The translations under genes and the position numbers were made by a program. The notes under the pieces are model-generated. The model did not search any database, was not told the DNA's origin, and saw only the letters and a program-made list of their open reading frames with translations. Positions 1-64,000 of a stretch of DNA of 64,000 bases are shown piece by piece. The stretch spans positions 930,001-994,000 of the forward strand of contig NZ_FNVQ01000001.1 of assembly GCF_900108065.1 (NCBI RefSeq), written 5' to 3'. This DNA comes from Marinobacterium lutimaris (GTDB lineage: Bacteria > Pseudomonadota > Gammaproteobacteria > Pseudomonadales > Balneatricaceae). Position 1 is the stretch's first letter. Each line of letters begins with the position of its first letter.

Positions 1-1281
1 TTCATGATTCCAAGCTCTGCGAAGTGCTTCTTCGCTTTCAAATGAGTCTCGCTGATGCTCGTGCATCTCCTTCATTCCATGCACACCCTGCCGACCTGCA
101 TCCACAAAGAAATAGCCATGGAGAGTTAATCTGAAGTCGAAGTTGCCATCACATCGAATAGTCTGGGATGCGCTATTTTCGTCTAGTGGCAAGAATACGG
201 ACCAGTTGGTGATCAGCCGGCCCGAGCCCGGCGCTCGAGAGAAGAACACCGCCCCATGCGGTTGCGCTTTATCCTTGGCTTCTCTCGAGTGGCCCAACTC
301 ATCCCGTATATAACTGCTTGGCCAAAGATCATGAGCATGCAGTGCGTTAAGCCTTGGGTTCCAGTCTAAATATTCGAGCCCGGTAAATTCTAACTTTGAC
401 CGCCCATCACCTTTTTCCACCTGAGTCCGACCACTCAATATCTGAGGTGCCTCTCGCCTCCCACTTCGTTCTTCGGGTTCAGCTCCGATCAAAGAAGTCC
501 GCCGTCCCCCCGCCGTTAACTGCACATCAAAGACTGGAGCAAGCTTTTCCTGGGCGTCATTTAACGTCCAAAAAGAGACTCTCTGGAGGTGCCTTAACAT
601 AGGCATTAGAGCTGCGATTCGAATGCCCAGTTCGGCCTCGTACATGAAAGAGAGCAGATCTGTATCATCACCAGGGAATTCGGAAACAATCGCTCCGGTT
701 TGCTCACCAAAGGGTTGTTTTAAGTGGGCCTTTTGCCGCAATGGCAACCAGAGAATAAAACATTGATCAGCTTCTGAGGAAAGCGAGGATGTTACTGCTT
801 CCAAATGGTTTCGAATTAGCGCTGCGTCCTCAACACCAAAACTGTTCCAGTCAACATGGAGAGTCTGATCGGGATCCGGCCCACTCCAGGGGTTAAGGAT
901 TTCCGAATATTCCCGCTCTCCATCATGAGCAAGGAAAAAAAACGCCTCACAAAAGTGGAAAACGCTTTTCATTCCCAGGCCGAACTTTCCAATACTTCCC
1001 TGGTCTGCGGCCTTTGAGTTCTGTCCGAAAGAACGAATACCACGCGCATCAGATGATTTAAATGCACCGTTGTTAATGAGGAAGATCCCTGGCCCCTTCA
1101 GCAAGGGATGAATTGCGCCGACCAAGCCTGGTGACAAGCCATAGTGAAGCTCCGTTGCAGGAGCATCGTCGCTATTCTGAATTAACTCCTTCAGTACCGG
1201 GAAACCAGTTTGATACCGATCACGCAAGTTGTCAGCGATCAGATTGATGAATTGAATCGGGTCTTGCGTGAATCCGAACAT
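1..1281 (-). CDS. Sacsin-type HATPase protein, partial (C-terminus off the left edge)
   Basis: An open frame of 427 codons reads leftward from an ATG at 1281 and leaves the window without a stop. The N-terminus carries a GHKL/Hsp90-type ATP-binding fold of the sacsin kind: an N-box reading KELIQNSDDA at about residues 33-42, then GPGIFLINNGAF at about 65-76, and a glycine-rich lid motif GKFGLGMKSVFH at about 98-109. The family binds ATP; it is widespread in large proteins of unknown role, some of them in defence islands. The gene follows the PLD-like gene by about 80 bases on the same strand, so the two are probably co-transcribed. The rest of the visible protein shows no motif I recognise. 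HtpG and MutL are unlikely because the motif spacing fits sacsin better. The ATPase call is firm; a role in phage defence is inferred from neighbours only. Confidence 0.75.
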   Translation of the reverse strand, partial: MFGFTQDPIQFINLIADNLRDRYQTGFPVLKELIQNSDDAPATELHYGLSPGLVGAIHPLLKGPGIFLINNGAFKSSDARGIRSFGQNSKAADQGSIGKFGLGMKSVFHFCEAFFFLAHDGEREYSEILNPWSGPDPDQTLHVDWNSFGVEDAALIRNHLEAVTSSLSSEADQCFILWLPLRQKAHLKQPFGEQTGAIVSEFPGDDTDLLSFMYEAELGIRIAALMPMLRHLQRVSFWTLNDAQEKLAPVFDVQLTAGGRRTSLIGAEPEERSGRREAPQILSGRTQVEKGDGRSKLEFTGLEYLDWNPRLNALHAHDLWPSSYIRDELGHSREAKDKAQPHGAVFFSRAPGSGRLITNWSVFLPLDENSASQTIRCDGNFDFRLTLHGYFFVDAGRQGVHGMKEMHEHQRDSFESEEALRRAWNHE

Positions 1282-1362
1282 CTATAACTTCTCCCTGTAT
1301 GCTAGATGCTAGCAAACTTGTCTTTCTTTATCTCAGGTGCCAACTGTAAGAAATACCGCAGC

Positions 1363-2301
1363 CTATCCGTTCACATAGTCATTCCAACCGGTCTCCAAAA
1401 GATCATCAGCAACCTCACCGATACTAGGTGAAGCGTTACCAGGTTTTGCAAGCCAAGAAAGGAACGCTGCAACCTCATCATCTTTAATTGTGTTGACGTC
1501 CCGCCATCGGTTAACTACTTGGCGAGGTAAAACAAAAATTCCGTTATGCCAGCTCATGCTGTTACCAATATGAGTCCACATGAGATTGGCAGCATAAGCA
1601 CAGATCAGCCCTTCTTTGCCATCACCGCTTCGGCACACCATCGCTCGATAGCTGGCTAACAATGCACTACTGCCTCTTTTGAGGGGGTATTTTTGATTGG
1701 GAGCAGCATGTGAGAAGATCTCATTTTCATCAAGTTGCGGTAATGATGCCCCTGCACTCGGTAATAGAGGTTTATTATCCTGCAGACTGTCTTCCGATTG
1801 ACTGACATTTTGATGACTCGCGTAAGCGGCTTTTGCTGCTCGAAGAACTGCGGAATCTACTTCTGCTGCATCTAGCCAAATCTCCCAAGCCCAATTCCTT
1901 ACCGAACAATAGGCGTCTGATCCCTCGGGAATAAAAGTACCAGCTTCCAGGTTGCCTTCTTCGTCGTTTATACAAAGACCATTAGTGGAGAAGTTAGCAG
2001 ATGAAACAATTGTACCTGACTGAGAAACGACTACCTTCGCATGCAGTCGTGGATGGTGACGCAACTCGATATTACACTCACGGCTTACCATCAGTGATTC
2101 GATCACAGCAGGATTAGTCCCCCCATCAGTCAGATTGCAGACCACCTTGTAACTCTTTCCTTCTCTAAGTAAAGCCTCTGCACCACGCCCCCAATAAGCA
2201 ACGACTAAAAGCACAGGCGCGTCCTGTGGCTGCCGTTCAATTAACATATTGAGCTCGTCAGTTATCGCTTGCCGACCATTAAGAAACTTTACATCTGCCA
2301 T
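1363..2301 (-). CDS. Phospholipase D-like (HKD) nuclease-family protein
   Basis: This 312-residue protein has one clear HKD-type motif, LHAKVVV followed by SSANFS, near residues 83-100. That is the His-x-Lys signature plus the Ser/Asn segment of the phospholipase D superfamily, which includes nucleases as well as lipases. There is only one copy, so the protein would have to dimerise to form an active site, as in Nuc-type PLD nucleases. The ATG at 2301 is chosen over a GTG one codon upstream because AAGGAG sits about 8 bases before it. The C-terminal half has no recognised domain. It is the upstream partner of the sacsin-type ATPase and lies just downstream of the sbcC remnant and the Wadjet operon, which suggests an effector in a defence module. 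Substrate and role are unknown. Confidence 0.75.
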   Translation of the reverse strand: MADVKFLNGRQAITDELNMLIERQPQDAPVLLVVAYWGRGAEALLREGKSYKVVCNLTDGGTNPAVIESLMVSRECNIELRHHPRLHAKVVVSQSGTIVSSANFSTNGLCINDEEGNLEAGTFIPEGSDAYCSVRNWAWEIWLDAAEVDSAVLRAAKAAYASHQNVSQSEDSLQDNKPLLPSAGASLPQLDENEIFSHAAPNQKYPLKRGSSALLASYRAMVCRSGDGKEGLICAYAANLMWTHIGNSMSWHNGIFVLPRQVVNRWRDVNTIKDDEVAAFLSWLAKPGNASPSIGEVADDLLETGWNDYVNG

Positions 2302-2399
2302 CACCCTTTCTCCTTGGAGTCATCCCTTTAGTTATATAGCCCGAGCAATCGTGAGAACCATTACAAGTAACGAACCTCATGTAGCTAGAAGCGCTCTAT

Positions 2400-2880
2400 C
2401 TAAATAATAGAAGTTGATACAGTACTGCCAGCCCGCTCGTTCCTAACTTCAATTCTTAGCGGCGGCTGCTTTTTCAGTTCTGGCACATGGGAGATGATAC
2501 CGATGGTCCTGCCTGTTGCCTGAAGTTCAACCAACATATTGGTCGCCAGCTGAAGTGACTCCTGGTCAAGGCTGCCGAAGCTTATCATTGATAACGAGGG
2601 TACCGAGCTGGATACCGCCGGAGCGTTGTTGAACCACTTCCGGCAGTTCCAGTGCCAACGACAGCGAGGCCGTAAAGGAGTCGCCACCCGACAGGATCGC
2701 TACTGGGCGGGTTTTTCCGCTGTAGGCATCGTCAATCGCCAGATCCAGAGCTGTGGTCACGTTCCGCTTCTGGTCTGCTTCGTTCTGAGGCATCAGTTTG
2801 TCTTGTCCTTTGTTATCGCATACTGGCGTTGGCTTGCAACGCTGAGTACGTAGTCCAGCAGGCCGCCAGGACGAATCTCT
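2400..2880 (-). pseudogene. sbcC: Frameshifted remnant of the SbcC C-terminal ATPase lobe
   Basis: Read leftward, three different frames together spell the end of SbcC. About 2793-2876 gives GGLLDYVLSVASQRQ. About 2590-2800 gives the ABC signature region with LSGGDSFTASLSLAL and VVQQRSGGIQL. About 2400-2590 gives FGSLDQESLQLA, GRTIGIISHVPELKK and a glycine/serine tail. In intact SbcC these are continuous; here the frame breaks near 2586, inside what should be the Walker B Asp-Glu, and again near 2795-2810. Nothing upstream encodes the N-terminal Walker A lobe or SbcD. The remnant of about 160 residues sits directly downstream of jetD. It is a decayed gene fragment rather than a functional exonuclease. 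Sequencing error could explain one break but not the missing N-terminal lobe. Confidence 0.82.
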
Positions 2881-2952
2881 ACAGACAGACACGCAGAGCC
2901 CCTTAATCCTACCTTTTTTGAAATTTGAGCCACGGTATAACTCCCAAAAAAG

Positions 2953-3825
2953 TTATGTTTCCTCGCCTGGGAAATTAGGTGAAAACCTGAGAATGCACAG
3001 CGGTATCTCATGACTCACCAAATGTTCCTGTGTGAGTGCCAGCAGATGCTCCCTGATATGCTCGATAATCGGTTTCAAGGTTTCCGGTGCTTGCCGGTCC
3101 AGGTACCGTAGATTTCCGCCTTGCTGCCAAAACGCAGATGGCTTGTTGAAGTCTCTGACCCAGGGAGAGTCATCGGTGAAAGACTTCCAGTGTGCAGGGA
3201 TCAGTAGCGCATCGACCGGCGCCGTCAATCCCATCTGCAGTCCTGCAGGGTCAAAATCAAAAAAACCGATCTTATTAGACGCCCCGCCCTCACTAAGCAC
3301 CTTCAATACATCGGCCGCATTTTCACCATGGCCCCGGTAGATCAGTAAGGCAGACTGCAAACTATCGGGAAGATGAAGTCTGTGCCAGTCCCGCATGACC
3401 GCGCCATTTTCCACCAGGATAATCGTCTCACGCGTGACCTTAAGATGATCTGGATCCACGCTCAACAATGAGCCTGGTGGCACCGTAGCTGATCCGGTCG
3501 TCAGATCTATCGCTCCTCCATTGGCTCGTGCGACTTGAATCATGCTGCCAAAAACCGATCCCGAGGCAAGCTTCTCATCCCGCCCCTGCAGAGCCACATC
3601 CATCCGGCTGTCGCCCAGGTTGTCATTCGATAATGGATCAATACCCGCGTTGTTTTTTACCCAGTCCCTGAGCAGATCCCGATCTGTCGTAGAGAGAATC
3701 AGCGACGCACCCACTATTTCACCAACGCCGAGGGTGTTGTGCATATTGATCCACGTTTTAGTGAGTTTGACCTTTCGGTCCGCCCGTTGAAGTGCCTTTT
3801 GAATAACGGAGATCTCACGCCGCAT
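2953..3825 (-). CDS. jetD: Wadjet JetD-like Toprim nuclease subunit
   Basis: This is a 290-residue protein whose C-terminal half has a Toprim fold: a glutamate strand ILVENGAV, then LLIYRGHGENA, then an FFDFDPAG acidic motif. These residues coordinate metal in topoisomerase/OLD-type nucleases and in the JetD (MksG) subunit of Wadjet, which cleaves extruded plasmid DNA. The ATG at 3825 is preferred over the longer frame from 3918: it overlaps the jetA stop by 11 bases in the arrangement ATGCGGCGTGA, as expected for translational coupling. It is the last gene of the jetC-B-A-D transcript. The role as plasmid-restricting nuclease rests on family knowledge and the complete neighbouring SMC operon. 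The subtype is not certain; the DFDPAG version looks unlike the classical DUF3322/DUF2220 JetD. Confidence 0.8.
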   Translation of the reverse strand: MRREISVIQKALQRADRKVKLTKTWINMHNTLGVGEIVGASLILSTTDRDLLRDWVKNNAGIDPLSNDNLGDSRMDVALQGRDEKLASGSVFGSMIQVARANGGAIDLTTGSATVPPGSLLSVDPDHLKVTRETIILVENGAVMRDWHRLHLPDSLQSALLIYRGHGENAADVLKVLSEGGASNKIGFFDFDPAGLQMGLTAPVDALLIPAHWKSFTDDSPWVRDFNKPSAFWQQGGNLRYLDRQAPETLKPIIEHIREHLLALTQEHLVSHEIPLCILRFSPNFPGEET

Positions 3826-5047
3826 GAGTCTTTGCCTTTGTCCGTTTGAGGGTAATATCTGACACCCAGCGATTACCTCTGAGCACAGTGTCATGGACCT
3901 CGTTAAAACCGAGTTCAATCAGCCGGCGTTGCTTCTCCGGCAGGGAGTTCACGGTGTTCACCAAGGTCAGTAGCCACAGTTCAGGGTCACAGTCCACCGG
4001 GAACGTCCGGTGCACCTTCATGGCAGATACCGGCTGCTCACTTTCAAGCGCCAGCTCGATAAACAGGTCTGCTGCATACTGAACCGGATCGGGCTCAACC
4101 GTTTCGGTTTGCTGGACCACACTGTCCTGGACAGCCACCGGAACATACTCTTCATCCTCCAATGGCTCCATCGCGGGCAGATTTTGGACAATGTCCTCAA
4201 GATCTTCTTCATGCTCCGGATTGCGAGGATCTATGCGAGAATGCGCCAGCAACGGTTCTGCACGATTTAACGCCGGCGGTAACTGCTCAAGACTGTCGAT
4301 GGAAGGTTCATAACCATGATCAGCCTGGTAGAGATTGGCAACCGCATCGATCAGCCGGGATTGGCGATGCTGGCGCGTGAGCGTGTGCAGCATCTCTGTC
4401 AGCCGGGCGATCGCGTGAACCAGTTCTTTACCGCAAAGCTCGAGTGCCTTGGGTAAGGCGCGAAGGAGCAGGCGCCGTAGTTGACGGTCTCCACCGGCCA
4501 TCTGTTGCAGCGCATCATGATCAAACGTCTCCAGCACGTCGTTAAGCTGGCTGGCGCGTTGAATGACACGACGGTTTTCACGCGCCCGAAGTTCGAGGTC
4601 GTGGATATAGGTAAATCCACTGCTGATGTGATGGCTGAATTGAGCCACGCCCTCTCGCAGGTTTTCAATCAACTGGTGCCCGAGGTCGTAGATGGTCCCA
4701 AGGTAGGTCTCCGCATCATTGTGAGCATTCCGGTGCCTCGCTTCCCGGTAACCCTCAATCGCCTCCCGGATCTCGCCCCAAAGATACGAAATCGACTGGT
4801 CGGCCGTCGTCATCTTGTAGTTGCGGGTAACCGCGGCCAGTGTTGGCGTCAGAGCATTGCTTATCTGGACCGGTTCGTCTTCTTCAAGGCGCCAACCGAG
4901 GTGGTGCTTCAGCAAAGCCCGGATAAGGGACTTGTTTTCCTCCGTATCCAGAATCGCACCCCGATGGTTAATGTAAGCGTCCAGCAGCTCCTCTCGGTGC
5001 TGGCCTATCGCTCGCAGGCCATCAGAGGCATCATCGAGTCGAGCCAT
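3815..5047 (-). CDS. jetA: Wadjet JetA-like (kleisin, MksF/MukF-type) subunit
   Basis: This 410-residue protein is predicted to be mostly helical, with an acidic linker at about residues 270-310 (many Glu and Asp) and a basic C-terminal winged-helix-like end. It lies between the JetB-like and JetD-like genes. I recognise no short catalytic motif, and none is expected, since kleisins are structural bridges across the SMC heads. The identification rests mainly on position, size and helical character, so it is weaker than for JetC or JetD. Its ATG overlaps the jetB stop by one base (TAATG), implying coupled translation. Its stop overlaps the jetD start. In the complex it should bind the JetC heads together with JetB and recruit JetD. 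Confidence 0.68.
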   Translation of the reverse strand: MARLDDASDGLRAIGQHREELLDAYINHRGAILDTEENKSLIRALLKHHLGWRLEEDEPVQISNALTPTLAAVTRNYKMTTADQSISYLWGEIREAIEGYREARHRNAHNDAETYLGTIYDLGHQLIENLREGVAQFSHHISSGFTYIHDLELRARENRRVIQRASQLNDVLETFDHDALQQMAGGDRQLRRLLLRALPKALELCGKELVHAIARLTEMLHTLTRQHRQSRLIDAVANLYQADHGYEPSIDSLEQLPPALNRAEPLLAHSRIDPRNPEHEEDLEDIVQNLPAMEPLEDEEYVPVAVQDSVVQQTETVEPDPVQYAADLFIELALESEQPVSAMKVHRTFPVDCDPELWLLTLVNTVNSLPEKQRRLIELGFNEVHDTVLRGNRWVSDITLKRTKAKTHAA

Positions 5048-5685
5048 TACAGAAGATCTCCCTGTGTGCTTAACTCCTCATCCTGATCAAGGTCGAGGTT
5101 TTCCATCGCTCGGATCGTTTCCAGTACGTCGTAGAGGTAGCTCCAGCGGCCAGTGGCTTTGAAGCGCGACCCGGTAGAGTCGAGTTTGGTCAGGTATCCC
5201 TGCTCCACCAACTTATCGAGTATCAGGCGCATCCGGCCTTTGCCATCCTGTGCCGTCGACTTGAATACCTTGCTCTTGGTCAGTTCCGTCAGTTCATCGC
5301 TGAGAATGGGCGAGCGCTCTATATACTCCAGCATCTCGCTGCCGGTCAGTAAGTCGCCGGCTTCCAACGGCCGACCGGCCGGGTGGCATTCACGGGCAAT
5401 CCGCAACCATTTAACCAGCGGCTCGATGTCGCGAACGAAGTCCCTGAACTGCCCTTTCACGGACTTTTTCGCCCCGGGCTCACTGATGTCCAGGTAAGCA
5501 CAGAAAAAGGCCTTCCCGTCGTCTGTGGCGCGTACAGAACGCTCAATGCGGACCAGGTAGTCACGTACCGCTTCAAGGTTGGACTCGGACTGCAGAAACC
5601 GGTATGGGCCAGGGGAAGATGTCTCGCAGATCACCGCGCCCTCAAGCAGCGCTCGAGTAGTCTGTGCAAATACAGCGGTATCCAT
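5047..5685 (-). CDS. jetB: Wadjet JetB-like (KITE, MksE-type) subunit
   Basis: This 212-residue protein has the size and makeup of MksE/JetB proteins, the small winged-helix subunits that bind the kleisin of MukBEF-like condensins. The C-terminal third, with a stretch around KLVEQGYLTKLDSTGSRF, reads as a winged helix with a beta-hairpin wing. It starts one base after the jetC stop (TGATATG) and overlaps jetA by one base, so jetC, jetB, jetA and jetD are one tightly packed transcript. The assignment is by size, fold pattern and operon context, because no catalytic residues exist to confirm it. Alternative names for the family are MksE and EptB. Confidence 0.7.
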   Translation of the reverse strand: MDTAVFAQTTRALLEGAVICETSSPGPYRFLQSESNLEAVRDYLVRIERSVRATDDGKAFFCAYLDISEPGAKKSVKGQFRDFVRDIEPLVKWLRIARECHPAGRPLEAGDLLTGSEMLEYIERSPILSDELTELTKSKVFKSTAQDGKGRMRLILDKLVEQGYLTKLDSTGSRFKATGRWSYLYDVLETIRAMENLDLDQDEELSTQGDLL

Positions 5686-5686
5686 A

Positions 5687-8600
5687 TCAGTTCTCCGTAA
5701 CGTGCAGGGCTAGTTTCATCCGTTCCCGTGCCTGGTCATGTTCTATGTTGGCACTGACGGCAATACGCCTGATCCCGGTATTCCGGTGAATCAGTGTGCG
5801 GTACTTGAAGAACTTGAGCAGGTTGGGATCTGTGCTGGGGAAAGCAGAGAAGAAGTAGAGCCCTGCTTCATCAAACATTTCGAACAGCTTCGCCACGTTT
5901 TCTGGCGAGAGGTTGGCGAGTTCATCCACCGGCCAGTGAAGGGCAATATTCGGATTAGGGCAGAGGTACCGGGCCATGCCGATAAAGATCACAATGATCG
6001 CTAGGTAAGATAGGCCATTGGAGCTCAGTGCGTCGAATTCCTTTGAGTTGGTCACCATCGCTGTCCGGCCATTTTCGACCACCGATATTTTCAGCCCAAT
6101 CAGAGACTTGAGATCCTTCTTGATATCAGCACTCTGCAAGGCGTCATTGGCATCCGTCAGCGCCAGCATCAATTGGTCAGATGGTAGTTGTTGATCACGC
6201 TGCTCACGCCAGGCGATCCACTGCTGGTTGAAGAAGGTCAACCTGTCCCAGTAGTCCCCTTCCACCACCTTTGAGGTGATGTGCAACTGGATGTCACTGA
6301 GACTGTCGATTCGCTGGTTGGTGTTGATCTTGTCGCGCAGGTGCCGGGAAACTTTGGTCACCTCATCGTTGAGTAACTTGAGGGAACCATGATATCGGGA
6401 GAGGCTATCCCCAATCGATCGGATCTCCTCAAACAGCGAACTGCGAATATCGGGCAACAGTTCGTCTATGAGGTTCCCAAAATCAACTGGCTGCTGCAGT
6501 TTGAAGTCGTTTTCAAACTGGTCAAGGCCTGTTTGAGCTCGCCGCTGTTCAAGCAGAAGCACCCAGGCCTTATGTATTTTCGATTCACTGTATTCCCGGA
6601 GAACATTGCTGATCCTGTCCACGTTTGACAGGAGCTTGCGCTTCAGTGCGCGCTCTTCGTTTAACAATCCTTGCAAGAGTTCGGTCAGATGGCTCAGGTC
6701 ACCATCGTTCGGATCAGTGACGGCCCCGCCGGGCAATTGCTCGATGAGAGTGCTGGCGCGTACCAACTCGTCGGAAAGGGTTTTATGGGCCGTTTTTTTC
6801 TGGCCAAGGGTCTCTTTCAGCGACTTAGATTCAGCCTTGAACCGCTCTTCAAGATCCTTGACCGCTTGCCTGGCCTTGGAAAGCGCCAGTTGATCCAGAT
6901 GCAGTCGCTCCTGTTTCTCACGCAGGGTGCTCCACTGATCTTTAAACCAGGCATCGTACTGTGCCAGTAATGGGCTATACCCTTGCACGTCCTCTACAAA
7001 TGCCGCCTGCTTCTCGAAAGCTGTTCGTGCCGCTTTGATGCGAGTACTGTCCACACCTTCCCGCTGGCACTGTTCGCTGAATCGTTCCTCAATACCACTG
7101 AGTCGATCGTCGTAATCTTTCTGAGCGTCATCCAGTTGCTGCTTAACCCGGCCAAGCTGCTCCAGCAGTTCGCCTTGAGCTGTTTGGGCAAGAGCCGCTA
7201 TTTCCATCTGCTGCTGATCGAACTGATCTTCGATCTCCCGCTTGCCGTTGGCGATCGATTCTTCAAGGTTGCGGACTGCCTGTTCGGCTTGAGCCAACTC
7301 CCGCTTGGCCTCCTGTTGGCGTGTCAGCGCCGCATTGCGGTTCTGCCGCCGGCAATCGTCATACCGGGTCTGAAGAACGCCCGCTTCACGTCCAAGTCGC
7401 TGATACATGTGGTCGGCTGAAGAATACAGCTCATTCAGTTCCCGATTCTTAGCGTCGTGCTGATCGCAGGCCTGCTTTTTCTTGGTCACCTCTTCTAGGG
7501 CATTGCGTAACGTAGACTCGGCGCGGTCCAGGCGCTCCCTGATCACCGCTTCTGTAGCCGCGGCTTCAACCGGCTCGAGTTTCGATAGCGCCAGCGACCA
7601 ACCGTAGAGGGTGTCCTGCCCCGGCTCGAAGTCAGGTTCGAGATCTTTCCTTTTCAACAGCTCTGGATTGATGATGCGACCAATGGTCTGCGCCCACTCC
7701 GGGTTTAACTGCCGCAGCTCTGCCAATAGGCTGCCGTCTTCCGGGTTCAGCTGTGAGACCAGCCTGTCCTGTGCCTCTCTGGCCCTTTCTTCATTTTTGC
7801 GGGCTTGCTCCCACGCTTCCAATCCTTTGTCTACAGTGAGCTGGTGGGCGTCAACACGGTCTTGTGCCGCCTTTCGCTTGTCCTTTGCGATCGCCTCCTG
7901 ATCCCTTAACTGCTGGACTTCACTGTCAAGATGGCTGAGTTTGTCATTCTCTTCCTGGGTCGGAATCGGGGCTTGGGATTTTGCTCTCAGTTCTCCGACT
8001 CGCTCGGTTAGCGGCCCCAGTTTTTGACTAAGATTGCCCTCAGCAAAAGCGTCCAACGCCTTGGCTCGGTCTACCGACAACTGCTGGGATCTGGCGTGTT
8101 GTTCCTCTTGGAGATTGTACTTTTTCTCTTTCAGTTCAGACTGCTGGCGCTCCAGCGCTTTCTCCCGGCGCGTGTGTGCTTTTTCCGCTTCAGCAATCGC
8201 GTCTTTACGCTCCTGGTCCAGATTTGCGACCTTACTAGTCAGCAGAGCGTGGGTTTTGCCCAGTTCGTCTCTGCGTTCAATGTGCTGATCAAGACTGCCG
8301 TAATCGGCCTTCTTCTGGGTAATGTCCTGTTCGATCCAATCATTATGCTGGGTGTGGATCCTATCGATAGTCTTGTCGAGTTGTTCAACCTGCGTTTCAA
8401 GATCGTTGGCGTCACGCAGCAGTAGCCGATGTTCTTCTTCGTTGGCGTCGATTAGCACCGTGAGCTGCGTTTGTACTTGCGTGATTTCTCCTGAGAGCTG
8501 TTCCTGTCGACGTTTGCCCTGAAGGATCGCACCCGACAGCAAGGCGGCATTTTGGTCTATATCGTCCAGTAGATGCTGCCGATGCCCATGTTGGCCGACA

Positions 8601-9379
8601 CATTCACGGATATCTTTTTCGGCCGCACTGAAGCTGCGAAGACTGGCGATATCGTCAATGAGAGATTTATCGCGCAGATATGCTGGTTTATCTTCGATAT
8701 GGATATCGCCGAACTGGGTCTCAGCGATCATTTGCTGAAGTCGGTTAAACATATCGTCACGTTTCAGGACGGAATAGCTCATCCGATCAAGGTGACACAT
8801 GTGGGAGTCGGGGCCGCCAATGCAGTATTCTCGGGCCATTGCGGTATCGCGGCGTTGGTTGCCACCTGGGCGGCGAAGCAGACGCTTGTCGTTCTGAATG
8901 ATGGCCCGGTATTCCGTAATGTTTTCTATCTGGCGACTGACGTCAATACCGCGCTTACTCAGGGCGGTGAATATCTCTATCATCGGCCGCCCCTCATTCA
9001 GAAGGCGCCGGATATCCTCATGGAGGAAGGTTTCGGCCAGTGAACCTTTGACGAAGCGATAAATGGAACGGGCGCCGGTGACATAGCGGGTAATGACCAC
9101 GACGCGATAACCGTCTTCCCGCCGGTGTTCGAATATCAAGGCGCTGCTCTGGTGGGGCAGGTAATAATCGACAAACGAGAGCTTCCCGCTCACTTTGCTG
9201 ACCAACGAATTTGGCTCGGCCCCGTAGAAGATGGGTATGAGCGTAAGGGCAGAAGTCTTGCCAGCACCGTTACCGCCACTGGCATTTGAGTGGCCCTCGG
9301 TTTCGAAGCCAACTGTTATGGCCTTCATGTATGAGTTGTGCAGAACGATACGGGTCAGACCGTAGTATGTGTCCCTCAT
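5687..9379 (-). CDS. jetC: Wadjet JetC-like SMC ATPase
   Basis: This is a 1230-residue SMC-type ATPase. A Walker A motif GGNGAGKTS lies at about residues 35-43. Long coiled coils run from about 250 to 500 and 600 to 950, rich in Glu, Gln, Lys and Arg. A hinge-like segment lies at about 530-600. The C-terminal lobe carries a signature-like LSSNGLSYLA and a Walker B WPVDELANL. Such proteins power DNA loop extrusion in MukB/MksB-type complexes; in Wadjet this activity recognises circular plasmids for cutting by JetD. It is the first gene of the operon, with AGGAAG upstream of the ATG at 9379. The 300 bases upstream have no gene and should hold its promoter. Order jetC-B-A-D differs from the usual A-B-C-D. 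SMC ATPase is certain; Wadjet is strongly supported by the whole operon. Confidence 0.88.
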   Translation of the reverse strand: MRDTYYGLTRIVLHNSYMKAITVGFETEGHSNASGGNGAGKTSALTLIPIFYGAEPNSLVSKVSGKLSFVDYYLPHQSSALIFEHRREDGYRVVVITRYVTGARSIYRFVKGSLAETFLHEDIRRLLNEGRPMIEIFTALSKRGIDVSRQIENITEYRAIIQNDKRLLRRPGGNQRRDTAMAREYCIGGPDSHMCHLDRMSYSVLKRDDMFNRLQQMIAETQFGDIHIEDKPAYLRDKSLIDDIASLRSFSAAEKDIRECVGQHGHRQHLLDDIDQNAALLSGAILQGKRRQEQLSGEITQVQTQLTVLIDANEEEHRLLLRDANDLETQVEQLDKTIDRIHTQHNDWIEQDITQKKADYGSLDQHIERRDELGKTHALLTSKVANLDQERKDAIAEAEKAHTRREKALERQQSELKEKKYNLQEEQHARSQQLSVDRAKALDAFAEGNLSQKLGPLTERVGELRAKSQAPIPTQEENDKLSHLDSEVQQLRDQEAIAKDKRKAAQDRVDAHQLTVDKGLEAWEQARKNEERAREAQDRLVSQLNPEDGSLLAELRQLNPEWAQTIGRIINPELLKRKDLEPDFEPGQDTLYGWSLALSKLEPVEAAATEAVIRERLDRAESTLRNALEEVTKKKQACDQHDAKNRELNELYSSADHMYQRLGREAGVLQTRYDDCRRQNRNAALTRQQEAKRELAQAEQAVRNLEESIANGKREIEDQFDQQQMEIAALAQTAQGELLEQLGRVKQQLDDAQKDYDDRLSGIEERFSEQCQREGVDSTRIKAARTAFEKQAAFVEDVQGYSPLLAQYDAWFKDQWSTLREKQERLHLDQLALSKARQAVKDLEERFKAESKSLKETLGQKKTAHKTLSDELVRASTLIEQLPGGAVTDPNDGDLSHLTELLQGLLNEERALKRKLLSNVDRISNVLREYSESKIHKAWVLLLEQRRAQTGLDQFENDFKLQQPVDFGNLIDELLPDIRSSLFEEIRSIGDSLSRYHGSLKLLNDEVTKVSRHLRDKINTNQRIDSLSDIQLHITSKVVEGDYWDRLTFFNQQWIAWREQRDQQLPSDQLMLALTDANDALQSADIKKDLKSLIGLKISVVENGRTAMVTNSKEFDALSSNGLSYLAIIVIFIGMARYLCPNPNIALHWPVDELANLSPENVAKLFEMFDEAGLYFFSAFPSTDPNLLKFFKYRTLIHRNTGIRRIAVSANIEHDQARERMKLALHVTEN

Positions 9380-9680
9380 TGAACCTGCTTCCTTGTGCTA
9401 TTTTGTTATCCTAACCACGCTCTTATTTGGCATAAATACTGCCGAAAGTCTTCTGGCGGGCGCGTCATTGGGATCGTAGTGACAACTTTGGTTGTGCGAT
9501 TCCCAAGTACAGTAACTCACGCATGAAAAAGTTTTCGAAGAGCCGGGTTCTACCAAAGCTTTCCAGTTTCGAGTAGTTCGATTGCATCGTTATATCTCCT
9601 AACCCTCTCGCCCCCTAAGACCTGCACTATTCAAGTACATGCTACGGTGCGGATGTCTCGTTCCTTAATCAATCGGGGCG
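9380..9680. other. Intergenic region upstream of the Wadjet operon
   Basis: These 300 bases separate the jetC start from the end of the DUF4258 gene. I find no open frame, tRNA or clear hairpin. The jetC promoter must lie here unless the operon is read through from the DUF4258 gene, which points the same way. No convincing -35/-10 pair could be fixed by eye. Confidence 0.5.
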
Positions 9681-9950
9681 TCAGTGACGGTTGGTTTTGA
9701 AGTGGGTGGTCTTATGTCCAACGGTAACGACTATCCCGTCAGCTAACACGAGATAGCAGTTACGTAGCTTGTCCAGCATTTGCTTAGGGCAAGGCATATC
9801 ATCACAGAGCCTGCACCAGGATCGTTTATCCAGGCAGATCACCTCAGCACCACGATGGTAGTCGACTGCGCCATAGTCGATCAGAAGATCGACCATCTGG
9901 CCTGATACACCGCGCTGCTGCATTCGTAGAATTGCATGTGTTGAGTACAT
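9681..9950 (-). CDS. DUF4258-family small protein
   Basis: A small protein of 89 residues whose N-terminus reads YSTHAILRMQQRGVS, the characteristic opening of DUF4258 proteins. The family is often found in toxin-antitoxin-like pairs and defence islands; its biochemical function is not established. It has six cysteines in total, two of them in LCDDMPCP. The start at 9950 is chosen because GGAGG lies about 6 bases upstream and the longer frame (to 10091) would run through the operator region and the regulator's start. It is divergent from the WYL regulator and lies directly before the Wadjet operon on the same strand, so the regulator could control both. It may be an accessory or unrelated toxin-like gene. 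Confidence 0.7.
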   Translation of the reverse strand: MYSTHAILRMQQRGVSGQMVDLLIDYGAVDYHRGAEVICLDKRSWCRLCDDMPCPKQMLDKLRNCYLVLADGIVVTVGHKTTHFKTNRH

Positions 9951-10007
9951 GGCATCCTCCAGTCGCATCAGCGTTGTTGTAGGAGGAAGCATAGTGTATC
10001 GTTTCAA

Positions 10008-10056
10008 TACATGTAATATTTGTATACATATACACGTATGATTCAGCGTACATGTA
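10008..10056. promoter_or_regulatory. Palindrome cluster between DUF4258 and the WYL regulator
   Basis: The divergent promoter region holds two copies of the perfect palindrome TACATGTA (10008-10015 and 10049-10056), centred 41 bases apart, with a 14-base perfect palindrome TGTATACATATACA (10021-10034) between them. A spacing near four helical turns would place the outer sites on one DNA face. BrxR/CapW-type WYL regulators bind palindromes next to their own genes, so these are probable operators for the adjacent regulator. This is a sequence observation plus inference. Confidence 0.65.
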
Positions 10057-10078
10057 TCGTTGGAGGGACAGATACCCG

Positions 10079-10987
10079 ATGAGCGAGCCAAACGAAGATC
10101 TGAAATGGGAAGTGCTGCTGCGCTACCGCTATATCGAGATCATTGTGTTGTGGGAAGGACGGCTGACGACCAACCACCTGTGCAATACGTTCGGTATCAA
10201 ACGCCAGCAAGCGTCACGGGACATTAATCAATATAAGACCCTAGCACCCGACAACCTCGCCTATGATACCAGTCTGAAGGGCTACACCCCCGCCCCTAGC
10301 TTTCGGCCGATATTTACGACCGGCTATGTGGACGAGTATCTGAACCTGCTTGATTCACACAGCCTGCTCGATGGCTTTGTCCAGCGAATTGAACTACCAA
10401 GCGCGAACACCTTTGTGATCCGGGCACCGCAAAGACGAGCAGAACCAGAAATCGTGCGCATGGTGGTAGAAGCTTGCCGCACCAAACAACGCCTTGAGCT
10501 CACCTACGCATCAATGACCAATCCCCTGGGAGAAGACAGAATCATTGCGCCCCATGCGCTCGTCTCCAGCGGCTACCGATGGCATGTGAGAGCCTACTGC
10601 GAAAAGAATCGGGATTATCGCGATTTTGTGCTCGGTCGCATCCTTGAATGCGGCGATCTAATGGGCGACGTGGAGTACGAACTTCCTGAGGATCAGCTTT
10701 GGCAGGAATGTATAGAGCTCACACTGATCCCTAACCCTCATCTGACGCCGGAGCAACAAGCTCTCGTCCGTCATGAGCGTTGTTTTAACGGCCCAACATT
10801 GACGCTGGAGACGAGAAAGGCGACTGCTATTTATATGCTTCAGTTACTGCAGGTACCGACCTCCGCGCCGGCTTCTGACAGCCCAGATAACGTGAATGCG
10901 AATCCTTTGGTGCTAGAAGACTACAAGCTAATAGAAGAACTGAAGTTCGAACAAACGAGAGCTGGCCGTGCGAATACCCGGCATTAA
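10079..10987 (+). CDS. WYL-domain transcriptional regulator (BrxR/CapW-like)
   Basis: A 302-residue regulator. The N-terminal part (about residues 8-60) is a winged helix-turn-helix around TTNHLCNTFGIKRQQASRDI. A WYL domain follows at about 110-205, with APHALVSSGYRWHVRAY and RDFVLGRI, the pattern typical of BrxR/CapW. A C-terminal WCX-like region completes it. Members repress defence operons (BREX, CBASS and others) and are thought to sense a ligand made or released during infection. The start MSEP at 10079 follows GGAGGG; an upstream ATG at 10052 lies inside a palindrome and is less likely. It diverges from the DUF4258-Wadjet genes across a cluster of palindromes, so self-regulation and control of the Wadjet cargo are likely but unproven. 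Confidence 0.85.
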   Translation: MSEPNEDLKWEVLLRYRYIEIIVLWEGRLTTNHLCNTFGIKRQQASRDINQYKTLAPDNLAYDTSLKGYTPAPSFRPIFTTGYVDEYLNLLDSHSLLDGFVQRIELPSANTFVIRAPQRRAEPEIVRMVVEACRTKQRLELTYASMTNPLGEDRIIAPHALVSSGYRWHVRAYCEKNRDYRDFVLGRILECGDLMGDVEYELPEDQLWQECIELTLIPNPHLTPEQQALVRHERCFNGPTLTLETRKATAIYMLQLLQVPTSAPASDSPDNVNANPLVLEDYKLIEELKFEQTRAGRANTRH

Positions 10988-11017
10988 GTTTCTCCGATTA
11001 AAGACCCCTGCTTTGTT

Positions 11018-12508
11018 TCAGCTGGCTCGTTGATTTGCTTCTACCCAGTTACACGCTGAAAGATTGACTAACGACAGAGCCTCTTTTGACCGCGTAACCG
11101 CGGTATAGAACCATCGCCAATCGTTCTGCGTCATTAGTGGTTTGCCCTCCAAATCAACGATAACATGTGACCACTCTCCTCCCTGGGCTTTGTGGCAGGT
11201 CAATGCGTACCCAAACTTCACTTGCAGTGCGTTGTAGAAGGGATCGGTTGCGAGCAACGCTTTAAACGCCTCACTTTCTTTACTTATGTAACGGTGCCGC
11301 TTATGTACAAGCTCCACAAGTGCCCAACGCTCAGCTTGGCTTAAGTTCGTTCGATTGTTGTAGAGCAGATTTTCTAAAACCAGAATGGGCCGGAATTCGG
11401 TTCCGCCGTCTGCGTTAGAAATCTCTATCGTAATTCCTCTAAAATTCAGCTGAACCTCACACCCATTGTGCCCAACCAGCCGCTCTCGCTGTTGCTTCAG
11501 ATTAGCACCAACGACCTGCACTAATTCACCATTGGGCAAGTCTAATAAAGGGTTATTTTTCACTACCAGCAATGTATCGCCTTGCATGATATTCATACAG
11601 TGACGGCCCCATAGATACCTACGCACCGTCATGTTGTAACGACTGACTTGAGCATTAGTGCGCACGACAGCCATAACCGACTTACCTTGATTAATACCGC
11701 TAACAATGTCGATGGCCGCCTGACGAAAATTGCTGACATAGACCTGACCTCCAAAGGAGTCGGCGATGGGTTTGATTTCCGGTGCTGAAATGCGCTGCCG
11801 AGCCTCATATGCGAGGTTTAGAACATCGCCACCCTCCGTTTGTCTTACCACAGTAGTCAATTCATAGCGTTGGACCCTGATGTCGTATTGCGATTGCAGG
11901 AATTCGAGCGATAACGCAGGCGATTCGCTACCACGCACTGGCGGCAGCTGTGCCATGTCGCCAACAAACATCAGCTTAACTCTGCGGGATCGCTCCTCTT
12001 TAGGTCTGTCGAGACCAAGATAGCGCATCAGATCATTAAGCAATTGGCCGGAGCCGTACCGCGTATCACCGTCATTACTAGATCCATTACCGATCATGGA
12101 TGCCTCGTCGACAACAACTACATCGAAATCGCCTGCATTTTGCTTCAAGGCAAAATACATCGAGACGAGCGGTAGGCCTTCCGCTTCGGCTGATTCATCG
12201 AAAGTAATATCAGCCAAGTAGAAGATTGACCCGTGTATAGTCGACACCTTCACGACTTCTGGGGTTTCTGACAATGACCGCTCAACCTTTAAACGCGCAA
12301 TTCTTACTGCTCTGCCTGTTGGAGCGAGTAATAAAGGCCGTAAACCGGAGCTTATAGCCATCTCCAGCACACAAGACAGCAACGTCGTTTTCCCAGTCCC
12401 GGCACTTCCACACAGGATGAATACGTCCTGCCCAGGATCCTCAAAAAAGCAGTTAACCTTTGCCAGCGCTTGGCTCTGATCCTCATTCATTACTAGCGTT
12501 TCTGCCAT
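11018..12508 (-). CDS. RecD/Dda-like SF1B helicase
   Basis: A 496-residue ATP-dependent helicase. Walker A is GSAGTGKTT at about residues 33-41, and motif Ia is LLLAPTGRAV. Walker B is VVVVDEASMI, motif III is MFVGDMAQLPPV, and the C-terminal motifs include ALTCHKAQGGEW and FYTAVTRSKE. This order is that of superfamily 1B RecD2/Dda/Pif1-type 5'-3' DNA helicases. The start at 12508 has GGGGAAG just upstream; the earlier ATG at 12529 lacks a good site. It is shorter than RecD2 and lacks its long N-terminal region. It lies in the island between the WYL regulator (convergent) and a small unknown gene. The helicase assignment is firm; the role in the element's replication or in defence is open. 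Confidence 0.85.
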   Translation of the reverse strand: MAETLVMNEDQSQALAKVNCFFEDPGQDVFILCGSAGTGKTTLLSCVLEMAISSGLRPLLLAPTGRAVRIARLKVERSLSETPEVVKVSTIHGSIFYLADITFDESAEAEGLPLVSMYFALKQNAGDFDVVVVDEASMIGNGSSNDGDTRYGSGQLLNDLMRYLGLDRPKEERSRRVKLMFVGDMAQLPPVRGSESPALSLEFLQSQYDIRVQRYELTTVVRQTEGGDVLNLAYEARQRISAPEIKPIADSFGGQVYVSNFRQAAIDIVSGINQGKSVMAVVRTNAQVSRYNMTVRRYLWGRHCMNIMQGDTLLVVKNNPLLDLPNGELVQVVGANLKQQRERLVGHNGCEVQLNFRGITIEISNADGGTEFRPILVLENLLYNNRTNLSQAERWALVELVHKRHRYISKESEAFKALLATDPFYNALQVKFGYALTCHKAQGGEWSHVIVDLEGKPLMTQNDWRWFYTAVTRSKEALSLVNLSACNWVEANQRAS

Positions 12509-12582
12509 AATCTTCCCCACGTAAAACACACCTACAGACGGGTAACTGAAGCAATGCCGTCTAACGGCAGACTGAGTTGAAA

Positions 12583-12870
12583 TCAGATCGATTTAGCTTC
12601 AATGGCCTCGATTAACCGCTTAACGCCAAACCGCTCCCGTTGCTCTGAGCGTACGATCCATTTCCCAGGACCCGGCCAGAAGTCGATCAGTCCGTTAACG
12701 CCCTGCAGAATCAGGTGAGCTCCGCCGTTTTTCGATTCGAACTCAATCCCATGCTGGGCAAGCATCACAGCGCTTGACTGACGATTGTTGGAGCGTTTCT
12801 GTTGCCCTCGCTTGGAGCGTGCGATAATTATTGCGAGTTCATGTCTATCTACCTGTTGGTGAGTTGGCAT
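12583..12870 (-). CDS. Small conserved-looking hypothetical protein
   Basis: A 95-residue basic protein with a clear ribosome binding site (GGAGG about 7 bases before the ATG). The sequence has a polar, Arg/Lys-rich N-terminus and a compact C-terminal half with GGAHLILQG, IDFWPGPGKW and RFGVKRLIEAI. This looks like a small folded domain, of a kind common in phage and island genes, but I cannot name the family. It ends about 75 bases before the helicase start on the same strand, so the two are likely co-transcribed. It may be a nucleic-acid-binding accessory, which is only a guess from charge. Confidence 0.6.
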   Translation of the reverse strand: MPTHQQVDRHELAIIIARSKRGQQKRSNNRQSSAVMLAQHGIEFESKNGGAHLILQGVNGLIDFWPGPGKWIVRSEQRERFGVKRLIEAIEAKSI

Positions 12871-13063
12871 GATTTTTCCTCCGCCAAATGTACAAAAAGG
12901 AACCCGCCAGGTGCCTCAGGCTAAGCGATAAGCTTTAGCGTTACGGCTATCTGAACGGTGATATTTCTTCTATATCATTACGGCAGCCCAGTATTTATTT
13001 ACTGAGCGAGGAAGATCATTTAGCGGTGGCGAGACTCATGGAAAAATGAGGGCATAAAACGAA

Positions 13064-13102
13064 GAGAAGGCAGCTACCCCACTCCTGGGGATAGCGCCTC
13101 TC
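13064..13102 (-). terminator. Hairpin downstream of the XRE-family regulator
   Basis: A long imperfect stem (outer arms GAGAAGGC/GCGCCTCTC, inner arms GCTACCCC/GGGGATAGC) lies just past the stop at 13118. On the minus strand it is followed by a pyrimidine-rich stretch without a clean T-tract. It is a possible terminator or processing hairpin. Confidence 0.4.
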
Positions 13103-13117
13103 ATCAGATGCATCTCG

Positions 13118-13558
13118 TTATTGTCTATCGGGACGTTGTCGTGCTTTGCTGGCTCGGTGGAGCTCCCGTACGAATTCAGGCTGAAGCGATGCCCAGGCCA
13201 ACAGAGTAACTGCTGCGCCGCTAGGGTGCCTACGCCCCTGCTCCCAATCTCTCAGTGTTTTTGCACTAATTCCCAAGCAGCGAGAGAAGCTCTCCTGAGT
13301 GAGCTTCAGTGCCTTCCTTGTTTGAATAGCGGACTCAACCACAGGATCGAGTTCCGTGGCCAGACCAGGAATATCGTTCCAAAGACACGCAGAACCCGGG
13401 TTATTTGACTGCATTGCCGGAGATAGCCCGGCTCGAATAGTCTGCCGGTCTGGGAATTGCTGGCCGTACTGTTGATGTGTAGGTCGTGAGACATTCTGAT
13501 GTTCCCGCTCGTAGTTCAACATCCAGCGATCTGCATACGAAAGGTGTTTATCTGACAT
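13118..13558 (-). CDS. XRE-family helix-turn-helix regulator
   Basis: A 146-residue protein with a C-terminal Cro/CI-type helix-turn-helix: TQESFSRCLGISAKTLRDWEQGRRHPSG at about residues 94-120. This resembles NadS/HigA-type antitoxins and phage regulators that put the DNA-binding domain after a variable N-terminus. GGAGAA precedes the ATG at 13558. No toxin-like partner is visible next to it, although the 95-residue gene downstream could be considered. It is probably a local regulator of the island's early genes. Family assignment is good; targets are unknown. Confidence 0.75.
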   Translation of the reverse strand: MSDKHLSYADRWMLNYEREHQNVSRPTHQQYGQQFPDRQTIRAGLSPAMQSNNPGSACLWNDIPGLATELDPVVESAIQTRKALKLTQESFSRCLGISAKTLRDWEQGRRHPSGAAVTLLAWASLQPEFVRELHRASKARQRPDRQ

Positions 13559-13705
13559 GGTGGGATTCTCCAGATCAAGTTACGTGGGGGCAACGCCGTA
13601 CATAACATCTGATATGAACTGCGATTAGTATCGCCGTTAACTGCCCTACTTGAAGTATTTCTCTGATTTTATCGTGAGTGCCTACAGCTCCCCTCACGCT
13701 GCTGC

Positions 13706-14395
13706 TCACGGATACTTATGCGGAGCACATCGAAATGGATGCACCTTACCGAGGAACGGCTTTGTCCACGCCTTACAGAGATAGCTAAGCGCTTCAAAAC
13801 ATCGATCCTTCGCATCCAAATCATTCGGATTAAACCGGTACTGGCCCGACACATTCACTAAACCCATTTGTCGCACCTCATCTGTAGCAGAGGGAAGCGC
13901 AAGCGCACTGGCCCATGCCGCCTGTATTCGACCCATGAGGTTGTTAGACGTGTCGTCGAATGACCCCAACGCACCATAGGTATCACCGTTGACTAAGAGC
14001 ATCAGGTGAAAGTGGGGATTGCCCTGCTCGTGACCTATTTCGTAAGCCCTGATCCAGTGCACCCTTGTTGGTGAAACGCGATGGCCAGCTCTCGCTCGGT
14101 TCCGGCAGTCCGTATTGATCCTCCCTTCCAATGAGGCAATAAATTTTTCTATTAGAGACCTGTCATTAACTTCTTGCAGATACGGACAATCGGCTGCCAG
14201 TGCCCAGCTCGGAAGGTACAAATCTAGCCTTACCGCATAGACACGGCGATAAAGCGACTCTACAAAGTCGAGTTGGTTGAGAGCTTGTAACAGGTACTCT
14301 TGGATTAACGGGCCTTTTTTCGTTTGGACCGTAAGCCCCATGAAAGAGCTATCGGTGTAACGGGTTAGGTGTGCAGGAATGAATACATCGTTCAT
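13706..14395 (-). CDS. Inovirus Gp2 / YagK-YfjJ family protein
   Basis: A 229-residue protein matching what I know of the YagK/YfjJ C-terminal (inovirus Gp2) family, common in P4-like satellites and cryptic prophages. The core contains ARAGHRVSPTRVHWIRAYE and GNPHFHLMLLVNGD; the His-x-His resembles the HUH metal-binding signature of rolling-circle initiators. A late aromatic-rich segment includes SYLCKAW. The start at 14395 is chosen because AGGAAA sits upstream and the protein then begins with a typical N-terminus; the longer frame to 14473 has no support. A role in replication of the element is an inference from the family and the HUH-like motif. Confidence 0.75.
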   Translation of the reverse strand: MNDVFIPAHLTRYTDSSFMGLTVQTKKGPLIQEYLLQALNQLDFVESLYRRVYAVRLDLYLPSWALAADCPYLQEVNDRSLIEKFIASLEGRINTDCRNRARAGHRVSPTRVHWIRAYEIGHEQGNPHFHLMLLVNGDTYGALGSFDDTSNNLMGRIQAAWASALALPSATDEVRQMGLVNVSGQYRFNPNDLDAKDRCFEALSYLCKAWTKPFLGKVHPFRCAPHKYP

Positions 14396-14660
14396 TACTA
14401 TTTTCCTGTATCTGATATGGTCTTGCTGGCAGCTAGACCGGGTTGACACTCCTCCACTCCCCATAGATTGCATATTCTGGTTATTACCATTTCATATATA
14501 AATGGAACACATATATTACTAACCACAACGCCGTTGCCGAAAAATACGGTAACTGTTGAGTTTTTTATCGAGAGTTATCGTGCCAAAGTGAAGGCACTGC
14601 TCTGGGGAATTTTGGGAGAGGAGTTGTTTCGGTGAGTAAACTTGAAGGGTGCTGAAGTCC

Positions 14661-14852
14661 TCAGTTAGCGAGGTCGTCCCGTTCCGCGATACGGGCTTCA
14701 ATCCATTCGTTGATTTCTTCTTCAACCCAGGCGACCGAGCGGCCTCCTATAGAGACTGACTTGGGAAATCTTCCTTCGTCGATTTGACGGTAGATGCTGG
14801 CACGGGACAGGCCCGTGAGCTTTGATACTTCTGATTGTCTGATTAATCGCAT
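14661..14852 (-). CDS. AlpA-type excisionase/regulator
   Basis: A 63-residue DNA-binding protein with the AlpA pattern: RQSEVSKLTGLSRASIYRQIDEGRFP, then VSIGGRSVAWVEEEINEWIEARI. AlpA proteins (from CP4-57 and P4) act as transcription activators of integrase or as excision directionality factors. The start at 14852 is preferred because GGAG lies about 8 bases upstream; an ATG two codons earlier (14858) would be too close. It stands between the Gp2-like gene and the 470-residue protein on the same strand. With the integrase at 17215-18438 it makes excision control of the island plausible. Confidence 0.85.
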   Translation of the reverse strand: MRLIRQSEVSKLTGLSRASIYRQIDEGRFPKSVSIGGRSVAWVEEEINEWIEARIAERDDLAN

Positions 14853-14902
14853 GATCATGACTCCATATTGTTGGTCATGTCATGTGGCAGATCTGTAAGA
14901 AT

Positions 14903-16315
14903 TTATTGGGTCACGATTTCATAGCCATTCTTGCCTAGAGCTATTAGCTCCGGCGATTTCCTAATTTGCCATCCTTTTCCGCTTGCGTTCGAGCATACCC
15001 ATAGCCTTTCGCTTACGCTTTCGGTATTTGTCGGGAACACATCAATCCTTAATGATTTCGCCCTCACGCGCGTAGGGCCTATAAATGGTTCTGCTGGCAA
15101 TATAGAAAACCGGAAGTCGCTTAAGGCTTGTCCATCGAGGTCATTAGTACAATGCTTGAGTAGGTCGCGGATGATTCGTGCCTGACTACTAGCATCGATG
15201 GTCATCTGCTCAAGGAATGCATCGTATGTCAGCGATGGCCACGCTTCTATACTTTCTTTATCCATACAAGCAGACTGCATACGAACGAAACCTTCTATCG
15301 TCAATTCCACCTGCTCCTTACGTTTACGGCTCTGATGGTATCTTTTAGTCATTTTGCCAACTCGTTCTGCACTACCGTCGAACGGACCAAAAAAACCTTT
15401 ATAGCGTGAAAGCATCTCCGAAACATTGTAGTCCAATACCGATTGGACACGCTTCCTCACCGCCTCCTGAGCAAGGTCTTGTAAGTAAAGTTTCACAAAA
15501 ACTCCATCACTGTCATCTGTTCGACCTTCTAGCCACCTTTCAGGGTGTCCTTGATCATATGTACATCGGTGAATGACTAGATGAAACCCTGAAATACGAG
15601 AAGCCCCGAAGAAAGGGTGAAATAAATTTAAATGATAAACGGTATTAGCCTTTCGGCAAAACACATGGCCGTTTGCTCCTGGTACTACGGCTCGGATAAA
15701 TCCATGTTTCATGAGTGTTCGTATTTGGCTTCGCAACCTTTCCGAAGTCATGCCTGTTAGGTCCCTGATATCACTGTGACTTAACGCATCTAGACGACCT
15801 TTTTCATCGGCGTGCTCCAACATTACCGCCAATAACCAGGAGCTTGCGCGACCAATTTTATCACCGGCATTATTCTCTGATTTAGCCGATATTAAAAATT
15901 TCTGCAATTTGCGAATCGGGATGTATTCTCTCCTATCGAACCTATTGCTTATAGGGTCACTAAATTTTGGCGTGAATATGTAAGACTTCTTAGGTCGTCC
16001 CCCGGTTGCCGCGAACAGATCACTAACCAGTGATTCACTATTCTTTAAAAGCTGCAAGACGTAAGAAGTTACTCCCGACGTGGAGTGAGTCTCGGCTGCT
16101 AGCTTCCGCACAGTCCAGGTCAGAGATTGTGCTCCCTTCCTCTGGTAGAGCTCGCAGAGCCGAAAAAGAAATAACCGCTCTTCCGGAGAAAGAAGCGTCC
16201 GAGCACGGAGAGCCTGAAGCTTGCTTTGGCGTTCGAGCCTGGAGTCTTTATCTGCCGGGAAGCACTCCGGAAAGATCTCCTTTGTTCTGGTTCTTAACAG
16301 CAAGTAGGGATTCAT
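14903..16315 (-). CDS. Unknown island protein with two helix-turn-helix-like segments
   Basis: A 470-residue protein I do not recognise. Two segments read as helix-turn-helix or winged-helix units: about residues 62-93 (WTVRKLAAETHSTSGVTSYV) and about 178-215 (SHSDIRDLTGMTSERLRSQI then a hydrophobic beta-like run). The C-terminal half is basic and lacks catalytic motifs that I can see. Such proteins next to AlpA and Gp2-like genes can be initiators or regulators of the element, but no function is claimed. The start at 16315 has AGGGA upstream. It diverges from the 242-residue gene over a region holding two TAACGTTA palindromes. Base composition is A+T-richer than the chromosomal part of the window, as expected for acquired DNA. 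Confidence 0.65.
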   Translation of the reverse strand: MNPYLLLRTRTKEIFPECFPADKDSRLERQSKLQALRARTLLSPEERLFLFRLCELYQRKGAQSLTWTVRKLAAETHSTSGVTSYVLQLLKNSESLVSDLFAATGGRPKKSYIFTPKFSDPISNRFDRREYIPIRKLQKFLISAKSENNAGDKIGRASSWLLAVMLEHADEKGRLDALSHSDIRDLTGMTSERLRSQIRTLMKHGFIRAVVPGANGHVFCRKANTVYHLNLFHPFFGASRISGFHLVIHRCTYDQGHPERWLEGRTDDSDGVFVKLYLQDLAQEAVRKRVQSVLDYNVSEMLSRYKGFFGPFDGSAERVGKMTKRYHQSRKRKEQVELTIEGFVRMQSACMDKESIEAWPSLTYDAFLEQMTIDASSQARIIRDLLKHCTNDLDGQALSDFRFSILPAEPFIGPTRVRAKSLRIDVFPTNTESVSERLWVCSNASGKGWQIRKSPELIALGKNGYEIVTQ

Positions 16316-16383
16316 CAGTCACTGTCCCTTGGAAAGAGCGTAGTTTAGCATAAATAATACCCTATATATGCAATACGTTATTT

Positions 16384-16402
16384 TAACGTTACACTAACGT
16401 TA
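16384..16402. repeat. Tandem TAACGTTA palindromes in a divergent promoter
   Basis: Two copies of the 8-base palindrome TAACGTTA (16384-16391 and 16395-16402) are separated by CAC, giving an 11-base period of one helical turn. They lie between two divergent island genes. They could be an operator or small iterons. Confidence 0.65.
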
Positions 16403-16452
16403 GGATAACCCTACGAATTGTCGTTATTTAGGTTGAATTAAAGGGTAAAATC

Positions 16453-17181
16453 GTGCGCACATATAGAGACAACAAGGCAGAGGAGCTAGAAGAGTCTCTT
16501 CGCAAGTGGCTTGCCAGTGACAGTAGTGAACAAGTGCAAGTGTCCTGGGCCTGCAAGTATCTAAGACGCCATCCCCTAGAAGGAGTAACGTCCCCCCTGC
16601 TCTCAGATACTGCTGAAGCACTTATTCAGCACGTATGCGCAGCCCCAGTAAGCTTCATCAATCAGGACAGGATTCGGAAAATGCGCGGGAGCTGGCGTGT
16701 CGCCAAGTTGAAGTTCAATAATAAGCTGGCATCTCATACTTTTATGCTATCGCACGATGCTGAGTGGATATTAAATAAACGTTCAAAATCTATAGCGAGA
16801 AGTCGGAATGGGCAGGGACCAAAAAGCATGGTTATAGAAGATTTATTGATTGAAGAAAAAGATATAAATAAAAAAATAAAATCAGAGATAACAAAAGCAA
16901 AAAAAGATGCAGTAGAAAAAATTAATAATTTAAAAACGACGCTTGACTCTATAAGTTACAAGCTTAAAGAAAAAGAAGAGAAAATAGCGGAGGAAGAAAG
17001 GAATAACGAAATCTTAATCTCAACCATAGAGGAAATAAACCATCTGATAATGGAAGTAATTACACATCCTAATAAAGCCCTCGAGGATTTTGAACAGAAT
17101 TATGAAGATGGATTTACACACATATTGGAGAAGCTACCGGATAACATAAAGAAAAAAATAAATAAATTAAAGTTATTTTAA
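16453..17181 (+). CDS. Unknown protein with a long basic coiled coil
   Basis: A 242-residue protein starting at GTG (16453), with AAGGG about 7 bases before it. The first 130 residues form a folded-looking domain with a helix-turn-helix-like TAEALIQH and a RIRKMRGSWR stretch. From about residue 130 to 225 the protein is a Lys/Glu-rich coiled coil (KEKEEKIAEEERNNE). The DNA changes sharply at about 16,830: the coiled-coil half is extremely A+T-rich, unlike its own 5' half and all neighbours. This looks like a fusion or recombination of two sources. The N-terminus resembles plasmid 'KfrA-like' DNA-binding proteins with coiled-coil tails, which I suggest only tentatively. It is convergent with the integrase. 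Confidence 0.6.
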   Translation: MRTYRDNKAEELEESLRKWLASDSSEQVQVSWACKYLRRHPLEGVTSPLLSDTAEALIQHVCAAPVSFINQDRIRKMRGSWRVAKLKFNNKLASHTFMLSHDAEWILNKRSKSIARSRNGQGPKSMVIEDLLIEEKDINKKIKSEITKAKKDAVEKINNLKTTLDSISYKLKEKEEKIAEEERNNEILISTIEEINHLIMEVITHPNKALEDFEQNYEDGFTHILEKLPDNIKKKINKLKLF

Positions 17182-17214
17182 TATATAAAAGTTCTTTATC
17201 AATTAATTTTCAAA

Positions 17215-18438
17215 TTAGTCATAGTTTCGCTCCACTTTTATTCCATTTTTTGCCTTGAACTTTAATTCATCCAAGAAATCCGCCCAGCTTTGCATCATTC
17301 CCTTGCGCTGGTTTAAATGGGTAGTCCTGTTGTAAGCTCTCCCATTGGTATCTTTAACGGCATGTGCTAGCTGATGCTCAATCCAGTCAACTGGGAACTG
17401 AAGCTCTTCATCCAAAAGTGTACGGGCCATCGCTCTGAACCCATGTGCAGTCATCTGATTCTTTGTATAGCCCAAGGTTCGTAGCGCCGTACGAACAGCG
17501 TTCTCCGACATATTCCTGCTAGCCCCTCTAGCCGATGGAAAAATGTACTTTGAACGTCGGGTAATCGGCTCTAAAGACTTCAGAGCATCAATGGCCTGGG
17601 AGGCTAGAGGAATAATGTGATCCCTTCCCATTTTCATTCTTGAGCCAGGTATGACGATTTGGGCGTTATCGTAGTCGACATCCGCCCATTCCAGTGACCG
17701 AAGCTCGCCTGGCCGGCAGAAAAATAATGCAGACAAGTAGAGCGCTGCTTTAACGACAAAAGTCCCGTCAAAATCATCTATTGCTACCATTAAACGTGCA
17801 ACGTTCTCCGGATCAGTGATGGCGGCATAATTTGATTCAGGCTGGGCTTGTAGCGCACCTACCAGGTCCCTGGCAGGGTCTCGCTCACATCGCTCAGTAA
17901 TGATTGCATATCGAAACACTTGGCTAATCGTAGAGCGCAGACGCCGGGCTACTTCATGCTTTTTCTGGCTTTCTGCCTTTTTGAGTAGAATGAGGACCTC
18001 TTTCGCCCCTATTTCGGTAATGGGTAAATCACCAAACTCGGGATAGATCCAGTTCTCAAACAATCCGTGGCTGCGCGTTATCGTATCCTCTGCCCAGCCG
18101 TTTTTCTTGGTTGCAAACCACTCTTCGCTGATCAGCTTGAAGGTGTTTGCCTGAGAGTCCGTGGTAGCCTGCTTACGGACCTTTCGATCCAGTACCGGGT
18201 CGATACCCTTACGGATCTGCCTCCTGGCTTCTGTGGCTACTTCCCGCGCCTCTTTAAGGGATACTTCGGGATATACCCCTATAGCCATCAATTTCTCTTT
18301 GTTAGCAATGCGGTACTTTAGACGCCAGTACTTCGCCCCTGCTTTAGTCACAAGCAGATAGAGCCCGTTTCCATCGCTGGTTTTATAGTTTTTCTCTTTC
18401 GCTTCCAGCGAATCGATTGCTTTAACAGTCAATGCCAT
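17215..18438 (-). CDS. int: P4-type tyrosine integrase
   Basis: A 407-residue integrase of the P4/CP4 class. The N-terminal DUF4102 arm-binding domain (about 1-90) includes TSDGNGLYLLV and IGVYPEVSLKEAR. A SAM-like core-binding domain spans about 100-190. The catalytic domain has the Arg in RPGELRSLEW, the HGFRAMARTLL box, a late His in HQLAHAV and the Tyr nucleophile in GRAYNRT. These residues cut and rejoin attachment sites in tRNA 3' ends. GGAGG precedes the ATG at 18438. It lies 185 bases from a tRNA-Leu whose 3' end points at it, the standard layout, so this gene mobilised the island. All catalytic residues are present, so it may still be active. Confidence 0.95.
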   Translation of the reverse strand: MALTVKAIDSLEAKEKNYKTSDGNGLYLLVTKAGAKYWRLKYRIANKEKLMAIGVYPEVSLKEAREVATEARRQIRKGIDPVLDRKVRKQATTDSQANTFKLISEEWFATKKNGWAEDTITRSHGLFENWIYPEFGDLPITEIGAKEVLILLKKAESQKKHEVARRLRSTISQVFRYAIITERCERDPARDLVGALQAQPESNYAAITDPENVARLMVAIDDFDGTFVVKAALYLSALFFCRPGELRSLEWADVDYDNAQIVIPGSRMKMGRDHIIPLASQAIDALKSLEPITRRSKYIFPSARGASRNMSENAVRTALRTLGYTKNQMTAHGFRAMARTLLDEELQFPVDWIEHQLAHAVKDTNGRAYNRTTHLNQRKGMMQSWADFLDELKFKAKNGIKVERNYD

Positions 18439-18459
18439 CTAGCGCCTCCAACGAGACTA

Positions 18460-18509
18460 GGGGGTATCTATGTGAGTAGCATTGACCATATACCCCCAGC
18501 CATACCCCC
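18460..18509. repeat. Inverted and direct ATACCCCC repeats beside int
   Basis: GGGGGTAT (18460-18467) is inverted relative to ATACCCCC at 18490-18497, which repeats directly at 18502-18509 (12-base period). Their place between int and the tRNA attachment site suits arm-type integrase or AlpA binding sites, and they may also regulate int. Confidence 0.55.
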
Positions 18510-18622
18510 GCAAGGCCTGAGCTTCAGCGGACGACATGAGACATATTGATACGATAAGTTATTGAATAATCTAGAAAAGATGGGGGATACGAGACTTTGT
18601 GAGACGTTACGATACAAGCGGA

Positions 18623-18645
18623 TGGTGCCCCGGACCGGAATCGAA
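18623..18645. other. Probable attachment site of the island (3' end of tRNA-Leu)
   Basis: The 3' part of tRNA-Leu, facing the integrase gene, is the expected crossover region for P4-type integrases. The matching direct repeat should mark the far end of the island; I did not find a copy of this tRNA tail between 1 and 17,000, so that end is probably left of the window. Confidence 0.65.
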
Positions 18646-18708
18646 CCGGTACAGCCAAAGGCCGAGGGATTTTAAATCCCTTGTGTCTACCAATTTCACC
18701 ACCGGGGC
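18623..18708 (-). tRNA. tRNA-Leu (anticodon TAA)
   Basis: A complete cloverleaf reads leftward from 18708. The acceptor 5' strand GCCCCGG pairs with CCGGGGC at the 3' end, followed by an encoded ACCA ending at 18623. The anticodon stem AGGGA/TCCCT encloses the loop TTTAAAA with anticodon TAA, decoding UUA. A long variable arm and the T-loop GGTTCGATTCC are present, as in leucine tRNAs. The gene is intact although it borders the island. Confidence 0.96.
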
Positions 18709-18893
18709 GTAGGGGTCGATGCCAGATCGACTGCTGAAGACTGGGTTTATGTCCGGGATCGCAGCGTGGAAGATCACGCTTTAAACTGGCTATATTCCCT
18801 TTCAGCTCAAAGGTTTGAGCCGCTATTCTCCGAATCTGGCCTGAGAAGTCAACCCATATTTGAAACCGCCCCGTAATGGTAAATGATCCGCCT

Positions 18894-19640
18894 CTAGCGC
18901 GTCAGGTAGTTCTGCAGAATCTGCTGCGCTTCGCTCTCGTTGAGGCGGGCCATAAACTCGCGGATTTCCGAGACGATCACCTGCTCTAGCGGCTGGTCGA
19001 TATTCTGTTTCAGCATCGATTTTGCCTGACACATCGCGGCGGCAGGCTTGCGCGCGAGGCGTTCCGCCAATGCGGAGCTCTCAGCCAGAAGGCTCCCCGC
19101 CGGGAAGACGCGGTTGATGATACCGTAACGCTCCGCCTGGTCGGAATTGAATGGCTCGCAGGCCAGCAACAGCTCCGCCGCTTTGCGGTGGCCCAGCATC
19201 TGCGGCAACAACGCGCTGCTGCCGCCTTCGGGCACCAGGGCAAGATCAACGAACGGCAGCTTGAAGCTGATCCCTTTGGCCGCGTAAACCAGGTCGCAAT
19301 GGAGCAACATAGTGACGCCGATGCCGATCGCCGTGCCGTTTACCGCGGCGACGACGGGCTTCTGCTGTCGATGAAGCTGCAGCAGGAATGCCTGTCCCGG
19401 GGGCACTGTCTGCCCTGCCCGGCTCGCTTCGAGGAAGTCGGCAATATCATTGCCGGCACAGAAGCTGTCGCCGCTGCCGGTGAGGTGGATCGCCTTGATC
19501 TCGGGGTCTTTATCCGCGTCGGCCAACATTCGCGTTAAAGTCTCGTACATACCCTGAGTCAGCGCGTTTTTCTTATCCGCCCGGTTAAGGGTCAGGTAAA
19601 GCACGCTGCTTCGAACTTCGTTCAGTATCGGCTCGCTCAT
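18894..19640 (-). CDS. Enoyl-CoA hydratase/isomerase family protein
   Basis: A 248-residue crotonase-fold protein. The oxyanion-hole segments are visible: NKKNALT-like ADKKNALTQGMY near residue 24, GDSFCAGNDIADFL near 58-71, and NGTAIGIGVTML near 105-116. The catalytic region PFVDLALVPEGGSSALLPQMLG has Glu at the hydratase position. It ends in the usual helical C-terminus. It overlaps the DUF2889 gene stop by four bases (ATGA), so the two are translated together. The operon promoter has two 13-base palindromes shared with the fadH-like gene, suggesting a fatty-acyl or aromatic-acyl CoA role in the same regulon. The exact substrate cannot be read from sequence; an isomerase activity is an alternative. 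Confidence 0.88.
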   Translation of the reverse strand: MSEPILNEVRSSVLYLTLNRADKKNALTQGMYETLTRMLADADKDPEIKAIHLTGSGDSFCAGNDIADFLEASRAGQTVPPGQAFLLQLHRQQKPVVAAVNGTAIGIGVTMLLHCDLVYAAKGISFKLPFVDLALVPEGGSSALLPQMLGHRKAAELLLACEPFNSDQAERYGIINRVFPAGSLLAESSALAERLARKPAAAMCQAKSMLKQNIDQPLEQVIVSEIREFMARLNESEAQQILQNYLTR

Positions 19641-20209
19641 GCGCCAAACTCCCGTTTGTTATTGTCTGTAGTCAGGCTGTCACCCTCAGGTAACAGCGGT
19701 GCCATCACATCGCCATCGCGGGCCAGGGTGTGGCAGCTGTCTGCCAACCCATGGAGGATGGAGGGATCGTTGCCGTTATAGCCGTTCTCTGTCTGCCAGA
19801 GGGTCTGGTAGGCGGTGGTCGAGATCGGGCCGAGCAGCTCGATCAGGTGGGTACAGCCTTTTACGCCCCCCAGGATTTCGCGCACCTTGCGCGTAAAGCC
19901 CGATTCAAGGCGCAGCCCCTCAAGCCTCTTGAAGGCGCCGGTAATGCCTGAGCACTGGTTGAACGGCGCCGCATCGATGACCGCCTTGGCATGGTGAATC
20001 TTCAATGTGCGGTCGATGGTCAGTGTCAGGCCGATATCGTGCAGCGGTTCGCCCACATCGATCAGGCCGCCCCGGTCGCGGTTTTCCATCGGGAAAGACT
20101 TTACATCGGACATGCGCCCTTCAATTTCCCAAAGGCCGTTATCGAGTTCATAGCCTCTGCACACCACCTGTCGTGTATGCAGCAGCTTGCGCTTACCGGA
20201 TTCAGACAT
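19637..20209 (-). CDS. DUF2889 family protein
   Basis: A 190-residue protein of the DUF2889 family. The pattern CRGYELDNGLWEIEGRMSDVK near the N-terminus and the central GCTHLIELLGPISTTAYQT segment are the parts I recognise. The family is common in Proteobacteria next to CoA-linked catabolic genes, but its function is not established. The start at 20209 follows GAGGAATAACG; the longer frame to 20257 has no ribosome site. It is the first gene of a two-gene operon with the enoyl-CoA hydratase, and two palindromic operators lie about 70-110 bases upstream. Confidence 0.8.
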   Translation of the reverse strand: MSESGKRKLLHTRQVVCRGYELDNGLWEIEGRMSDVKSFPMENRDRGGLIDVGEPLHDIGLTLTIDRTLKIHHAKAVIDAAPFNQCSGITGAFKRLEGLRLESGFTRKVREILGGVKGCTHLIELLGPISTTAYQTLWQTENGYNGNDPSILHGLADSCHTLARDGDVMAPLLPEGDSLTTDNNKREFGA

Positions 20210-20279
20210 CGTTATTCCTCTGTACTCGCGGGCTCCGGGGCTGGTGATTGCGCCCACAGGGATGCTGCGGCCCGGAAAC

Positions 20280-20319
20280 TAGACGCTGTCAAAATAAAAA
20301 CCAATCTTAACGGTGTCAA
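20280..20319. promoter_or_regulatory. Two TetR-type operator palindromes before the DUF2889 operon
   Basis: TAGACGCTGTCAA (20280-20292) and TTAACGGTGTCAA (20307-20319) match the form TTGAC-N3-GTCAA found three more times upstream of the divergent TetR and fadH-like genes. They are spaced 27 bases apart, the same distance as one pair at 21118-21157. They should be bound by the adjacent TetR-family regulator. Confidence 0.8.
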
Positions 20320-20403
20320 GTTTTAGTTTGTGCGAAATGAGAGGCAGTCGTGGCGGTGCGATGCAGAAGACTTGATAAGAAATTGATAGGACCAGTATTG
20401 AGA

Positions 20404-20430
20404 GGGCCAGTAAGGAAATATCACTGGCCC
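20404..20430. terminator. Hairpin downstream of the TetR gene
   Basis: Arms GGGCCAGT (20404-20411) and ACTGGCCC (20423-20430) form a perfect 8-base stem just past the stop at 20444. There is no T-tract on either strand, so termination would be weak. Confidence 0.4.
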
Positions 20431-20443
20431 CTGCGATAACGGA

Positions 20444-21049
20444 CTAAGCGTTGCGGAACATTCTGACGGCGAGGTTGATCAGGTCGTCCAGATGTTTCAG
20501 ATCGATGTAGATGCCATCAAGCAGCAGGCGCGCCAGGCCATGCAGAGTGCTCCAGCTTACCTGGGCGAAGTGCAGCGGCTCGACCTGCTCGGAAAGCAGC
20601 CCCTGCTGCTGCCAGTCGGTTACGTGTTCCACGTAGCGGCGAAAACAGTGATAGGCCTCGGTTTTGAGCTGCTCGGTGGGTATGCCGGCCTTCCAGACGC
20701 TCTGGCCGAACATCAGGTTGTAGGTTTCCGGGTAGGCCTGTGCAAATTCCAGGTAGGAGCGGGCAAAGCGGAACAACAGCTCATCCTCGCTGGTGGCACC
20801 GGCCAGCGCTTCTTCCACCGCCTTTTCGTAGGACTTGAACCCCTCTTCCGCCAGCGCAGAAAGCAAGGCGTGCTTATCGGTGAAGTGATGATAAGGCGCG
20901 GTACGCGAAACGCCGACGCGATCGGCGAGTTTGCGCATGCTGAGCGCATCGACGCCCCCTTCGGCAATCAGGTCGGTGGCGGCTTGAAGCAGGCTGCTGC
21001 GCAGGTCGCCGTGATGGTAGGCGCTTTTTACTTGGTTTGTGGAGGTCAT
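20444..21049 (-). CDS. TetR/AcrR-family repressor (WHG-type C-terminus)
   Basis: A 201-residue regulator. The N-terminal TetR domain (about 10-60) has GGVDALSMRKLADRVGVSRTAPYHHFTDKHALL as its helix-turn-helix. The remainder is a helical ligand-binding domain of the WHG type. The ATG at 21049 is chosen; the frame could extend to 21130 but that would translate through two operators. It diverges from the fadH-like gene, and the shared promoter holds three copies of TTGAC-N3-GTCAA-like palindromes; two more lie before the DUF2889 operon. It therefore probably represses itself, fadH and the DUF2889-hydratase operon, released by an acyl-CoA or related ligand. The ligand is unknown. Confidence 0.88.
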   Translation of the reverse strand: MTSTNQVKSAYHHGDLRSSLLQAATDLIAEGGVDALSMRKLADRVGVSRTAPYHHFTDKHALLSALAEEGFKSYEKAVEEALAGATSEDELLFRFARSYLEFAQAYPETYNLMFGQSVWKAGIPTEQLKTEAYHCFRRYVEHVTDWQQQGLLSEQVEPLHFAQVSWSTLHGLARLLLDGIYIDLKHLDDLINLAVRMFRNA

Positions 21050-21097
21050 TAGATCCGAAGGCGTTATCTGGTTAATAGCCGCAGTGTACTGCAAATC

Positions 21098-21157
21098 TGG
21101 ACGCCGTCCAAAATAACTTGACGGTGTCAAAATTGCGCATTAACTTGACGCTGTCTA
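21098..21157. promoter_or_regulatory. Three TetR-type operator palindromes in the tetR-fadH promoter
   Basis: Three 13-base palindromes occur: TGGACGCCGTCCA (21098-21110, perfect), TTGACGGTGTCAA (21118-21130, perfect arms) and TTGACGCTGTCTA (21145-21157). All fit TTGAC-N3-GTCAA. The arrangement between divergent start codons suits co-ordinate repression of both genes. Confidence 0.85.
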
Positions 21158-21210
21158 GTTTTCGATCAAGCGCTGAGCGATACAGCGTAGATAAATAAAA
21201 AAAGAGGTAA

Positions 21211-23223
<2,013 letters not shown>

Positions 23224-23296
23224 GAAAAGCCTCATGCTTCGCGGCTTTCCCGCCGCTTTTTGCAGGCTCTCCAATGAGTCCCCAAGCCTCTGGCAA

Positions 23297-23334
23297 CGGG
23301 GCAGGTTTCGCACGCCTGCCCCGTTCTTTTTTTG
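23297..23334 (+). terminator. Rho-independent terminator after fadH
   Basis: A perfect 9-base stem CGGGGCAGG/CCTGCCCCG with a 9-base loop is followed by TTCTTTTTTT. It ends the fadH transcript. Confidence 0.9.
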
Positions 23335-23358
23335 CACCTAAGGCATTCGTGACGAGCG

Positions 23359-23392
23359 CATAAAATGTCAAGCCGGGTTCGCCTTTTATCAA
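23359..23392 (+). promoter_or_regulatory. AraC-type direct repeat upstream of the DUF1302 operon
   Basis: TGTCAA (23366-23371) and TATCAA (23387-23392) are 21 bases apart. The 34-base block from 23359 matches the reverse complement of 45795-45828, upstream of the second AraC gene, at 30 of 34 positions. The start codon is about 350 bases downstream; the rest of the 520-base gap holds no gene I can support. This is the best-defined member of the repeated element. Confidence 0.8.
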
Positions 23393-23743
23393 GCGCCCCC
23401 TGGCAGCGAGCCAGTAGAGTCAACGTCAGTCGCAAAAGATCCGGAGCTCAATTGAACTCCGTGATCCGCAACCAAAACGGGATGGCGCAGTACCGGAATC
23501 CAGTGGGATTAACTGCCGCCAAAACGTTTTACAAAAAAATAATAAAACGTGACCGCTGATGATGATTGCCACTTCAACTCCTGGGAACCTCTGCGTCCCC
23601 ACCCGGATTTCAACCAAGAAGGCGCTGCGCTGTTCCCCATCGCGCTGTGCTCTTTTATCGCTAGTAGTGAAACCTCAGGCCTCCTTCACCCAGCCTGTTC
23701 TCAACCCTCTTCCTTTATAAAAACAACATCCGAGGAAACAACG

Positions 23744-25366
23744 ATGAGAACCCCGCAAACCGTCCTAACGCAAAGCAGATTCAAGCGCAAAACGCTTAGT
23801 CGCATGATCTCACGCGCAACGCTGACCGGCTCTTTTGCCGGGATGCTGGCGCTGACCGCAGGTCAGGCCCATGCACTGAACTACGAACTGGAAAATGGTA
23901 TTACCGTCGATCTGGATACCACCGTTGGCTACAACGCCCAGTGGCGTGGTGAAAACCGTGACCCGAATATTGAAAGCTTCGGTGGCCTCGGCTTTCTGAC
24001 TGATGATGGCAACCGTAACTTCGATAAGGGCGACATGACCCAGAACCAGGTCAATTTCAGCTCTGACCTGGATATCAACTACGGTGATGGCGGCGTTTTT
24101 GCGCGTGCCCGCGGTTGGTATGACAGGGCGTACTCGGGCGATTTTTACGGCTACACCTTCGATAACAGATTCGACGCCCCCTATCTGCAGGACGGCATCG
24201 ATGAGCACAAATCCAAGATCGAGCTACAGGATCTGTTCTGGTACCACGGTTTCGATCTGGGCGATCAGTACCTGAGTCTGCGCGTTGGCGAGCAGGTGGT
24301 TAACTGGGGTGAGAGCCTGTTTATCCAGGGCGGCATCTCCACCGCCATGGGCCCGCTGGATGCGACCAAGTCCAACGCGCCGGGTACCGCGCTGAAAGAT
24401 ATCTTCATGCCGATCGGCCAGGTGTATGGCGAGCTTGCGGTCACCGACCTCTTCTCCATCGGTGCTTACTACCAGTACGACTGGGAAGCGACTCGCATCG
24501 ATGCCCCCGGCACCTATTTCAACGTCCTTGACGGTGTTGGCCAGAAATCCCCCGGTGACCCCTTTGGTCCGTTTGGCACTCCCATCGAGCGGGATGAGCC
24601 GGATAAAGGTCAGTACGGTATTGCCCTGCGCTACCTGGCGGAAAACCTGAACAGTACCGAGTTTGGCTTCTACTACATCAACTACAACGATTTCACGCCG
24701 GCGCTGCAGTTTCTCTCCCCTGCATCACCGACCGGCCTGACCCAGCAGCATTTCGAGGATATCGACCTCTACGGCATCAGCTTCGGCACCGTGTTTGGCG
24801 ATATGAATGTCAGCGGTGAGATCTCCTATCGCGATGGCGTCCCGGTCAGCGTGAACTACGGCCCCAATGGTGGCCCCGGTCCGGGCTTCTCTTTCGCCCG
24901 TGGTGAGGCGATCCAGACCCAACTGTCAGGGATCTATATCTTCCCGCAGAACCCGCTGGCCGACACCCTCACATTCACCGGCGAGATTGCCTACAACCGC
25001 ATCATGGATGTGGACTACCCCGGTGGTGTCGACAGCCTCAAAAAAGACCGCGGCGCAGCCAGCACCGTGCTTAGCCTCAAGGCCAGCTATCTGAACCTGA
25101 TCGGTGGCCTGGATATGGACGTGACCGGTACCTACCGCAACGACTTCAACGGCTGGTCCTCCATGGAGTTCAGCTTTGCCGAAGGCGTTGAACAGTTCGG
25201 TCTGAAAACGGACTTCACCTATCTCGGCAGCCACAAGTTTGGCGCCAGTTACGTCTGGTATCTCACCGATACCGACCAGGTTCTCAAGGACCGTGGCGCG
25301 CTTAACTTCGGCCACCTGAACGCCGACCGTGACTACTTCGCAGCTTACTACAAGTACACATTCTAA
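23744..25366 (+). CDS. DUF1302 family outer-membrane protein
   Basis: A 540-residue protein with a signal peptide (cleavage expected after the GQAHA near residue 45) and then many alternating beta-like strands, ending in an aromatic residue (YYKYTF) typical of outer-membrane barrels. The DUF1302 family groups with DUF1329, YCF48-like and RND/MMPL genes, as here, and has been linked to uptake or processing of hydrophobic substrates such as steroids and terpenes; the mechanism is not established. The start at 23744 has GAGGAAACAACG upstream; the longer frame to 23549 would put the signal peptide in the middle of the protein. First gene of a six-gene run. Confidence 0.88.
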   Translation: MRTPQTVLTQSRFKRKTLSRMISRATLTGSFAGMLALTAGQAHALNYELENGITVDLDTTVGYNAQWRGENRDPNIESFGGLGFLTDDGNRNFDKGDMTQNQVNFSSDLDINYGDGGVFARARGWYDRAYSGDFYGYTFDNRFDAPYLQDGIDEHKSKIELQDLFWYHGFDLGDQYLSLRVGEQVVNWGESLFIQGGISTAMGPLDATKSNAPGTALKDIFMPIGQVYGELAVTDLFSIGAYYQYDWEATRIDAPGTYFNVLDGVGQKSPGDPFGPFGTPIERDEPDKGQYGIALRYLAENLNSTEFGFYYINYNDFTPALQFLSPASPTGLTQQHFEDIDLYGISFGTVFGDMNVSGEISYRDGVPVSVNYGPNGGPGPGFSFARGEAIQTQLSGIYIFPQNPLADTLTFTGEIAYNRIMDVDYPGGVDSLKKDRGAASTVLSLKASYLNLIGGLDMDVTGTYRNDFNGWSSMEFSFAEGVEQFGLKTDFTYLGSHKFGASYVWYLTDTDQVLKDRGALNFGHLNADRDYFAAYYKYTF

Positions 25367-25413
25367 GTCATAGATCTATAAGAAAAATCGGGCCAGCCCC
25401 GAGGAGACGAAAG

Positions 25414-26775
25414 ATGAATTTGAAACGCACTGTACTCGCCAGCAGCATCGCCCTTTTTGCGCTGAATGCCACCTCGGCCCTGGCCGCTGTCACCGAGGAA
25501 GAAGCCGCCAAACTGGGTAAGGAGCTGACCCCCTTCGGCGCCGAGCGTGCCGGTAACGGCAGCGACATTCCGGAGTGGACCGGTGGTCTCACCAGCGCAC
25601 CGGCCGGTTACACCGCCGGCGGTCAGCTGGTCGATCCCTTTGCCGATGAAAAGCCGCTCTACACGGTAACGGCCGAGAACTACAAGGAATACGGCGATCT
25701 TCTCTCCGACGGCCAGAAGGCGCTGTTCGAGAAGAAGCCGACGTTCAAGATGAATGTCTATCCGACCCACCGTACCGCGCCGATCCCTGACTGGATCGCC
25801 AAGAACACCTACAGCAATGCGCTGAATGCGCAGCTAACACCTGACGGTAACGGTGTAACCGACGCCTACGGCGGCATCCCCTTCCCGATCCCGCAGAACG
25901 GCAAGGAAGCGATCTGGAACCACACCCTGCGCTGGTACGGTGAAGGTAAGGATGCGACCTATGAGAGCGCCACGATCTACGCCAACGGCTCGCGCACCAT
26001 CACCGCCGGTCAGCTGATCGAAACCTATCCGTACTATTACAAAGAGGGTGATCTCAACACCTTTAACGGCAACATCATCCACCTGATGCTGGAGTACTCG
26101 CTGCCCACCCGACGCAAGGGTGAAGTCACCCTGGTACGCGACCCGGTGAACGCCAATGAAGAGCCGCGCCAGGCCTGGCAGTACATCCCTGGGCAGCGCC
26201 GTGTACGCCGTGCACCGACCATCGCGTTCGATACGCCGGATCCGGGCTCCAACGGCCTGACCACCTATGACCAGGCATTCATGTTCAACGGCTCACCGGA
26301 GCGCTTTAACTGGGAGCTGATCGGCAAGAAAGAGATGCTGGTGCCCTACAACTCCTACAAGTTCCTGACCGCGCACAGCAAGGGCACGCCGATGGAGGAG
26401 ATCGCCCAGGCCGAGCATACCAACACCGATCTGGAGCGCTGGGAGAAGCACCGTGTCTGGGTGGTTGAAGCCACTCTGCGAGAAGACAGCCGCCACATCT
26501 ACGGCAAGCGCCGTTTCTACCTGGACGAAGACTCCTGGTTCGCGCTGATGGCCGACATGTATGACGGTCGCGGTGAGCTGTGGCGCTACGGCCACTCCCA
26601 CCCGGTAGCGCTCTATGCCGATGGCAATATCATCGCCCGTGCACTCACCAACTACGATCTGCAGTCCGGTGACTATGCGATGCAGGAGTACGACGTCATT
26701 CCTTACTCCACCGTCGCCACCAAGGACGACAGCTTCTATACCCCGCAGCAGGTGCGTCAGATGGCGCGTCGCTAA
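25414..26775 (+). CDS. DUF1329 family periplasmic protein
   Basis: A 453-residue protein with a clean signal peptide (cleavage after SALA, about residue 24), then the DUF1329 opening TEEEAAKLGKELTPFGAERAGN. The domain has a LolA-like fold in the models I know, suggesting a periplasmic carrier of a lipid or hydrophobic compound. It follows the DUF1302 gene by 47 bases with GAGGAGA before the ATG. The pair is conserved across many Gammaproteobacteria. Likely role: moves a lipophilic substrate between the outer-membrane barrel and the RND pump encoded downstream. That mechanism is inference. Confidence 0.87.
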   Translation: MNLKRTVLASSIALFALNATSALAAVTEEEAAKLGKELTPFGAERAGNGSDIPEWTGGLTSAPAGYTAGGQLVDPFADEKPLYTVTAENYKEYGDLLSDGQKALFEKKPTFKMNVYPTHRTAPIPDWIAKNTYSNALNAQLTPDGNGVTDAYGGIPFPIPQNGKEAIWNHTLRWYGEGKDATYESATIYANGSRTITAGQLIETYPYYYKEGDLNTFNGNIIHLMLEYSLPTRRKGEVTLVRDPVNANEEPRQAWQYIPGQRRVRRAPTIAFDTPDPGSNGLTTYDQAFMFNGSPERFNWELIGKKEMLVPYNSYKFLTAHSKGTPMEEIAQAEHTNTDLERWEKHRVWVVEATLREDSRHIYGKRRFYLDEDSWFALMADMYDGRGELWRYGHSHPVALYADGNIIARALTNYDLQSGDYAMQEYDVIPYSTVATKDDSFYTPQQVRQMARR

Positions 26776-26783
26776 CGGATGCC

Positions 26784-26810
26784 GGGGGCGGCGCAGATGC
26801 GCACGCCCCC
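26784..26810 (+). terminator. Stem-loop between DUF1329 and YCF48-like genes
   Basis: GGGGGCG/CGCCCCC arms with an inner CGCA/TGCG pair form a strong hairpin followed by only a weak T-rich run. It may stabilise or partly terminate the upstream message, giving more of the first two products than of the pump. Confidence 0.5.
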
Positions 26811-26978
26811 TCTTCATCATTCCGAGAACAGGTTTCAAAAGCAGCTTTACTGCCAGCCTGTTGCCGTAATGGTGGCCGCTTGTGTGAGTTAAAAAAGTTT
26901 GAGCTTTAAAAGTCCGAGCTTCGAAAGACCCTCAACAGCGACAGCCAGTTTCATACTCCCGATAAGAAGAATAAGGCT

Positions 26979-28169
26979 ATGAACACGCAGATTCAGTCCC
27001 GAAACGGGTGCAAAACCCGCCTAACAAGATCCAGCCTGAGCCTGCTGATCGGCCTGGCCATTTCAGGCAGTGGCATCGCCGGCGATGCGCTGGAAGAGCC
27101 TGCGCTGAAGTCCGACCTGGCCGCGAGCCGCATGCTTCTGGATATCGAACGAGCCGGCAGCAAGCTGGTGGCGGTCGGTGAGCGCGGCCATATCCTCATC
27201 TCTTCCGACGAGGCCGACACCTGGCAGCAGGCGCCGGCGCCGGTGCGCGTCACGCTGACCAACACCTTCTTTGTCGACGAGAGTTTCGGCTGGGCTGTGG
27301 GCCACGATGGTGTAGTACTCAAAACCGAAGATGGTGGCCGCAACTGGCGCAAGGTGATGGATGGCGAGCGCGCCAACAAGCTGATGCTGGCCCACGCGGA
27401 GGCACGCCTGGCCGAGCTGGAGGATGAGCTCGAAGCCGCCGCTGATGAACAGCAGCGTGAAGAGCTGGAGTTCGAGCTTGAAAACCGCACCTACATGGCG
27501 GAAGACGCCGCAGCCTTCGCCGACGAAGGGCCAAGCCGCCCCTTCCTCGATCTTTGGTTTAAGGATCGTAACGAAGGCCTGGTGATCGGCGCTTTCGGCC
27601 TGATTCTGCACACCAACGATGGCGGCGAAACCTGGTCTGCCTGGTTTGACCGTCTCGATAACCCCACTCAGTTTCACCTCAACGCCATCAGCCACATCGG
27701 CGATCAGCTCTATATCGCTGCCGAGGCGGGCAATCTGTATCGCTCCGCGGATTGGGGGCAGCACTGGGAACTGCTCGACAGCCCCTACGACGGCTCTTTC
27801 TTCGGCATTACCGGCAACGACCGGGGCCGCATTATCGCCTTTGGTCTGCGCGGCAACGCCTTCCAGTCAGATGACTGGGGCGATTCCTGGGAGACCATCG
27901 AAACCGGTGTCGATTCCACGCTGTTCAGCGGCGCCATGCTCGCGGACGGTTCGGCAGTACTGGTGGGCGCGGCCGGCGTTTCCCTGCATCTCGATGCCGA
28001 GGGTCAGGTGATTGCTACCGACAGGGATCCGGCGCGTCTGCCACAAAGCAAGGTTCTGGTCAGCGAACAGAAAGAGTTGCTGATTGCAGGTGCTCACGGC
28101 GTTCATGCAGCCGTTCCTGCACCCTTTCATGTAACAACGACAGTCAGCGGAGGTAATGCAGATGAATAA
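26979..28169 (+). CDS. YCF48/BNR-repeat periplasmic protein
   Basis: A 396-residue protein with a signal peptide (cleavage near residue 35) and repeated beta-propeller blades marked by TEDGGRNWRK, TNDGGETWSA and SDDWGDSWET, the Asp-box/YCF48 pattern. An acidic coiled-coil insert of about 40 residues (rich in Ala, Glu, Asp, Leu) interrupts the propeller near residues 130-175. YCF48-like proteins are assembly or scaffold factors; in this gene set one always precedes an RND/MMPL pump. The stop overlaps the pump start (ATGAATAA), so they are translationally coupled. Confidence 0.87.
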   Translation: MNTQIQSRNGCKTRLTRSSLSLLIGLAISGSGIAGDALEEPALKSDLAASRMLLDIERAGSKLVAVGERGHILISSDEADTWQQAPAPVRVTLTNTFFVDESFGWAVGHDGVVLKTEDGGRNWRKVMDGERANKLMLAHAEARLAELEDELEAAADEQQREELEFELENRTYMAEDAAAFADEGPSRPFLDLWFKDRNEGLVIGAFGLILHTNDGGETWSAWFDRLDNPTQFHLNAISHIGDQLYIAAEAGNLYRSADWGQHWELLDSPYDGSFFGITGNDRGRIIAFGLRGNAFQSDDWGDSWETIETGVDSTLFSGAMLADGSAVLVGAAGVSLHLDAEGQVIATDRDPARLPQSKVLVSEQKELLIAGAHGVHAAVPAPFHVTTTVSGGNADE

Positions 28170-30597
28170 CTATCAGCCGATTTCCGACCGGCGTCCGACG
28201 CCAAAAGGCGGGCTGTCTGGCAGCGAGTCGATTATCGAACGTATCTTCTTCCACCATCGTCCGCTGGTGATCCTGCTGATGCTGGTGGCGACGGTATTTT
28301 TTGGCTATCAGGCCAGCAGCATCAAGCCGGAAGCCAGCTTCGATAAGATGATTCCCGCATCGCACCCCTATATCGCCAACTACATCCAGCACAAGGATGA
28401 TATGGCGGGTCTGGGCAATGCCATCCGTATTTCGGTGGAAAATACCCAGGGCGATATCTTCGATAAAGGTTTTCAGGAAACCCTGCAGAAGATCCACGAC
28501 GAGGTGTTCTACATCCCCGGCGTTGACCGCGCCAAACTGATGTCGATCTGGGCCTCGGGCGTACGCTGGTCGGAAGTCACAGAAGATGGTCTCACCGGCG
28601 GTCCTGTCATTTCAGATACCTATGACGGCTCGGCGGCCGAGCTGGAAAAGCTGAAGACCAACATCCTCAAATCGGGCCGTATCGGCTCCCTGGTAGCCAA
28701 CGACTTCAGGTCGGCGATCATCTATGCCCCGCTGATGGACTTCAACCCGGAGACCGGCGAGCTGATCGACTACCAGCAGTTCTCCAGCCAGCTAGAAGAG
28801 CTGATCCGCGACAAGTACGAAAACGACAGCATCAAGATCCATATCACCGGCTTTGCCAAGGTGGTGGGCGATCTGATCGACGGTGCAAGCCAGGTTGCGA
28901 TCTTCTTTGCTGTGGCGCTGGCGATCACCCTGGTGCTGCTCTACCTTTACTCGCGCTGCCTGCGCAGCTCGATCATTCCGCTGATGTGCTCGGTGATCGC
29001 CGTTATCTGGCAGCTGGGCCTGCTGAAAACCCTGGGCTACGGTCTCGACCCCTACTCCATGCTGGTGCCCTTCCTGGTGTTCGCCATCGGTGTCAGCCAC
29101 GGAGTGCAGATCATCAACGCCATCGCCCATGAGAGCGCCCGTGGGTCCAGCAAGGAGCTGGCCGCGCGCCTGGCGTTCCGTTCCCTGTATATCCCGGGGA
29201 TTATCGCGCTGATCAGTGATGGCGTCGGTTTTGCCACCCTGATGGTGATCGATATTGCGGTGATCCAGGACCTGGCGGTCGCGGCCAGTATCGGCGTGGC
29301 GGTGATCATTCTCACCAACCTGATTTTGTTGCCGATCCTGATGTCTTACGCCGGCGTCAGCCGCACTTCGGTGAAGAAACAGCAGCAGATCGAAGAACAC
29401 GGCAAACACCCGATCTGGAACCTGCTCTCCAGCTTTACCCAGCGCCCCCGTGCGGCGGTAATGATCATTCTGGCGCTGGGCCTTGTGGGTCTGGGCCTGT
29501 ACCAGAGTCAGGGCCTGAAGGTGGGTGATCTGGACGCCGGCGCGCCGGAGCTGCGCCCGGACTCGCGTTACAACCTGGATAACGCCTTCATCAACCAGAA
29601 CTACTCCACCAGCACCGATATCTTCGTGATCATGGTGCAGACCGCCAAGGATATGTGCTCCGACTACCACACCCTGGATGTGGTCGATCAGCTGCAGTGG
29701 CGCTTGCAGCAGCTGCCGGGCGTCCAGTCCGCCAACTCCATGGTGAACGTGGCGAAGCAGGCGATGACCGGCTACAACGAGGGCAACGTCAAGTGGATGG
29801 CGCTGAACCGCAACCAGGCGCTGCTGAACCAGGCATCGATCACCGCACCGCGCGGCAGCTTCAACGCCGATTGCAGCCTGATGCCGGTGTTTGTCTACCT
29901 GAACGATCACAAGGCGGAAACCCTCGCTTCCGTAGTGCAGGAAACCGAAGCCTTCGCCGCGCAGTACAACAGCGACGCCATCACCATCAAACTGGCGGCG
30001 GGTAACGCCGGTATCGAGGCGGCCACCAATATCGTGATCGAGAAAGCCCAGTACGAGATGCTGATCTGGGTGTACTCGGTGGTGGGTTTCCTCTGCCTGC
30101 TGACATTCCGCTCCATCCGCACCGTGGCCTGCATCCTGCTGCCGCTGGCGTTGACCTCCCTGCTTTGCCAGGCGTTGATGGCGCGCCTCGGTATCGGCGT
30201 CAAGGTCGCTACCCTGCCGGTTATCGCGCTGGGCGTCGGTATCGGCGTGGACTACGGCATCTATATCTACAGCAAGCTGGAAACCTACCTGAAGGCGGGC
30301 CAGAGCCTGCAGCAGGCCTACTTCAATACGTTGAAGACCACTGGCAAGGCGGTTGCCTTCACCGGTCTGACCCTGGGTATAGGTGTGGGCACCTGGTACT
30401 GGTCACCGATCAAGTTCCAGGCCGATATGGGGATTCTGCTCACCTTCATGTTCGTCTGGAACATGATCGGCGCCCTGGTGTTCCTGCCGGCCCTGGCCAG
30501 CTTCCTGATCAAGCGCTCGCCGGTGACCGAACAGCAGCCGCTCAAGTCCAGTACCGAGCAGCGTGAACAGCAGGTCCGCGAGGTGTCTCATGCCTGA
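28162..30597 (+). CDS. RND-superfamily MMPL transporter
   Basis: An 811-residue membrane protein with two halves of the RND type, each with one helix, a periplasmic loop and five further helices. The second half has a typical VIALGVGIGVDYGIYIYSKLE segment. The periplasmic loops are of MMPL/hopanoid-transporter type rather than AcrB type. Such pumps move lipids or hydrophobic compounds. ATG at 28162 is preferred, with GGAGG 8 bases upstream. It overlaps both neighbours, so YCF48-like, pump and Usp genes form one unit. With DUF1302/DUF1329 it probably makes a trans-envelope route; direction and substrate are unknown. Confidence 0.9.
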   Translation: MNNYQPISDRRPTPKGGLSGSESIIERIFFHHRPLVILLMLVATVFFGYQASSIKPEASFDKMIPASHPYIANYIQHKDDMAGLGNAIRISVENTQGDIFDKGFQETLQKIHDEVFYIPGVDRAKLMSIWASGVRWSEVTEDGLTGGPVISDTYDGSAAELEKLKTNILKSGRIGSLVANDFRSAIIYAPLMDFNPETGELIDYQQFSSQLEELIRDKYENDSIKIHITGFAKVVGDLIDGASQVAIFFAVALAITLVLLYLYSRCLRSSIIPLMCSVIAVIWQLGLLKTLGYGLDPYSMLVPFLVFAIGVSHGVQIINAIAHESARGSSKELAARLAFRSLYIPGIIALISDGVGFATLMVIDIAVIQDLAVAASIGVAVIILTNLILLPILMSYAGVSRTSVKKQQQIEEHGKHPIWNLLSSFTQRPRAAVMIILALGLVGLGLYQSQGLKVGDLDAGAPELRPDSRYNLDNAFINQNYSTSTDIFVIMVQTAKDMCSDYHTLDVVDQLQWRLQQLPGVQSANSMVNVAKQAMTGYNEGNVKWMALNRNQALLNQASITAPRGSFNADCSLMPVFVYLNDHKAETLASVVQETEAFAAQYNSDAITIKLAAGNAGIEAATNIVIEKAQYEMLIWVYSVVGFLCLLTFRSIRTVACILLPLALTSLLCQALMARLGIGVKVATLPVIALGVGIGVDYGIYIYSKLETYLKAGQSLQQAYFNTLKTTGKAVAFTGLTLGIGVGTWYWSPIKFQADMGILLTFMFVWNMIGALVFLPALASFLIKRSPVTEQQPLKSSTEQREQQVREVSHA

Positions 30598-31447
30598 GTC
30601 CAAGAACCTGCTGGTGGTGATCAATCCCGGCGCCAAGACACAGATCGCGCTGGAAAAGGCGGCCAGAATTGCGGCCGGCGGCGACCGCATCACCGCTCTG
30701 TTGCCGGCAGGGCCGGTGGCTGAGCGCTGCCGTGAATCCCTCGAAGCGCAGCTGGAAAATCTGCGTGTGCTGGGCCTGAAGGCCTGCCTGGAAACCACCA
30801 CGGAAACCAACCTGCAGCGTGCGGTGCTGGTAGCCCAGCATCAGCACGACACCAGTCTTCTGCTGAAGGAGCCCCAGGCCTCCAGCCTCACCGACTCCCT
30901 GTTTACGCCGCTGGACTGGAAGATCCTGCGCACCAGCCAGACCCCGGTGTTGATGGTAAGGCAAAGCGAATACAGCGCCGATGCACCGGTGCTGGCGGCG
31001 ATCGAGGCGCAGCCTGCTGATGCCGAACACCAGGCGCTGAGTCACCGCATTCTGCAGCTGGCGCGGGATATGAGCCACCGCCTGAGCGCCGAGCTCTGCC
31101 TGTTCAGCGCTGAGCCTGCCCCAATGCAAGATGCTCTTCATGAATCTGGGAACCCGATTCTTTTTCCGGGAAATGCTGCCGATGAGTACCGCCAGAGCAG
31201 CCTCGCGCTGGCACACCGCTACGACGTTCCGGTCAGCCGTGTGCATATCGCCCAGGGGCCGGCGGAAGTGCTGATCCCTGAGCAGGCAAAAAGACTTAAT
31301 GCGGGGTTGGTGGTGCTTGGCACCGTTGCCCGCGCAGGGCTGAGCGGTGTGCTGCTGGGTAATACCGGCGAGCAGATCCTGGAACGTGTCAGCACCGATG
31401 TGCTGGTGATTCCGCCCTTACCGGAAAAAAGAGCGGAAACAGCCTGA
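30590..31447 (+). CDS. Tandem universal-stress-like (UspA-fold) protein
   Basis: A 285-residue protein built of two Usp-like halves. The second has the classic end pattern GLVVLGTVARAGLSGVLLGNTGEQIL, which includes the ATP-binding G-x2-G-x9-G(S/T)-like run, and finishes DVLVIPP. The first half is degenerate. The start at 30590 overlaps the pump stop (ATGCCTGA), with GAGG upstream. It resembles UspE in arrangement. In this operon it may be a regulatory nucleotide sensor for the transport genes; nothing in the sequence shows this. Confidence 0.83.
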   Translation: MPESKNLLVVINPGAKTQIALEKAARIAAGGDRITALLPAGPVAERCRESLEAQLENLRVLGLKACLETTTETNLQRAVLVAQHQHDTSLLLKEPQASSLTDSLFTPLDWKILRTSQTPVLMVRQSEYSADAPVLAAIEAQPADAEHQALSHRILQLARDMSHRLSAELCLFSAEPAPMQDALHESGNPILFPGNAADEYRQSSLALAHRYDVPVSRVHIAQGPAEVLIPEQAKRLNAGLVVLGTVARAGLSGVLLGNTGEQILERVSTDVLVIPPLPEKRAETA

Positions 31448-31508
31448 ACCAGACTAAGCCGCCAAGGCGGGAACCGAATAAAAAGAACCCAACGAGTGAG
31501 TACAGACC

Positions 31509-34500
31509 ATGACGCTTAAACAGGTTTCTCTCGACGACAAGTACACCAAAGAGCGCGGTACGGTCTACATGACCGGCAACCAGGCACTGGTTCGGCTGCC
31601 GCTGCTGCAGAAACAGCGAGACCTGTCCCAGGGTCTTAACACCGCGGGCTATATCACCGGTTATCGCGGCTCGCCCATCGGCACCTACGACATGGAGCTA
31701 AGCCGCAACAAGAAGCTGCTCGACGCTCATGACATCGTGTTTCAGCCAGGCGTCAATGAAGACCTTGCGGCCACATCCGTATGGGGCACCCAGCAGATCG
31801 AGGCGGAAGCCGAGAAAAAATATGACGGTGTTTTTGCCATCTGGTACGGCAAGGGCCCCGGAGTATTCCGCTCCGGTGATGCGATCAAACATGGCAGCTT
31901 CTTTGGCGCCTCTCACAAGGGCGGCGTACTGCTGATCGCCGGTGATGACCACGTGGCCAAGTCATCAACCATCGCGCATTACTCCGAGCCCGAAATGATC
32001 GCTCACGGCAGCCCGGTGCTCTACCCCTCCACGGTGCAGGAGGTGATCGACTACGGCCTGATCGGCTGGGCACTGTCGCGTTATTCCGGCGCCTGGGTCA
32101 CGCTGAAGGTGGTTAATGAAACCATCGAGGGTACCGCCACCGTTGAGCTGGACCCGGAGAAATCACAGACCAAGGACCCGCAGGGGCTGGAGATCCCTCC
32201 CGAAGCGCACTTCGTACCGCCCACCGGCGGCCTTGGCCCGGCGGCCACCGCCGAGCGTATGGCTTACTCCGCGCGCATTCCGCTGGTGAAAGCCTTTGCC
32301 CGCTTGAACAAACTGGATCGCATCACCCTGGAAGCGCCGCAGCGCAAGCTGGGTATCGTCAGTAGCGGCAAGGTGTACCAGGATATCCTGCGCGCCTTCC
32401 AGCTGATGGGGATCGATGAAGAGAAGGCCCGCGCGCTGGGCATCAGCCTGTATAAGGTGGCGATGATCTGGCCGCTGGAGGATCAGGGTCTGGCGGAGTT
32501 TGCCGAGGGGCATGAAGAGCTGCTGGTGATTGAAGAGAAGCAGCCGGTCATGGAGCCGCAGATCGCCGATCAGCTGTTCAACTGGCCGGATGCGCGTCGC
32601 CCTCGTCTGATCGGCAAGCGCGATGAGCAGGGCCAGCCGATCCAGAAAACCTATGGCGGCATGTCACCCCATGAGATCGTCGCGCTGCTGCGCGACCGAC
32701 TGGCGGCCAACGGCATGCTGGATGACGCTACGCGCCAGAGCTGTGACGAGTATCTTGCCAGCATCACCGGCGGATGTGGCGCTATCATCCCCCAACTGGT
32801 GCGTATCCCCTATTTCTGCTCCGGTTGCCCGCACAACAGCTCCACCAAGGTGCCCGAGGGCTCCCAGGCGATGGCGGGTATCGGCTGCCACGCCATGGCC
32901 GGGTTTATGAACCGCAACACCAGCTTCCCGACACAGATGGGCGGCGAGGGTCATAACTGGGTGGGCCTGTCCCACTTTGTCGATACCAAGCACCGCTTCC
33001 AGAACCTGGGCGATGGCACCTACACCCACTCCGGCCTGCTCGCGGTACACGCGGCCGCGGTGCAGAAAACCAATATCACCTACAAGATCCTCTACAACGA
33101 TGCCGTCGCGATGACCGGCGGGCAGCCGGCGGAAGGCCAGCTGACGCCCCAGCAGATCAGCGAACAGGTCACCGCCTTGGGCGCCAAGCGCGTGGTGATC
33201 ACCACCGATGATCCGGATAAATACCGCGACCAGCCGGCCTTCGCCAAGGGCGCCGAGATCCACCACCGCCGCGAGCTGGACCGCATCCAGCGTGAGCTGC
33301 GCGAGGTGCCGGGTGTGACCGTGCTGATCCATGATCAGACCTGTGCCGCCGAGAAGCGCCGTCGCCGCAAACGTGGCCAGTTCCCCGATCCGCAAAAGCG
33401 CATGTTCATCAACGAACAGGTGTGCGAAGCCTGCGGCGACTGCTCGGTACAGGCCAACTGCGTCAGCCTGCAGACGCGCAAGACCGAGTTCGGCAACAAG
33501 CGCGTTATTGACCAGTCCAACTGCAACAAGGATTACCGCTGCGTGGATGGATTCTGCCCCTCCTTCGTCACCGTGCTCGGTGGCAAGCTGCGCAAGGCGG
33601 AAACCGCGAGCCTGGGTGAGTCGCTGTTTGATGGCATCCCGCAACCGGTGCGTCCGGAGTTTGACGGCTGCTACACGGTGATGATCAACGGCATCGGTGG
33701 CACCGGCGTGGTAACCATCGGCGCGGTGCTGGGGATGGCCGCTCACCTGGAAGACAAGTCGATCTCTATCTATGACATGACCGGTTTCGCCCAGAAAGGC
33801 GGCGCCGTGCAGAGCCATCTGCGTATCGGTCACAGCCAGAGTGATATCACCAGCCTGCCGATAGGCCCCGCCGATGCGGACCTGATTATCGGCTGCGATC
33901 TGGTGGTGACCGCCAGCGAAAGCTCCATGCGCTCCATTCGCCCGAACCGCACCAAGTGCGTGGTCAACAGCGATCCGGTGGCCACCTCGGTGCTGCAGCT
34001 GATGCGTGACTTTGAACTGCCGACCCAGCCGCTGCTGGCCGGGTTAAAAAAAGCGTTGCAGGACGACCTCTGCAGCATCGACGCCACCAAGATCGCCAAC
34101 GCCCTCACCGGTAACAGCATCGCCGCCAACATGTTCCTGGTCGGCTTTGCTTTCCAGAAGGGCTGGCTGCCCCTCAGCGAGGAAGCGATCCTGAAGGCGA
34201 TCGAGATCAACAAGGTCTCCATCGAATTCAACCAGAACGCCTTCCGCCTGGGGCGTGTTGCAGCCCACGACATCAGCCGCATTCTGCCGCTGATCGCGAA
34301 ACAGCTGGACGCCAGCAAGCCTGATGTGGCGGAAACCGCGGAGCAGGCGCTGCAGCGCCGTATCGATCACCTCACCGCTTACCAGAATGCCGCCTACGCC
34401 GCTCAGTATGTCGAACTGGTGGAACAGGTGCGCAAGGATGAACAGCGCAAGATGCCAGGTCGCACAGAGCTCTCCGATGCGGTGGTGCGCAACTACTTCA

Positions 34501-35018
34501 AGCTGATGGCCTACAAGGATGAGTACGAGGTAGCGCGCCTCTACACCGACGGCAAGTTCAGGGAACGTCTGGAACAGCAGTTCGAGGGCGACTTCAAACT
34601 GCGTTTCAACCTGGCGCCGCCGATCCTCAATCGTCGCGATCCGCAAACCGGTCATCTGCGTAAGCAGGAGTTCGGCCCCTGGGTGCTGAAGGCGTTCGGC
34701 CTGATGGCGAAGCTCAAAGGCCTGCGTGGCACCGCGTTCGATCCTTTCGGTTACACCGCCGAACGCCGTCAGGAGCGTCAGATGATCGCCGATTACCGGA
34801 AGACCATCACTGAACTGCTCGAGCAGATCACCGCCTCTAACTACGACCTCGCGGTAAAAATTGCCGAGCTGCCTGGTGGTATACGCGGCTATGGCCACGT
34901 CAAGGAAACCGCCATCAAACAGGCCGAGGGTCAGCGCAAGGTACTGCTGGCGGACTTCAAAAGCGCCCGTGAGGTGATCGCCTCGGACAAACAGGAACTG
35001 TTCTACGAAGCGACCTGA
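31509..35018 (+). CDS. Fused indolepyruvate:ferredoxin oxidoreductase
   Basis: A 1169-residue single-chain 2-oxoacid:ferredoxin oxidoreductase. The N-terminal pyrimidine domain starts with the Tyr-Arg-Gly-Ser-Pro-Gly-type segment GYRGSPIGTYD. A thiamine-diphosphate domain follows around 430-560 with CSGCPHNSSTKVPEG and GGEGHNWVG. A 4Fe-4S motif CEACGDCSVQANC is at about 640. The gamma-type domain comes after about 715 with GIGGTGVVTIGAVLGMAA. The family oxidatively decarboxylates aryl- or branched-2-oxo acids to acyl-CoA, passing electrons to ferredoxin. It is separated from the Usp gene by 61 bases and is probably in the same operon. It suggests that the substrate of the cluster passes through a 2-oxo acid. 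Exact substrate is unknown. Confidence 0.92.
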   Translation: MTLKQVSLDDKYTKERGTVYMTGNQALVRLPLLQKQRDLSQGLNTAGYITGYRGSPIGTYDMELSRNKKLLDAHDIVFQPGVNEDLAATSVWGTQQIEAEAEKKYDGVFAIWYGKGPGVFRSGDAIKHGSFFGASHKGGVLLIAGDDHVAKSSTIAHYSEPEMIAHGSPVLYPSTVQEVIDYGLIGWALSRYSGAWVTLKVVNETIEGTATVELDPEKSQTKDPQGLEIPPEAHFVPPTGGLGPAATAERMAYSARIPLVKAFARLNKLDRITLEAPQRKLGIVSSGKVYQDILRAFQLMGIDEEKARALGISLYKVAMIWPLEDQGLAEFAEGHEELLVIEEKQPVMEPQIADQLFNWPDARRPRLIGKRDEQGQPIQKTYGGMSPHEIVALLRDRLAANGMLDDATRQSCDEYLASITGGCGAIIPQLVRIPYFCSGCPHNSSTKVPEGSQAMAGIGCHAMAGFMNRNTSFPTQMGGEGHNWVGLSHFVDTKHRFQNLGDGTYTHSGLLAVHAAAVQKTNITYKILYNDAVAMTGGQPAEGQLTPQQISEQVTALGAKRVVITTDDPDKYRDQPAFAKGAEIHHRRELDRIQRELREVPGVTVLIHDQTCAAEKRRRRKRGQFPDPQKRMFINEQVCEACGDCSVQANCVSLQTRKTEFGNKRVIDQSNCNKDYRCVDGFCPSFVTVLGGKLRKAETASLGESLFDGIPQPVRPEFDGCYTVMINGIGGTGVVTIGAVLGMAAHLEDKSISIYDMTGFAQKGGAVQSHLRIGHSQSDITSLPIGPADADLIIGCDLVVTASESSMRSIRPNRTKCVVNSDPVATSVLQLMRDFELPTQPLLAGLKKALQDDLCSIDATKIANALTGNSIAANMFLVGFAFQKGWLPLSEEAILKAIEINKVSIEFNQNAFRLGRVAAHDISRILPLIAKQLDASKPDVAETAEQALQRRIDHLTAYQNAAYAAQYVELVEQVRKDEQRKMPGRTELSDAVVRNYFKLMAYKDEYEVARLYTDGKFRERLEQQFEGDFKLRFNLAPPILNRRDPQTGHLRKQEFGPWVLKAFGLMAKLKGLRGTAFDPFGYTAERRQERQMIADYRKTITELLEQITASNYDLAVKIAELPGGIRGYGHVKETAIKQAEGQRKVLLADFKSAREVIASDKQELFYEAT

Positions 35019-35085
35019 TTGGCCGCGCAGCCGGACTCTTTAATCAAAGGGCCGGCAGCGCCTACCGCTATTTGCTGTCGTGTTA

Positions 35086-35112
35086 TGTCAAGCGGATCGC
35101 AGATTCGGTCAA
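35086..35112 (+). promoter_or_regulatory. AraC-type direct repeat upstream of the DUF3604 genes
   Basis: TGTCAA (35086-35091) and GGTCAA (35107-35112) are exactly 21 bases apart and end about 90 bases before the first DUF3604 start. They match the repeat seen at 23366, 49066 and 58330. Confidence 0.72.
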
Positions 35113-35201
35113 ATCCCGCTGTCCGGGATTCCTTACCCTAAAACAAAATAAAAACAGGTGCCTTTGAGCGCCTATCAACCCGTAAAGGGGAGCTCGTTTC
35201 A

Positions 35202-37013
35202 ATGAAGAAAACCCTGCTCGCATCAGTAATAGCCGCCCTGGCGGGCGCTGCGTCCCATAGCGTGATGGCAAACCCGACCCAGGTGTTCTGGGGCGATACT
35301 CATCTGCACACCGCCTATTCCGGCGATGCCTTCGCCATGGGTAACGAGTCGGTAGACCCCGATACCGCTTACCGTTTCGCCCGCGGCCTGCCGGTGATCC
35401 ACCCCTACAACCGTACCCGTGTTCAGCTGAACCGGCCGCTGGATTTCCTGGTGGTGGCGGATCACGCCGAGTACATGGGGCTGATGCAACTGGTGCGCGA
35501 TAAGAGCTCGCTGCTGGATGGAGCGGAGAACGGCCAGAACCTGATCAAACTTTGGGATACCAAGGGCTCCAAATCCGTTTACTACGATGCGGCCGGTGCG
35601 CTGGTGAAAGGCGCGCCCTACCAGGACCTGCTGACCAAGGCGATCCGTCAGCCGATCTGGGACAAGATCATCAAAGCGGCGGAAGAGAACAACAAGCCTG
35701 GCGAGTTCACCACCTTTATCGGCTGGGAATGGTCCTCCATGCCGGGCGGCGCCAACCTGCACCGTATCGTCTTCACCGACAAGGGCGGCGAGGTTGCCGA
35801 GAAGTTTCTGCCCTACTCTTCGGCGGACAGCGACCGTCCGGAGGATTTCTGGAACTGGCTCGATCAGACCTCCAGTGATACCGGTGCCGATTTCGTGGCG
35901 ATTCCGCACAACTCCAATATCAGTAATGGCCTGATGTTCAACGACGTGGACAGCGATGGCCACCCGATCAGCGCCAGTTACGCCCGTACCCGCATGCGTT
36001 GGGAGCCGGTGGCGGAGGTCACCCAGATCAAGGGCGACTCCGAAACCCATCCAAGCGTATCGCCCGAAGATCCCTTCGCCGATTTCGAAACCTTCGAGCA
36101 TGTGATGAACTTCGGTGCCGGCGATGAAGAAGCTGAGGTGGATCAGGTCAGTAACTACGCCCGTAGCGCCCTGAAACGGGGCCTGGAGATCGACGCCAAG
36201 GTCGGCGCCAACCCCTATAAATTCGGCATGGCCGGCTCTACCGACTCGCATACCGGCCTGACCACCGCATCCGAGCCCAACTTCTGGGGCAAGTTCGGCA
36301 TCGACTCCATCCCCGAAAACCTGGATATGGAAACCACGCCGCACGCGGATGGCTGGAGCATGTCCGCAGCCGGCATGGTCGCGGTCTGGGCCGAGCAGAA
36401 CACCCGCGAAGAGATCTTCGCCGCGTTCAAGCGTAAGGAGGTTTACGCCACCACCGGCCCGCGTATGCAGGTGCGTTTGTTTGGCGGCTTCGACTTCGCT
36501 GCTGAAGACGCGAGCAACAACGATCTGGCGGGCGTCGGTTACAGCAAGGGCGTGGCCATGGGCGGCGATCTGAGTAACGCGCCGGAAGGTAAGGCCCCCT
36601 CCTTCCTGATCCAGGCGGTCAAAGACCCGGATGGCGCCAACCTGGACCGGGTACAGCTGGTTAAGGGCTGGCTGGACGCCGAGGGCAAGAGCCACGAGCA
36701 GGTGTTCAATGTGGCGCTCTCCGATGAGCGCGAAGACCGCGGCGCAGACACCCAGCCGGTCGGTAACACCGTCAACCTGGAGACCGGCCACTACAGCAAC
36801 AGCATCGGCGATACCGAGCTGGTGACCGTCTGGCAGGACCCGGATTTCGATGCCAGTCAGCGTGCCTTCTATTACCTGCGGGTGATGCAGATCCCCACGC
36901 CGCGCCACACCATGCTGGACGCCGTGGCGCTGGGACGCTCCCAGGATGAGGTGCACTTTCCGGCCACGATTCAGGAGCGCGCCTACTCCTCACCCATCTG
37001 GTACACGCCCTGA
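35202..37013 (+). CDS. DUF3604 protein (PHP-like metal-dependent hydrolase family)
   Basis: A 603-residue exported protein. The signal peptide is cleaved after SVMA near residue 23, and the mature protein opens with VFWGDTHLHTAYSGDA, the His-x-His metal motif of PHP-fold enzymes. Further metal-binding candidates are VVADHAEYMG, IPHNSNISNG and GSTDSHTGL. DUF3604 is uncharacterised but its fold predicts a phosphoesterase or hydrolase. It has GGGGAG upstream of the ATG. A paralogue follows directly; a strong hairpin (37036-37060) lies between them. Confidence 0.88.
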   Translation: MKKTLLASVIAALAGAASHSVMANPTQVFWGDTHLHTAYSGDAFAMGNESVDPDTAYRFARGLPVIHPYNRTRVQLNRPLDFLVVADHAEYMGLMQLVRDKSSLLDGAENGQNLIKLWDTKGSKSVYYDAAGALVKGAPYQDLLTKAIRQPIWDKIIKAAEENNKPGEFTTFIGWEWSSMPGGANLHRIVFTDKGGEVAEKFLPYSSADSDRPEDFWNWLDQTSSDTGADFVAIPHNSNISNGLMFNDVDSDGHPISASYARTRMRWEPVAEVTQIKGDSETHPSVSPEDPFADFETFEHVMNFGAGDEEAEVDQVSNYARSALKRGLEIDAKVGANPYKFGMAGSTDSHTGLTTASEPNFWGKFGIDSIPENLDMETTPHADGWSMSAAGMVAVWAEQNTREEIFAAFKRKEVYATTGPRMQVRLFGGFDFAAEDASNNDLAGVGYSKGVAMGGDLSNAPEGKAPSFLIQAVKDPDGANLDRVQLVKGWLDAEGKSHEQVFNVALSDEREDRGADTQPVGNTVNLETGHYSNSIGDTELVTVWQDPDFDASQRAFYYLRVMQIPTPRHTMLDAVALGRSQDEVHFPATIQERAYSSPIWYTP

Positions 37014-37035
37014 GGGATAGCCGTTGGTAAACAAA

Positions 37036-37060
37036 AGAGCAGCGGTCTGACCGCTGCTCT
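37036..37060 (+). terminator. Intercistronic hairpin between the DUF3604 genes
   Basis: A 10-base perfect stem AGAGCAGCGG/CCGCTGCTCT with a 5-base loop lies between the two paralogues. No T-tract follows, so it is more likely a partial terminator or an RNA-stability element. Confidence 0.5.
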
Positions 37061-37101
37061 CTCATGGCTCTACTCTCACAAAATCATCACCGAGTCATCC
37101 A

Positions 37102-38976
37102 ATGATAAAAACAACACTCTCGGTCCTCATCTCAGCCACGCTGCTCTCTTCCGTCGCCCAGGCCGAGGAGATCTCCTACTCGCCGATGGCAGGCAAGGAT
37201 CATCCGCAGCAGGTGTTCTGGGGCGATACCCATCTGCACACCTCCTACTCCTTCGATGCCGCCATGATGGGCAACAAGGGTTTGGCACCGGCAGATGCCT
37301 ACCGCTTCGCCCGTGGCGAGGAGATCCGCGCGCATAATGGCATGATCGCGAAACTGAACCGTCCGCTGGACTTCCTGATGGTGTCCGATCATGCCGAGTA
37401 CCTTGGTCTGATCCCGATGGTATCCGCCGGCAACGAGGAGATCCTCAGCGACCCTGTCGGTGCGCGCTGGGCTGAGCTCTTAAATGGCGGGCCCGATGAG
37501 CAGCTCAAGGCGCTGCTCGAAATGAACATCGATATCGCTAAAAACCACAAAAGCATGGTCAACGCCTCAGTCGAACGTACCGCCTGGGATGAGATTACCC
37601 GCGCCGCGGACGAATACAACGATCCCGGCAAATTCACCGCGCTTATCGGTTACGAATGGACCACTATGCCCGGCGGCGACAATCTGCATCGGGTAGTGAT
37701 GTTCGCCGACGACGCCAGCAAGGCCGGCCAGGTGATCCCCTTTTCCGCCTTCGACAGTGAAGACCCGGAAGATCTCTGGAACTATCTGCAGGCGTACGAG
37801 GAGAAAACCGGTGGTCGGGTGCTGGCAATTCCCCATAACGGCAACGTCAGCAATGGCCAGATGTTTGCGCTCACCGATCGCAAAGGCCAGCCGCTGACTC
37901 GTGCCTATGCCGAAACCCGCAGTCGCTGGGAGCCGGTGGCAGAGGTTACCCAGATCAAGGGCGATGGCGAGACCCATCCCAGGCTGTCTCCGGATGACGA
38001 GTTTGCCGACTTCGAGCGATGGGATAAGGGCAACCTCACCGCCACCGCGGTTAAAACCGACGCTATGCTGCCGTTCGAGTACGCCCGCTCGGCGCTGAAG
38101 CTCGGCCTGGAGCAGGAAGCAAAACTGGGCGTTAACCCGTTCAAGTTCGGCATGATCGGCAGTACCGATGCCCACACCAGCCTCTCCGCCGTTGAAGAGA
38201 ACAACTTCTGGGGCAAGTTCAGCCTGTTTGAACCTAGCGCCAAACGCGGCGAGATCGCCGGCTATACCGTCGGTAAACAGGGCAAGGTGTATGGCCTGAC
38301 CATCGATGAATCGGTGGCCTCCGGCTATGCCGCCGTCTGGGCCACGGAGAATACCCGCGAAGCTCTGTTCGATGCGATCAAACGCAAGGAAACCTACGCC
38401 ACCACGGGCCCGCGCATCAGCGTGCGGTTTTTCGGCGGCTGGGATTTCGCCACCGACGAGGTGGATTACCCGGATTACGTCAGCCGCGGCTATGCCAAGG
38501 GTGTGCCGATGGGCGGTGATCTGACCCAGGCACCGACTGGGCAGGCTCCCTCCTTCATGGCGGCGGCCTCCCGCGATCCTGAAGGCGCAAACCTGGACCG
38601 GGTTCAGATCGTCAAAGGCTGGCATGACAGGAACGGCAGCCTGCAGGAAAAAGTGTTCGACATCGCCTGGAGCGATAACCGCGTTGCTGATGCCAGCGGC
38701 AAGCTGCCTGCGGTTGGCAGCACCGTTGATAGCGATGCCGCCACCTGGACCAACAGCATCGGCTCGGCGGAGCTGAGCAGCGTCTGGAGCGACCCGGAGT
38801 TCGATCCGTCTGAGCGTGCCTTCTACTACGTCCGAGTGCTGCAGATCCCCACGCCGCGCTGGACCGCTTACGACGAAAAGCACTTCGACACCCAACTGAA
38901 CAGCGATATGCCGGGCGCCATTCAGGAGCGCGCCTACACCTCGCCCATCTGGTACACACCCAGCGCGGAGAACTGA
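37102..38976 (+). CDS. DUF3604 protein, second paralogue
   Basis: A 624-residue exported protein with a signal peptide ending SVAQA (about residue 21) and the same landmarks as its neighbour: VFWGDTHLHTSYSFDA, MVSDHAEYLG, IPHNGNVSNG and GSTDAHTSL. The two share long blocks (for example RWEPVAEVTQIKGD) and arose by tandem duplication, but they differ in an insert near residues 365-395 (the second has a TVGKQGKVYGL segment). Two periplasmic copies suggest two related substrates or a heteromer. No strong ribosome site is visible before the ATG. Confidence 0.88.
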   Translation: MIKTTLSVLISATLLSSVAQAEEISYSPMAGKDHPQQVFWGDTHLHTSYSFDAAMMGNKGLAPADAYRFARGEEIRAHNGMIAKLNRPLDFLMVSDHAEYLGLIPMVSAGNEEILSDPVGARWAELLNGGPDEQLKALLEMNIDIAKNHKSMVNASVERTAWDEITRAADEYNDPGKFTALIGYEWTTMPGGDNLHRVVMFADDASKAGQVIPFSAFDSEDPEDLWNYLQAYEEKTGGRVLAIPHNGNVSNGQMFALTDRKGQPLTRAYAETRSRWEPVAEVTQIKGDGETHPRLSPDDEFADFERWDKGNLTATAVKTDAMLPFEYARSALKLGLEQEAKLGVNPFKFGMIGSTDAHTSLSAVEENNFWGKFSLFEPSAKRGEIAGYTVGKQGKVYGLTIDESVASGYAAVWATENTREALFDAIKRKETYATTGPRISVRFFGGWDFATDEVDYPDYVSRGYAKGVPMGGDLTQAPTGQAPSFMAAASRDPEGANLDRVQIVKGWHDRNGSLQEKVFDIAWSDNRVADASGKLPAVGSTVDSDAATWTNSIGSAELSSVWSDPEFDPSERAFYYVRVLQIPTPRWTAYDEKHFDTQLNSDMPGAIQERAYTSPIWYTPSAEN

Positions 38977-38979
38977 GAG

Positions 38980-39852
38980 ATGATAAGCAAACTGATCAGA
39001 GATCCTCTGGTCCACTTCAGCCTGATCGGTGCCGCGCTGTTCGGCGTCTATGAACAGCTCAAAGCACCGGAAGCAGCATCTGACCCGCACACCATCCTGG
39101 TTGATCGCGACGCCCTGCTGACCTTTATGCAGTACCGCTCAACGCGCTTTGAGCCAGAGCAGGCGAGCCAGCGCCTCGACAATATGCCCGAGCCTGAACG
39201 CGAGCAGCTGATCCACGATTTCGTGCGTGAAGAGGCGCTTTACCGCCAGGCAGAGGCGCTGGGTATGACCGAGAACGACTACATCATCCGTCGCCGTTCG
39301 GTGCAGAAACTGGAGTTTATCGCCCAGGGCGTGGCGGAACAGGTGGTCAGTGTCGAGCCTGATGCGGTACAGGCCTACTTCGATAGCCATACCCAGGACT
39401 ATTACGAGGAACCTTCCTACACCTTCACCCATGTGTTCGTTAAACCTGATGCCAGCAGCGAAAGCGCTCCGGAGCGCGCCCAGAAGCTGCTGACAGAGCT
39501 GAACGATCAGCAGGTCGAATTCTCCTCCGCCACCGGTTTCGGCGATCGCTTCCTTTACAACCGCAACTACGTCGAGCGCACCCCGGAGTTTATCGCCAGC
39601 CACTTTGGCGAGGGCTTTCGCGCCCAGCTGGCGGAACTGACGGCAGACAGCGGTCGCTGGCAAGGGCCTGTGGTTTCCAACCACGGGCTGCACCTGGTGA
39701 TGCTCAGCGAATACCGCCCGGGACGGCTGCCGGAGCTGGCCGAGGTGAGAAGCCGCGTGGAGCAGGATTTCCGCCTCTCCCAGGAGAAACAGAAGCAGGA
39801 ATTGGCGATTCAGCAGATAGTGGAGCAGTACGATGTTGAATACCGTCTATAA
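38980..39852 (+). CDS. Membrane-anchored PpiC-type peptidyl-prolyl isomerase
   Basis: A 290-residue protein with an uncleaved N-terminal anchor (about residues 8-28) followed by a helical chaperone part and a parvulin-like domain at about 140-250 (YTFTHVFVKPD near its start, GRWQGPVVSNHGLHLVMLSEY near its end). Such proteins help fold exported proteins. It lies 3 bases after the DUF3604 stop and overlaps the next gene by 20 bases, so it is probably a dedicated folding factor for the DUF3604 or HupE-like products. Catalytic activity is not certain because some parvulin residues are hard to place. Confidence 0.82.
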   Translation: MISKLIRDPLVHFSLIGAALFGVYEQLKAPEAASDPHTILVDRDALLTFMQYRSTRFEPEQASQRLDNMPEPEREQLIHDFVREEALYRQAEALGMTENDYIIRRRSVQKLEFIAQGVAEQVVSVEPDAVQAYFDSHTQDYYEEPSYTFTHVFVKPDASSESAPERAQKLLTELNDQQVEFSSATGFGDRFLYNRNYVERTPEFIASHFGEGFRAQLAELTADSGRWQGPVVSNHGLHLVMLSEYRPGRLPELAEVRSRVEQDFRLSQEKQKQELAIQQIVEQYDVEYRL

Positions 39853-40834
39853 GCTGCTTAGCTGCCTGTTGCTGATCCCCGCCACGCTGCTGCTGGCTGC
39901 AACCGCGCAGGCCCATGATGCCCGGCCGCTTTATGTGCAGGTCACCGAGTTGAATAAGCCAGCTCTTGAAAGTAAGAGTGCGGGCGCGCATCAGTACCTG
40001 CTGAAACTGCAGGTGCCTCCCTCGGTAGAATCGGGTAACCGCCCGTTTATTACCCTGCCGGACAACTGCAGCCACGAGCGCTTCGGCCTGGTAATTCAGT
40101 TGAGCTGCACCTCTTCACTGGCGGGAAAGACGCTGGAGATCCATTATCCGCAGTTCAACCCGTCGATCACCACGCTGATCCGCGCCAGCTTTAGCTCTGG
40201 CGCCAGCTATCAGACACTGCTGTCGCCCAGTGAAAACCGCTGGGAGATCCCCACCGAGCAGAGCACAGCTCAGGTGATCAGTGACTACACGGTACTGGGT
40301 GTCGAACACATCCTGATTGGCTGGGACCACCTGCTGTTCCTGTTCTGCCTGCTGCTGATCTCCGGCACCTTCAAGCGAACGCTGATCACCCTGTCCGGTT
40401 TTACCCTGTCCCACTCACTGACGCTGGTGATGACCACCCTGGGAGTGATTCAGCTGCCGATCGCGCCGGTCGAAGCGGTGATTGCACTGAGTATTCTGTT
40501 CCTGGCGGCAGAGGTGATGCGCGATCGCAGGCACACATTGGCCTGGCGATATCCAGTCGGGGTTTCGGTGCTGTTTGGCCTGATCCACGGCTTCGGTTTT
40601 GCCTCTGTGCTGCAGGATATCGGTCTGCCGCAGACGGAGCTGACCACCGCCCTGCTGTTCTTCAATATTGGTGTGGAGATTGGACAGGTGATGTTTGTCA
40701 GTGCGGTGATGCTGGTGCTGTTCCTGCTGCGGAGCTGGCGTCCGTTTCCGGACGGTAAATTCCAGCAGTTGATGCTTTACGGAACAGGTTCCCTGGCGGC
40801 GTTCTGGACCATCGAGCGGATCGCCGGGTTCTGA
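39833..40834 (+). CDS. HupE/UreJ-family membrane protein
   Basis: A 333-residue protein with a signal peptide cleaved after ATAQA (about 27), a periplasmic domain of about 120 residues, and then about seven transmembrane helices with the HupE/UreJ pattern: GVEHILIGWDHLLFLFCLLL, FTLSHSLTLV, ALSILFLAAEV and LIHGFGFASVL. The conserved His and Asp residues in the first two of these are those of nickel/cobalt permease-like HupE proteins. The start overlaps the isomerase end and has GGAG upstream. The role with DUF3604 is probably metal supply or an associated transport function, inferred only. Confidence 0.87.
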   Translation: MLNTVYKLLSCLLLIPATLLLAATAQAHDARPLYVQVTELNKPALESKSAGAHQYLLKLQVPPSVESGNRPFITLPDNCSHERFGLVIQLSCTSSLAGKTLEIHYPQFNPSITTLIRASFSSGASYQTLLSPSENRWEIPTEQSTAQVISDYTVLGVEHILIGWDHLLFLFCLLLISGTFKRTLITLSGFTLSHSLTLVMTTLGVIQLPIAPVEAVIALSILFLAAEVMRDRRHTLAWRYPVGVSVLFGLIHGFGFASVLQDIGLPQTELTTALLFFNIGVEIGQVMFVSAVMLVLFLLRSWRPFPDGKFQQLMLYGTGSLAAFWTIERIAGF

Positions 40835-40877
40835 TTCATCAGCCGCAGCAGCGGTGTAATCGACAGGTAACGAGAAG

Positions 40878-41894
40878 ATGTCGACCCACAACAACCAGAT
40901 GCTGGAAGCACGCAGCAGCGTACTGCTCGGTTTTACCGAGCATTGCCGCCGACACAGGATCAACCCGATGCAGATCCTTGCGCGGGAAAACCTGACCCCG
41001 GCGGTGACCCGGTCGCAGGATCTGCGTATCCCCTACCGCAGCTTTGTGCGGGTGCTGGACCATGCCGCGGCGGAATCCCCCTACCCGCTGTTCGCGCTGA
41101 CCCTGTCGCTGCGTCACGGCATAGAAGCGCTGGGTGCGTTGGGGTTGATGGCCTGTCAGTGCGACACGCTGCGCGACAGCCTGGAGATGGTGCGTAAATA
41201 CGTGCACTACCATGCCCAGGGGGTGGAGCTGGAGCTGACGGAACAGAACGGTGTAGCGCGGCTCAGTTACAACGTCAGAATGGCCGAAAAGATCGATCTG
41301 ACCCAGCTGATGGAGGTGGGCATAGGTCGTATCTTCAGCGTGCTCAAAACCCTGGCGCCGCCCGGCATGAGCCTTACCGGTGTAAGCTTTCGCCACGCCC
41401 CTACAGCGCCGATCGATGCCTACACCCGCGAGCTGGGGCTGGAGCCCAGGTTCAGAGCCGGGGTCAATGCGGTCAGCTTTCCTGCTTCATTTTTGCCGCT
41501 ACCGCCGTCACCGGCGCCGGAACGGCTGCGGCACTACTTTGAATCCTTTCTGCGGCAGAATCCCCAGGAACATCTGTTGCCGCTAAAACAGCAGGTGATT
41601 AAGCTGATCCATGAAATGATCCCCACCGGCGAAGTCTCCGCCGACGCGGTAGCGAAGCTGATGAATATGCATACCCGCAGTCTGCAGCGCCAGCTCAAGC
41701 TGACCGGTACCGATTTCAGAACCCTGCTGGAAGAGGTGCGCTACCAACTGGCACAGGATGCACTGAGAAACGCCGAACAACCGCTGACCGAGGTGGCCCT
41801 GCAACTGGGCTACTCGGAACTGAGCGCGTTCTCGCGGGCGTTCAAGCGCTGGAGCGGCGTATCACCGCAGAAATGGCGGGCAACCTCAGGTTAG
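40878..41894 (+). CDS. AraC-family regulator (OruR-like), first copy
   Basis: A 338-residue regulator. Residues 1-230 are the PF12625-type arabinose-binding-like domain with EALGALGLMACQCDTLRDSL. The C-terminus (about 240-335) is a two-helix-turn-helix AraC domain with MNMHTRSLQRQLKLTGTDFRTL and ALQLGYSELSAFSRAFKRWSGVSPQ. It follows the HupE-like gene by 43 bases, probably in the same operon. It is about as similar as a paralogue to the protein at 45974-47014, so both could read the 21-base direct repeats in this window; which one does is unknown. Confidence 0.9.
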   Translation: MSTHNNQMLEARSSVLLGFTEHCRRHRINPMQILARENLTPAVTRSQDLRIPYRSFVRVLDHAAAESPYPLFALTLSLRHGIEALGALGLMACQCDTLRDSLEMVRKYVHYHAQGVELELTEQNGVARLSYNVRMAEKIDLTQLMEVGIGRIFSVLKTLAPPGMSLTGVSFRHAPTAPIDAYTRELGLEPRFRAGVNAVSFPASFLPLPPSPAPERLRHYFESFLRQNPQEHLLPLKQQVIKLIHEMIPTGEVSADAVAKLMNMHTRSLQRQLKLTGTDFRTLLEEVRYQLAQDALRNAEQPLTEVALQLGYSELSAFSRAFKRWSGVSPQKWRATSG

Positions 41895-41991
41895 AAGCTT
41901 TGTCGATTAGCGATAAGGAGGCGCGGCATGGCTCAGGTAAAAGCTGAGCCGCCGCTGATCTCCTGCACAACGGGCTTAGATTAACCCGGGC

Positions 41992-43029
41992 CTAAAATGT
42001 ACCCCGGGAGAGTTCCTCCCTGAGGATCGCAGCGCCCTTGCACAGGGCTTCAAGCTTGCCCCGGGCTACGCTGTTGGGCAGCGGTGCCATGCCGCAGTTG
42101 GTGCTCGGGTACAATTTATCGGCATCGACAAATTTCAGCGCACGTCGAAGCGTCTCAGCGACCTCTTCCGGCGTTTCGATCTGATGATTGGCCACATCGA
42201 TAGCGCCGACCATCACTTTTTTGCCACGGATCAGTTCGATCAGATCCATGGGCACACGCGAGTTATGGCACTCCAGTGAGATCAGATCGATAGACGACTG
42301 CTGCAGCTTTGGAAATATTTCCTCGTATTGCCGCCATTCCGAGCCGAGGGTCTTTTTCCAGTCGGTGTTGGCTTTTATCCCATAGCCGTAACAGATATGT
42401 ACGGCCGTTTCGCACTTCAGCCCCTCGACGGCCTTCTCCAGCGCAGCAATACCCCAGTCATTTACCTCATCAAAGAAGACGTTAAACGCCGGCTCATCAA
42501 ACTGAATGATATCGACGCCTGCGGCCTCCAGCTCTTTTGCCTCCTGGTTAAGAACTTTGGCAAATTCCCAGGCGAGTTTTTCACGGGATTTGTAGTGGGC
42601 ATCATAGAGCGTATCGACCATTGTCATCGGGCCAGGCAGCGCCCACTTGATCGGTTTGTCGGTCTGCTGGCGCAGGAACCTGGCATCGTCGACAAACACC
42701 GGTTTTTGACGCGCGATCGCACCGTTAACCACGGGTACGCTGGCGTCATAACGATCACGTATCTTCACCGTGCGGCGGTTTTCGAAATCGACGCCGCTCA
42801 GGTGCTCAATAAACGTGGTTACAAAGTGCTGGCGTGTCGTTTCGCCATCACTGACGATATCAATGCCAGCCCGGTCCTGATCCATCAAGGCCAGGCGCAG
42901 AGCATCCTGTTTGCCCGCTACAAGCTCATCAGCTTCCAGTTTCCAGGGTGACCAGAGTTTCTCCGGTTCTGCGAGCCACAGGGGTTTCGGCAGACTGCCG
43001 GCGGTTGAGGTCGGTAGTAATGTTTTCAT
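41992..43029 (-). CDS. mesD: Core-MetE type methionine synthase (MesD)
   Basis: A 345-residue protein equivalent to the catalytic C-terminal half of MetE. Zinc-ligand candidates are the His and Cys in VHICYGYG, the Glu in the conserved segment and Cys in PSTNCGMAPL; EPAFN is also typical. The neighbouring DUF1852 gene is diagnostic: MesD-type enzymes make methionine from homocysteine without folate and require the DUF1852 protein MesX (established by genetics in related bacteria). ATG 43029 is chosen; the longer frame would overlap mesX heavily. No classical MetE N-terminal half is present. Confidence 0.88.
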   Translation of the reverse strand: MKTLLPTSTAGSLPKPLWLAEPEKLWSPWKLEADELVAGKQDALRLALMDQDRAGIDIVSDGETTRQHFVTTFIEHLSGVDFENRRTVKIRDRYDASVPVVNGAIARQKPVFVDDARFLRQQTDKPIKWALPGPMTMVDTLYDAHYKSREKLAWEFAKVLNQEAKELEAAGVDIIQFDEPAFNVFFDEVNDWGIAALEKAVEGLKCETAVHICYGYGIKANTDWKKTLGSEWRQYEEIFPKLQQSSIDLISLECHNSRVPMDLIELIRGKKVMVGAIDVANHQIETPEEVAETLRRALKFVDADKLYPSTNCGMAPLPNSVARGKLEALCKGAAILREELSRGTF

Positions 43030-43043
43030 GTTCAAATCCCGGA

Positions 43044-44030
43044 TCAGATGCGTGATGAAGCGCAGTTTGCGGACCACTGCTGAAGAATCGGCTGGTAAGG
43101 CTCGATGAAGTGCTCTTTGGCAAACCTGCCCTGTTGAACCGCCAGATGGTTACGTTCTACGCGATCGTAGTTAATCAGGGTGAGCGAGTAGTCCGAGTGT
43201 TTTAAGCTCGGCTTGTAGCACTTACCTGCCGCCGCATTCGCGTTGTAAATTTCCGGGCGATAGATTTTCTGGAACGTCTCCATGGTACTGATCGTGCTGA
43301 TCAGCTCGAGATTGGTGTAATCGTTGAGCAGATCCCCAAAGAAGTAGAAAGCAAGCGGCGCGACGCTGTTTGGCGGCATGAAGTAGCGCACCTGCAGACC
43401 CATTTTCTTAAAGTAGCTCTCGGTCAATGAGGACTCGTTGGGCAGGTACTCGTTGCCTAACACCGGGTGCTGGTTGTCGGTCTGTACGTACGTCTTGTTC
43501 TCGGAAACGCTCAAACAGATCACCGGCGGCTTATCGAAACTGTTTTTGTAACTTTCCGATTCAATGAAGTGTTTAAAAATCTTGCCGTGCAGATCGCCAA
43601 ATTCATCGGGGATCGTAAAGTTCGGCTGATCCTTGTTGTGATCCCGTAGAAGAACGCTGAAGTCATAATCACGAACGTAGGATGAGAAGTTGTTACCGAC
43701 AACGCCCTCGATGGTTTCACCCGTTTTATGATCAACGATATCGGTTTTTAACATCTCCAGCGTCGGGAATGTCTGTCCATCGCCGGCCACATCGATGTCC
43801 ACGGAGACGATATCGAGTACCACGGAATAGCGCTTGCCGTCAGCGTTGTCCCAGTTCGCCAGGGCATTAAAGCGGCTGTCGATCATCTGCAACGCATTGC
43901 GCAAGTTCTCCTCGCGGCTCTCACCACGCGCCAGGTTGGCGAAGTTGGTGGTCAGGCGTGTGTCGTCCGACGGTTGGTAGTTCTCATCAAAACGGGTTTT
44001 CTTAACCGTGAAGGCAAAATCCCTGCTCAT
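43044..44030 (-). CDS. mesX: DUF1852 protein MesX
   Basis: A 328-residue DUF1852 protein, with recognisable landmarks such as a start FAFTVKKTRFDENY and NYDRVERNHLAVQQGRFAKEHF near the end. It lies upstream of mesD with only 14 bases between them, forming one operon. In the published MesD system the DUF1852 protein is needed for methionine synthesis and may use oxygen or supply the methyl donor; the chemistry is unresolved. AGGGAG lies before the ATG at 44030. Two inverted repeats at 44125-44175 lie upstream and probably regulate the operon. Confidence 0.9.
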   Translation of the reverse strand: MSRDFAFTVKKTRFDENYQPSDDTRLTTNFANLARGESREENLRNALQMIDSRFNALANWDNADGKRYSVVLDIVSVDIDVAGDGQTFPTLEMLKTDIVDHKTGETIEGVVGNNFSSYVRDYDFSVLLRDHNKDQPNFTIPDEFGDLHGKIFKHFIESESYKNSFDKPPVICLSVSENKTYVQTDNQHPVLGNEYLPNESSLTESYFKKMGLQVRYFMPPNSVAPLAFYFFGDLLNDYTNLELISTISTMETFQKIYRPEIYNANAAAGKCYKPSLKHSDYSLTLINYDRVERNHLAVQQGRFAKEHFIEPYQPILQQWSANCASSRI

Positions 44031-44124
44031 TTCACTTACTCCCTCTACTGCTTCGATAGACTCGGTTTGATTGCTGATTGGCTGAGCAATCGATCTGTGA
44101 GGGACTTTATACGCTCGATTTAAT

Positions 44125-44175
44125 GTGAATGAAATTAATGATATTTCACTTCGATGTGAATTTAATTAATTCACA
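44125..44175. promoter_or_regulatory. Two GTGAA-type inverted repeats before mesX
   Basis: TGAAAT/ATTTCA arms (44130-44148, seven-base centre, extended to GTGAA at 44125 and TTCAC to 44149) and TGTGAATT/AATTCACA arms (44155-44175, five-base centre) lie 95-145 bases upstream of mesX. Both have TGAA...TTCA ends, as MetR-type sites do, though the spacing is longer. A methionine-linked regulator is likely. No SAM riboswitch fold was found. Confidence 0.72.
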
Positions 44176-45042
44176 CTTGTAGGTGAGTGACAGGAACGCG
44201 GTGACATCCTGCTCAGCTACCACCTCAGGATGACCGAGAAGATCGCTCTAACGCGGCAGGACTGGCACGTAACCACATTTGGTACCTCCTTGGAGTCCCT
44301 GCGCCCGCAAACGGATAAGGACTCGAAACAGCTAATTGGCAGATGGGCAGCAGTAATTGGCTGACATCCCAAAGGGGTTGGTTGAGTCAATGAATAACCA
44401 GGCACAAGGCAGAGGCGTCGGATCGAGATGGCCCTACCTGAGAGAAAAAGATGGACCCGGAGAGTCGACAACCGCTGTGCTGCGTATGTCGAAAGGGAAT
44501 TCAAGATGGGGCTTGCAGGCCTAAGCCGCTCCCCGCTTTTTTTAGGGAGCACTCCGATCAAAATCACTTATTCACTATAGGACGTCCAGACGTGGACTCC
44601 TGTTCTCAACCCGTCATCGCTTTCGCGATCAATGATCATCATATTACCCGTGAGCTTTTCTGACAGAGAGAACTTCCAGGCACTAACCGTCGTGAGTCCC
44701 TGCGGTAGTTATCGGAGATTAATGCCTGGATGTAGGTGCAGCATGTAGCTTACAGAGTTCGTTATTGACTGGATTGGTACCAAAAAACTGAGGTGGCAGG
44801 AAAGGGTAAAAGCGTGAAAAAGGATCAAGCGAGGACTATTGCGTGATGGCTCAGAAAAATTACGTCGGCCTTCTATTAAATAAATAAAATAAAGCTATCA
44901 CTGGTCTGGTAATGAGCGTACTATGAATTTGCTTGATAGTAAGACCTGCATTTATGCCCCTTTTCGAAGTCCTGCCTAATCGTATGTGCCTCGTTCTGTT
45001 TTCATAAGTCCTTGTATTATTTAGAGCATCATTCGAACAGAT
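44176..45042. other. Long intergenic region between mesX and the cold-shock gene
   Basis: About 870 bases without a supportable gene. A few short open frames exist but they have no ribosome site and no recognisable sequence. An inverted repeat TCCAGGCA/TGCCTGGA occurs at 44675-44682 and 44723-44730. The right part, after about 44,900, is probably the promoter and long 5' leader of the cold-shock gene. Confidence 0.5.
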
Positions 45043-45078
45043 GCAGAATTTTTCTGCAGTGTTCAAACATTTTTGAAC
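45043..45078 (+). promoter_or_regulatory. Two hairpins in the cold-shock mRNA leader
   Basis: GCAGAA/TTCTGC (45043-45057) and GTTCAAA/TTTGAAC (45061-45078) form two adjacent small stems, the second ending 12 bases before the start codon. Placed over the ribosome binding region, they could act as a temperature-sensitive leader, as in cspA. Confidence 0.5.
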
Positions 45079-45090
45079 GAGAGTACTATT

Positions 45091-45300
45091 ATGTCTACTG
45101 CTACTGGCACCGTTAAATGGTTCAACGAGTCTAAAGGCTTCGGCTTTATCACACAAAATAACGGTGGTCCGGACGTTTTCGCCCATTTCAGCGCGATTAC
45201 GGGTTCAGGCTTCAAAAACCTTACTGAAGGCCAAGAAGTTCAGTTTTCTGTTACTCAGGGCCAAAAAGGTCCTCAGGCTGAAAACATAACCGCGATCTAA
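45091..45300 (+). CDS. CspA-family cold-shock protein
   Basis: A 69-residue OB-fold protein with both RNA-binding motifs: KGFGFI (RNP1) and VFAHFSAI (RNP2-like). It begins [21 protein letters not shown], so ATG 45091 is chosen over an upstream ATG at 45073. CspA proteins bind single-stranded RNA and melt secondary structure. It is flanked by a leader with hairpins and by a strong terminator, so it is monocistronic. Confidence 0.95.
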
Positions 45301-45323
45301 ACATCGAGTTTAGTAAGTGATTT

Positions 45324-45350
45324 AAAACGGACTCTCGGGGTCCGTTTTTT
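45324..45350 (+). terminator. Rho-independent terminator of the cold-shock gene
   Basis: A 9-base stem AAAACGGAC/GTCCGTTTT with loop TCTCGGG followed by a T-tract lies 24 bases past the stop. Confidence 0.9.
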
Positions 45351-45790
45351 GTTGCTTTTTTAAGGGGAGTTAAAAAGATTTTTTCTTTTAATAAACAATC
45401 AATTTGAATTCCGGTGCCCTTCAGTCCTTCAGCCCTACCACTACATACCGCATTATTTTTTCACTCACCAGATTCCTTTTTTGGCGATATGCTTTTAGCA
45501 GTGCACCCTTTAACACGGATTTTTTGTTGTTACTCCGTTTCGGCTCCTACTGCCGCGAAGCGATGATTTCCTCTAAAAAGCCCGCCGTTACCTGGGTTGA
45601 GCAACCTTTTCGATCTAGGGACGACCGCCCCTCTTTGCCGGAACCCGACCTTTAGCATTAACGGTATTTCCGGAGCTTCTTCAACCACGCTTACCCGCAT
45701 CCGGTGGCTTTTTGGCTCTTATCACCTTTTCGATGGTCTCGTGCGAAAGCGCACATCAGTGTTGAGTTCACCTGCGTTCAAACGGTCAAG
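45351..45790. other. Intergenic region before the second AraC gene
   Basis: About 440 bases hold no gene I can support. Two short frames here look like noise without ribosome sites. The right end leads into the direct-repeat operator region. Confidence 0.5.
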
Positions 45791-45794
45791 CTAT

Positions 45795-45828
45795 TTGACA
45801 GAATGCGAACCCGGATTGACATTTTATG
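45795..45828 (-). promoter_or_regulatory. AraC-type direct repeat upstream of the second AraC gene
   Basis: On the plus strand TTGACA occurs at 45795-45800 and 45816-45821, a 21-base period; read on the minus strand this is TGTCAA-N15-TGTCAA. The 34-base block equals the element at 23359-23392 at 30 of 34 positions. A further TTGACA at 45918 and paired GCCATTT copies (45892, 45913; also 21 apart) follow. The gene-strand orientation is opposite to most other sites, which suits autoregulation. Confidence 0.75.
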
Positions 45829-45973
45829 ACAGGCGTTTGGCTGAAAATGATACCAAATCAGCAGTTCTGCATTGATTATGAAAGGTTTTGTGCCATTTTG
45901 TAGCGATTCGACGCCATTTGACAATTTGCGGCACGGGATTAATCTGAGCGCCATAAAGATAAAAATAAATTAG

Positions 45974-47014
45974 ATGGTGCTAAAAATGGGTAGTGTAACC
46001 TCCAGCTCGAAGGTTAAGAGCAGCGCGCTCATGGGCTTTCAGGCCCTGTGTCGGAGCCGTCATATCAACCCGGTTGAAATGCTCGCCGCCGAAGGGCTGT
46101 CGAGTACCGTTCTTCGTATCCCCGATCTGATGATCGCCTATGACAGCCTCGCCCACGTCCTGAACCATACGGCCGATGTGGCGGACTACCCTCTCTTTGG
46201 ACTGGAGATGTCCAAATACCAGGGGCTGAAAACCTTTGGACCTCTGGGGTTGCTTGCCTCGCAAAGCGCTACCGTCGCCGGTAGTCTTGAGATCATCGAG
46301 AAGTATTTCCACTTCCACGCCTCCGGCGTCATCATGAACCTGGTGCCGCATGGCAAAGAGATGCACTTCTGCCTGGATATCATGATCGATCCGTCGATCA
46401 GCCAGGAACAGCTGCTGGAGATGAGCCTGGTGCTGGGTTACAACGTGCTTTGCGAGCTCTCGCCGGAGTTTGCAAGCCAGACCAGCATCCACTTCCGTCA
46501 CCCCGCCCTGGCCGAGCCCGAGGAGTACAGCGCCATCACCCGAGCGAAGCTCTGCTTCGGTCAGGAGCGCGATGCACTGGTGTTCCCGGCGCGTCTGCTC
46601 GAGCAGAAGCCCAGCCCCGCCTCCGATGAGGTAAAAAACTATCTGGAAGCCTTCCTTGAGCGGGAATCCCAGGGGCATGAGCAGCCGCTGCAGCACAAGG
46701 TCTCGAAACTGATCTACGAACTGATCCCCACCGGCGAAGCAACGCTGACCACCATTGCCCCGATGCTCGGGATGAACATGCGCACCCTGCAACGTGAGCT
46801 GCGCCAGCAGGGCACCGAGTTTCGTACCCTGCTGGACGACGTGCGTTTCGAGATCGCCCGCACAGCGCTGGAACAGAACCACTCCATCACCGATGTGGCG
46901 CTGAACCTGGGTTACTCGGAGCTAAGCGCCTTTTCACGGGCATTCAAGCGCTGGTCGGGTGTGCCGCCGCAGCGCTGGCGTCATAACGATCACGCTCCCC
47001 GCATGATGCACTGA
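45974..47014 (+). CDS. AraC-family regulator (OruR-like), second copy
   Basis: A 346-residue paralogue of the regulator at 40878. The N-terminal ligand-type domain has GPLGLLASQSATVAGSLEII. The C-terminal AraC domain has LGMNMRTLQRELRQQGTEFRTL and ALNLGYSELSAFSRAFKRWSGVPPQ. Two starts are possible, 45974 and 45986; neither has a strong ribosome site. It has its own promoter with direct repeats like those before the catabolic genes, so it is the leading candidate for the activator of the regulon. The inducer is unknown. Confidence 0.9.
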   Translation: MVLKMGSVTSSSKVKSSALMGFQALCRSRHINPVEMLAAEGLSSTVLRIPDLMIAYDSLAHVLNHTADVADYPLFGLEMSKYQGLKTFGPLGLLASQSATVAGSLEIIEKYFHFHASGVIMNLVPHGKEMHFCLDIMIDPSISQEQLLEMSLVLGYNVLCELSPEFASQTSIHFRHPALAEPEEYSAITRAKLCFGQERDALVFPARLLEQKPSPASDEVKNYLEAFLERESQGHEQPLQHKVSKLIYELIPTGEATLTTIAPMLGMNMRTLQRELRQQGTEFRTLLDDVRFEIARTALEQNHSITDVALNLGYSELSAFSRAFKRWSGVPPQRWRHNDHAPRMMH

Positions 47015-47023
47015 CCCACTGTA

Positions 47024-47052
47024 CGGGCAGTCGTGCTTTCGCACCCTGCCCG
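47024..47052 (+). terminator. Probable terminator of the second AraC gene
   Basis: CGGGCAG/CTGCCCG arms with an inner GTGC/GCAC stem are followed by a pyrimidine run (CTCTCTTCTTTC). A moderate terminator. Confidence 0.6.
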
Positions 47053-47146
47053 CTCTCTTCTTTCACGTTCCCTCCTTTCACGTTTTTTTCGTTCACCTTC
47101 CCTTCTTCCAAATAAGTCACAAAATGCCGAATCGCTGTCGCGGTTG

Positions 47147-47156
47147 GTCAAGCCGG
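47147..47156 (+). promoter_or_regulatory. Single half-site upstream of the GlcD-type gene
   Basis: GTCAAGCCGG lies 115 bases before the start and matches the strong half-site at 23367-23376 (GTCAAGCCGG). A partner 21 bases upstream is only TGCCGA, so this is a weaker or single site. Confidence 0.45.
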
Positions 47157-47270
47157 TTTGGTCCCAGCTCTCTATTTTCTCAGTCTGAGTCCAGCAGATT
47201 CTGTCTTCGGCTAATGAGTAGGCTCATGAGCTTGGGAAGGCAGCAGAATAAATAGAAATGGATCGAAATA

Positions 47271-48644
47271 ATGACTACACAACTGATTGAATCACTGACG
47301 GAGATTGTCGGCAGCAAGGGCATCCTGACCGGCGAAGATGTATCCCAGCGTCCGGATGGCTGGATGAACGCTCCTCAGTGCAAGGCGAAGGCGATTATCC
47401 GTCCCGCCAATACCGACGAACTGTCTGCGGTGATGAAACTCTGTCATCAGAATGACCAGACCGTGACTACCCACGGCGGCATGACCGGGCTGGTGGGCGG
47501 TGCCATCACCTCTGAGCAGGATATCGTCGTATCGCTGGAGCGGATGCGCAATATCGTTGAGATCGACACCCAGAACCGCACCCTCACCACCGAAGCCGGC
47601 GTTACCCTGCAGACCATTCAAGAGGCCGCGGAAGCCGACGACCTGTTCTACCCAGTGGACCTGGGTGCCCGAGGCAGCGCGACGATTGGCGGTAATATCG
47701 TCACCAACGCAGGCGGTAACCGGGTGCTGCGTTACGGTATGACGCGGGACTCAGTGCTCGGGCTTGAGGCGGTGCTGGCCGACGGTACCGTGATCTCCTC
47801 GATGTCGAAGGTGATCAAGAACAATACCGGTTATGACCTGCGCCAGCTGTTCATTGGCAGCGAAGGCACCCTGGGTATCGTTACTCGTGCGGTGCTGCGT
47901 TTGCGTCCCAAGCCCCGTGGAGAAGCCACGGCGCTGGTGGCGGTTGAACGCTTCAGCGATCTCAGCAAACTTCTGAGCCTTGCCGAAGGCGGCCTGAGCG
48001 GTGGCCTCAGCTCCTTTGAAGTGATGTGGAACGATTTCTACTCGCTGGTGACCAGCTTTGAACGCCACAAGGCGCCGCTGGACGCGAACTCACCGTTTTA
48101 CGTGATCCTGGAAACCCAGGGAAAAAGCGATGAAGCGGAACAGGCGCGCCTTGAGGAGCTGCTGGGCGAAGCCCTGGAACAGGAACTGATTAGCGACGCT
48201 ATCCTGACCCAGTCGGTCAGCGAGCGTGACAAGATCTGGGCGATCCGCGATGACATCGAGGCGCTGTTCAGCCTGTCACCTATCCACGGCTTCGATATCA
48301 GCCTGCCGATCCCGGCGATGGAAGGCTACCTGGAGAACTTGCGGACAGATCTGCTAGCCCGCTGGCCTGAAAGCCGGATGATCGTGTTCGGCCACCTGGG
48401 CGATGGCAACCTGCACGTGATTATCGGCAAGGTCTCCTACGACGAGAAGCACGAGCTGGACGAAACGGTCTACCGGGGCCTTGCGCCGCTGGGCGGCTCG
48501 ATCTCCGCCGAGCACTGCATCGGCCACGAGAAAAAGCCCTACCTGCATCACAGCCGCTCGGAAGCGGAGCTCGCCCTGATGCGCACCATCAAGCAGGCGC
48601 TGGACCCGAAAATGCTGCTTAACCGCGGCAAGATCTTCGATTGA
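47271..48644 (+). CDS. FAD-binding 2-hydroxyacid dehydrogenase (GlcD/D2HGDH family)
   Basis: A 457-residue flavoprotein. The FAD-binding PCMH-type part (about 30-215) has TTHGGMTGLVGGA, GARGSATIGGNIVTNAGGNRVLRYG and FIGSEGTLGIVT. The C-terminal oxidase domain has FGHLGDGNLHVII with its metal-binding histidines and ends AEHCIGHEKKPYLHHSRS and ALDPKMLLNRGKIF. The family oxidises D-2-hydroxy acids (D-lactate, glycolate, D-2-hydroxyglutarate) to 2-oxo acids, passing electrons to the respiratory chain. It is a single-gene unit with its own hairpin downstream. The substrate is not readable from sequence. Confidence 0.92.
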   Translation: MTTQLIESLTEIVGSKGILTGEDVSQRPDGWMNAPQCKAKAIIRPANTDELSAVMKLCHQNDQTVTTHGGMTGLVGGAITSEQDIVVSLERMRNIVEIDTQNRTLTTEAGVTLQTIQEAAEADDLFYPVDLGARGSATIGGNIVTNAGGNRVLRYGMTRDSVLGLEAVLADGTVISSMSKVIKNNTGYDLRQLFIGSEGTLGIVTRAVLRLRPKPRGEATALVAVERFSDLSKLLSLAEGGLSGGLSSFEVMWNDFYSLVTSFERHKAPLDANSPFYVILETQGKSDEAEQARLEELLGEALEQELISDAILTQSVSERDKIWAIRDDIEALFSLSPIHGFDISLPIPAMEGYLENLRTDLLARWPESRMIVFGHLGDGNLHVIIGKVSYDEKHELDETVYRGLAPLGGSISAEHCIGHEKKPYLHHSRSEAELALMRTIKQALDPKMLLNRGKIFD

Positions 48645-48676
48645 GCGCCAGACCTTTCCACAAATCTTTCCCTTCG

Positions 48677-48698
48677 AAGAGCGGCCTCGGCTGCTCTT
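48677..48698 (+). terminator. Hairpin after the GlcD-type gene
   Basis: AAGAGC/GCTCTT arms with an inner GGC-like pair lie 33 bases past the stop, followed by ACTTTAT. A weak-to-moderate terminator. Confidence 0.55.
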
Positions 48699-48796
48699 AC
48701 TTTATGCCTATACAAAGGCACACTAGAGCGGGATCGGTCATTGCTACCTGACCGCAGCATTATTCCGTCCCCTTCGGCGCAGCCGAGCATCGCAGG

Positions 48797-48950
48797 CTGA
48801 AAGAGAAGAAAGGGACAGGCTGTTTGAGCGACGCAGGAGCGAGTTTCCTGTCCCGCTCTTTCAGACGAGAAGCACAGGGCAGTCGGCGCAGCCGGCCAAG
48901 CCGTAGGGGCGGTTTGGGATTGATAAGGGACTTGTCCGCACAAGTCCCTT
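48797..48950. repeat. Intergenic structured element with two large hairpins
   Basis: The first hairpin pairs CTGAAAGAG (48797-48805) with CTCTTTCAG (48856-48864) and GGGACAGG (48812-48819) with CCTGTCCC (48847-48854). The second has an 11-base perfect stem AAGGGACTTGT/ACAAGTCCCTT (48925-48935, 48940-48950) with loop CCGC. Both stems contain GGGAC. The region looks like a dispersed intergenic repeat (REP-like); copy number elsewhere in the genome cannot be judged here. Confidence 0.6.
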
Positions 48951-49065
48951 GTCTCGCCAGCAGGCGAAACCTGCCTCGAAAAGCACACAAGTCTAAATGG
49001 TTGCGACAACATGAGGCGGGATTGGTAAGGCTTCCTGAGGCCTACCTTTCTTCCCTGTCGTTTTG

Positions 49066-49092
49066 TGTCAACAGCAAGACACCTATTGTCAA
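49066..49092 (+). promoter_or_regulatory. AraC-type direct repeat upstream of the GMC operon
   Basis: Two perfect TGTCAA copies (49066-49071 and 49087-49092) are 21 bases apart and end 170 bases before the Tat-subunit start. Confidence 0.8.
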
Positions 49093-49262
49093 GATCGCCA
49101 ACCGGCTGCCACCTAGCATGTGAGTCAGAAAATTGCTCAAAGGCCCGATGCGCCGACAGCGCCTGCGATGCGGCTCCACTTGAGCAACGACCTCGTCGCG
49201 ACAGCTCCTTCTGTCTCAACGATCCAGCTACTTAGACCATAACTAAAACAAGGCTAAGAACG

Positions 49263-49829
49263 ATGGGTAACAACTCGACACTACCGTCGGCCACGCGCCG
49301 GCTGTTCCTGCAGCGTTCGCTGTTGGCACTGGGAGCCCTGGCAGCCGCGCCGGCGATCAGTACGGCCGCCTTCGCCGATACCTCTACTGGCGATGCGCCG
49401 GTCCTCAAGCTTCTGAACGCTGAAGACTACCGCATCCTTTCCGTGGTGACCGATACCCTTATTCCGCGTGATGGCGCCTTCCCGCTGGGTGCACTGGATG
49501 TGGACCTGGCCGCCCGCATCGATACCTACCTGGAGCCGGAAGATACCGAACTGCTGCAGGGGCTGCGTGGCGCGCTGATGTTCCTTGAGCACCTGGCGCC
49601 GCGGCTGATCGGGGTCGATGGCCCGTTTAGCGCCATGCCCCAGGAACAGCGCGAATCCCTGTTGTTGACCCTGCGTGATGCCGGTGGCGATGCCACCGCG
49701 GTGTTCGCCGCCCTGCGCGGAATCAGCATGTTTTATTTCTATACCGACGAGCAGGCCTGGCCGCAGTTCAACTACGACGGCCCGCTGGTCAAGCGCGGCA
49801 AGCCGGTCTATCCGCAGGTGAGGGATTGA
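49263..49829 (+). CDS. Tat-exported subunit 3-like partner of a GMC dehydrogenase
   Basis: A 188-residue protein with a twin-arginine signal (TRRLFLQRS followed by a hydrophobic LALGALAAAPAIS; cleavage near AFA). The mature part resembles gluconate 2-dehydrogenase subunit 3: LNAEDYRILSVVTDTLIPRDGAF and a late FYFYTDEQAWPQFNYDGP. Subunit 3 helps export the partner GMC flavoprotein, which itself has no signal. It is followed after 1 base by that GMC gene. No cytochrome c subunit gene is next to them, so the electron acceptor must be elsewhere. Confidence 0.85.
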   Translation: MGNNSTLPSATRRLFLQRSLLALGALAAAPAISTAAFADTSTGDAPVLKLLNAEDYRILSVVTDTLIPRDGAFPLGALDVDLAARIDTYLEPEDTELLQGLRGALMFLEHLAPRLIGVDGPFSAMPQEQRESLLLTLRDAGGDATAVFAALRGISMFYFYTDEQAWPQFNYDGPLVKRGKPVYPQVRD

Positions 49830-49830
49830 G

Positions 49831-51372
49831 ATGATTATTCAAGGTCACGAGATATTTTCCCCGCTCAAGCTGAAGACCCACTCCGTGGTTGTCGGCTCCG
49901 GCGCGGGTGGCGGTGTGGCGGCCTACCATATGGCGTCTGCCGGTCTGGATACGGTTGTCCTGGAAGAAGGTGGCTACTTTCAGGCCAAGGACTTCAACCA
50001 GCGTGAAGAGGACATGATGCCGGCGCTCTACCGCAGCGCCGGTCGCCAGATGACCACCGATGGTCTGATCTACGTCTGGCAGGGTTCCACCTTTGGCGGT
50101 TCCACCGTGATCAACACCGCCGACGCTACGCCCATCGAAGCGGAAGTGCTGCACCACTGGCAGCAGAAGTTCGGCCTTAACGAACTTACCGAAGATAACC
50201 TGGCGGCCTCCTACGAGCGCGTTTACAAAACGCTGAACGTACATCGCCTTGAGGAGAAGATCCTCAACCGCAACAACAAGGTGCTGCTGGAGACCGCCAA
50301 CCGCTTGGGTTACAAAGCTGGCGTGTTCAACTCCAACCGCAAGGGATGTATCGGCAGCGGTTACTGTTTCCAGGGCTGCGCCTACGACGCCAAACAGGGC
50401 ACCAACCTCACCTACCTGCCGATGGCCTCCGATCTGGGTGCGCGCATCTACACCGATGTGCGCGTTGACCGAATCGAACCGATCTCCGATAACCGTTACC
50501 GCATCCACGCCAGCGTGGTTGAACGCGGTACGCGTCGTTTCCGCCACCCGGTAGAGATCGACTGCGAGCGCATCATTATGGCGGCGGGTACGGTGCATAC
50601 CCCGGCGATCCTAAAGCGCTCAGGGCTCGACAAGGGTCTGCCGCAGCTCGGCAAGAATATCTCGCTGCAGCCGCAGATCGGACTCTCCGCCACCTTCCCC
50701 GATGAAGACAAGATGACCTCCTGGCGTGGCGCGCCCCAGTCGATCTACATGAGTGAGTTCGATGACAACCACGCCGAACATGGTCTGGGTGGCTTTCGCA
50801 TGGAAGGTGTCGGTGGCATGGCCGGTGTCTTCGCCCAGTTCTCCAATAAGATCGGCCTGGATCACAAGCGGATGATGGAGCAGTTCCCCAGCACCCATTA
50901 CTCCGCCCTGCTGGTGCCAGATCAGCCCAGTGGCTCACTCGACTGGGAATGGGCGGCGGATGGCAGCGTCAAGCCGAAGATCCAGTACAGCCTTACCGCC
51001 GAGTGGAAACAGCGGTTCAAGCGTGGTTTTAAAACCGCCGCCGAGTTCCTGTTTGAAGCCGGCGCCAAAGAGATCAACTGCAACAGCCCGGTGTTCGGCT
51101 CGATCACCAGCCCCGATCAGCTCTCTCGCGTTGATGACTTCCCGCTGGAGCCTGGCCTGGTCGCGCTCACCTCTGCCCATGTTCAGGGCAGCTGCCGTAT
51201 CGGTGTGAACGCCGATCAGGGCGTGGTGGACCAGAACCTGAAGCTGCACAACCTGGACAACATCTACGTGGTCGACGGTTCGGTGATGCCGACCACCGCC
51301 TCCACCCACACGATGATTCCAATCATGGTGATGGCAGACCGGGCGATGCACAAGCTGGCCCAGGGCGCCTGA
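49831..51372 (+). CDS. GMC-family FAD oxidoreductase
   Basis: A 513-residue flavoprotein. The dinucleotide-binding GSGAGGGVAAYHMASAG starts at about residue 16, and the GMC signature region FGGSTVINTADATP lies near 90. A Cys-rich segment CIGSGYCFQGCAYDAKQG lies at about 172. The C-terminus has SAHVQGSCRIG and VVDGSVMPTTASTHTMIPIMV, where the catalytic His/Asn-equivalents fall. These enzymes oxidise alcohols or sugars to aldehydes, ketones or lactones. It overlaps functionally with the Tat subunit just upstream (1-base gap), so the pair is probably periplasmic. Substrate unknown; the neighbouring acid- and aldehyde-processing genes suggest an alcohol. Confidence 0.92.
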   Translation: MIIQGHEIFSPLKLKTHSVVVGSGAGGGVAAYHMASAGLDTVVLEEGGYFQAKDFNQREEDMMPALYRSAGRQMTTDGLIYVWQGSTFGGSTVINTADATPIEAEVLHHWQQKFGLNELTEDNLAASYERVYKTLNVHRLEEKILNRNNKVLLETANRLGYKAGVFNSNRKGCIGSGYCFQGCAYDAKQGTNLTYLPMASDLGARIYTDVRVDRIEPISDNRYRIHASVVERGTRRFRHPVEIDCERIIMAAGTVHTPAILKRSGLDKGLPQLGKNISLQPQIGLSATFPDEDKMTSWRGAPQSIYMSEFDDNHAEHGLGGFRMEGVGGMAGVFAQFSNKIGLDHKRMMEQFPSTHYSALLVPDQPSGSLDWEWAADGSVKPKIQYSLTAEWKQRFKRGFKTAAEFLFEAGAKEINCNSPVFGSITSPDQLSRVDDFPLEPGLVALTSAHVQGSCRIGVNADQGVVDQNLKLHNLDNIYVVDGSVMPTTASTHTMIPIMVMADRAMHKLAQGA

Positions 51373-51409
51373 TCGCTACCTCGATAAATAGAATAAAAAG
51401 GAACATCTT

Positions 51410-52201
51410 ATGCTGAACGATACGACCCGCCAGTCGATCGCCGACAAGATCCATAGCTGCTTCAAAAGCTGCGAGCAGATTGGACTACTGACCAAAGCCT
51501 ATCCCGAGATGCAGATGGAAGACTCCTACCGCATCCAGGAAAAGGTGGTGCAGAAGTTCGTCGATGAGGGCCGCCGGATCAAGGGCTACAAGATCGGCCT
51601 CACCTCCAAGGCGATGCAGGAGATGATCGGCGCCACCGAGCCGGACTACAGCGCCATTCTCGATGACATGTTTGTTAATGAGGGCGCTGCACTGCTGCGG
51701 GATGACTTTGCCATGCCGATGGTGGAGGTCGAGATCGCCTTCGTGATCAAAAAGCGTCTTCAAGGCCCCTACGTTAACGCCGCCGAAGTGATTCAGGCCA
51801 CCGACTTTATCCTGCCCTCCATCGAGGTGGTCGACTTCCGCGTCGCACCGGAGCCCGGCATCAACGTGGTCGACACCATCGCCGACCTGGCCGCTATCGG
51901 CAAGGTCGCCCTCGGCGGGAACCCGGTGCGCCTCGAAGATATCGACGTGCGCAATATCAACGCCGAACTGATCATCAACGACGAAGTGCGCGAGTCCGGA
52001 AACTCTGCCGCCGTGCTCGGCAACCCGGTGACCGCCGTAGCCTGGCTGGTGAACAAGCTCTCTGAGTTTGGCGTGGCCTTTGAACCGGGCGACGTGATCT
52101 TTTCCGGTTCCTGCACCCGCGCCCTGCCGGTTCATCCCGGTGACAAGGTGACCGCCCGTTTCGACAACGGACTGGGTGACGTAAAACTGAGCTTTGAGTG
52201 A
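51410..52201 (+). CDS. 2-oxopent-4-enoate / 2-oxohept-3-ene-dioate hydratase-like (HpaH family)
   Basis: A 263-residue protein, the size of HpaH/MhpD. Motifs include IKGYKIGLTSKAMQEMIG near the start of the fold, a metal-binding PMVEVEIAFVIKKRL (two Glu), LPSIEVVDFR, and the end FSGSCTRALPVHPGDKVTARF. The family adds water to 2-oxo-4-enoic acids, giving 4-hydroxy-2-oxo acids for aldol cleavage. AAGGA lies before the ATG. It is followed after 9 bases by ilvD and then by an HpaI-like aldolase, which would accept its product. HpaH-type or MhpD-type substrate cannot be separated by eye. Confidence 0.87.
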   Translation: MLNDTTRQSIADKIHSCFKSCEQIGLLTKAYPEMQMEDSYRIQEKVVQKFVDEGRRIKGYKIGLTSKAMQEMIGATEPDYSAILDDMFVNEGAALLRDDFAMPMVEVEIAFVIKKRLQGPYVNAAEVIQATDFILPSIEVVDFRVAPEPGINVVDTIADLAAIGKVALGGNPVRLEDIDVRNINAELIINDEVRESGNSAAVLGNPVTAVAWLVNKLSEFGVAFEPGDVIFSGSCTRALPVHPGDKVTARFDNGLGDVKLSFE

Positions 52202-52210
52202 GAGGCCTAC

Positions 52211-54073
52211 ATGTCTAACTATCGTTCCAAGACCACTACCGAAGGACGCCAGGCCGCAGGCGCCCGAGCACTCTGGCGCGCCACCGGCGTATGCGATGGC
52301 GATTTCGGCAAGCCGATCATCGCCGTGGCCAACTCCTTCACCCAGTTCGTGCCCGGCCATGTGCACCTGAAAGATATCGGCCAGCTGGTGGCGCGTGAGA
52401 TCGAGAACGCCGGCGGCATCGCCAAGGAGTTCAACAGCATCGCCGTGGATGACGGTATCGCCCAGGGTCACGACGGCATGCTCTACAGCCTGCCCTCTAG
52501 GGAGATCATCGCCGACTCGGTCGAATACATGGTCAACGCGCACTGCGCCGATGCGCTTATCTGTATCTCCAACTGCGACAAGATCACCCCGGGAATGCTG
52601 ATGGCCGCCATGCGCCTGAATATCCCCACCATCTTCGTCTCCGGCGGGCCGATGGAAGCCGGTCGCGTACAGCTGGCGGAGCAGGTGCTGCGTATCGATC
52701 CGATCGATGCCTATGTGGCGGGCTTCAAAAAGGATATGCCGGCCGAAAAAGCGCTGGAGATGGAGCAGAACGCCTGCCCCACCTGCGGTTCCTGCTCCGG
52801 CATGTTTACCGCCAACTCCATGAACTGCCTGAACGAAGCGCTGGGCCTGGCGCTGCCGGGTAACGGCAGCATGCTGGCGACCCATGCGGATCGTCGTGAG
52901 CTGTTCCTGCAGGCCAGCCGTCGCATCGTTGAGATTACCAAGCGGCACTACGAACAGAACGACGATTCGGTACTTCCACGCAATATCGCCAACCGCGCCG
53001 CCTTCCATAATGCCATGACCATGGATATCGCCATGGGCGGCTCCACCAACACCATTCTGCATCTGCTGGCAGCGGCCCAGGAGGGCGAGATCGACTTCAC
53101 CCTGGCCGATATCGACCGCCTCTCCCGCGAAGTGCCGCACCTGTGCAAGGTATCTCCGGCAACGGCGGACTACTACATGGAAGATGTGCACCGCGCCGGT
53201 GGCGTGTTTGGCATCCTCGGTGAGCTGGACCGCGCCAAGCTGCTGAGCACCCAGGTCAGCACCGTGCATAGCGCCACTTTGGCTGAAGCGCTGGATAAGT
53301 GGGATATCTGCCGTACCGACGATGAAGAGGTTCACACCTTCTTCCGCGCTGGCCCCGCCGGCATCCGCACCACCGAGGCGTTCAGCCAGGATTGCCGCTG
53401 GGACAGCCTCGATGCAGACCGTGAAAACGGCTGTATTCGCAGCCTGGACAACGCCTTCAGCACCGAAGGTGGCCTGGCGGTACTGTTCGGCAACCTGGCG
53501 GAAGATGGCTGCATCGTTAAAACCGCCAGCGTGCCCGAGCATCAGCTGGTGTTTGAGGGCGTAGCGCGGGTATTCGATGACCAGGATGCGGCGCTCGCTG
53601 CGCTGAGCGCAGATGAAGTCAAACCGGGCAGCTGCGTCATCATCCGTTACGAAGGGCCCAAGGGCGGACCGGGTATGCAGGAGATGCTGATGCCCACCAG
53701 CCTGCTGAAGGCCAAGGGGCTGGCCACATCCTGCGCCCTGCTCACCGATGGACGTTTCTCCGGTGCGACCTCAGGCCTTTCCATCGGCCACACCTCGCCG
53801 GAAGCGGCCAGTGGCGGCAACATCGCCCTGGTGCAGGATGGCGACATCATCAAGCTGAACATCCCGGCGCGCAGCATCGATGTGGCGATCTCCGATGAAG
53901 AGCTCAACGAGCGTCGCGCGCAGATGGAAGCCAAGGGGCTGAAAGCCTGGAAACCTGAAGGCCCGCGTAAGCGCCGCGTCAGCCTGGCGCTCAAGGCCTA
54001 CGGCATGCTGGCCAGCAGTGCCGACAAGGGCGGCGTGCGTAACCGCGAACTGATCGAAAAATATTTCGGTTAA
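52211..54073 (+). CDS. ilvD: Dihydroxy-acid dehydratase (IlvD type)
   Basis: A 620-residue protein that follows E. coli IlvD very closely along its length: [46 protein letters not shown] with the cluster cysteines, [16 protein letters not shown], and near the end [12 protein letters not shown] and [15 protein letters not shown]. It converts 2,3-dihydroxy acids to 2-oxo acids by an Fe-S cluster. Placed in a catabolic operon, without ilvC, ilvE or ilvBN, it is likely a second copy serving a dihydroxy acid rather than branched-chain amino acid synthesis, though that is inference. GAGAGG precedes the ATG. Confidence 0.9.
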
Positions 54074-54156
54074 GCCGCACTGCCAGGGCCGATTCACCCT
54101 AGTGGCCGGCCCTGTGTACCTTCTTCCTCATTTTTAGTTTTCCGAGAGTACATCCC

Positions 54157-54948
54157 ATGCTTAATCTTGCACTGAAGAAATGGCGCGCCAAGGAAGCCAG
54201 CCTCGGTGTCTGGTCGAACCTGCCCGATATCCATATGGCCGAGATGCTGAGCCGCATGGATGTAGACTGGATCTGCTTCGATCTGCAGCACGGCCTGATG
54301 GACTACAGCGATCTGACCCGCCTGCTGCCCGCGATCACCGGCGTTGATACCACCCCGCTGGTGCGCGTTGCAGCGAATCAGCCGGACCAGATCGGCAAGG
54401 CGCTGGATGTCGGCGCCCAGGGCGTGATCGTACCGATGGTGAACACCGCCGAAGATGCGCGGCGTGCCGTGTCTGCCTGCCGCTATCCGCCGATGGGCAC
54501 CCGCTCCTGCGGCCCGATGCGCGATGCGATGCTCGAGGGTATGAACTACCTGGCCACCGCCAACGGCCAGGTCGCCTGCCTGGTGATGATCGAAACCGAA
54601 GAGGGTCTTCGCAACCTGGAAGAGATCGCCGCCGTTGAAGGCGTGGATGGCCTGTTCGTTGGCCCCATGGATCTCTGCTACGGCCTGGGTCTGGCGCCGG
54701 GCAGCTTTACCGATCCGGCGTTTGTTTCCGCTATCGCCGATATCCTCAAGGCGTGCGAAACCAATAATCTGGCCAGTGGCATGTTTGGCTACAACGCCGA
54801 GATGGCAGCCAACTCGATCAAGAACGGCTTCGATTTCGCGTCAATCGGCACCGATATCAGCTTTATCCGCGCCGGCGCCACCCAGGCGCTGCAAACCGCC
54901 AAGGGCGATGACGCAGAGAACGCCCCCACCGCTCGCGGCGGATACTGA
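54157..54948 (+). CDS. HpcH/HpaI-family class II aldolase
   Basis: A 263-residue TIM-barrel aldolase, the length of HpaI. Key parts are CFDLQHGLMDY (catalytic His), TPLVRVAANQP (substrate-binding Arg), MIETEEGL (metal Glu) and VGPMDLCYGLG (metal Asp; the family usually has GPNDL or GPADL). The enzyme cleaves 4-hydroxy-2-oxo acids to pyruvate plus an aldehyde. As last gene after HpaH-like and IlvD genes it completes a plausible hydration-aldol branch. A good terminator follows. The substrate aldehyde is unknown. Confidence 0.9.
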   Translation: MLNLALKKWRAKEASLGVWSNLPDIHMAEMLSRMDVDWICFDLQHGLMDYSDLTRLLPAITGVDTTPLVRVAANQPDQIGKALDVGAQGVIVPMVNTAEDARRAVSACRYPPMGTRSCGPMRDAMLEGMNYLATANGQVACLVMIETEEGLRNLEEIAAVEGVDGLFVGPMDLCYGLGLAPGSFTDPAFVSAIADILKACETNNLASGMFGYNAEMAANSIKNGFDFASIGTDISFIRAGATQALQTAKGDDAENAPTARGGY

Positions 54949-54978
54949 TCGATTCGCTGGCGGTTACTGCACAACCTC

Positions 54979-55010
54979 AAAAGCCATGACTCTCAGAGCA
55001 TGGCTTTTTT
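54979..55010 (+). terminator. Rho-independent terminator after the aldolase gene
   Basis: AAAGCCATG/CATGGCTTT arms (54980-54988, 54999-55007) followed by a T-run. The operon ends here. Confidence 0.92.
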
Positions 55011-55153
55011 ATTGTCGTCGCATAGATGGCTCAAAAATCTTAAGAGAGTCTGAGCCAAACAATGGATCTCTTTGGCTCAGGGAAATCGGCATAGCCGATC
55101 AAGCTGTGGATTCGTGCATACAGCGATGGCTAAAGTCAGAAGGCAGAGGTCAG

Positions 55154-55180
55154 GAAAAAAATGGGGCCGGATGGCCCCAA
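55154..55180 (-). terminator. Rho-independent terminator of the gldA-like gene
   Basis: Read leftward, TGGGGCC/GGCCCCA arms (55162-55168, 55173-55179) with a 4-base loop are followed by seven Ts. It ends the leftward transcript stopping at 55254. Confidence 0.88.
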
Positions 55181-55253
55181 AGGTAGGAGCTGGGCTGGCT
55201 GTTAAACAGCCAAATGGTGCAAGTGCTGGAGCTTCATTCGTAGTGCGATGGCC

Positions 55254-56420
55254 TTAACCGTGCAGATCGCGATAAGGCTGATCGCCCATCTCTTCGATCA
55301 GGGCATTACCCTGGCGCTCTACCTCGGCAAACGCCTGGCGCAGGCCGTCTGCCGTGACTTCCACCGCCATATTGCCGATAAACGGGAACGCCAGTGTGGC
55401 TTCGATCAGGGTATTGACCGCCGCTTCATCGCTCAGCGACATTCCCAGCTGGGCGAAGTTGATCGGCAGGCCGACCTGGGCGAATAGACGGCCACAGCGC
55501 TGGGCTTCCGCCTGATCCTGTTCCAGCATCAGCTGGGTCAGGGTGCCGATCGCCACCATCTCACCGTGCAGGTAGTTGTGGTCCACCTCTGGCAACAGCG
55601 TGAGCGCCTGGGCCAGAGCGTGGGCGCCGGCGACACCGGTGCACTCAAAGCCTGCACCGCTCAGCAGCGTGTTGGCCTCAACCACATGTTCTACCGCAGC
55701 ATTGAGCTGACCGGCTTTAACCGCTTCCAGCGCATCCACGCCATGGGCGTAAAGGATATCGGCGCAGGTTTGGGATAACGCGACACCGGCCAGCGTCGGG
55801 CGATCACCGTAGGGCGACATCCCCGCCGGATTGGTATGACAGGCGCGAGCCTCGTACCAGGTCGACATGGCATCACCCATACCGGCGACGAGAAAACGTA
55901 CAGGCGCTTTCGCTACGATCGCGGTATCCACCATCACCAGCGCCGGATTCTGGGCGAACACCTCGTAGGTTTCGGTGGCGCCTTCCGGGGTGTAGATCAC
56001 GGACAGTGCAGAGCACGGCGCATCGTTGGATGCCAGCGTCGGCATGATCACCACCGGCACTTCCAGGCGTTCGGCGATGCATTTGCCGGCATCCAGGGTT
56101 TTACCGCCGCCGAGGGCGATCAGCGCATCCAGTTGGCCCTGCTCACGCAGTTCCGCCGTGCGGGCCTCGATCTCCTGAAAAGAGCATTCTCCACCAAAGG
56201 TGGTGACGCGGGCGTCGATGCCTTTCTTGTCGAGGGCTGCGAGCAGACGTGCGCACTCGCCTTTCTGGCTGCGCGGCGTGCAGAGCACGGCACAGCGCTT
56301 AACTTTAAGCGGCGCCAGATAGTCGGCACTGCGCTCGATCAGGCCGGGGGCCTGAACATAGCGCGGTGTGGTACGAAATACCTGTGCGGTTTGGCGTTCG
56401 GACATGAAAAGTTCGGACAT
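55254..56420 (-). CDS. gldA: Glycerol dehydrogenase-like iron/zinc alcohol dehydrogenase
   Basis: A 388-residue protein of the glycerol dehydrogenase group. Cofactor and metal motifs are ALGGGKTLDAGKC, PTLASNDAPCSALSVIYTPEG, VAGMGDAMSTWYEAR (metal Asp) and HGEMVAIGTLTQLML with two further metal histidines around it. The enzyme interconverts secondary alcohols and ketones with NAD. GGAGAG lies before the ATG at 56420. It runs opposite to the aldolase operon, ending at a shared intergenic space with two terminators. Substrate may be the diol or polyol arm of the catabolic pathway; glycerol itself is only the family default. Confidence 0.85.
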   Translation of the reverse strand: MSELFMSERQTAQVFRTTPRYVQAPGLIERSADYLAPLKVKRCAVLCTPRSQKGECARLLAALDKKGIDARVTTFGGECSFQEIEARTAELREQGQLDALIALGGGKTLDAGKCIAERLEVPVVIMPTLASNDAPCSALSVIYTPEGATETYEVFAQNPALVMVDTAIVAKAPVRFLVAGMGDAMSTWYEARACHTNPAGMSPYGDRPTLAGVALSQTCADILYAHGVDALEAVKAGQLNAAVEHVVEANTLLSGAGFECTGVAGAHALAQALTLLPEVDHNYLHGEMVAIGTLTQLMLEQDQAEAQRCGRLFAQVGLPINFAQLGMSLSDEAAVNTLIEATLAFPFIGNMAVEVTADGLRQAFAEVERQGNALIEEMGDQPYRDLHG

Positions 56421-56430
56421 AAAAGCTCTC

Positions 56431-56458
56431 CTGTTCTAATGCGCCTGTTCTAATGCGC
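56431..56458. repeat. Tandem 14-base repeat
   Basis: CTGTTCTAATGCGC occurs twice in direct tandem (56431-56444 and 56445-56458), just upstream of the gldA-like ribosome site. It may be a slippage duplication. Confidence 0.85.
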
Positions 56459-56573
56459 CGGATCGACCGGCCTAACGTCGGACGATGGGCTGTTTGAGGG
56501 CCATAACAACGGGCGCGGGAGCCATTAATGGAAGGAATAGGCCCCGACATTCGCCAGGGCCTTTCTGGGCAGA

Positions 56574-58049
56574 TTAGAGGCGGAACTTGAACACCAGCTT
56601 CATCAGCTTCTCGTAGCGCGCGCCGTAAGGCGGTGCCAGCATCAGGATGCCGGACTTTTTCGCCTGCTGGAAAACCGGACGGATCTTGGAGAACTCAAGG
56701 AAGCCCTCGCGGCCGTGGTAATGGCCCATACCGCTGTTACCCACGCCGCCAAACGGCATATCGTGCTGGGCTGCGTGCAGCAGGGTGTCGTTGATGCAGG
56801 CGCCGCCAGACAGGGTGTTATAGAGCACCTTCTCCTGGGTCTGCTTGTTATTGCTGAACAGGTAGAGGCCCAGCGGGCGCTCACCGGCGTTGATGTACTT
56901 GATCACCTCGTCCAGGCTGTCGTACAGCTTGATCGGCAGCAGCGGGCCGAAGATCTCGTCACGCATGATCAGCATCTCTTCGCTGACATCCAGCACCGCG
57001 GTGGGCGGGTACTTGCGGTCCCTGGCGTTGGGCTCGCCTTTGGAAACCAGACGTACCGCCTTGGCGCCCTTCTGCGTCGCATCTTCAACGGTCTGCACGA
57101 TGCGCTCGAAGGAGCGGTCATCGATGATCGAGGTAAAGTCGCGGGAATCTGCACTGCCATAGCGCTCGTTCACCACTGCCTGGGCGTAGCCGAGAAACTC
57201 CTGCGCCTTGCCGCGCGGCAGGAACAGGTAATCCGGCGCGGTACAGGTCTGGCCGCTGTTGATGCACTTGCCCCAGAGAATACGCTCGGCGGCGGTGCGC
57301 AGATCGTAGTCGGGCGCGATGATGGTCGGTGACTTGCCGCCCAGCTCCAGGGTAACCGGCGTCAGGTACTTGGACGCGGTTTCCATTACGGTTTTACCGG
57401 TGGCCGGAGAGCCGGTGAAGACAAAGTGGTCCCAGGGACGGTCGGTAAATTCGCTGGCACGCACGCCGGGGATAACGGCGAACTGCTCGTCGCTGAATTC
57501 AGCCGATACCAGCTTGTCCAGCAGGCGGCAGAGGTTCTGCGAGTTGGCGGCCATCTTGACGATAACGCGGTTACCGGCTGCCAGTGCCGCGATAGACGGG
57601 CCTATCGCCAGCGCCAACGGGTAGTTCCAGGGGCTGACAACGCCGACTACGCCCTTGGGCTGTGGGATGACGCGGTTTTTCGCACCGAGGAAGTTAAGCC
57701 CCACATGACGCTTCTCCGGCTTCATCCACTTCTTGAGATGCTTCTTGTGGTAAGCCACCGCACTGGTCATCTGCGAAATATCGAGCAGCTTGGTTTCCTG
57801 CGGGCAGCGATTGCCGAAGTCGGCGTTCACCGCTTCACAGATCGCATCCATGTTCTCCATCAGGAGCTTGTCGATCTTGTTGAGCGCATCGATACGCTGC
57901 TGATAGCTCGGATAGGGCTGCTCGCGGGAGGCGCGGCGTTGTTTATCAAATACGCGATCAATGCGGCTTTTCGCCTCGCTGATCTGCGCCTGGGTACTCT
58001 GATCCTGGGCTCTCTGTTCCTGAGCAATAGTCGGTGCGGCACTCGTCAT
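56574..58049 (-). CDS. Aldehyde dehydrogenase (coniferyl-aldehyde dehydrogenase-like)
   Basis: A 491-residue NAD(P)-dependent aldehyde dehydrogenase. The catalytic Glu is in TLELGGKSPTII and the Cys in NSGQTCTAPDY. Other motifs are FTGSPATGKTVM and the class-3-like ending MPFGGVGNSGMGHYHGREGFLEFS. It most resembles the coniferyl-aldehyde dehydrogenase (CalB) and class 3 fatty-aldehyde group. It oxidises an aldehyde to its acid. AGAGG precedes the ATG at 58049. A TGTCAA direct repeat lies 127-153 bases upstream, as for other genes here. It runs opposite to the acyl-CoA ligase and may supply its acid substrate. Confidence 0.9.
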   Translation of the reverse strand: MTSAAPTIAQEQRAQDQSTQAQISEAKSRIDRVFDKQRRASREQPYPSYQQRIDALNKIDKLLMENMDAICEAVNADFGNRCPQETKLLDISQMTSAVAYHKKHLKKWMKPEKRHVGLNFLGAKNRVIPQPKGVVGVVSPWNYPLALAIGPSIAALAAGNRVIVKMAANSQNLCRLLDKLVSAEFSDEQFAVIPGVRASEFTDRPWDHFVFTGSPATGKTVMETASKYLTPVTLELGGKSPTIIAPDYDLRTAAERILWGKCINSGQTCTAPDYLFLPRGKAQEFLGYAQAVVNERYGSADSRDFTSIIDDRSFERIVQTVEDATQKGAKAVRLVSKGEPNARDRKYPPTAVLDVSEEMLIMRDEIFGPLLPIKLYDSLDEVIKYINAGERPLGLYLFSNNKQTQEKVLYNTLSGGACINDTLLHAAQHDMPFGGVGNSGMGHYHGREGFLEFSKIRPVFQQAKKSGILMLAPPYGARYEKLMKLVFKFRL

Positions 58050-58175
58050 GGTGACCTCTATCTTATTTTATCTGTCGGGGTTCAAGCAGAAACGGCGAGC
58101 GCCTGCCTGAGTGCTACAGCCAAAAAGCGGCTTCTAGTAAACACTGACAGCCTAAAAGAGCCCCCACCCACCAGC

Positions 58176-58202
58176 TTGACACTTAGCGATTTGGATTTGA
58201 CA
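58176..58202 (-). promoter_or_regulatory. AraC-type direct repeat upstream of the aldehyde dehydrogenase
   Basis: Read leftward toward the gene, TGTCAA occurs at 58202-58197 and again at 58181-58176, exactly 21 bases apart. Both copies are perfect. Confidence 0.8.
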
Positions 58203-58329
58203 AAAGACGTCGCGCCGAAGCCCACAGATCCCCGATGAGTCACCCTTTTATCGCGTTACTTCTCAGTAAAAAGCCGGGCTGAATTTAGAGGGATTCAAGA
58301 AGAGTTAAGACGAGTTGAACGTCGCGAAC

Positions 58330-58356
58330 TGTCAAAGCCGGTGCGGCTTATGTCAA
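58330..58356 (+). promoter_or_regulatory. AraC-type direct repeat upstream of the acyl-CoA ligase
   Basis: TGTCAA at 58330-58335 and 58351-58356, 21 bases apart, both perfect, end about 150 bases before the start codon. Together with the opposite-facing pair at 58176-58202, it gives each divergent gene its own site in one 458-base gap that contains no other gene. Confidence 0.8.
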
Positions 58357-58507
58357 GCAGCCGGAATGCCCCTCTCGCACTATTCCTACCACTGAAAGAG
58401 CTCTTTTCCCGGTTTGTCCAGGCGAGGGTGCAGCTAAGCACCGCGTTCTGCGTACCCGGCGGGAGAGGCCTCAAGTCCGGTAAAAATAACTAAAAAGAGA
58501 CATTCAC

Positions 58508-60142
58508 ATGGCGACTAGACTCCTGCAATCGGCCGATTCCGCTTACGACTATCCCCTGCTGATCAAACAGCTGCTGCAGTCCAACCAGCGGTTTGAAACC
58601 GAGCATCAGATCGTATCGGGCGAGCACCGGTTCAGTTATGCCCAGTTCAACGAGCGTATCTGCCGCCTCGCCAACGCGCTTAAAGCCGCGGGTATCGGCC
58701 CCGGCGATACAGTCGCCGTGATGGACTGGGACAGCCATCGTTATCTTGAATGTTTCTTTGCGGTGCCGATGATCGGCGCCGTGCTGCACACGGTGAATAT
58801 CCGTCTGTCGCCGGGTCAGATTCTCTACACCATGAACCACGCCGAGGATGACCTGGTGCTGGTGCATGATGATTTCCTGCCGATCATCGATGGCATCAAG
58901 GATCAGCTGGAAACCGTCAAAGGCTATATCCAGCTAACCGATCAACCCGAAAACGCCTGCTCCTTCGAATCTCTGGGTGAATACGAGGCGCTGCTGGCCA
59001 AGGCCGACACTGCGTACGACTTCCCGGACTTCGATGAAAACTCCATTGCAACCACCTTCTATACGACCGGTACAACCGGCAACCCCAAGGGTGTGTTCTT
59101 CTCACATCGTCAGCTGGTGCTGCACACGCTGAACATGGTGAACACCCTGCAATCCCGCAACTGCGATAGCGCCCTGCTTGATCATGAAGGCGTCTATATG
59201 CCGATTACGCCGATGTTCCATGTGCATGCCTGGGGCATCCCCTACGCGGCGACCATGATGGGCGTACAGCAGGTTTATCCGGGCCGTTATGAGCCCAACA
59301 ACCTGACCCGCCTGATCCGCGAGGAAGGCGTGACCTTCTCCCACTGTGTGCCGACCATCCTGCAGATGGTGATGCAGTCTGGCGAGGCGGCGGATACCGA
59401 TTTCAACGGCTGGCAGGTGATTATCGGCGGCAGCGCGCTGACACCGGGCCTGGCCAAGCAGGCGCTGGAAAGCGGCATTCAGCCGTTCAGCGCCTACGGC
59501 ATGTCGGAAACCTGCCCGCTGATGTCCATGACCCGCATGGACAAAAACAGCTACGCCCTGCCGGCGGAGGAGCAGATCGCACTGCGCACCCGCGCGGGCC
59601 TGCCATCTGACCTGGTCGATATCCAGATCTGGACGCCGGAAGGCAAGGTGCTGGCGAACGACGGCAAGAGCGCCGGTGAGCTGGTGGTGCGCGCGCCCTG
59701 GCTGACCCAGAGCTACCTGAACGAGCCGGAAAAAGGCGCCGAACTCTGGCAAGGCGGCTGGCTGCACACCGGCGATATCGCCTGCATTCATCCGGATGGC
59801 TGCATCGAGATCAAGGACCGCATCAAGGACGTCATCAAGACCGGCGGTGAGTGGATCTCCTCCCTGGAGATAGAGCGCCTGATCAGCCAGCACGAAGATG
59901 TGGCCGCGGTTACCGTGGTCGGTGTGCCCGACGAGCGTTGGGGTGAGCGCCCCTTCGCCATGATAGTGCCGCGCCGCGAGCAGCTGGAGGCCGAGAGCAT
60001 TCAGCAGCATCTGCAGCGCTTTGTCGACGACGGCACCATTAACAAATGGGCGATCCCCAAAGCGATTCAGCTGGTGGACGATATCCCGAAAACCAGCGTC
60101 GGCAAGATCGACAAGAAGCGTATCCGCGCCCAGCTGGCCTGA
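58508..60142 (+). CDS. Medium/long-chain acyl-CoA ligase
   Basis: A 544-residue adenylate-forming enzyme. The AMP-binding P-loop is TTFYTTGTTGNPKGVFFSH, the A5-type motif is YGMSETCPL, and GWLHTGDIACIHPDGCIEIKDR and the C-terminal Lys in KTSVGKIDKKRI follow. It activates a carboxylic acid to its CoA thioester with ATP, like AlkK/FadD13-type ligases. A DUF-type long N-terminal arm is absent. It lies head-to-head with the aldehyde dehydrogenase. Aromatic or branched acids are equally possible substrates. AGAG lies before the ATG. Confidence 0.9.
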   Translation: MATRLLQSADSAYDYPLLIKQLLQSNQRFETEHQIVSGEHRFSYAQFNERICRLANALKAAGIGPGDTVAVMDWDSHRYLECFFAVPMIGAVLHTVNIRLSPGQILYTMNHAEDDLVLVHDDFLPIIDGIKDQLETVKGYIQLTDQPENACSFESLGEYEALLAKADTAYDFPDFDENSIATTFYTTGTTGNPKGVFFSHRQLVLHTLNMVNTLQSRNCDSALLDHEGVYMPITPMFHVHAWGIPYAATMMGVQQVYPGRYEPNNLTRLIREEGVTFSHCVPTILQMVMQSGEAADTDFNGWQVIIGGSALTPGLAKQALESGIQPFSAYGMSETCPLMSMTRMDKNSYALPAEEQIALRTRAGLPSDLVDIQIWTPEGKVLANDGKSAGELVVRAPWLTQSYLNEPEKGAELWQGGWLHTGDIACIHPDGCIEIKDRIKDVIKTGGEWISSLEIERLISQHEDVAAVTVVGVPDERWGERPFAMIVPRREQLEAESIQQHLQRFVDDGTINKWAIPKAIQLVDDIPKTSVGKIDKKRIRAQLA

Positions 60143-60238
60143 TAGCCGTCTTACCGCGCTACACAGCTCATCTCGAAAACAGGGTGTCCTAGGTTCAGTA
60201 AAGAACCTCAGACGCCCGCGTAAAGCAAAGCAATTCCT

Positions 60239-60273
60239 CGCCCGGCCCTGAATCTTTGATGCTTCAGGCGCCG
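60239..60273 (+). promoter_or_regulatory. Leader hairpin before gntP
   Basis: Arms CCCGGC/GCCGGG with inner CTGAA/TTCAG (about 60241-60273) form a strong stem between the ligase and the permease genes. No T-tract follows, so it may control mRNA decay or partial termination. Confidence 0.45.
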
Positions 60274-60300
60274 GGTGCACTTTGCGGAGAATAATAAGAA

Positions 60301-61677
60301 ATGGAATATGCCGGACTGATAGGCGGCGTTGTGCTGCTGATCCTGTTGGCGTTGCGCGGGGTGAATATCATCCTGTCATCGCTGATCTGCTCACTGCTGG
60401 TCGTACTGACCAATGACCTTCCCCTGGCCCCGAGCCTGTCTGAGTATTACGCCTTCGGCCCGCTTGGCGCCTTTACCTTTGCCGGGAAGTTCTTCCTGCT
60501 GTTTGCCGCGGGTTCCATCTTTGGCCGGGTGATGGGCGACAGCCACGCCGCCGCCAGTATCGCCACGGCGTTGATTAACCGCCTGGGTGCGCACCGCGCA
60601 CTCTGGATCACCACCCTGGCCTGCGCCCTGCTGACTTATGGCGGGGTTGTCGCCTTCGTGGTGATCTTTGCGCTTTATCCGCTGGGGCTGAAGCTGCTGC
60701 AGGAAGCGAACATTCCCAAGCGGTTGTTCTGCGGTGCCCTGGCCCTCGGCGCCGGTACCTTCACGCTGACCACTTTGCCGGGCACGCCGTCGATCCATAA
60801 CGTGATCTCCTCGGTGGCGCTGGGCAGCGATCTGTTCGCCGGGTTCTGGATCGGCACCGTAGGCGGCGTGGCGATGTTTTTCCTCGGGATCTGGTACCTG
60901 GAGCGGCAGCGCAAACTGGCCATCGCCAACGGCGAAGCCTTTGTGCCGGGCTCTATGGATCGCATCTCCTCCCTGGATGAAAGTGAATATCCACCCTGGC
61001 AGCTCGCCCTGCTGCCGATGGTTGTGGTGATCGGGTTGATCCTTCTGCCCCGCGTTATCAGCATGTCGATCGATATCGGTGCGCTGGATGAAGGGTCTCT
61101 GCTACGCACGTTGATCGAGTTTGCCAGCGCCCAGCCGATTGTCTGGCCCAGCATCGCGCTGATCGCGGGCTCTGTTCTGGCAGCGCTGATGTTTAGCCAT
61201 ATCCGTCGTGAGTCGCTGCAGGTGATGGGTAACGGCGCCCAGGATTCAATCATGCCGCTGATCAACACCGCGGCGGTGATCGGCTTTGGTGGCATCGTCA
61301 CCCACACCAGCGGCTTTCTTGAATTCACCTCCCTGATGCTGGAATCCAACCTGCCGCCGCTGCTGTCGGCCTTTGTGTCGGTCAGCCTGGTGGCGGCGAT
61401 CACCGGCTCCGCATCCGGCGGCCTGCAGATCTTCATGCAGACCATGGCGCCCGCCTATACCGAGATGGGCCTGAACCCGGAGGTGCTGCACCGTATCGCC
61501 ACCATGGCCAGCGGCGGCTTCGACTCCCTGCCCCACTGCGGCACGGTGATCGCCACCCTGACCATCACCGGGCTCACCCACAAAGAGGCGTACAAGGATA
61601 TCGGCATCATCACCGTGGTGATTCCGGTGCTGGTGACCCTGGCGTTGATTGCGCTTCTGGTACTCACATCAGCCTGA
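60301..61677 (+). CDS. GntP-family permease
   Basis: A 458-residue membrane protein with about 12 hydrophobic helices of the GntP gluconate:H+ symporter family, including GALALGAGTFTLTTLPGTPS, TGSASGGLQIFMQTMAPAY and MASGGFDSLPHCGTVIATL. The family takes up gluconate, fructuronate and similar hydroxy acids. GGAG lies upstream. It follows the ligase gene by 158 bases and starts the group ending with two hydroxy-acid enzymes. It may import the hydroxy acid they use; the substrate is unknown. Confidence 0.9.
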   Translation: MEYAGLIGGVVLLILLALRGVNIILSSLICSLLVVLTNDLPLAPSLSEYYAFGPLGAFTFAGKFFLLFAAGSIFGRVMGDSHAAASIATALINRLGAHRALWITTLACALLTYGGVVAFVVIFALYPLGLKLLQEANIPKRLFCGALALGAGTFTLTTLPGTPSIHNVISSVALGSDLFAGFWIGTVGGVAMFFLGIWYLERQRKLAIANGEAFVPGSMDRISSLDESEYPPWQLALLPMVVVIGLILLPRVISMSIDIGALDEGSLLRTLIEFASAQPIVWPSIALIAGSVLAALMFSHIRRESLQVMGNGAQDSIMPLINTAAVIGFGGIVTHTSGFLEFTSLMLESNLPPLLSAFVSVSLVAAITGSASGGLQIFMQTMAPAYTEMGLNPEVLHRIATMASGGFDSLPHCGTVIATLTITGLTHKEAYKDIGIITVVIPVLVTLALIALLVLTSA

Positions 61678-61727
61678 TCAGCGGCTCCCAGTTATCAGTC
61701 ATCAAATAACAAAAACAGGATAGCAAT

Positions 61728-62660
61728 ATGAGTAAGCCAACCCTTCTCGTGACCCGTCCGCTCCCTCAGCCGATGCTTGATGCCCTCGGCCAGTTTGGCG
61801 AGGTGCAGATCGTGGACCTGAAAGCCGACACTATCCCCGCAGGCGATATTATCGTCGCGACACCGCTGGACCCGATCAAGGGCGAGGTGCTGGCCAAACT
61901 GCCGAAATCGGTACGCCTGATCGCCAATATAGGTATCGGCGTGGATCATGTGGACCTCTCCGCCGCCCGCGAGCTGGGTATCGCCGTCAGCAATACGCCG
62001 GTGGTTACCGAAGATACCGCAGACCTCGCGATGGCACTGCTGCTGGCCACCTGCCGCAAACTCAGCGCCAGTGAGCGTTACCTGCGCGCCGATGACTGGG
62101 CTTCCGGCATGGGCCAGACCGGCATTCGTGTGCATGGCAAAACCCTCGGCATCATCGGCATGGGCGCCATCGGCCAGGCGCTGGCCCGCCGTGCACAGGG
62201 GTTTGGTATGCAGATTATCTACACCAACCGCGGCCCTAACCCAGATGCGGAAGCCGCTCTCGGTGCGCGTTTCTGCGAGACCAAGGAGCAGCTACTGGCC
62301 GAAGCCGATATCGTCTCCCTTAACTGCGACCTCAACCCGAATACCCGCCATATCATCGATGCCGAAGCGCTCAGCCAGATGAAGCCCGGCGCCGTGCTGA
62401 TCAACGCCGGGCGCGGACCGCTGGTGGATGAAGCCGCGTTGATCAAGGCGCTGGAGAGCGGCCATCTTGGCGGCGCAGGTCTCGATGTGTACGAGTTTGA
62501 ACCCCGGGTGAGCCCGCCGCTGACCGCTTTCGATAACGTCACCCTGCTGGCCCATATCGGCAGCGCCACCCAGGAGTGCCGCGCTGATATGGCGCGCCGG
62601 GTCTGCGTGAACATTGCTGCGTTTATCCAGCAAGGCGCACCGCAGGATTGCTGCAACTGA
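61728..62660 (+). CDS. D-isomer 2-hydroxyacid dehydrogenase
   Basis: A 310-residue NAD(P)-dependent protein with the two-domain D-2-hydroxyacid dehydrogenase fold. The nucleotide-binding GIIGMGAIGQALARRAQG lies at about 146. Catalytic residues are Arg in NAGRGPLVDE, Glu in DVYEFEPR and His in LLAHIGSATQECR. It reduces 2-oxo acids such as glyoxylate or hydroxypyruvate, or runs in reverse. It lies between the permease and FMN oxidase genes with 50- and 42-base gaps, so they are probably co-transcribed. AGGA lies before the ATG. Confidence 0.92.
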   Translation: MSKPTLLVTRPLPQPMLDALGQFGEVQIVDLKADTIPAGDIIVATPLDPIKGEVLAKLPKSVRLIANIGIGVDHVDLSAARELGIAVSNTPVVTEDTADLAMALLLATCRKLSASERYLRADDWASGMGQTGIRVHGKTLGIIGMGAIGQALARRAQGFGMQIIYTNRGPNPDAEAALGARFCETKEQLLAEADIVSLNCDLNPNTRHIIDAEALSQMKPGAVLINAGRGPLVDEAALIKALESGHLGGAGLDVYEFEPRVSPPLTAFDNVTLLAHIGSATQECRADMARRVCVNIAAFIQQGAPQDCCN

Positions 62661-62702
62661 TTTGGCGCCGGTGACAGACTGGCGTAACTGAAGGTCGATC
62701 CC

Positions 62703-63860
62703 ATGAGTATTTTCAATGTGAACCCGGTCACGGTGGATGACTACCGACGACTGGCCCGGCGCAGGCTGCCGCGCTTTCTGTTCGACTATATCGACGGTGG
62801 CGCTAACGCCGAGCAGACCTTGGCGGATAACGTGAACGGCTTCGACCGCTACCGCCTCAAGCAGCGGGTGATGCGTAACGTGGATGATGTGGACACCTCC
62901 ACCACCCTCGCTGGCTTCGAGGCGGCGATGCCTATGACACTGGCGCCGGTGGGCATGGCGGGCATGTTCGCCCGCCGTGGCGAAACCCTGGGCGCGCGCG
63001 CCGCCAACGCCAACCGAGTGCCCTTCACCTGCTCTACCCTCGGCATCTGCCCGGTGGAAGAGATAGTGCAGGCCACCGGCAAGCCGATCTGGTTTCAGCT
63101 CTATATGCTGCGTGATCGCGAGGTAGTGCAGTCGCTGCTGAAACGAGCCGAAGCAGCCGGCGTAAACACCCTGGTATTTACTGTAGACCTGCCGGTGCCC
63201 GGCAAACGCCTGCGCGACTTCCGCAACGGCATGCTCGGCACCAATCTTTGCAGCAAACTCTCCAAGGCCGCGCAGCTGCTCTACAGCCCGCGCTGGATTA
63301 TGGATGTTGCAATCAAGGGCAAACCCCACGTGATCGGTAACCTGAGCGAAGTGGTGCCCAACCCCGATGATCTGAACGAATACAAAGCCTTTATCGACAG
63401 CCAGTTCGACGCCAGCGTCACCTGGAAAGATATCGAATGGCTCAGAACAATCTGGCCCGGCAAGCTGATCATCAAAGGTGTGATGGAGGTTGGAGATGCC
63501 CAGGCAGCGGTAGCCGCAGGCGCCGATGGCGTGATCGTCTCCAACCACGGCGGCCGCCAGCTGGACTCGGTCTCGTCCAGCATCGCCAAGCTTCCCGCTA
63601 TCGCCAAGGCCCTGGGCGATCAAACCGAGGTTTATATCGATAGCGGTATCCGCAACGGCATCGATGTGGTCAAAGCGATCGCCCTGGGCGCCCGCGGCGT
63701 CCTGATCGGCCGCCCCTGGATCTACGCCATGGCCGGCGCCGGCGAACAGGGAGTGAATGATTTGCTCAATAACTTCCAGAGCGAGATCAGAACCGCCATG
63801 GCGCTGATGGGCGTGAACCGGTTGGAGGAGATTACTGGGGAGTTGATTGAGGAGGTTTGA
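62703..63860 (+). CDS. FMN-dependent alpha-hydroxy-acid dehydrogenase (LldD/GOX family)
   Basis: A 385-residue (beta/alpha)8 flavoprotein. It starts with TVDDYRRLARRRLPRFLFDYIDGGA as LldD does. Other motifs are PVGMAGMFARRGE, QLYMLRDREV, and the catalytic His-Gly-Gly-Arg in VSNHGGRQLDSV, followed by YIDSGIRNGIDVVKAIALGARGVLIGRPW. It oxidises L-2-hydroxy acids to 2-oxo acids. With the D-specific enzyme just upstream it lets the cell process either isomer. AAGG lies before the ATG and a strong terminator follows. Confidence 0.93.
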   Translation: MSIFNVNPVTVDDYRRLARRRLPRFLFDYIDGGANAEQTLADNVNGFDRYRLKQRVMRNVDDVDTSTTLAGFEAAMPMTLAPVGMAGMFARRGETLGARAANANRVPFTCSTLGICPVEEIVQATGKPIWFQLYMLRDREVVQSLLKRAEAAGVNTLVFTVDLPVPGKRLRDFRNGMLGTNLCSKLSKAAQLLYSPRWIMDVAIKGKPHVIGNLSEVVPNPDDLNEYKAFIDSQFDASVTWKDIEWLRTIWPGKLIIKGVMEVGDAQAAVAAGADGVIVSNHGGRQLDSVSSSIAKLPAIAKALGDQTEVYIDSGIRNGIDVVKAIALGARGVLIGRPWIYAMAGAGEQGVNDLLNNFQSEIRTAMALMGVNRLEEITGELIEEV

Positions 63861-63890
63861 GGTCGCTTAGCGAGGAACTGTTAAAGCAAG

Positions 63891-63922
63891 GGCCGGATCG
63901 ATGAGGATCGTCCGGCCTTTTT
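63891..63922 (+). terminator. Rho-independent terminator after the FMN oxidase
   Basis: GGCCGGA/TCCGGCC arms with an inner CGAT/ATCG stem are followed by TTTTT. It closes the gntP group. Confidence 0.92.
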
Positions 63923-64000
63923 AATTTAATCTGAGGTTCGGCTCTTGGCCCAGAGCTGGCATGAGCAGCTACTCAGTCCAGGTGGTCTTTAGTCCATGAG

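Follow-up and report, generated by a model that had tools for sequence, protein, structure and literature searches.

TGTCAA direct-repeat operators and a probable AraC/XylS-type regulon around a DUF1302 gene cluster of Marinobacterium lutimaris

Two distant promoter regions of M. lutimaris carry a closely similar block of 34 bp, at positions 23359-23392, upstream of a gene for a DUF1302 protein, and, as reverse complement, at 45795-45828, upstream of the second of two AraC-type genes, and the question raised by this locus is what the two blocks are for. A preliminary description had counted 30 shared bases out of 34 and had placed both blocks outside coding DNA; the count is reproduced exactly, and neither block overlaps any gene of the set checked. 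Hereafter, the window is the whole 64-kb stretch that was analysed (G000:C18:930001-994000, G000 being the own genome), to which positions refer unless a contig or genome is named. As far as the DNA itself allows to judge, it is highly probable that both belong, as operators, to a single AraC/XylS-type regulon run by the product of the second AraC-type gene (AraC2), which would activate a gene cluster and repress itself.

A direct-repeat operator family in the window

Both blocks contain the hexamer TGTCAA (once as TATCAA) twice, as a direct repeat 21 bp apart, and they are members of a TGTCAA-N15-TGTCAA family with half-sites of about 15 bp spaced by 21 bp. A scan of the window for pairs of cores gave four exact pairs and six at up to one mismatch for this spacing, compared with at most one exact and at most two at up to one mismatch for each of the other spacings from 8 to 39. 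The 21-bp spacing hence stands out, and, at about two helical turns, it is the one looked for between the direct-repeat half-sites of AraC/XylS class II operators. In the own genome there are four exact copies of the core pattern, all of them within the window. The bare core at up to one mismatch occurs at 17 places genome-wide versus 17 for a reversed-pattern control, so that it is specific only if exact or accompanied by its outer bases; when these are added (CRY four bases before each core), up to two mismatches give 10 matches versus one for the reversed control.

The preliminary description saw an operator specific to two promoters, a point that had to be abandoned, as the window holds seven sites of the family (one weak), six of them before gene groups of one cluster, probably operons, and one in the AraC2 promoter. 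The first (23357-23392, plus strand), with half-sites 21 bp apart and TATCAA as second core, contains the 23359-23392 block and is followed 22 nt further on by a predicted -10 box, TAGAGT (23415-23420, plus); the DUF1302 gene (23744-25366, plus; Pfam PF06980, E 3.6e-131) opens a DUF1302-DUF1329-YCF48-MMPL cassette that extends to 30597. Next on the plus strand are the operators before the DUF3604 genes (35077-35112; predicted -10 TACCCT at 35134-35139), before a FAD-linked oxidase gene (47116-47151; predicted -10 TATTTT at 47173-47178) and before the Gluconate_2-dh3/GMC oxidoreductase genes (49057-49092; predicted -10 TAGCAT at 49114-49119). The FAD oxidase operator is the weak one, with cores TGCCGA and GGTCAA and a matrix score of 14.5, under the cut-off of 18. 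The minus-strand aldehyde dehydrogenase gene (56574-58049) has its operator at 58176-58211 (minus; predicted -10 TAGGCT at 58149-58154), and the AMP-binding (acyl-CoA ligase) gene at 58508 is preceded by another at 58321-58356 (plus), with CACTAT, not TAnnnT, at 58378-58383. The seventh, in the AraC2 promoter, runs on the minus strand from 45795 to 45830 and contains the other block.

Outside the window, a likely operator lies at G000:C18:1074328-1074363, with TAAACT 21 nt past it, and a similar site of M. mangrovicola, at G003:C1:990461, is accompanied by TAGACT. A structured RNA was also considered for the blocks and rejected, as an Rfam scan of the window at gathering threshold returned a tRNA alone.

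Promoter geometry and conservation

Searches for orthologues of AraC2 at E<=1e-60 found them in 8 of the 116 genomes of the family and in G080, a genome of another family that came from 390 sampled genomes of the order. The nine proteins show 63-100% identity, and the nearest named genome found, M. mangrovicola DSM 27697 (G003), encodes an AraC2 that is 99% identical. Around the nine genes, 47 core matches were found, of which 46 (a G432 match at 46522, minus, was dropped) built the logo NNCRYNWWN-TGTCAA-N6-NNCRYNWWN-TGTCAA. A half-site matrix was then trained on 69 distinct half-sites, keeping out all G003 sites and the AraC2-promoter sites G000 975795 and G430 218988, and pairs were accepted with each half scoring at least 4 and a sum of at least 24. 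At spacing 21, this matrix found 55 pairs in 726 kb around the nine AraC2 genes, as against a mean of 0.25 pairs for 16 other spacings in the same 726 kb and two pairs, from two loci, in 215 kb of sequence around loci lacking AraC2.

The -10-like boxes offer a separate view, since the TAnnnT bases lie outside the matrix training and were not used in site finding. Outside the AraC2 promoter there are 52 sites (60 minus eight AraC2-promoter matches), five of them off-cluster (G000 1010386 and one each in G000b, G003b, G024 C20 and G435 C82). TAnnnT starts 20-22 nt past 40 of these 52 sites, 39 of them at 21-22 nt, and past 35 of 46 when G003 is left aside; other 3-nt offset windows gave a mean of 0.84 and a maximum of 4. 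The main exception is the acyl-CoA ligase promoter, with TAnnnT at the expected place in none of eight cases. With a -10 box at 20-22 nt, the -35 region would fall where the second TGTCAA ends. Class II activation by AraC/XylS proteins calls for a proximal half-site that adjoins or overlaps the -35, and this is what is seen here if the predicted -10 positions are taken as a guide, the acyl-CoA ligase promoters excepted; the arrangement of site and predicted -10 would accordingly be of class II AraC/XylS geometry. We propose that an AraC2 dimer, responding to a substrate of the cluster, would bind the two direct half-sites of about 15 bp (NNCRYNWWN-TGTCAA) 21 bp apart, and that the second one, abutting the -35, would help to recruit RNA polymerase to a weak promoter with its TAnnnT 21-22 nt downstream. 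The targets in the window would be the putative DUF1302 export cassette, the DUF3604 genes, the GMC oxidoreductase genes, the aldehyde dehydrogenase and the acyl-CoA ligase, with the FAD oxidase as a weakly driven one.

The sites are kept by position. They precede DUF1302 in 8 of the 8 genomes whose cluster has this gene, DUF3604, the GMC genes and the aldehyde dehydrogenase in 9 of 9 each, the acyl-CoA ligase in 8 of 8 (in G447 and G435, at a distance of 0.9 kb) and, at a matrix score of at least 18, the FAD oxidase in 5 of 8. These per-gene counts are partly circular because some of the same sites had served to train the matrix, a circularity from which the core-only and -10 counts are free, and no site count is independent, the nine genomes being related. 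With the core and outer bases at up to one mismatch, all nine AraC2 genomes were positive, with 44 matches (2 to 7 per genome), of which 41 fall in the cluster and 3 elsewhere, and none appeared in any of 11 hand-picked relatives without AraC2, whose best AraC2 matches have E 2e-48 or weaker. At up to two mismatches, the level for which the reversed control was counted, that control gave 0 to 7 matches in other genomes, equalling the pattern in G447 (7 and 7) and exceeding it in G005 and G036. DUF1302 homologue loci without AraC2 (G021, G032, G024 C24 and G024 C3:190-250 kb) contain no exact operator; in G032 there is one match at one mismatch, within the DUF1302 gene itself.

Two further arrangements were seen in passing. 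The DUF1302 promoter of G024:C3 has four tandem cores, GGTCAA followed by TGTCAA three times, spaced by 21 bp. At G036:C12:73182-73215 there is an inverted repeat with GGTCAA cores, at two mismatches, just upstream of a more distant AraC gene (73260-74246, 33% identity), hinting that the arrangement may be more widely shared.

The candidate regulator and its own promoter

AraC2 (45974-47014, plus) combines an AraC-type N-terminal domain (PF12625, E 1.2e-27) with the C-terminal double helix-turn-helix (PF12833, HTH_18, E 2.9e-20) characteristic of AraC/XylS proteins. It is the best candidate regulator, because its orthologues accompany the operators in nine genomes, with no match at up to one mismatch in the 11 hand-picked relatives without it, and because the sites are present in G080, G432 and G435, where no AraC1 turned up at the cut-off used. 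AraC1, the paralogue encoded at 40878-41894 (plus), is 43% identical to AraC2, and in the tree the AraC2 orthologues group in one clade (99/100), separate from five AraC1 proteins that form their own.

It is nevertheless possible, if unlikely, that AraC1, alone or together with AraC2, regulates these sites. Its domain make-up is that of AraC2 (PF12625 and HTH_18), the DNA-binding domains are 57% identical, the second helix-turn-helix is the same in both proteins (GYSELSAFSRAFKRWSG), and its gene adjoins that of AraC2 in G000, G003, G430, G421 and G447, with MesD/MesX in between in the first two. However, the first helix-turn-helix differs, the nearest AraC1-like gene of G024 is about 45 kb from AraC2, and G080, G432 and G435 retain operators and AraC2 with no second match at E<=1e-60, a cut-off passed by the five AraC1 proteins (G080 has an additional AraC elsewhere, at 34% identity and E 6.6e-50). 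Where both proteins exist, both may bind, given their common second helix-turn-helix.

With AraC2 as the preferred regulator, its own promoter can be examined. An inverted half-site, GCCGCAAATTGTCAA (45918-45932, minus), has a core that in reverse is the predicted AraC2 -35, TTGACA, with a predicted -10, TAATCT (45940-45945, plus), 16 bp past it. Such an inverted half-site lies near the gene start in 9 of 9 AraC2 promoters, and its reversed core is TTGACA in the eight distinct AraC2 promoter sequences (G003 is like G000); 16 bp further on, G000 and G430 have TAATCT and the others weaker -10-like hexamers, down to CAAATA in G024. TTGACA alone would appear in any good promoter, but the outer part of the half-site sits in the spacer between -35 and -10, and in a ranking with 39 TGTCAA hexamers from control loci it stands with the top one in 7 of 8 promoters and with the top four in G430, where it is weak. 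The coverage of the -35 in all nine promoters suggests that AraC2 would repress its own gene, since binding at 45918-45932 would shut out the polymerase.

The 45795-45830 operator is of another kind. Its orientation, away from AraC2, and the lack of a TAnnnT 20-22 nt past it in both G000 and G003 are not what would be expected of an AraC2 activator site. The proposal that AraC2 controls both the DUF1302 operon and itself is hence retained as to the best candidate, whose orthologues track the operators, and revised as to the role of the block at 45795, which may rather play an auxiliary part as an inverted operator some 100 bp upstream of the -35 half-site. Inverted counterparts with two half-sites exist in G003, G430 and G421, and a single inverted half-site in G447. 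The distance from the upstream inverted half-site to the -35 half-site is 102 bp in G000, 102 in G003, 100 in G430, 111 in G421 and 103 in G447; helical phasing of the two was considered and is not claimed, the independent cases being too few. No upstream inverted element was found within 300 bp of AraC2 in G432, G435 and G024, where HupE directly precedes AraC2, and in G080 its place is taken by the aldehyde dehydrogenase operator. The element occurs in the five genomes where AraC1 neighbours AraC2, an association that counts as one event because the five AraC2 proteins form a single clade. AraC itself can form a repression loop. A two-regulator circuit, in which AraC1 and AraC2 compete for the same operators and an AraC-like repression loop joins the 45795 operator to the -35 half-site about 100 bp off, being used on the AraC2 promoter only where AraC1 neighbours AraC2, is put forward as a tentative idea.

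The orientation of the 45795 operator brings in the MesD/MesX genes (41992-44030), an oxygen-dependent methionine synthase pair according to the accessible portion of PMC7857596, which both Marinobacterium genomes have between the AraC1 and AraC2 genes; the stretches covered from the other seven clusters contain no match to them. The 45795 operator might be an activator site of the divergent MesX-MesD transcript instead of a control site of AraC2, a reading we regard as quite improbable. It faces MesX, whose start is about 250 bp away in M. mangrovicola, a G080 site in a similar place faces the divergent aldehyde dehydrogenase gene, and an overlapping weaker frame (45816-45851, first half 5.2) has TAGCTT at 22 nt in G000. 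That hexamer is absent in G003, however, and the strong site has no such box in either genome. Moreover, G430 and G421 have the inverted operator without a divergent gene, since AraC1 is upstream in the same direction, and in the window the MesX start is 1765 bp off, beyond a segment with a cold-shock-like gene that is absent from M. mangrovicola. This segment, 44160-45782, puts about 1.6 kb between MesX and AraC2, in place of about 0.1 kb in M. mangrovicola. The gene recognised by eye between 44030 and 45795 is a plus-strand cold-shock-like ORF (45091-45300), and a divergent target gene in the same interval was sought by eye and rejected, no convincing minus-strand ORF being present.

Likeness of the two blocks and related systems

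The blocks at 23359 and 45795 resemble each other more than members of the family usually do. Among 123 pairs of distinct operators within eight genomes (leaving out overlapping operators 21 bp apart, the frame at G000 975816, window 45816, and all of G003), mean identity was 20.3/34 (sd 2.6), and this pair came top with 30/34, followed by one with 26/34. Independent draws from the operator column frequencies give P = 4.5e-5 per pair for at least 30/34, which agrees with the earlier remark that the match goes beyond the TGTCAA cores. When the two promoters are compared in relatives, the sites persist and the degree of likeness does not: the equivalent blocks share 28/34 in M. mangrovicola, 21/34 in G430 and 21/34 in G421. 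The excess likeness therefore looks recent and local, perhaps the result of a copy event, and the regulatory claim stands without it.

A stronger version would have the likeness arise from recent copying (duplication or conversion) of a 34-bp stretch of promoter devoid of regulatory meaning; this we hold to be very improbable. The P value above and the high likeness restricted, among four genomes compared, to the two Marinobacterium ones speak for copying; yet DUF1302-promoter operators exist in other genera, G430 and G421 also have operators upstream of AraC2 with different bases between the cores, and the matching run stops at the block edges, that is, at those of the operator. Copying may account for the spacer bases but not for the sites. 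Chance likeness, or a dispersed repeat as foreseen in the preliminary description, has practically nothing to recommend it, as nothing was found in its favour, the operator family is kept by position in nine genomes, and the pattern derived from the pair, with up to three mismatches allowed, matches just two places, both at zero mismatches, in the window (shuffle mean 0.00, n=100) and in the whole genome (5,568,333 bases, 21 contigs), without a third copy.

The preferred reading, operators of an AraC2 regulon, has relatives among known systems, here taken from the accessible portions of the papers cited. SphR of Pseudomonas aeruginosa, an AraC-family protein that controls sphA, sphBCD and cerN, was shown, with its inducer, to bind its half-sites (PMC3900636). 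Its operators also consist of two direct 15-bp half-sites 6-8 bp apart, with few sites per genome and a small set of target promoters, but its half-site is TGNCCSNNRNNSNCC as opposed to NNCRYNWWN-TGTCAA and its genes are others (PMC3900636). The XylS-type CphR of Rhodococcus has a comparable two-repeat operator with a different motif, TGCA-N6-GGNTA (PMC6205950). For MtlR of Pseudomonas fluorescens, a pair of similar 15-bp blocks, one spanning -72 to -58 and the other -50 to -36, precedes the -35, although in a mannitol system and, in that portion of the source, with no TGTCAA motif described (PMC4514859). The top-scoring named family for both AraC1 and AraC2 is QhpR (NCBIfam NF049968; cut-off 250 bits), with AraC1 passing at 258 bits and AraC2 falling short at 221; in a Pfam scan of 29 window proteins, none was named as a quinohaemoprotein amine dehydrogenase, and the QhpR papers listed held nothing relevant. 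Literature searches joining DUF1302, DUF1329 and AraC, or DUF3604 and DUF1302, found nothing; the one combining TGTCAA, the AraC family and direct repeats led to another regulator only, and, of the matches listed for Marinobacterium and AraC, the one consulted concerns another regulator too.

On the target side, the order DUF1302-DUF1329-YCF48-like-MMPL/RND, as given by Pfam, matches that of an AmeABCD-type cassette. In Castellaniella defragrans, AmeABCD comprises a DUF1302 protein, a DUF1329 protein, a photosystem-II-assembly-like protein and a RND-type pump, as in the target group here, and its deletion lowered monoterpene tolerance; the word regulator is absent from the main text of that paper (PMC6394551). 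Very probably, then, if the DNA is a fair guide, an AraC-type regulator switches on one catabolic/export cluster through copies of one operator and also governs its own gene, a familiar and ordinary form of bacterial regulation. In this way, the likeness of two sites becomes a defined and testable regulon with an operator logo, a promoter geometry, a likely regulator and targets in nine genomes. An AmeABCD-like export cassette, whose DUF1302 and DUF1329 proteins are poorly known, is tied by it, together with the DUF3604 genes, to one catabolic cluster, and the inducer of AraC2 would therefore point to the substrate. Elsewhere in the window, a phage-type integrase gene stands next to a tRNA-Leu gene (17215-18708), perhaps marking an integrated element.
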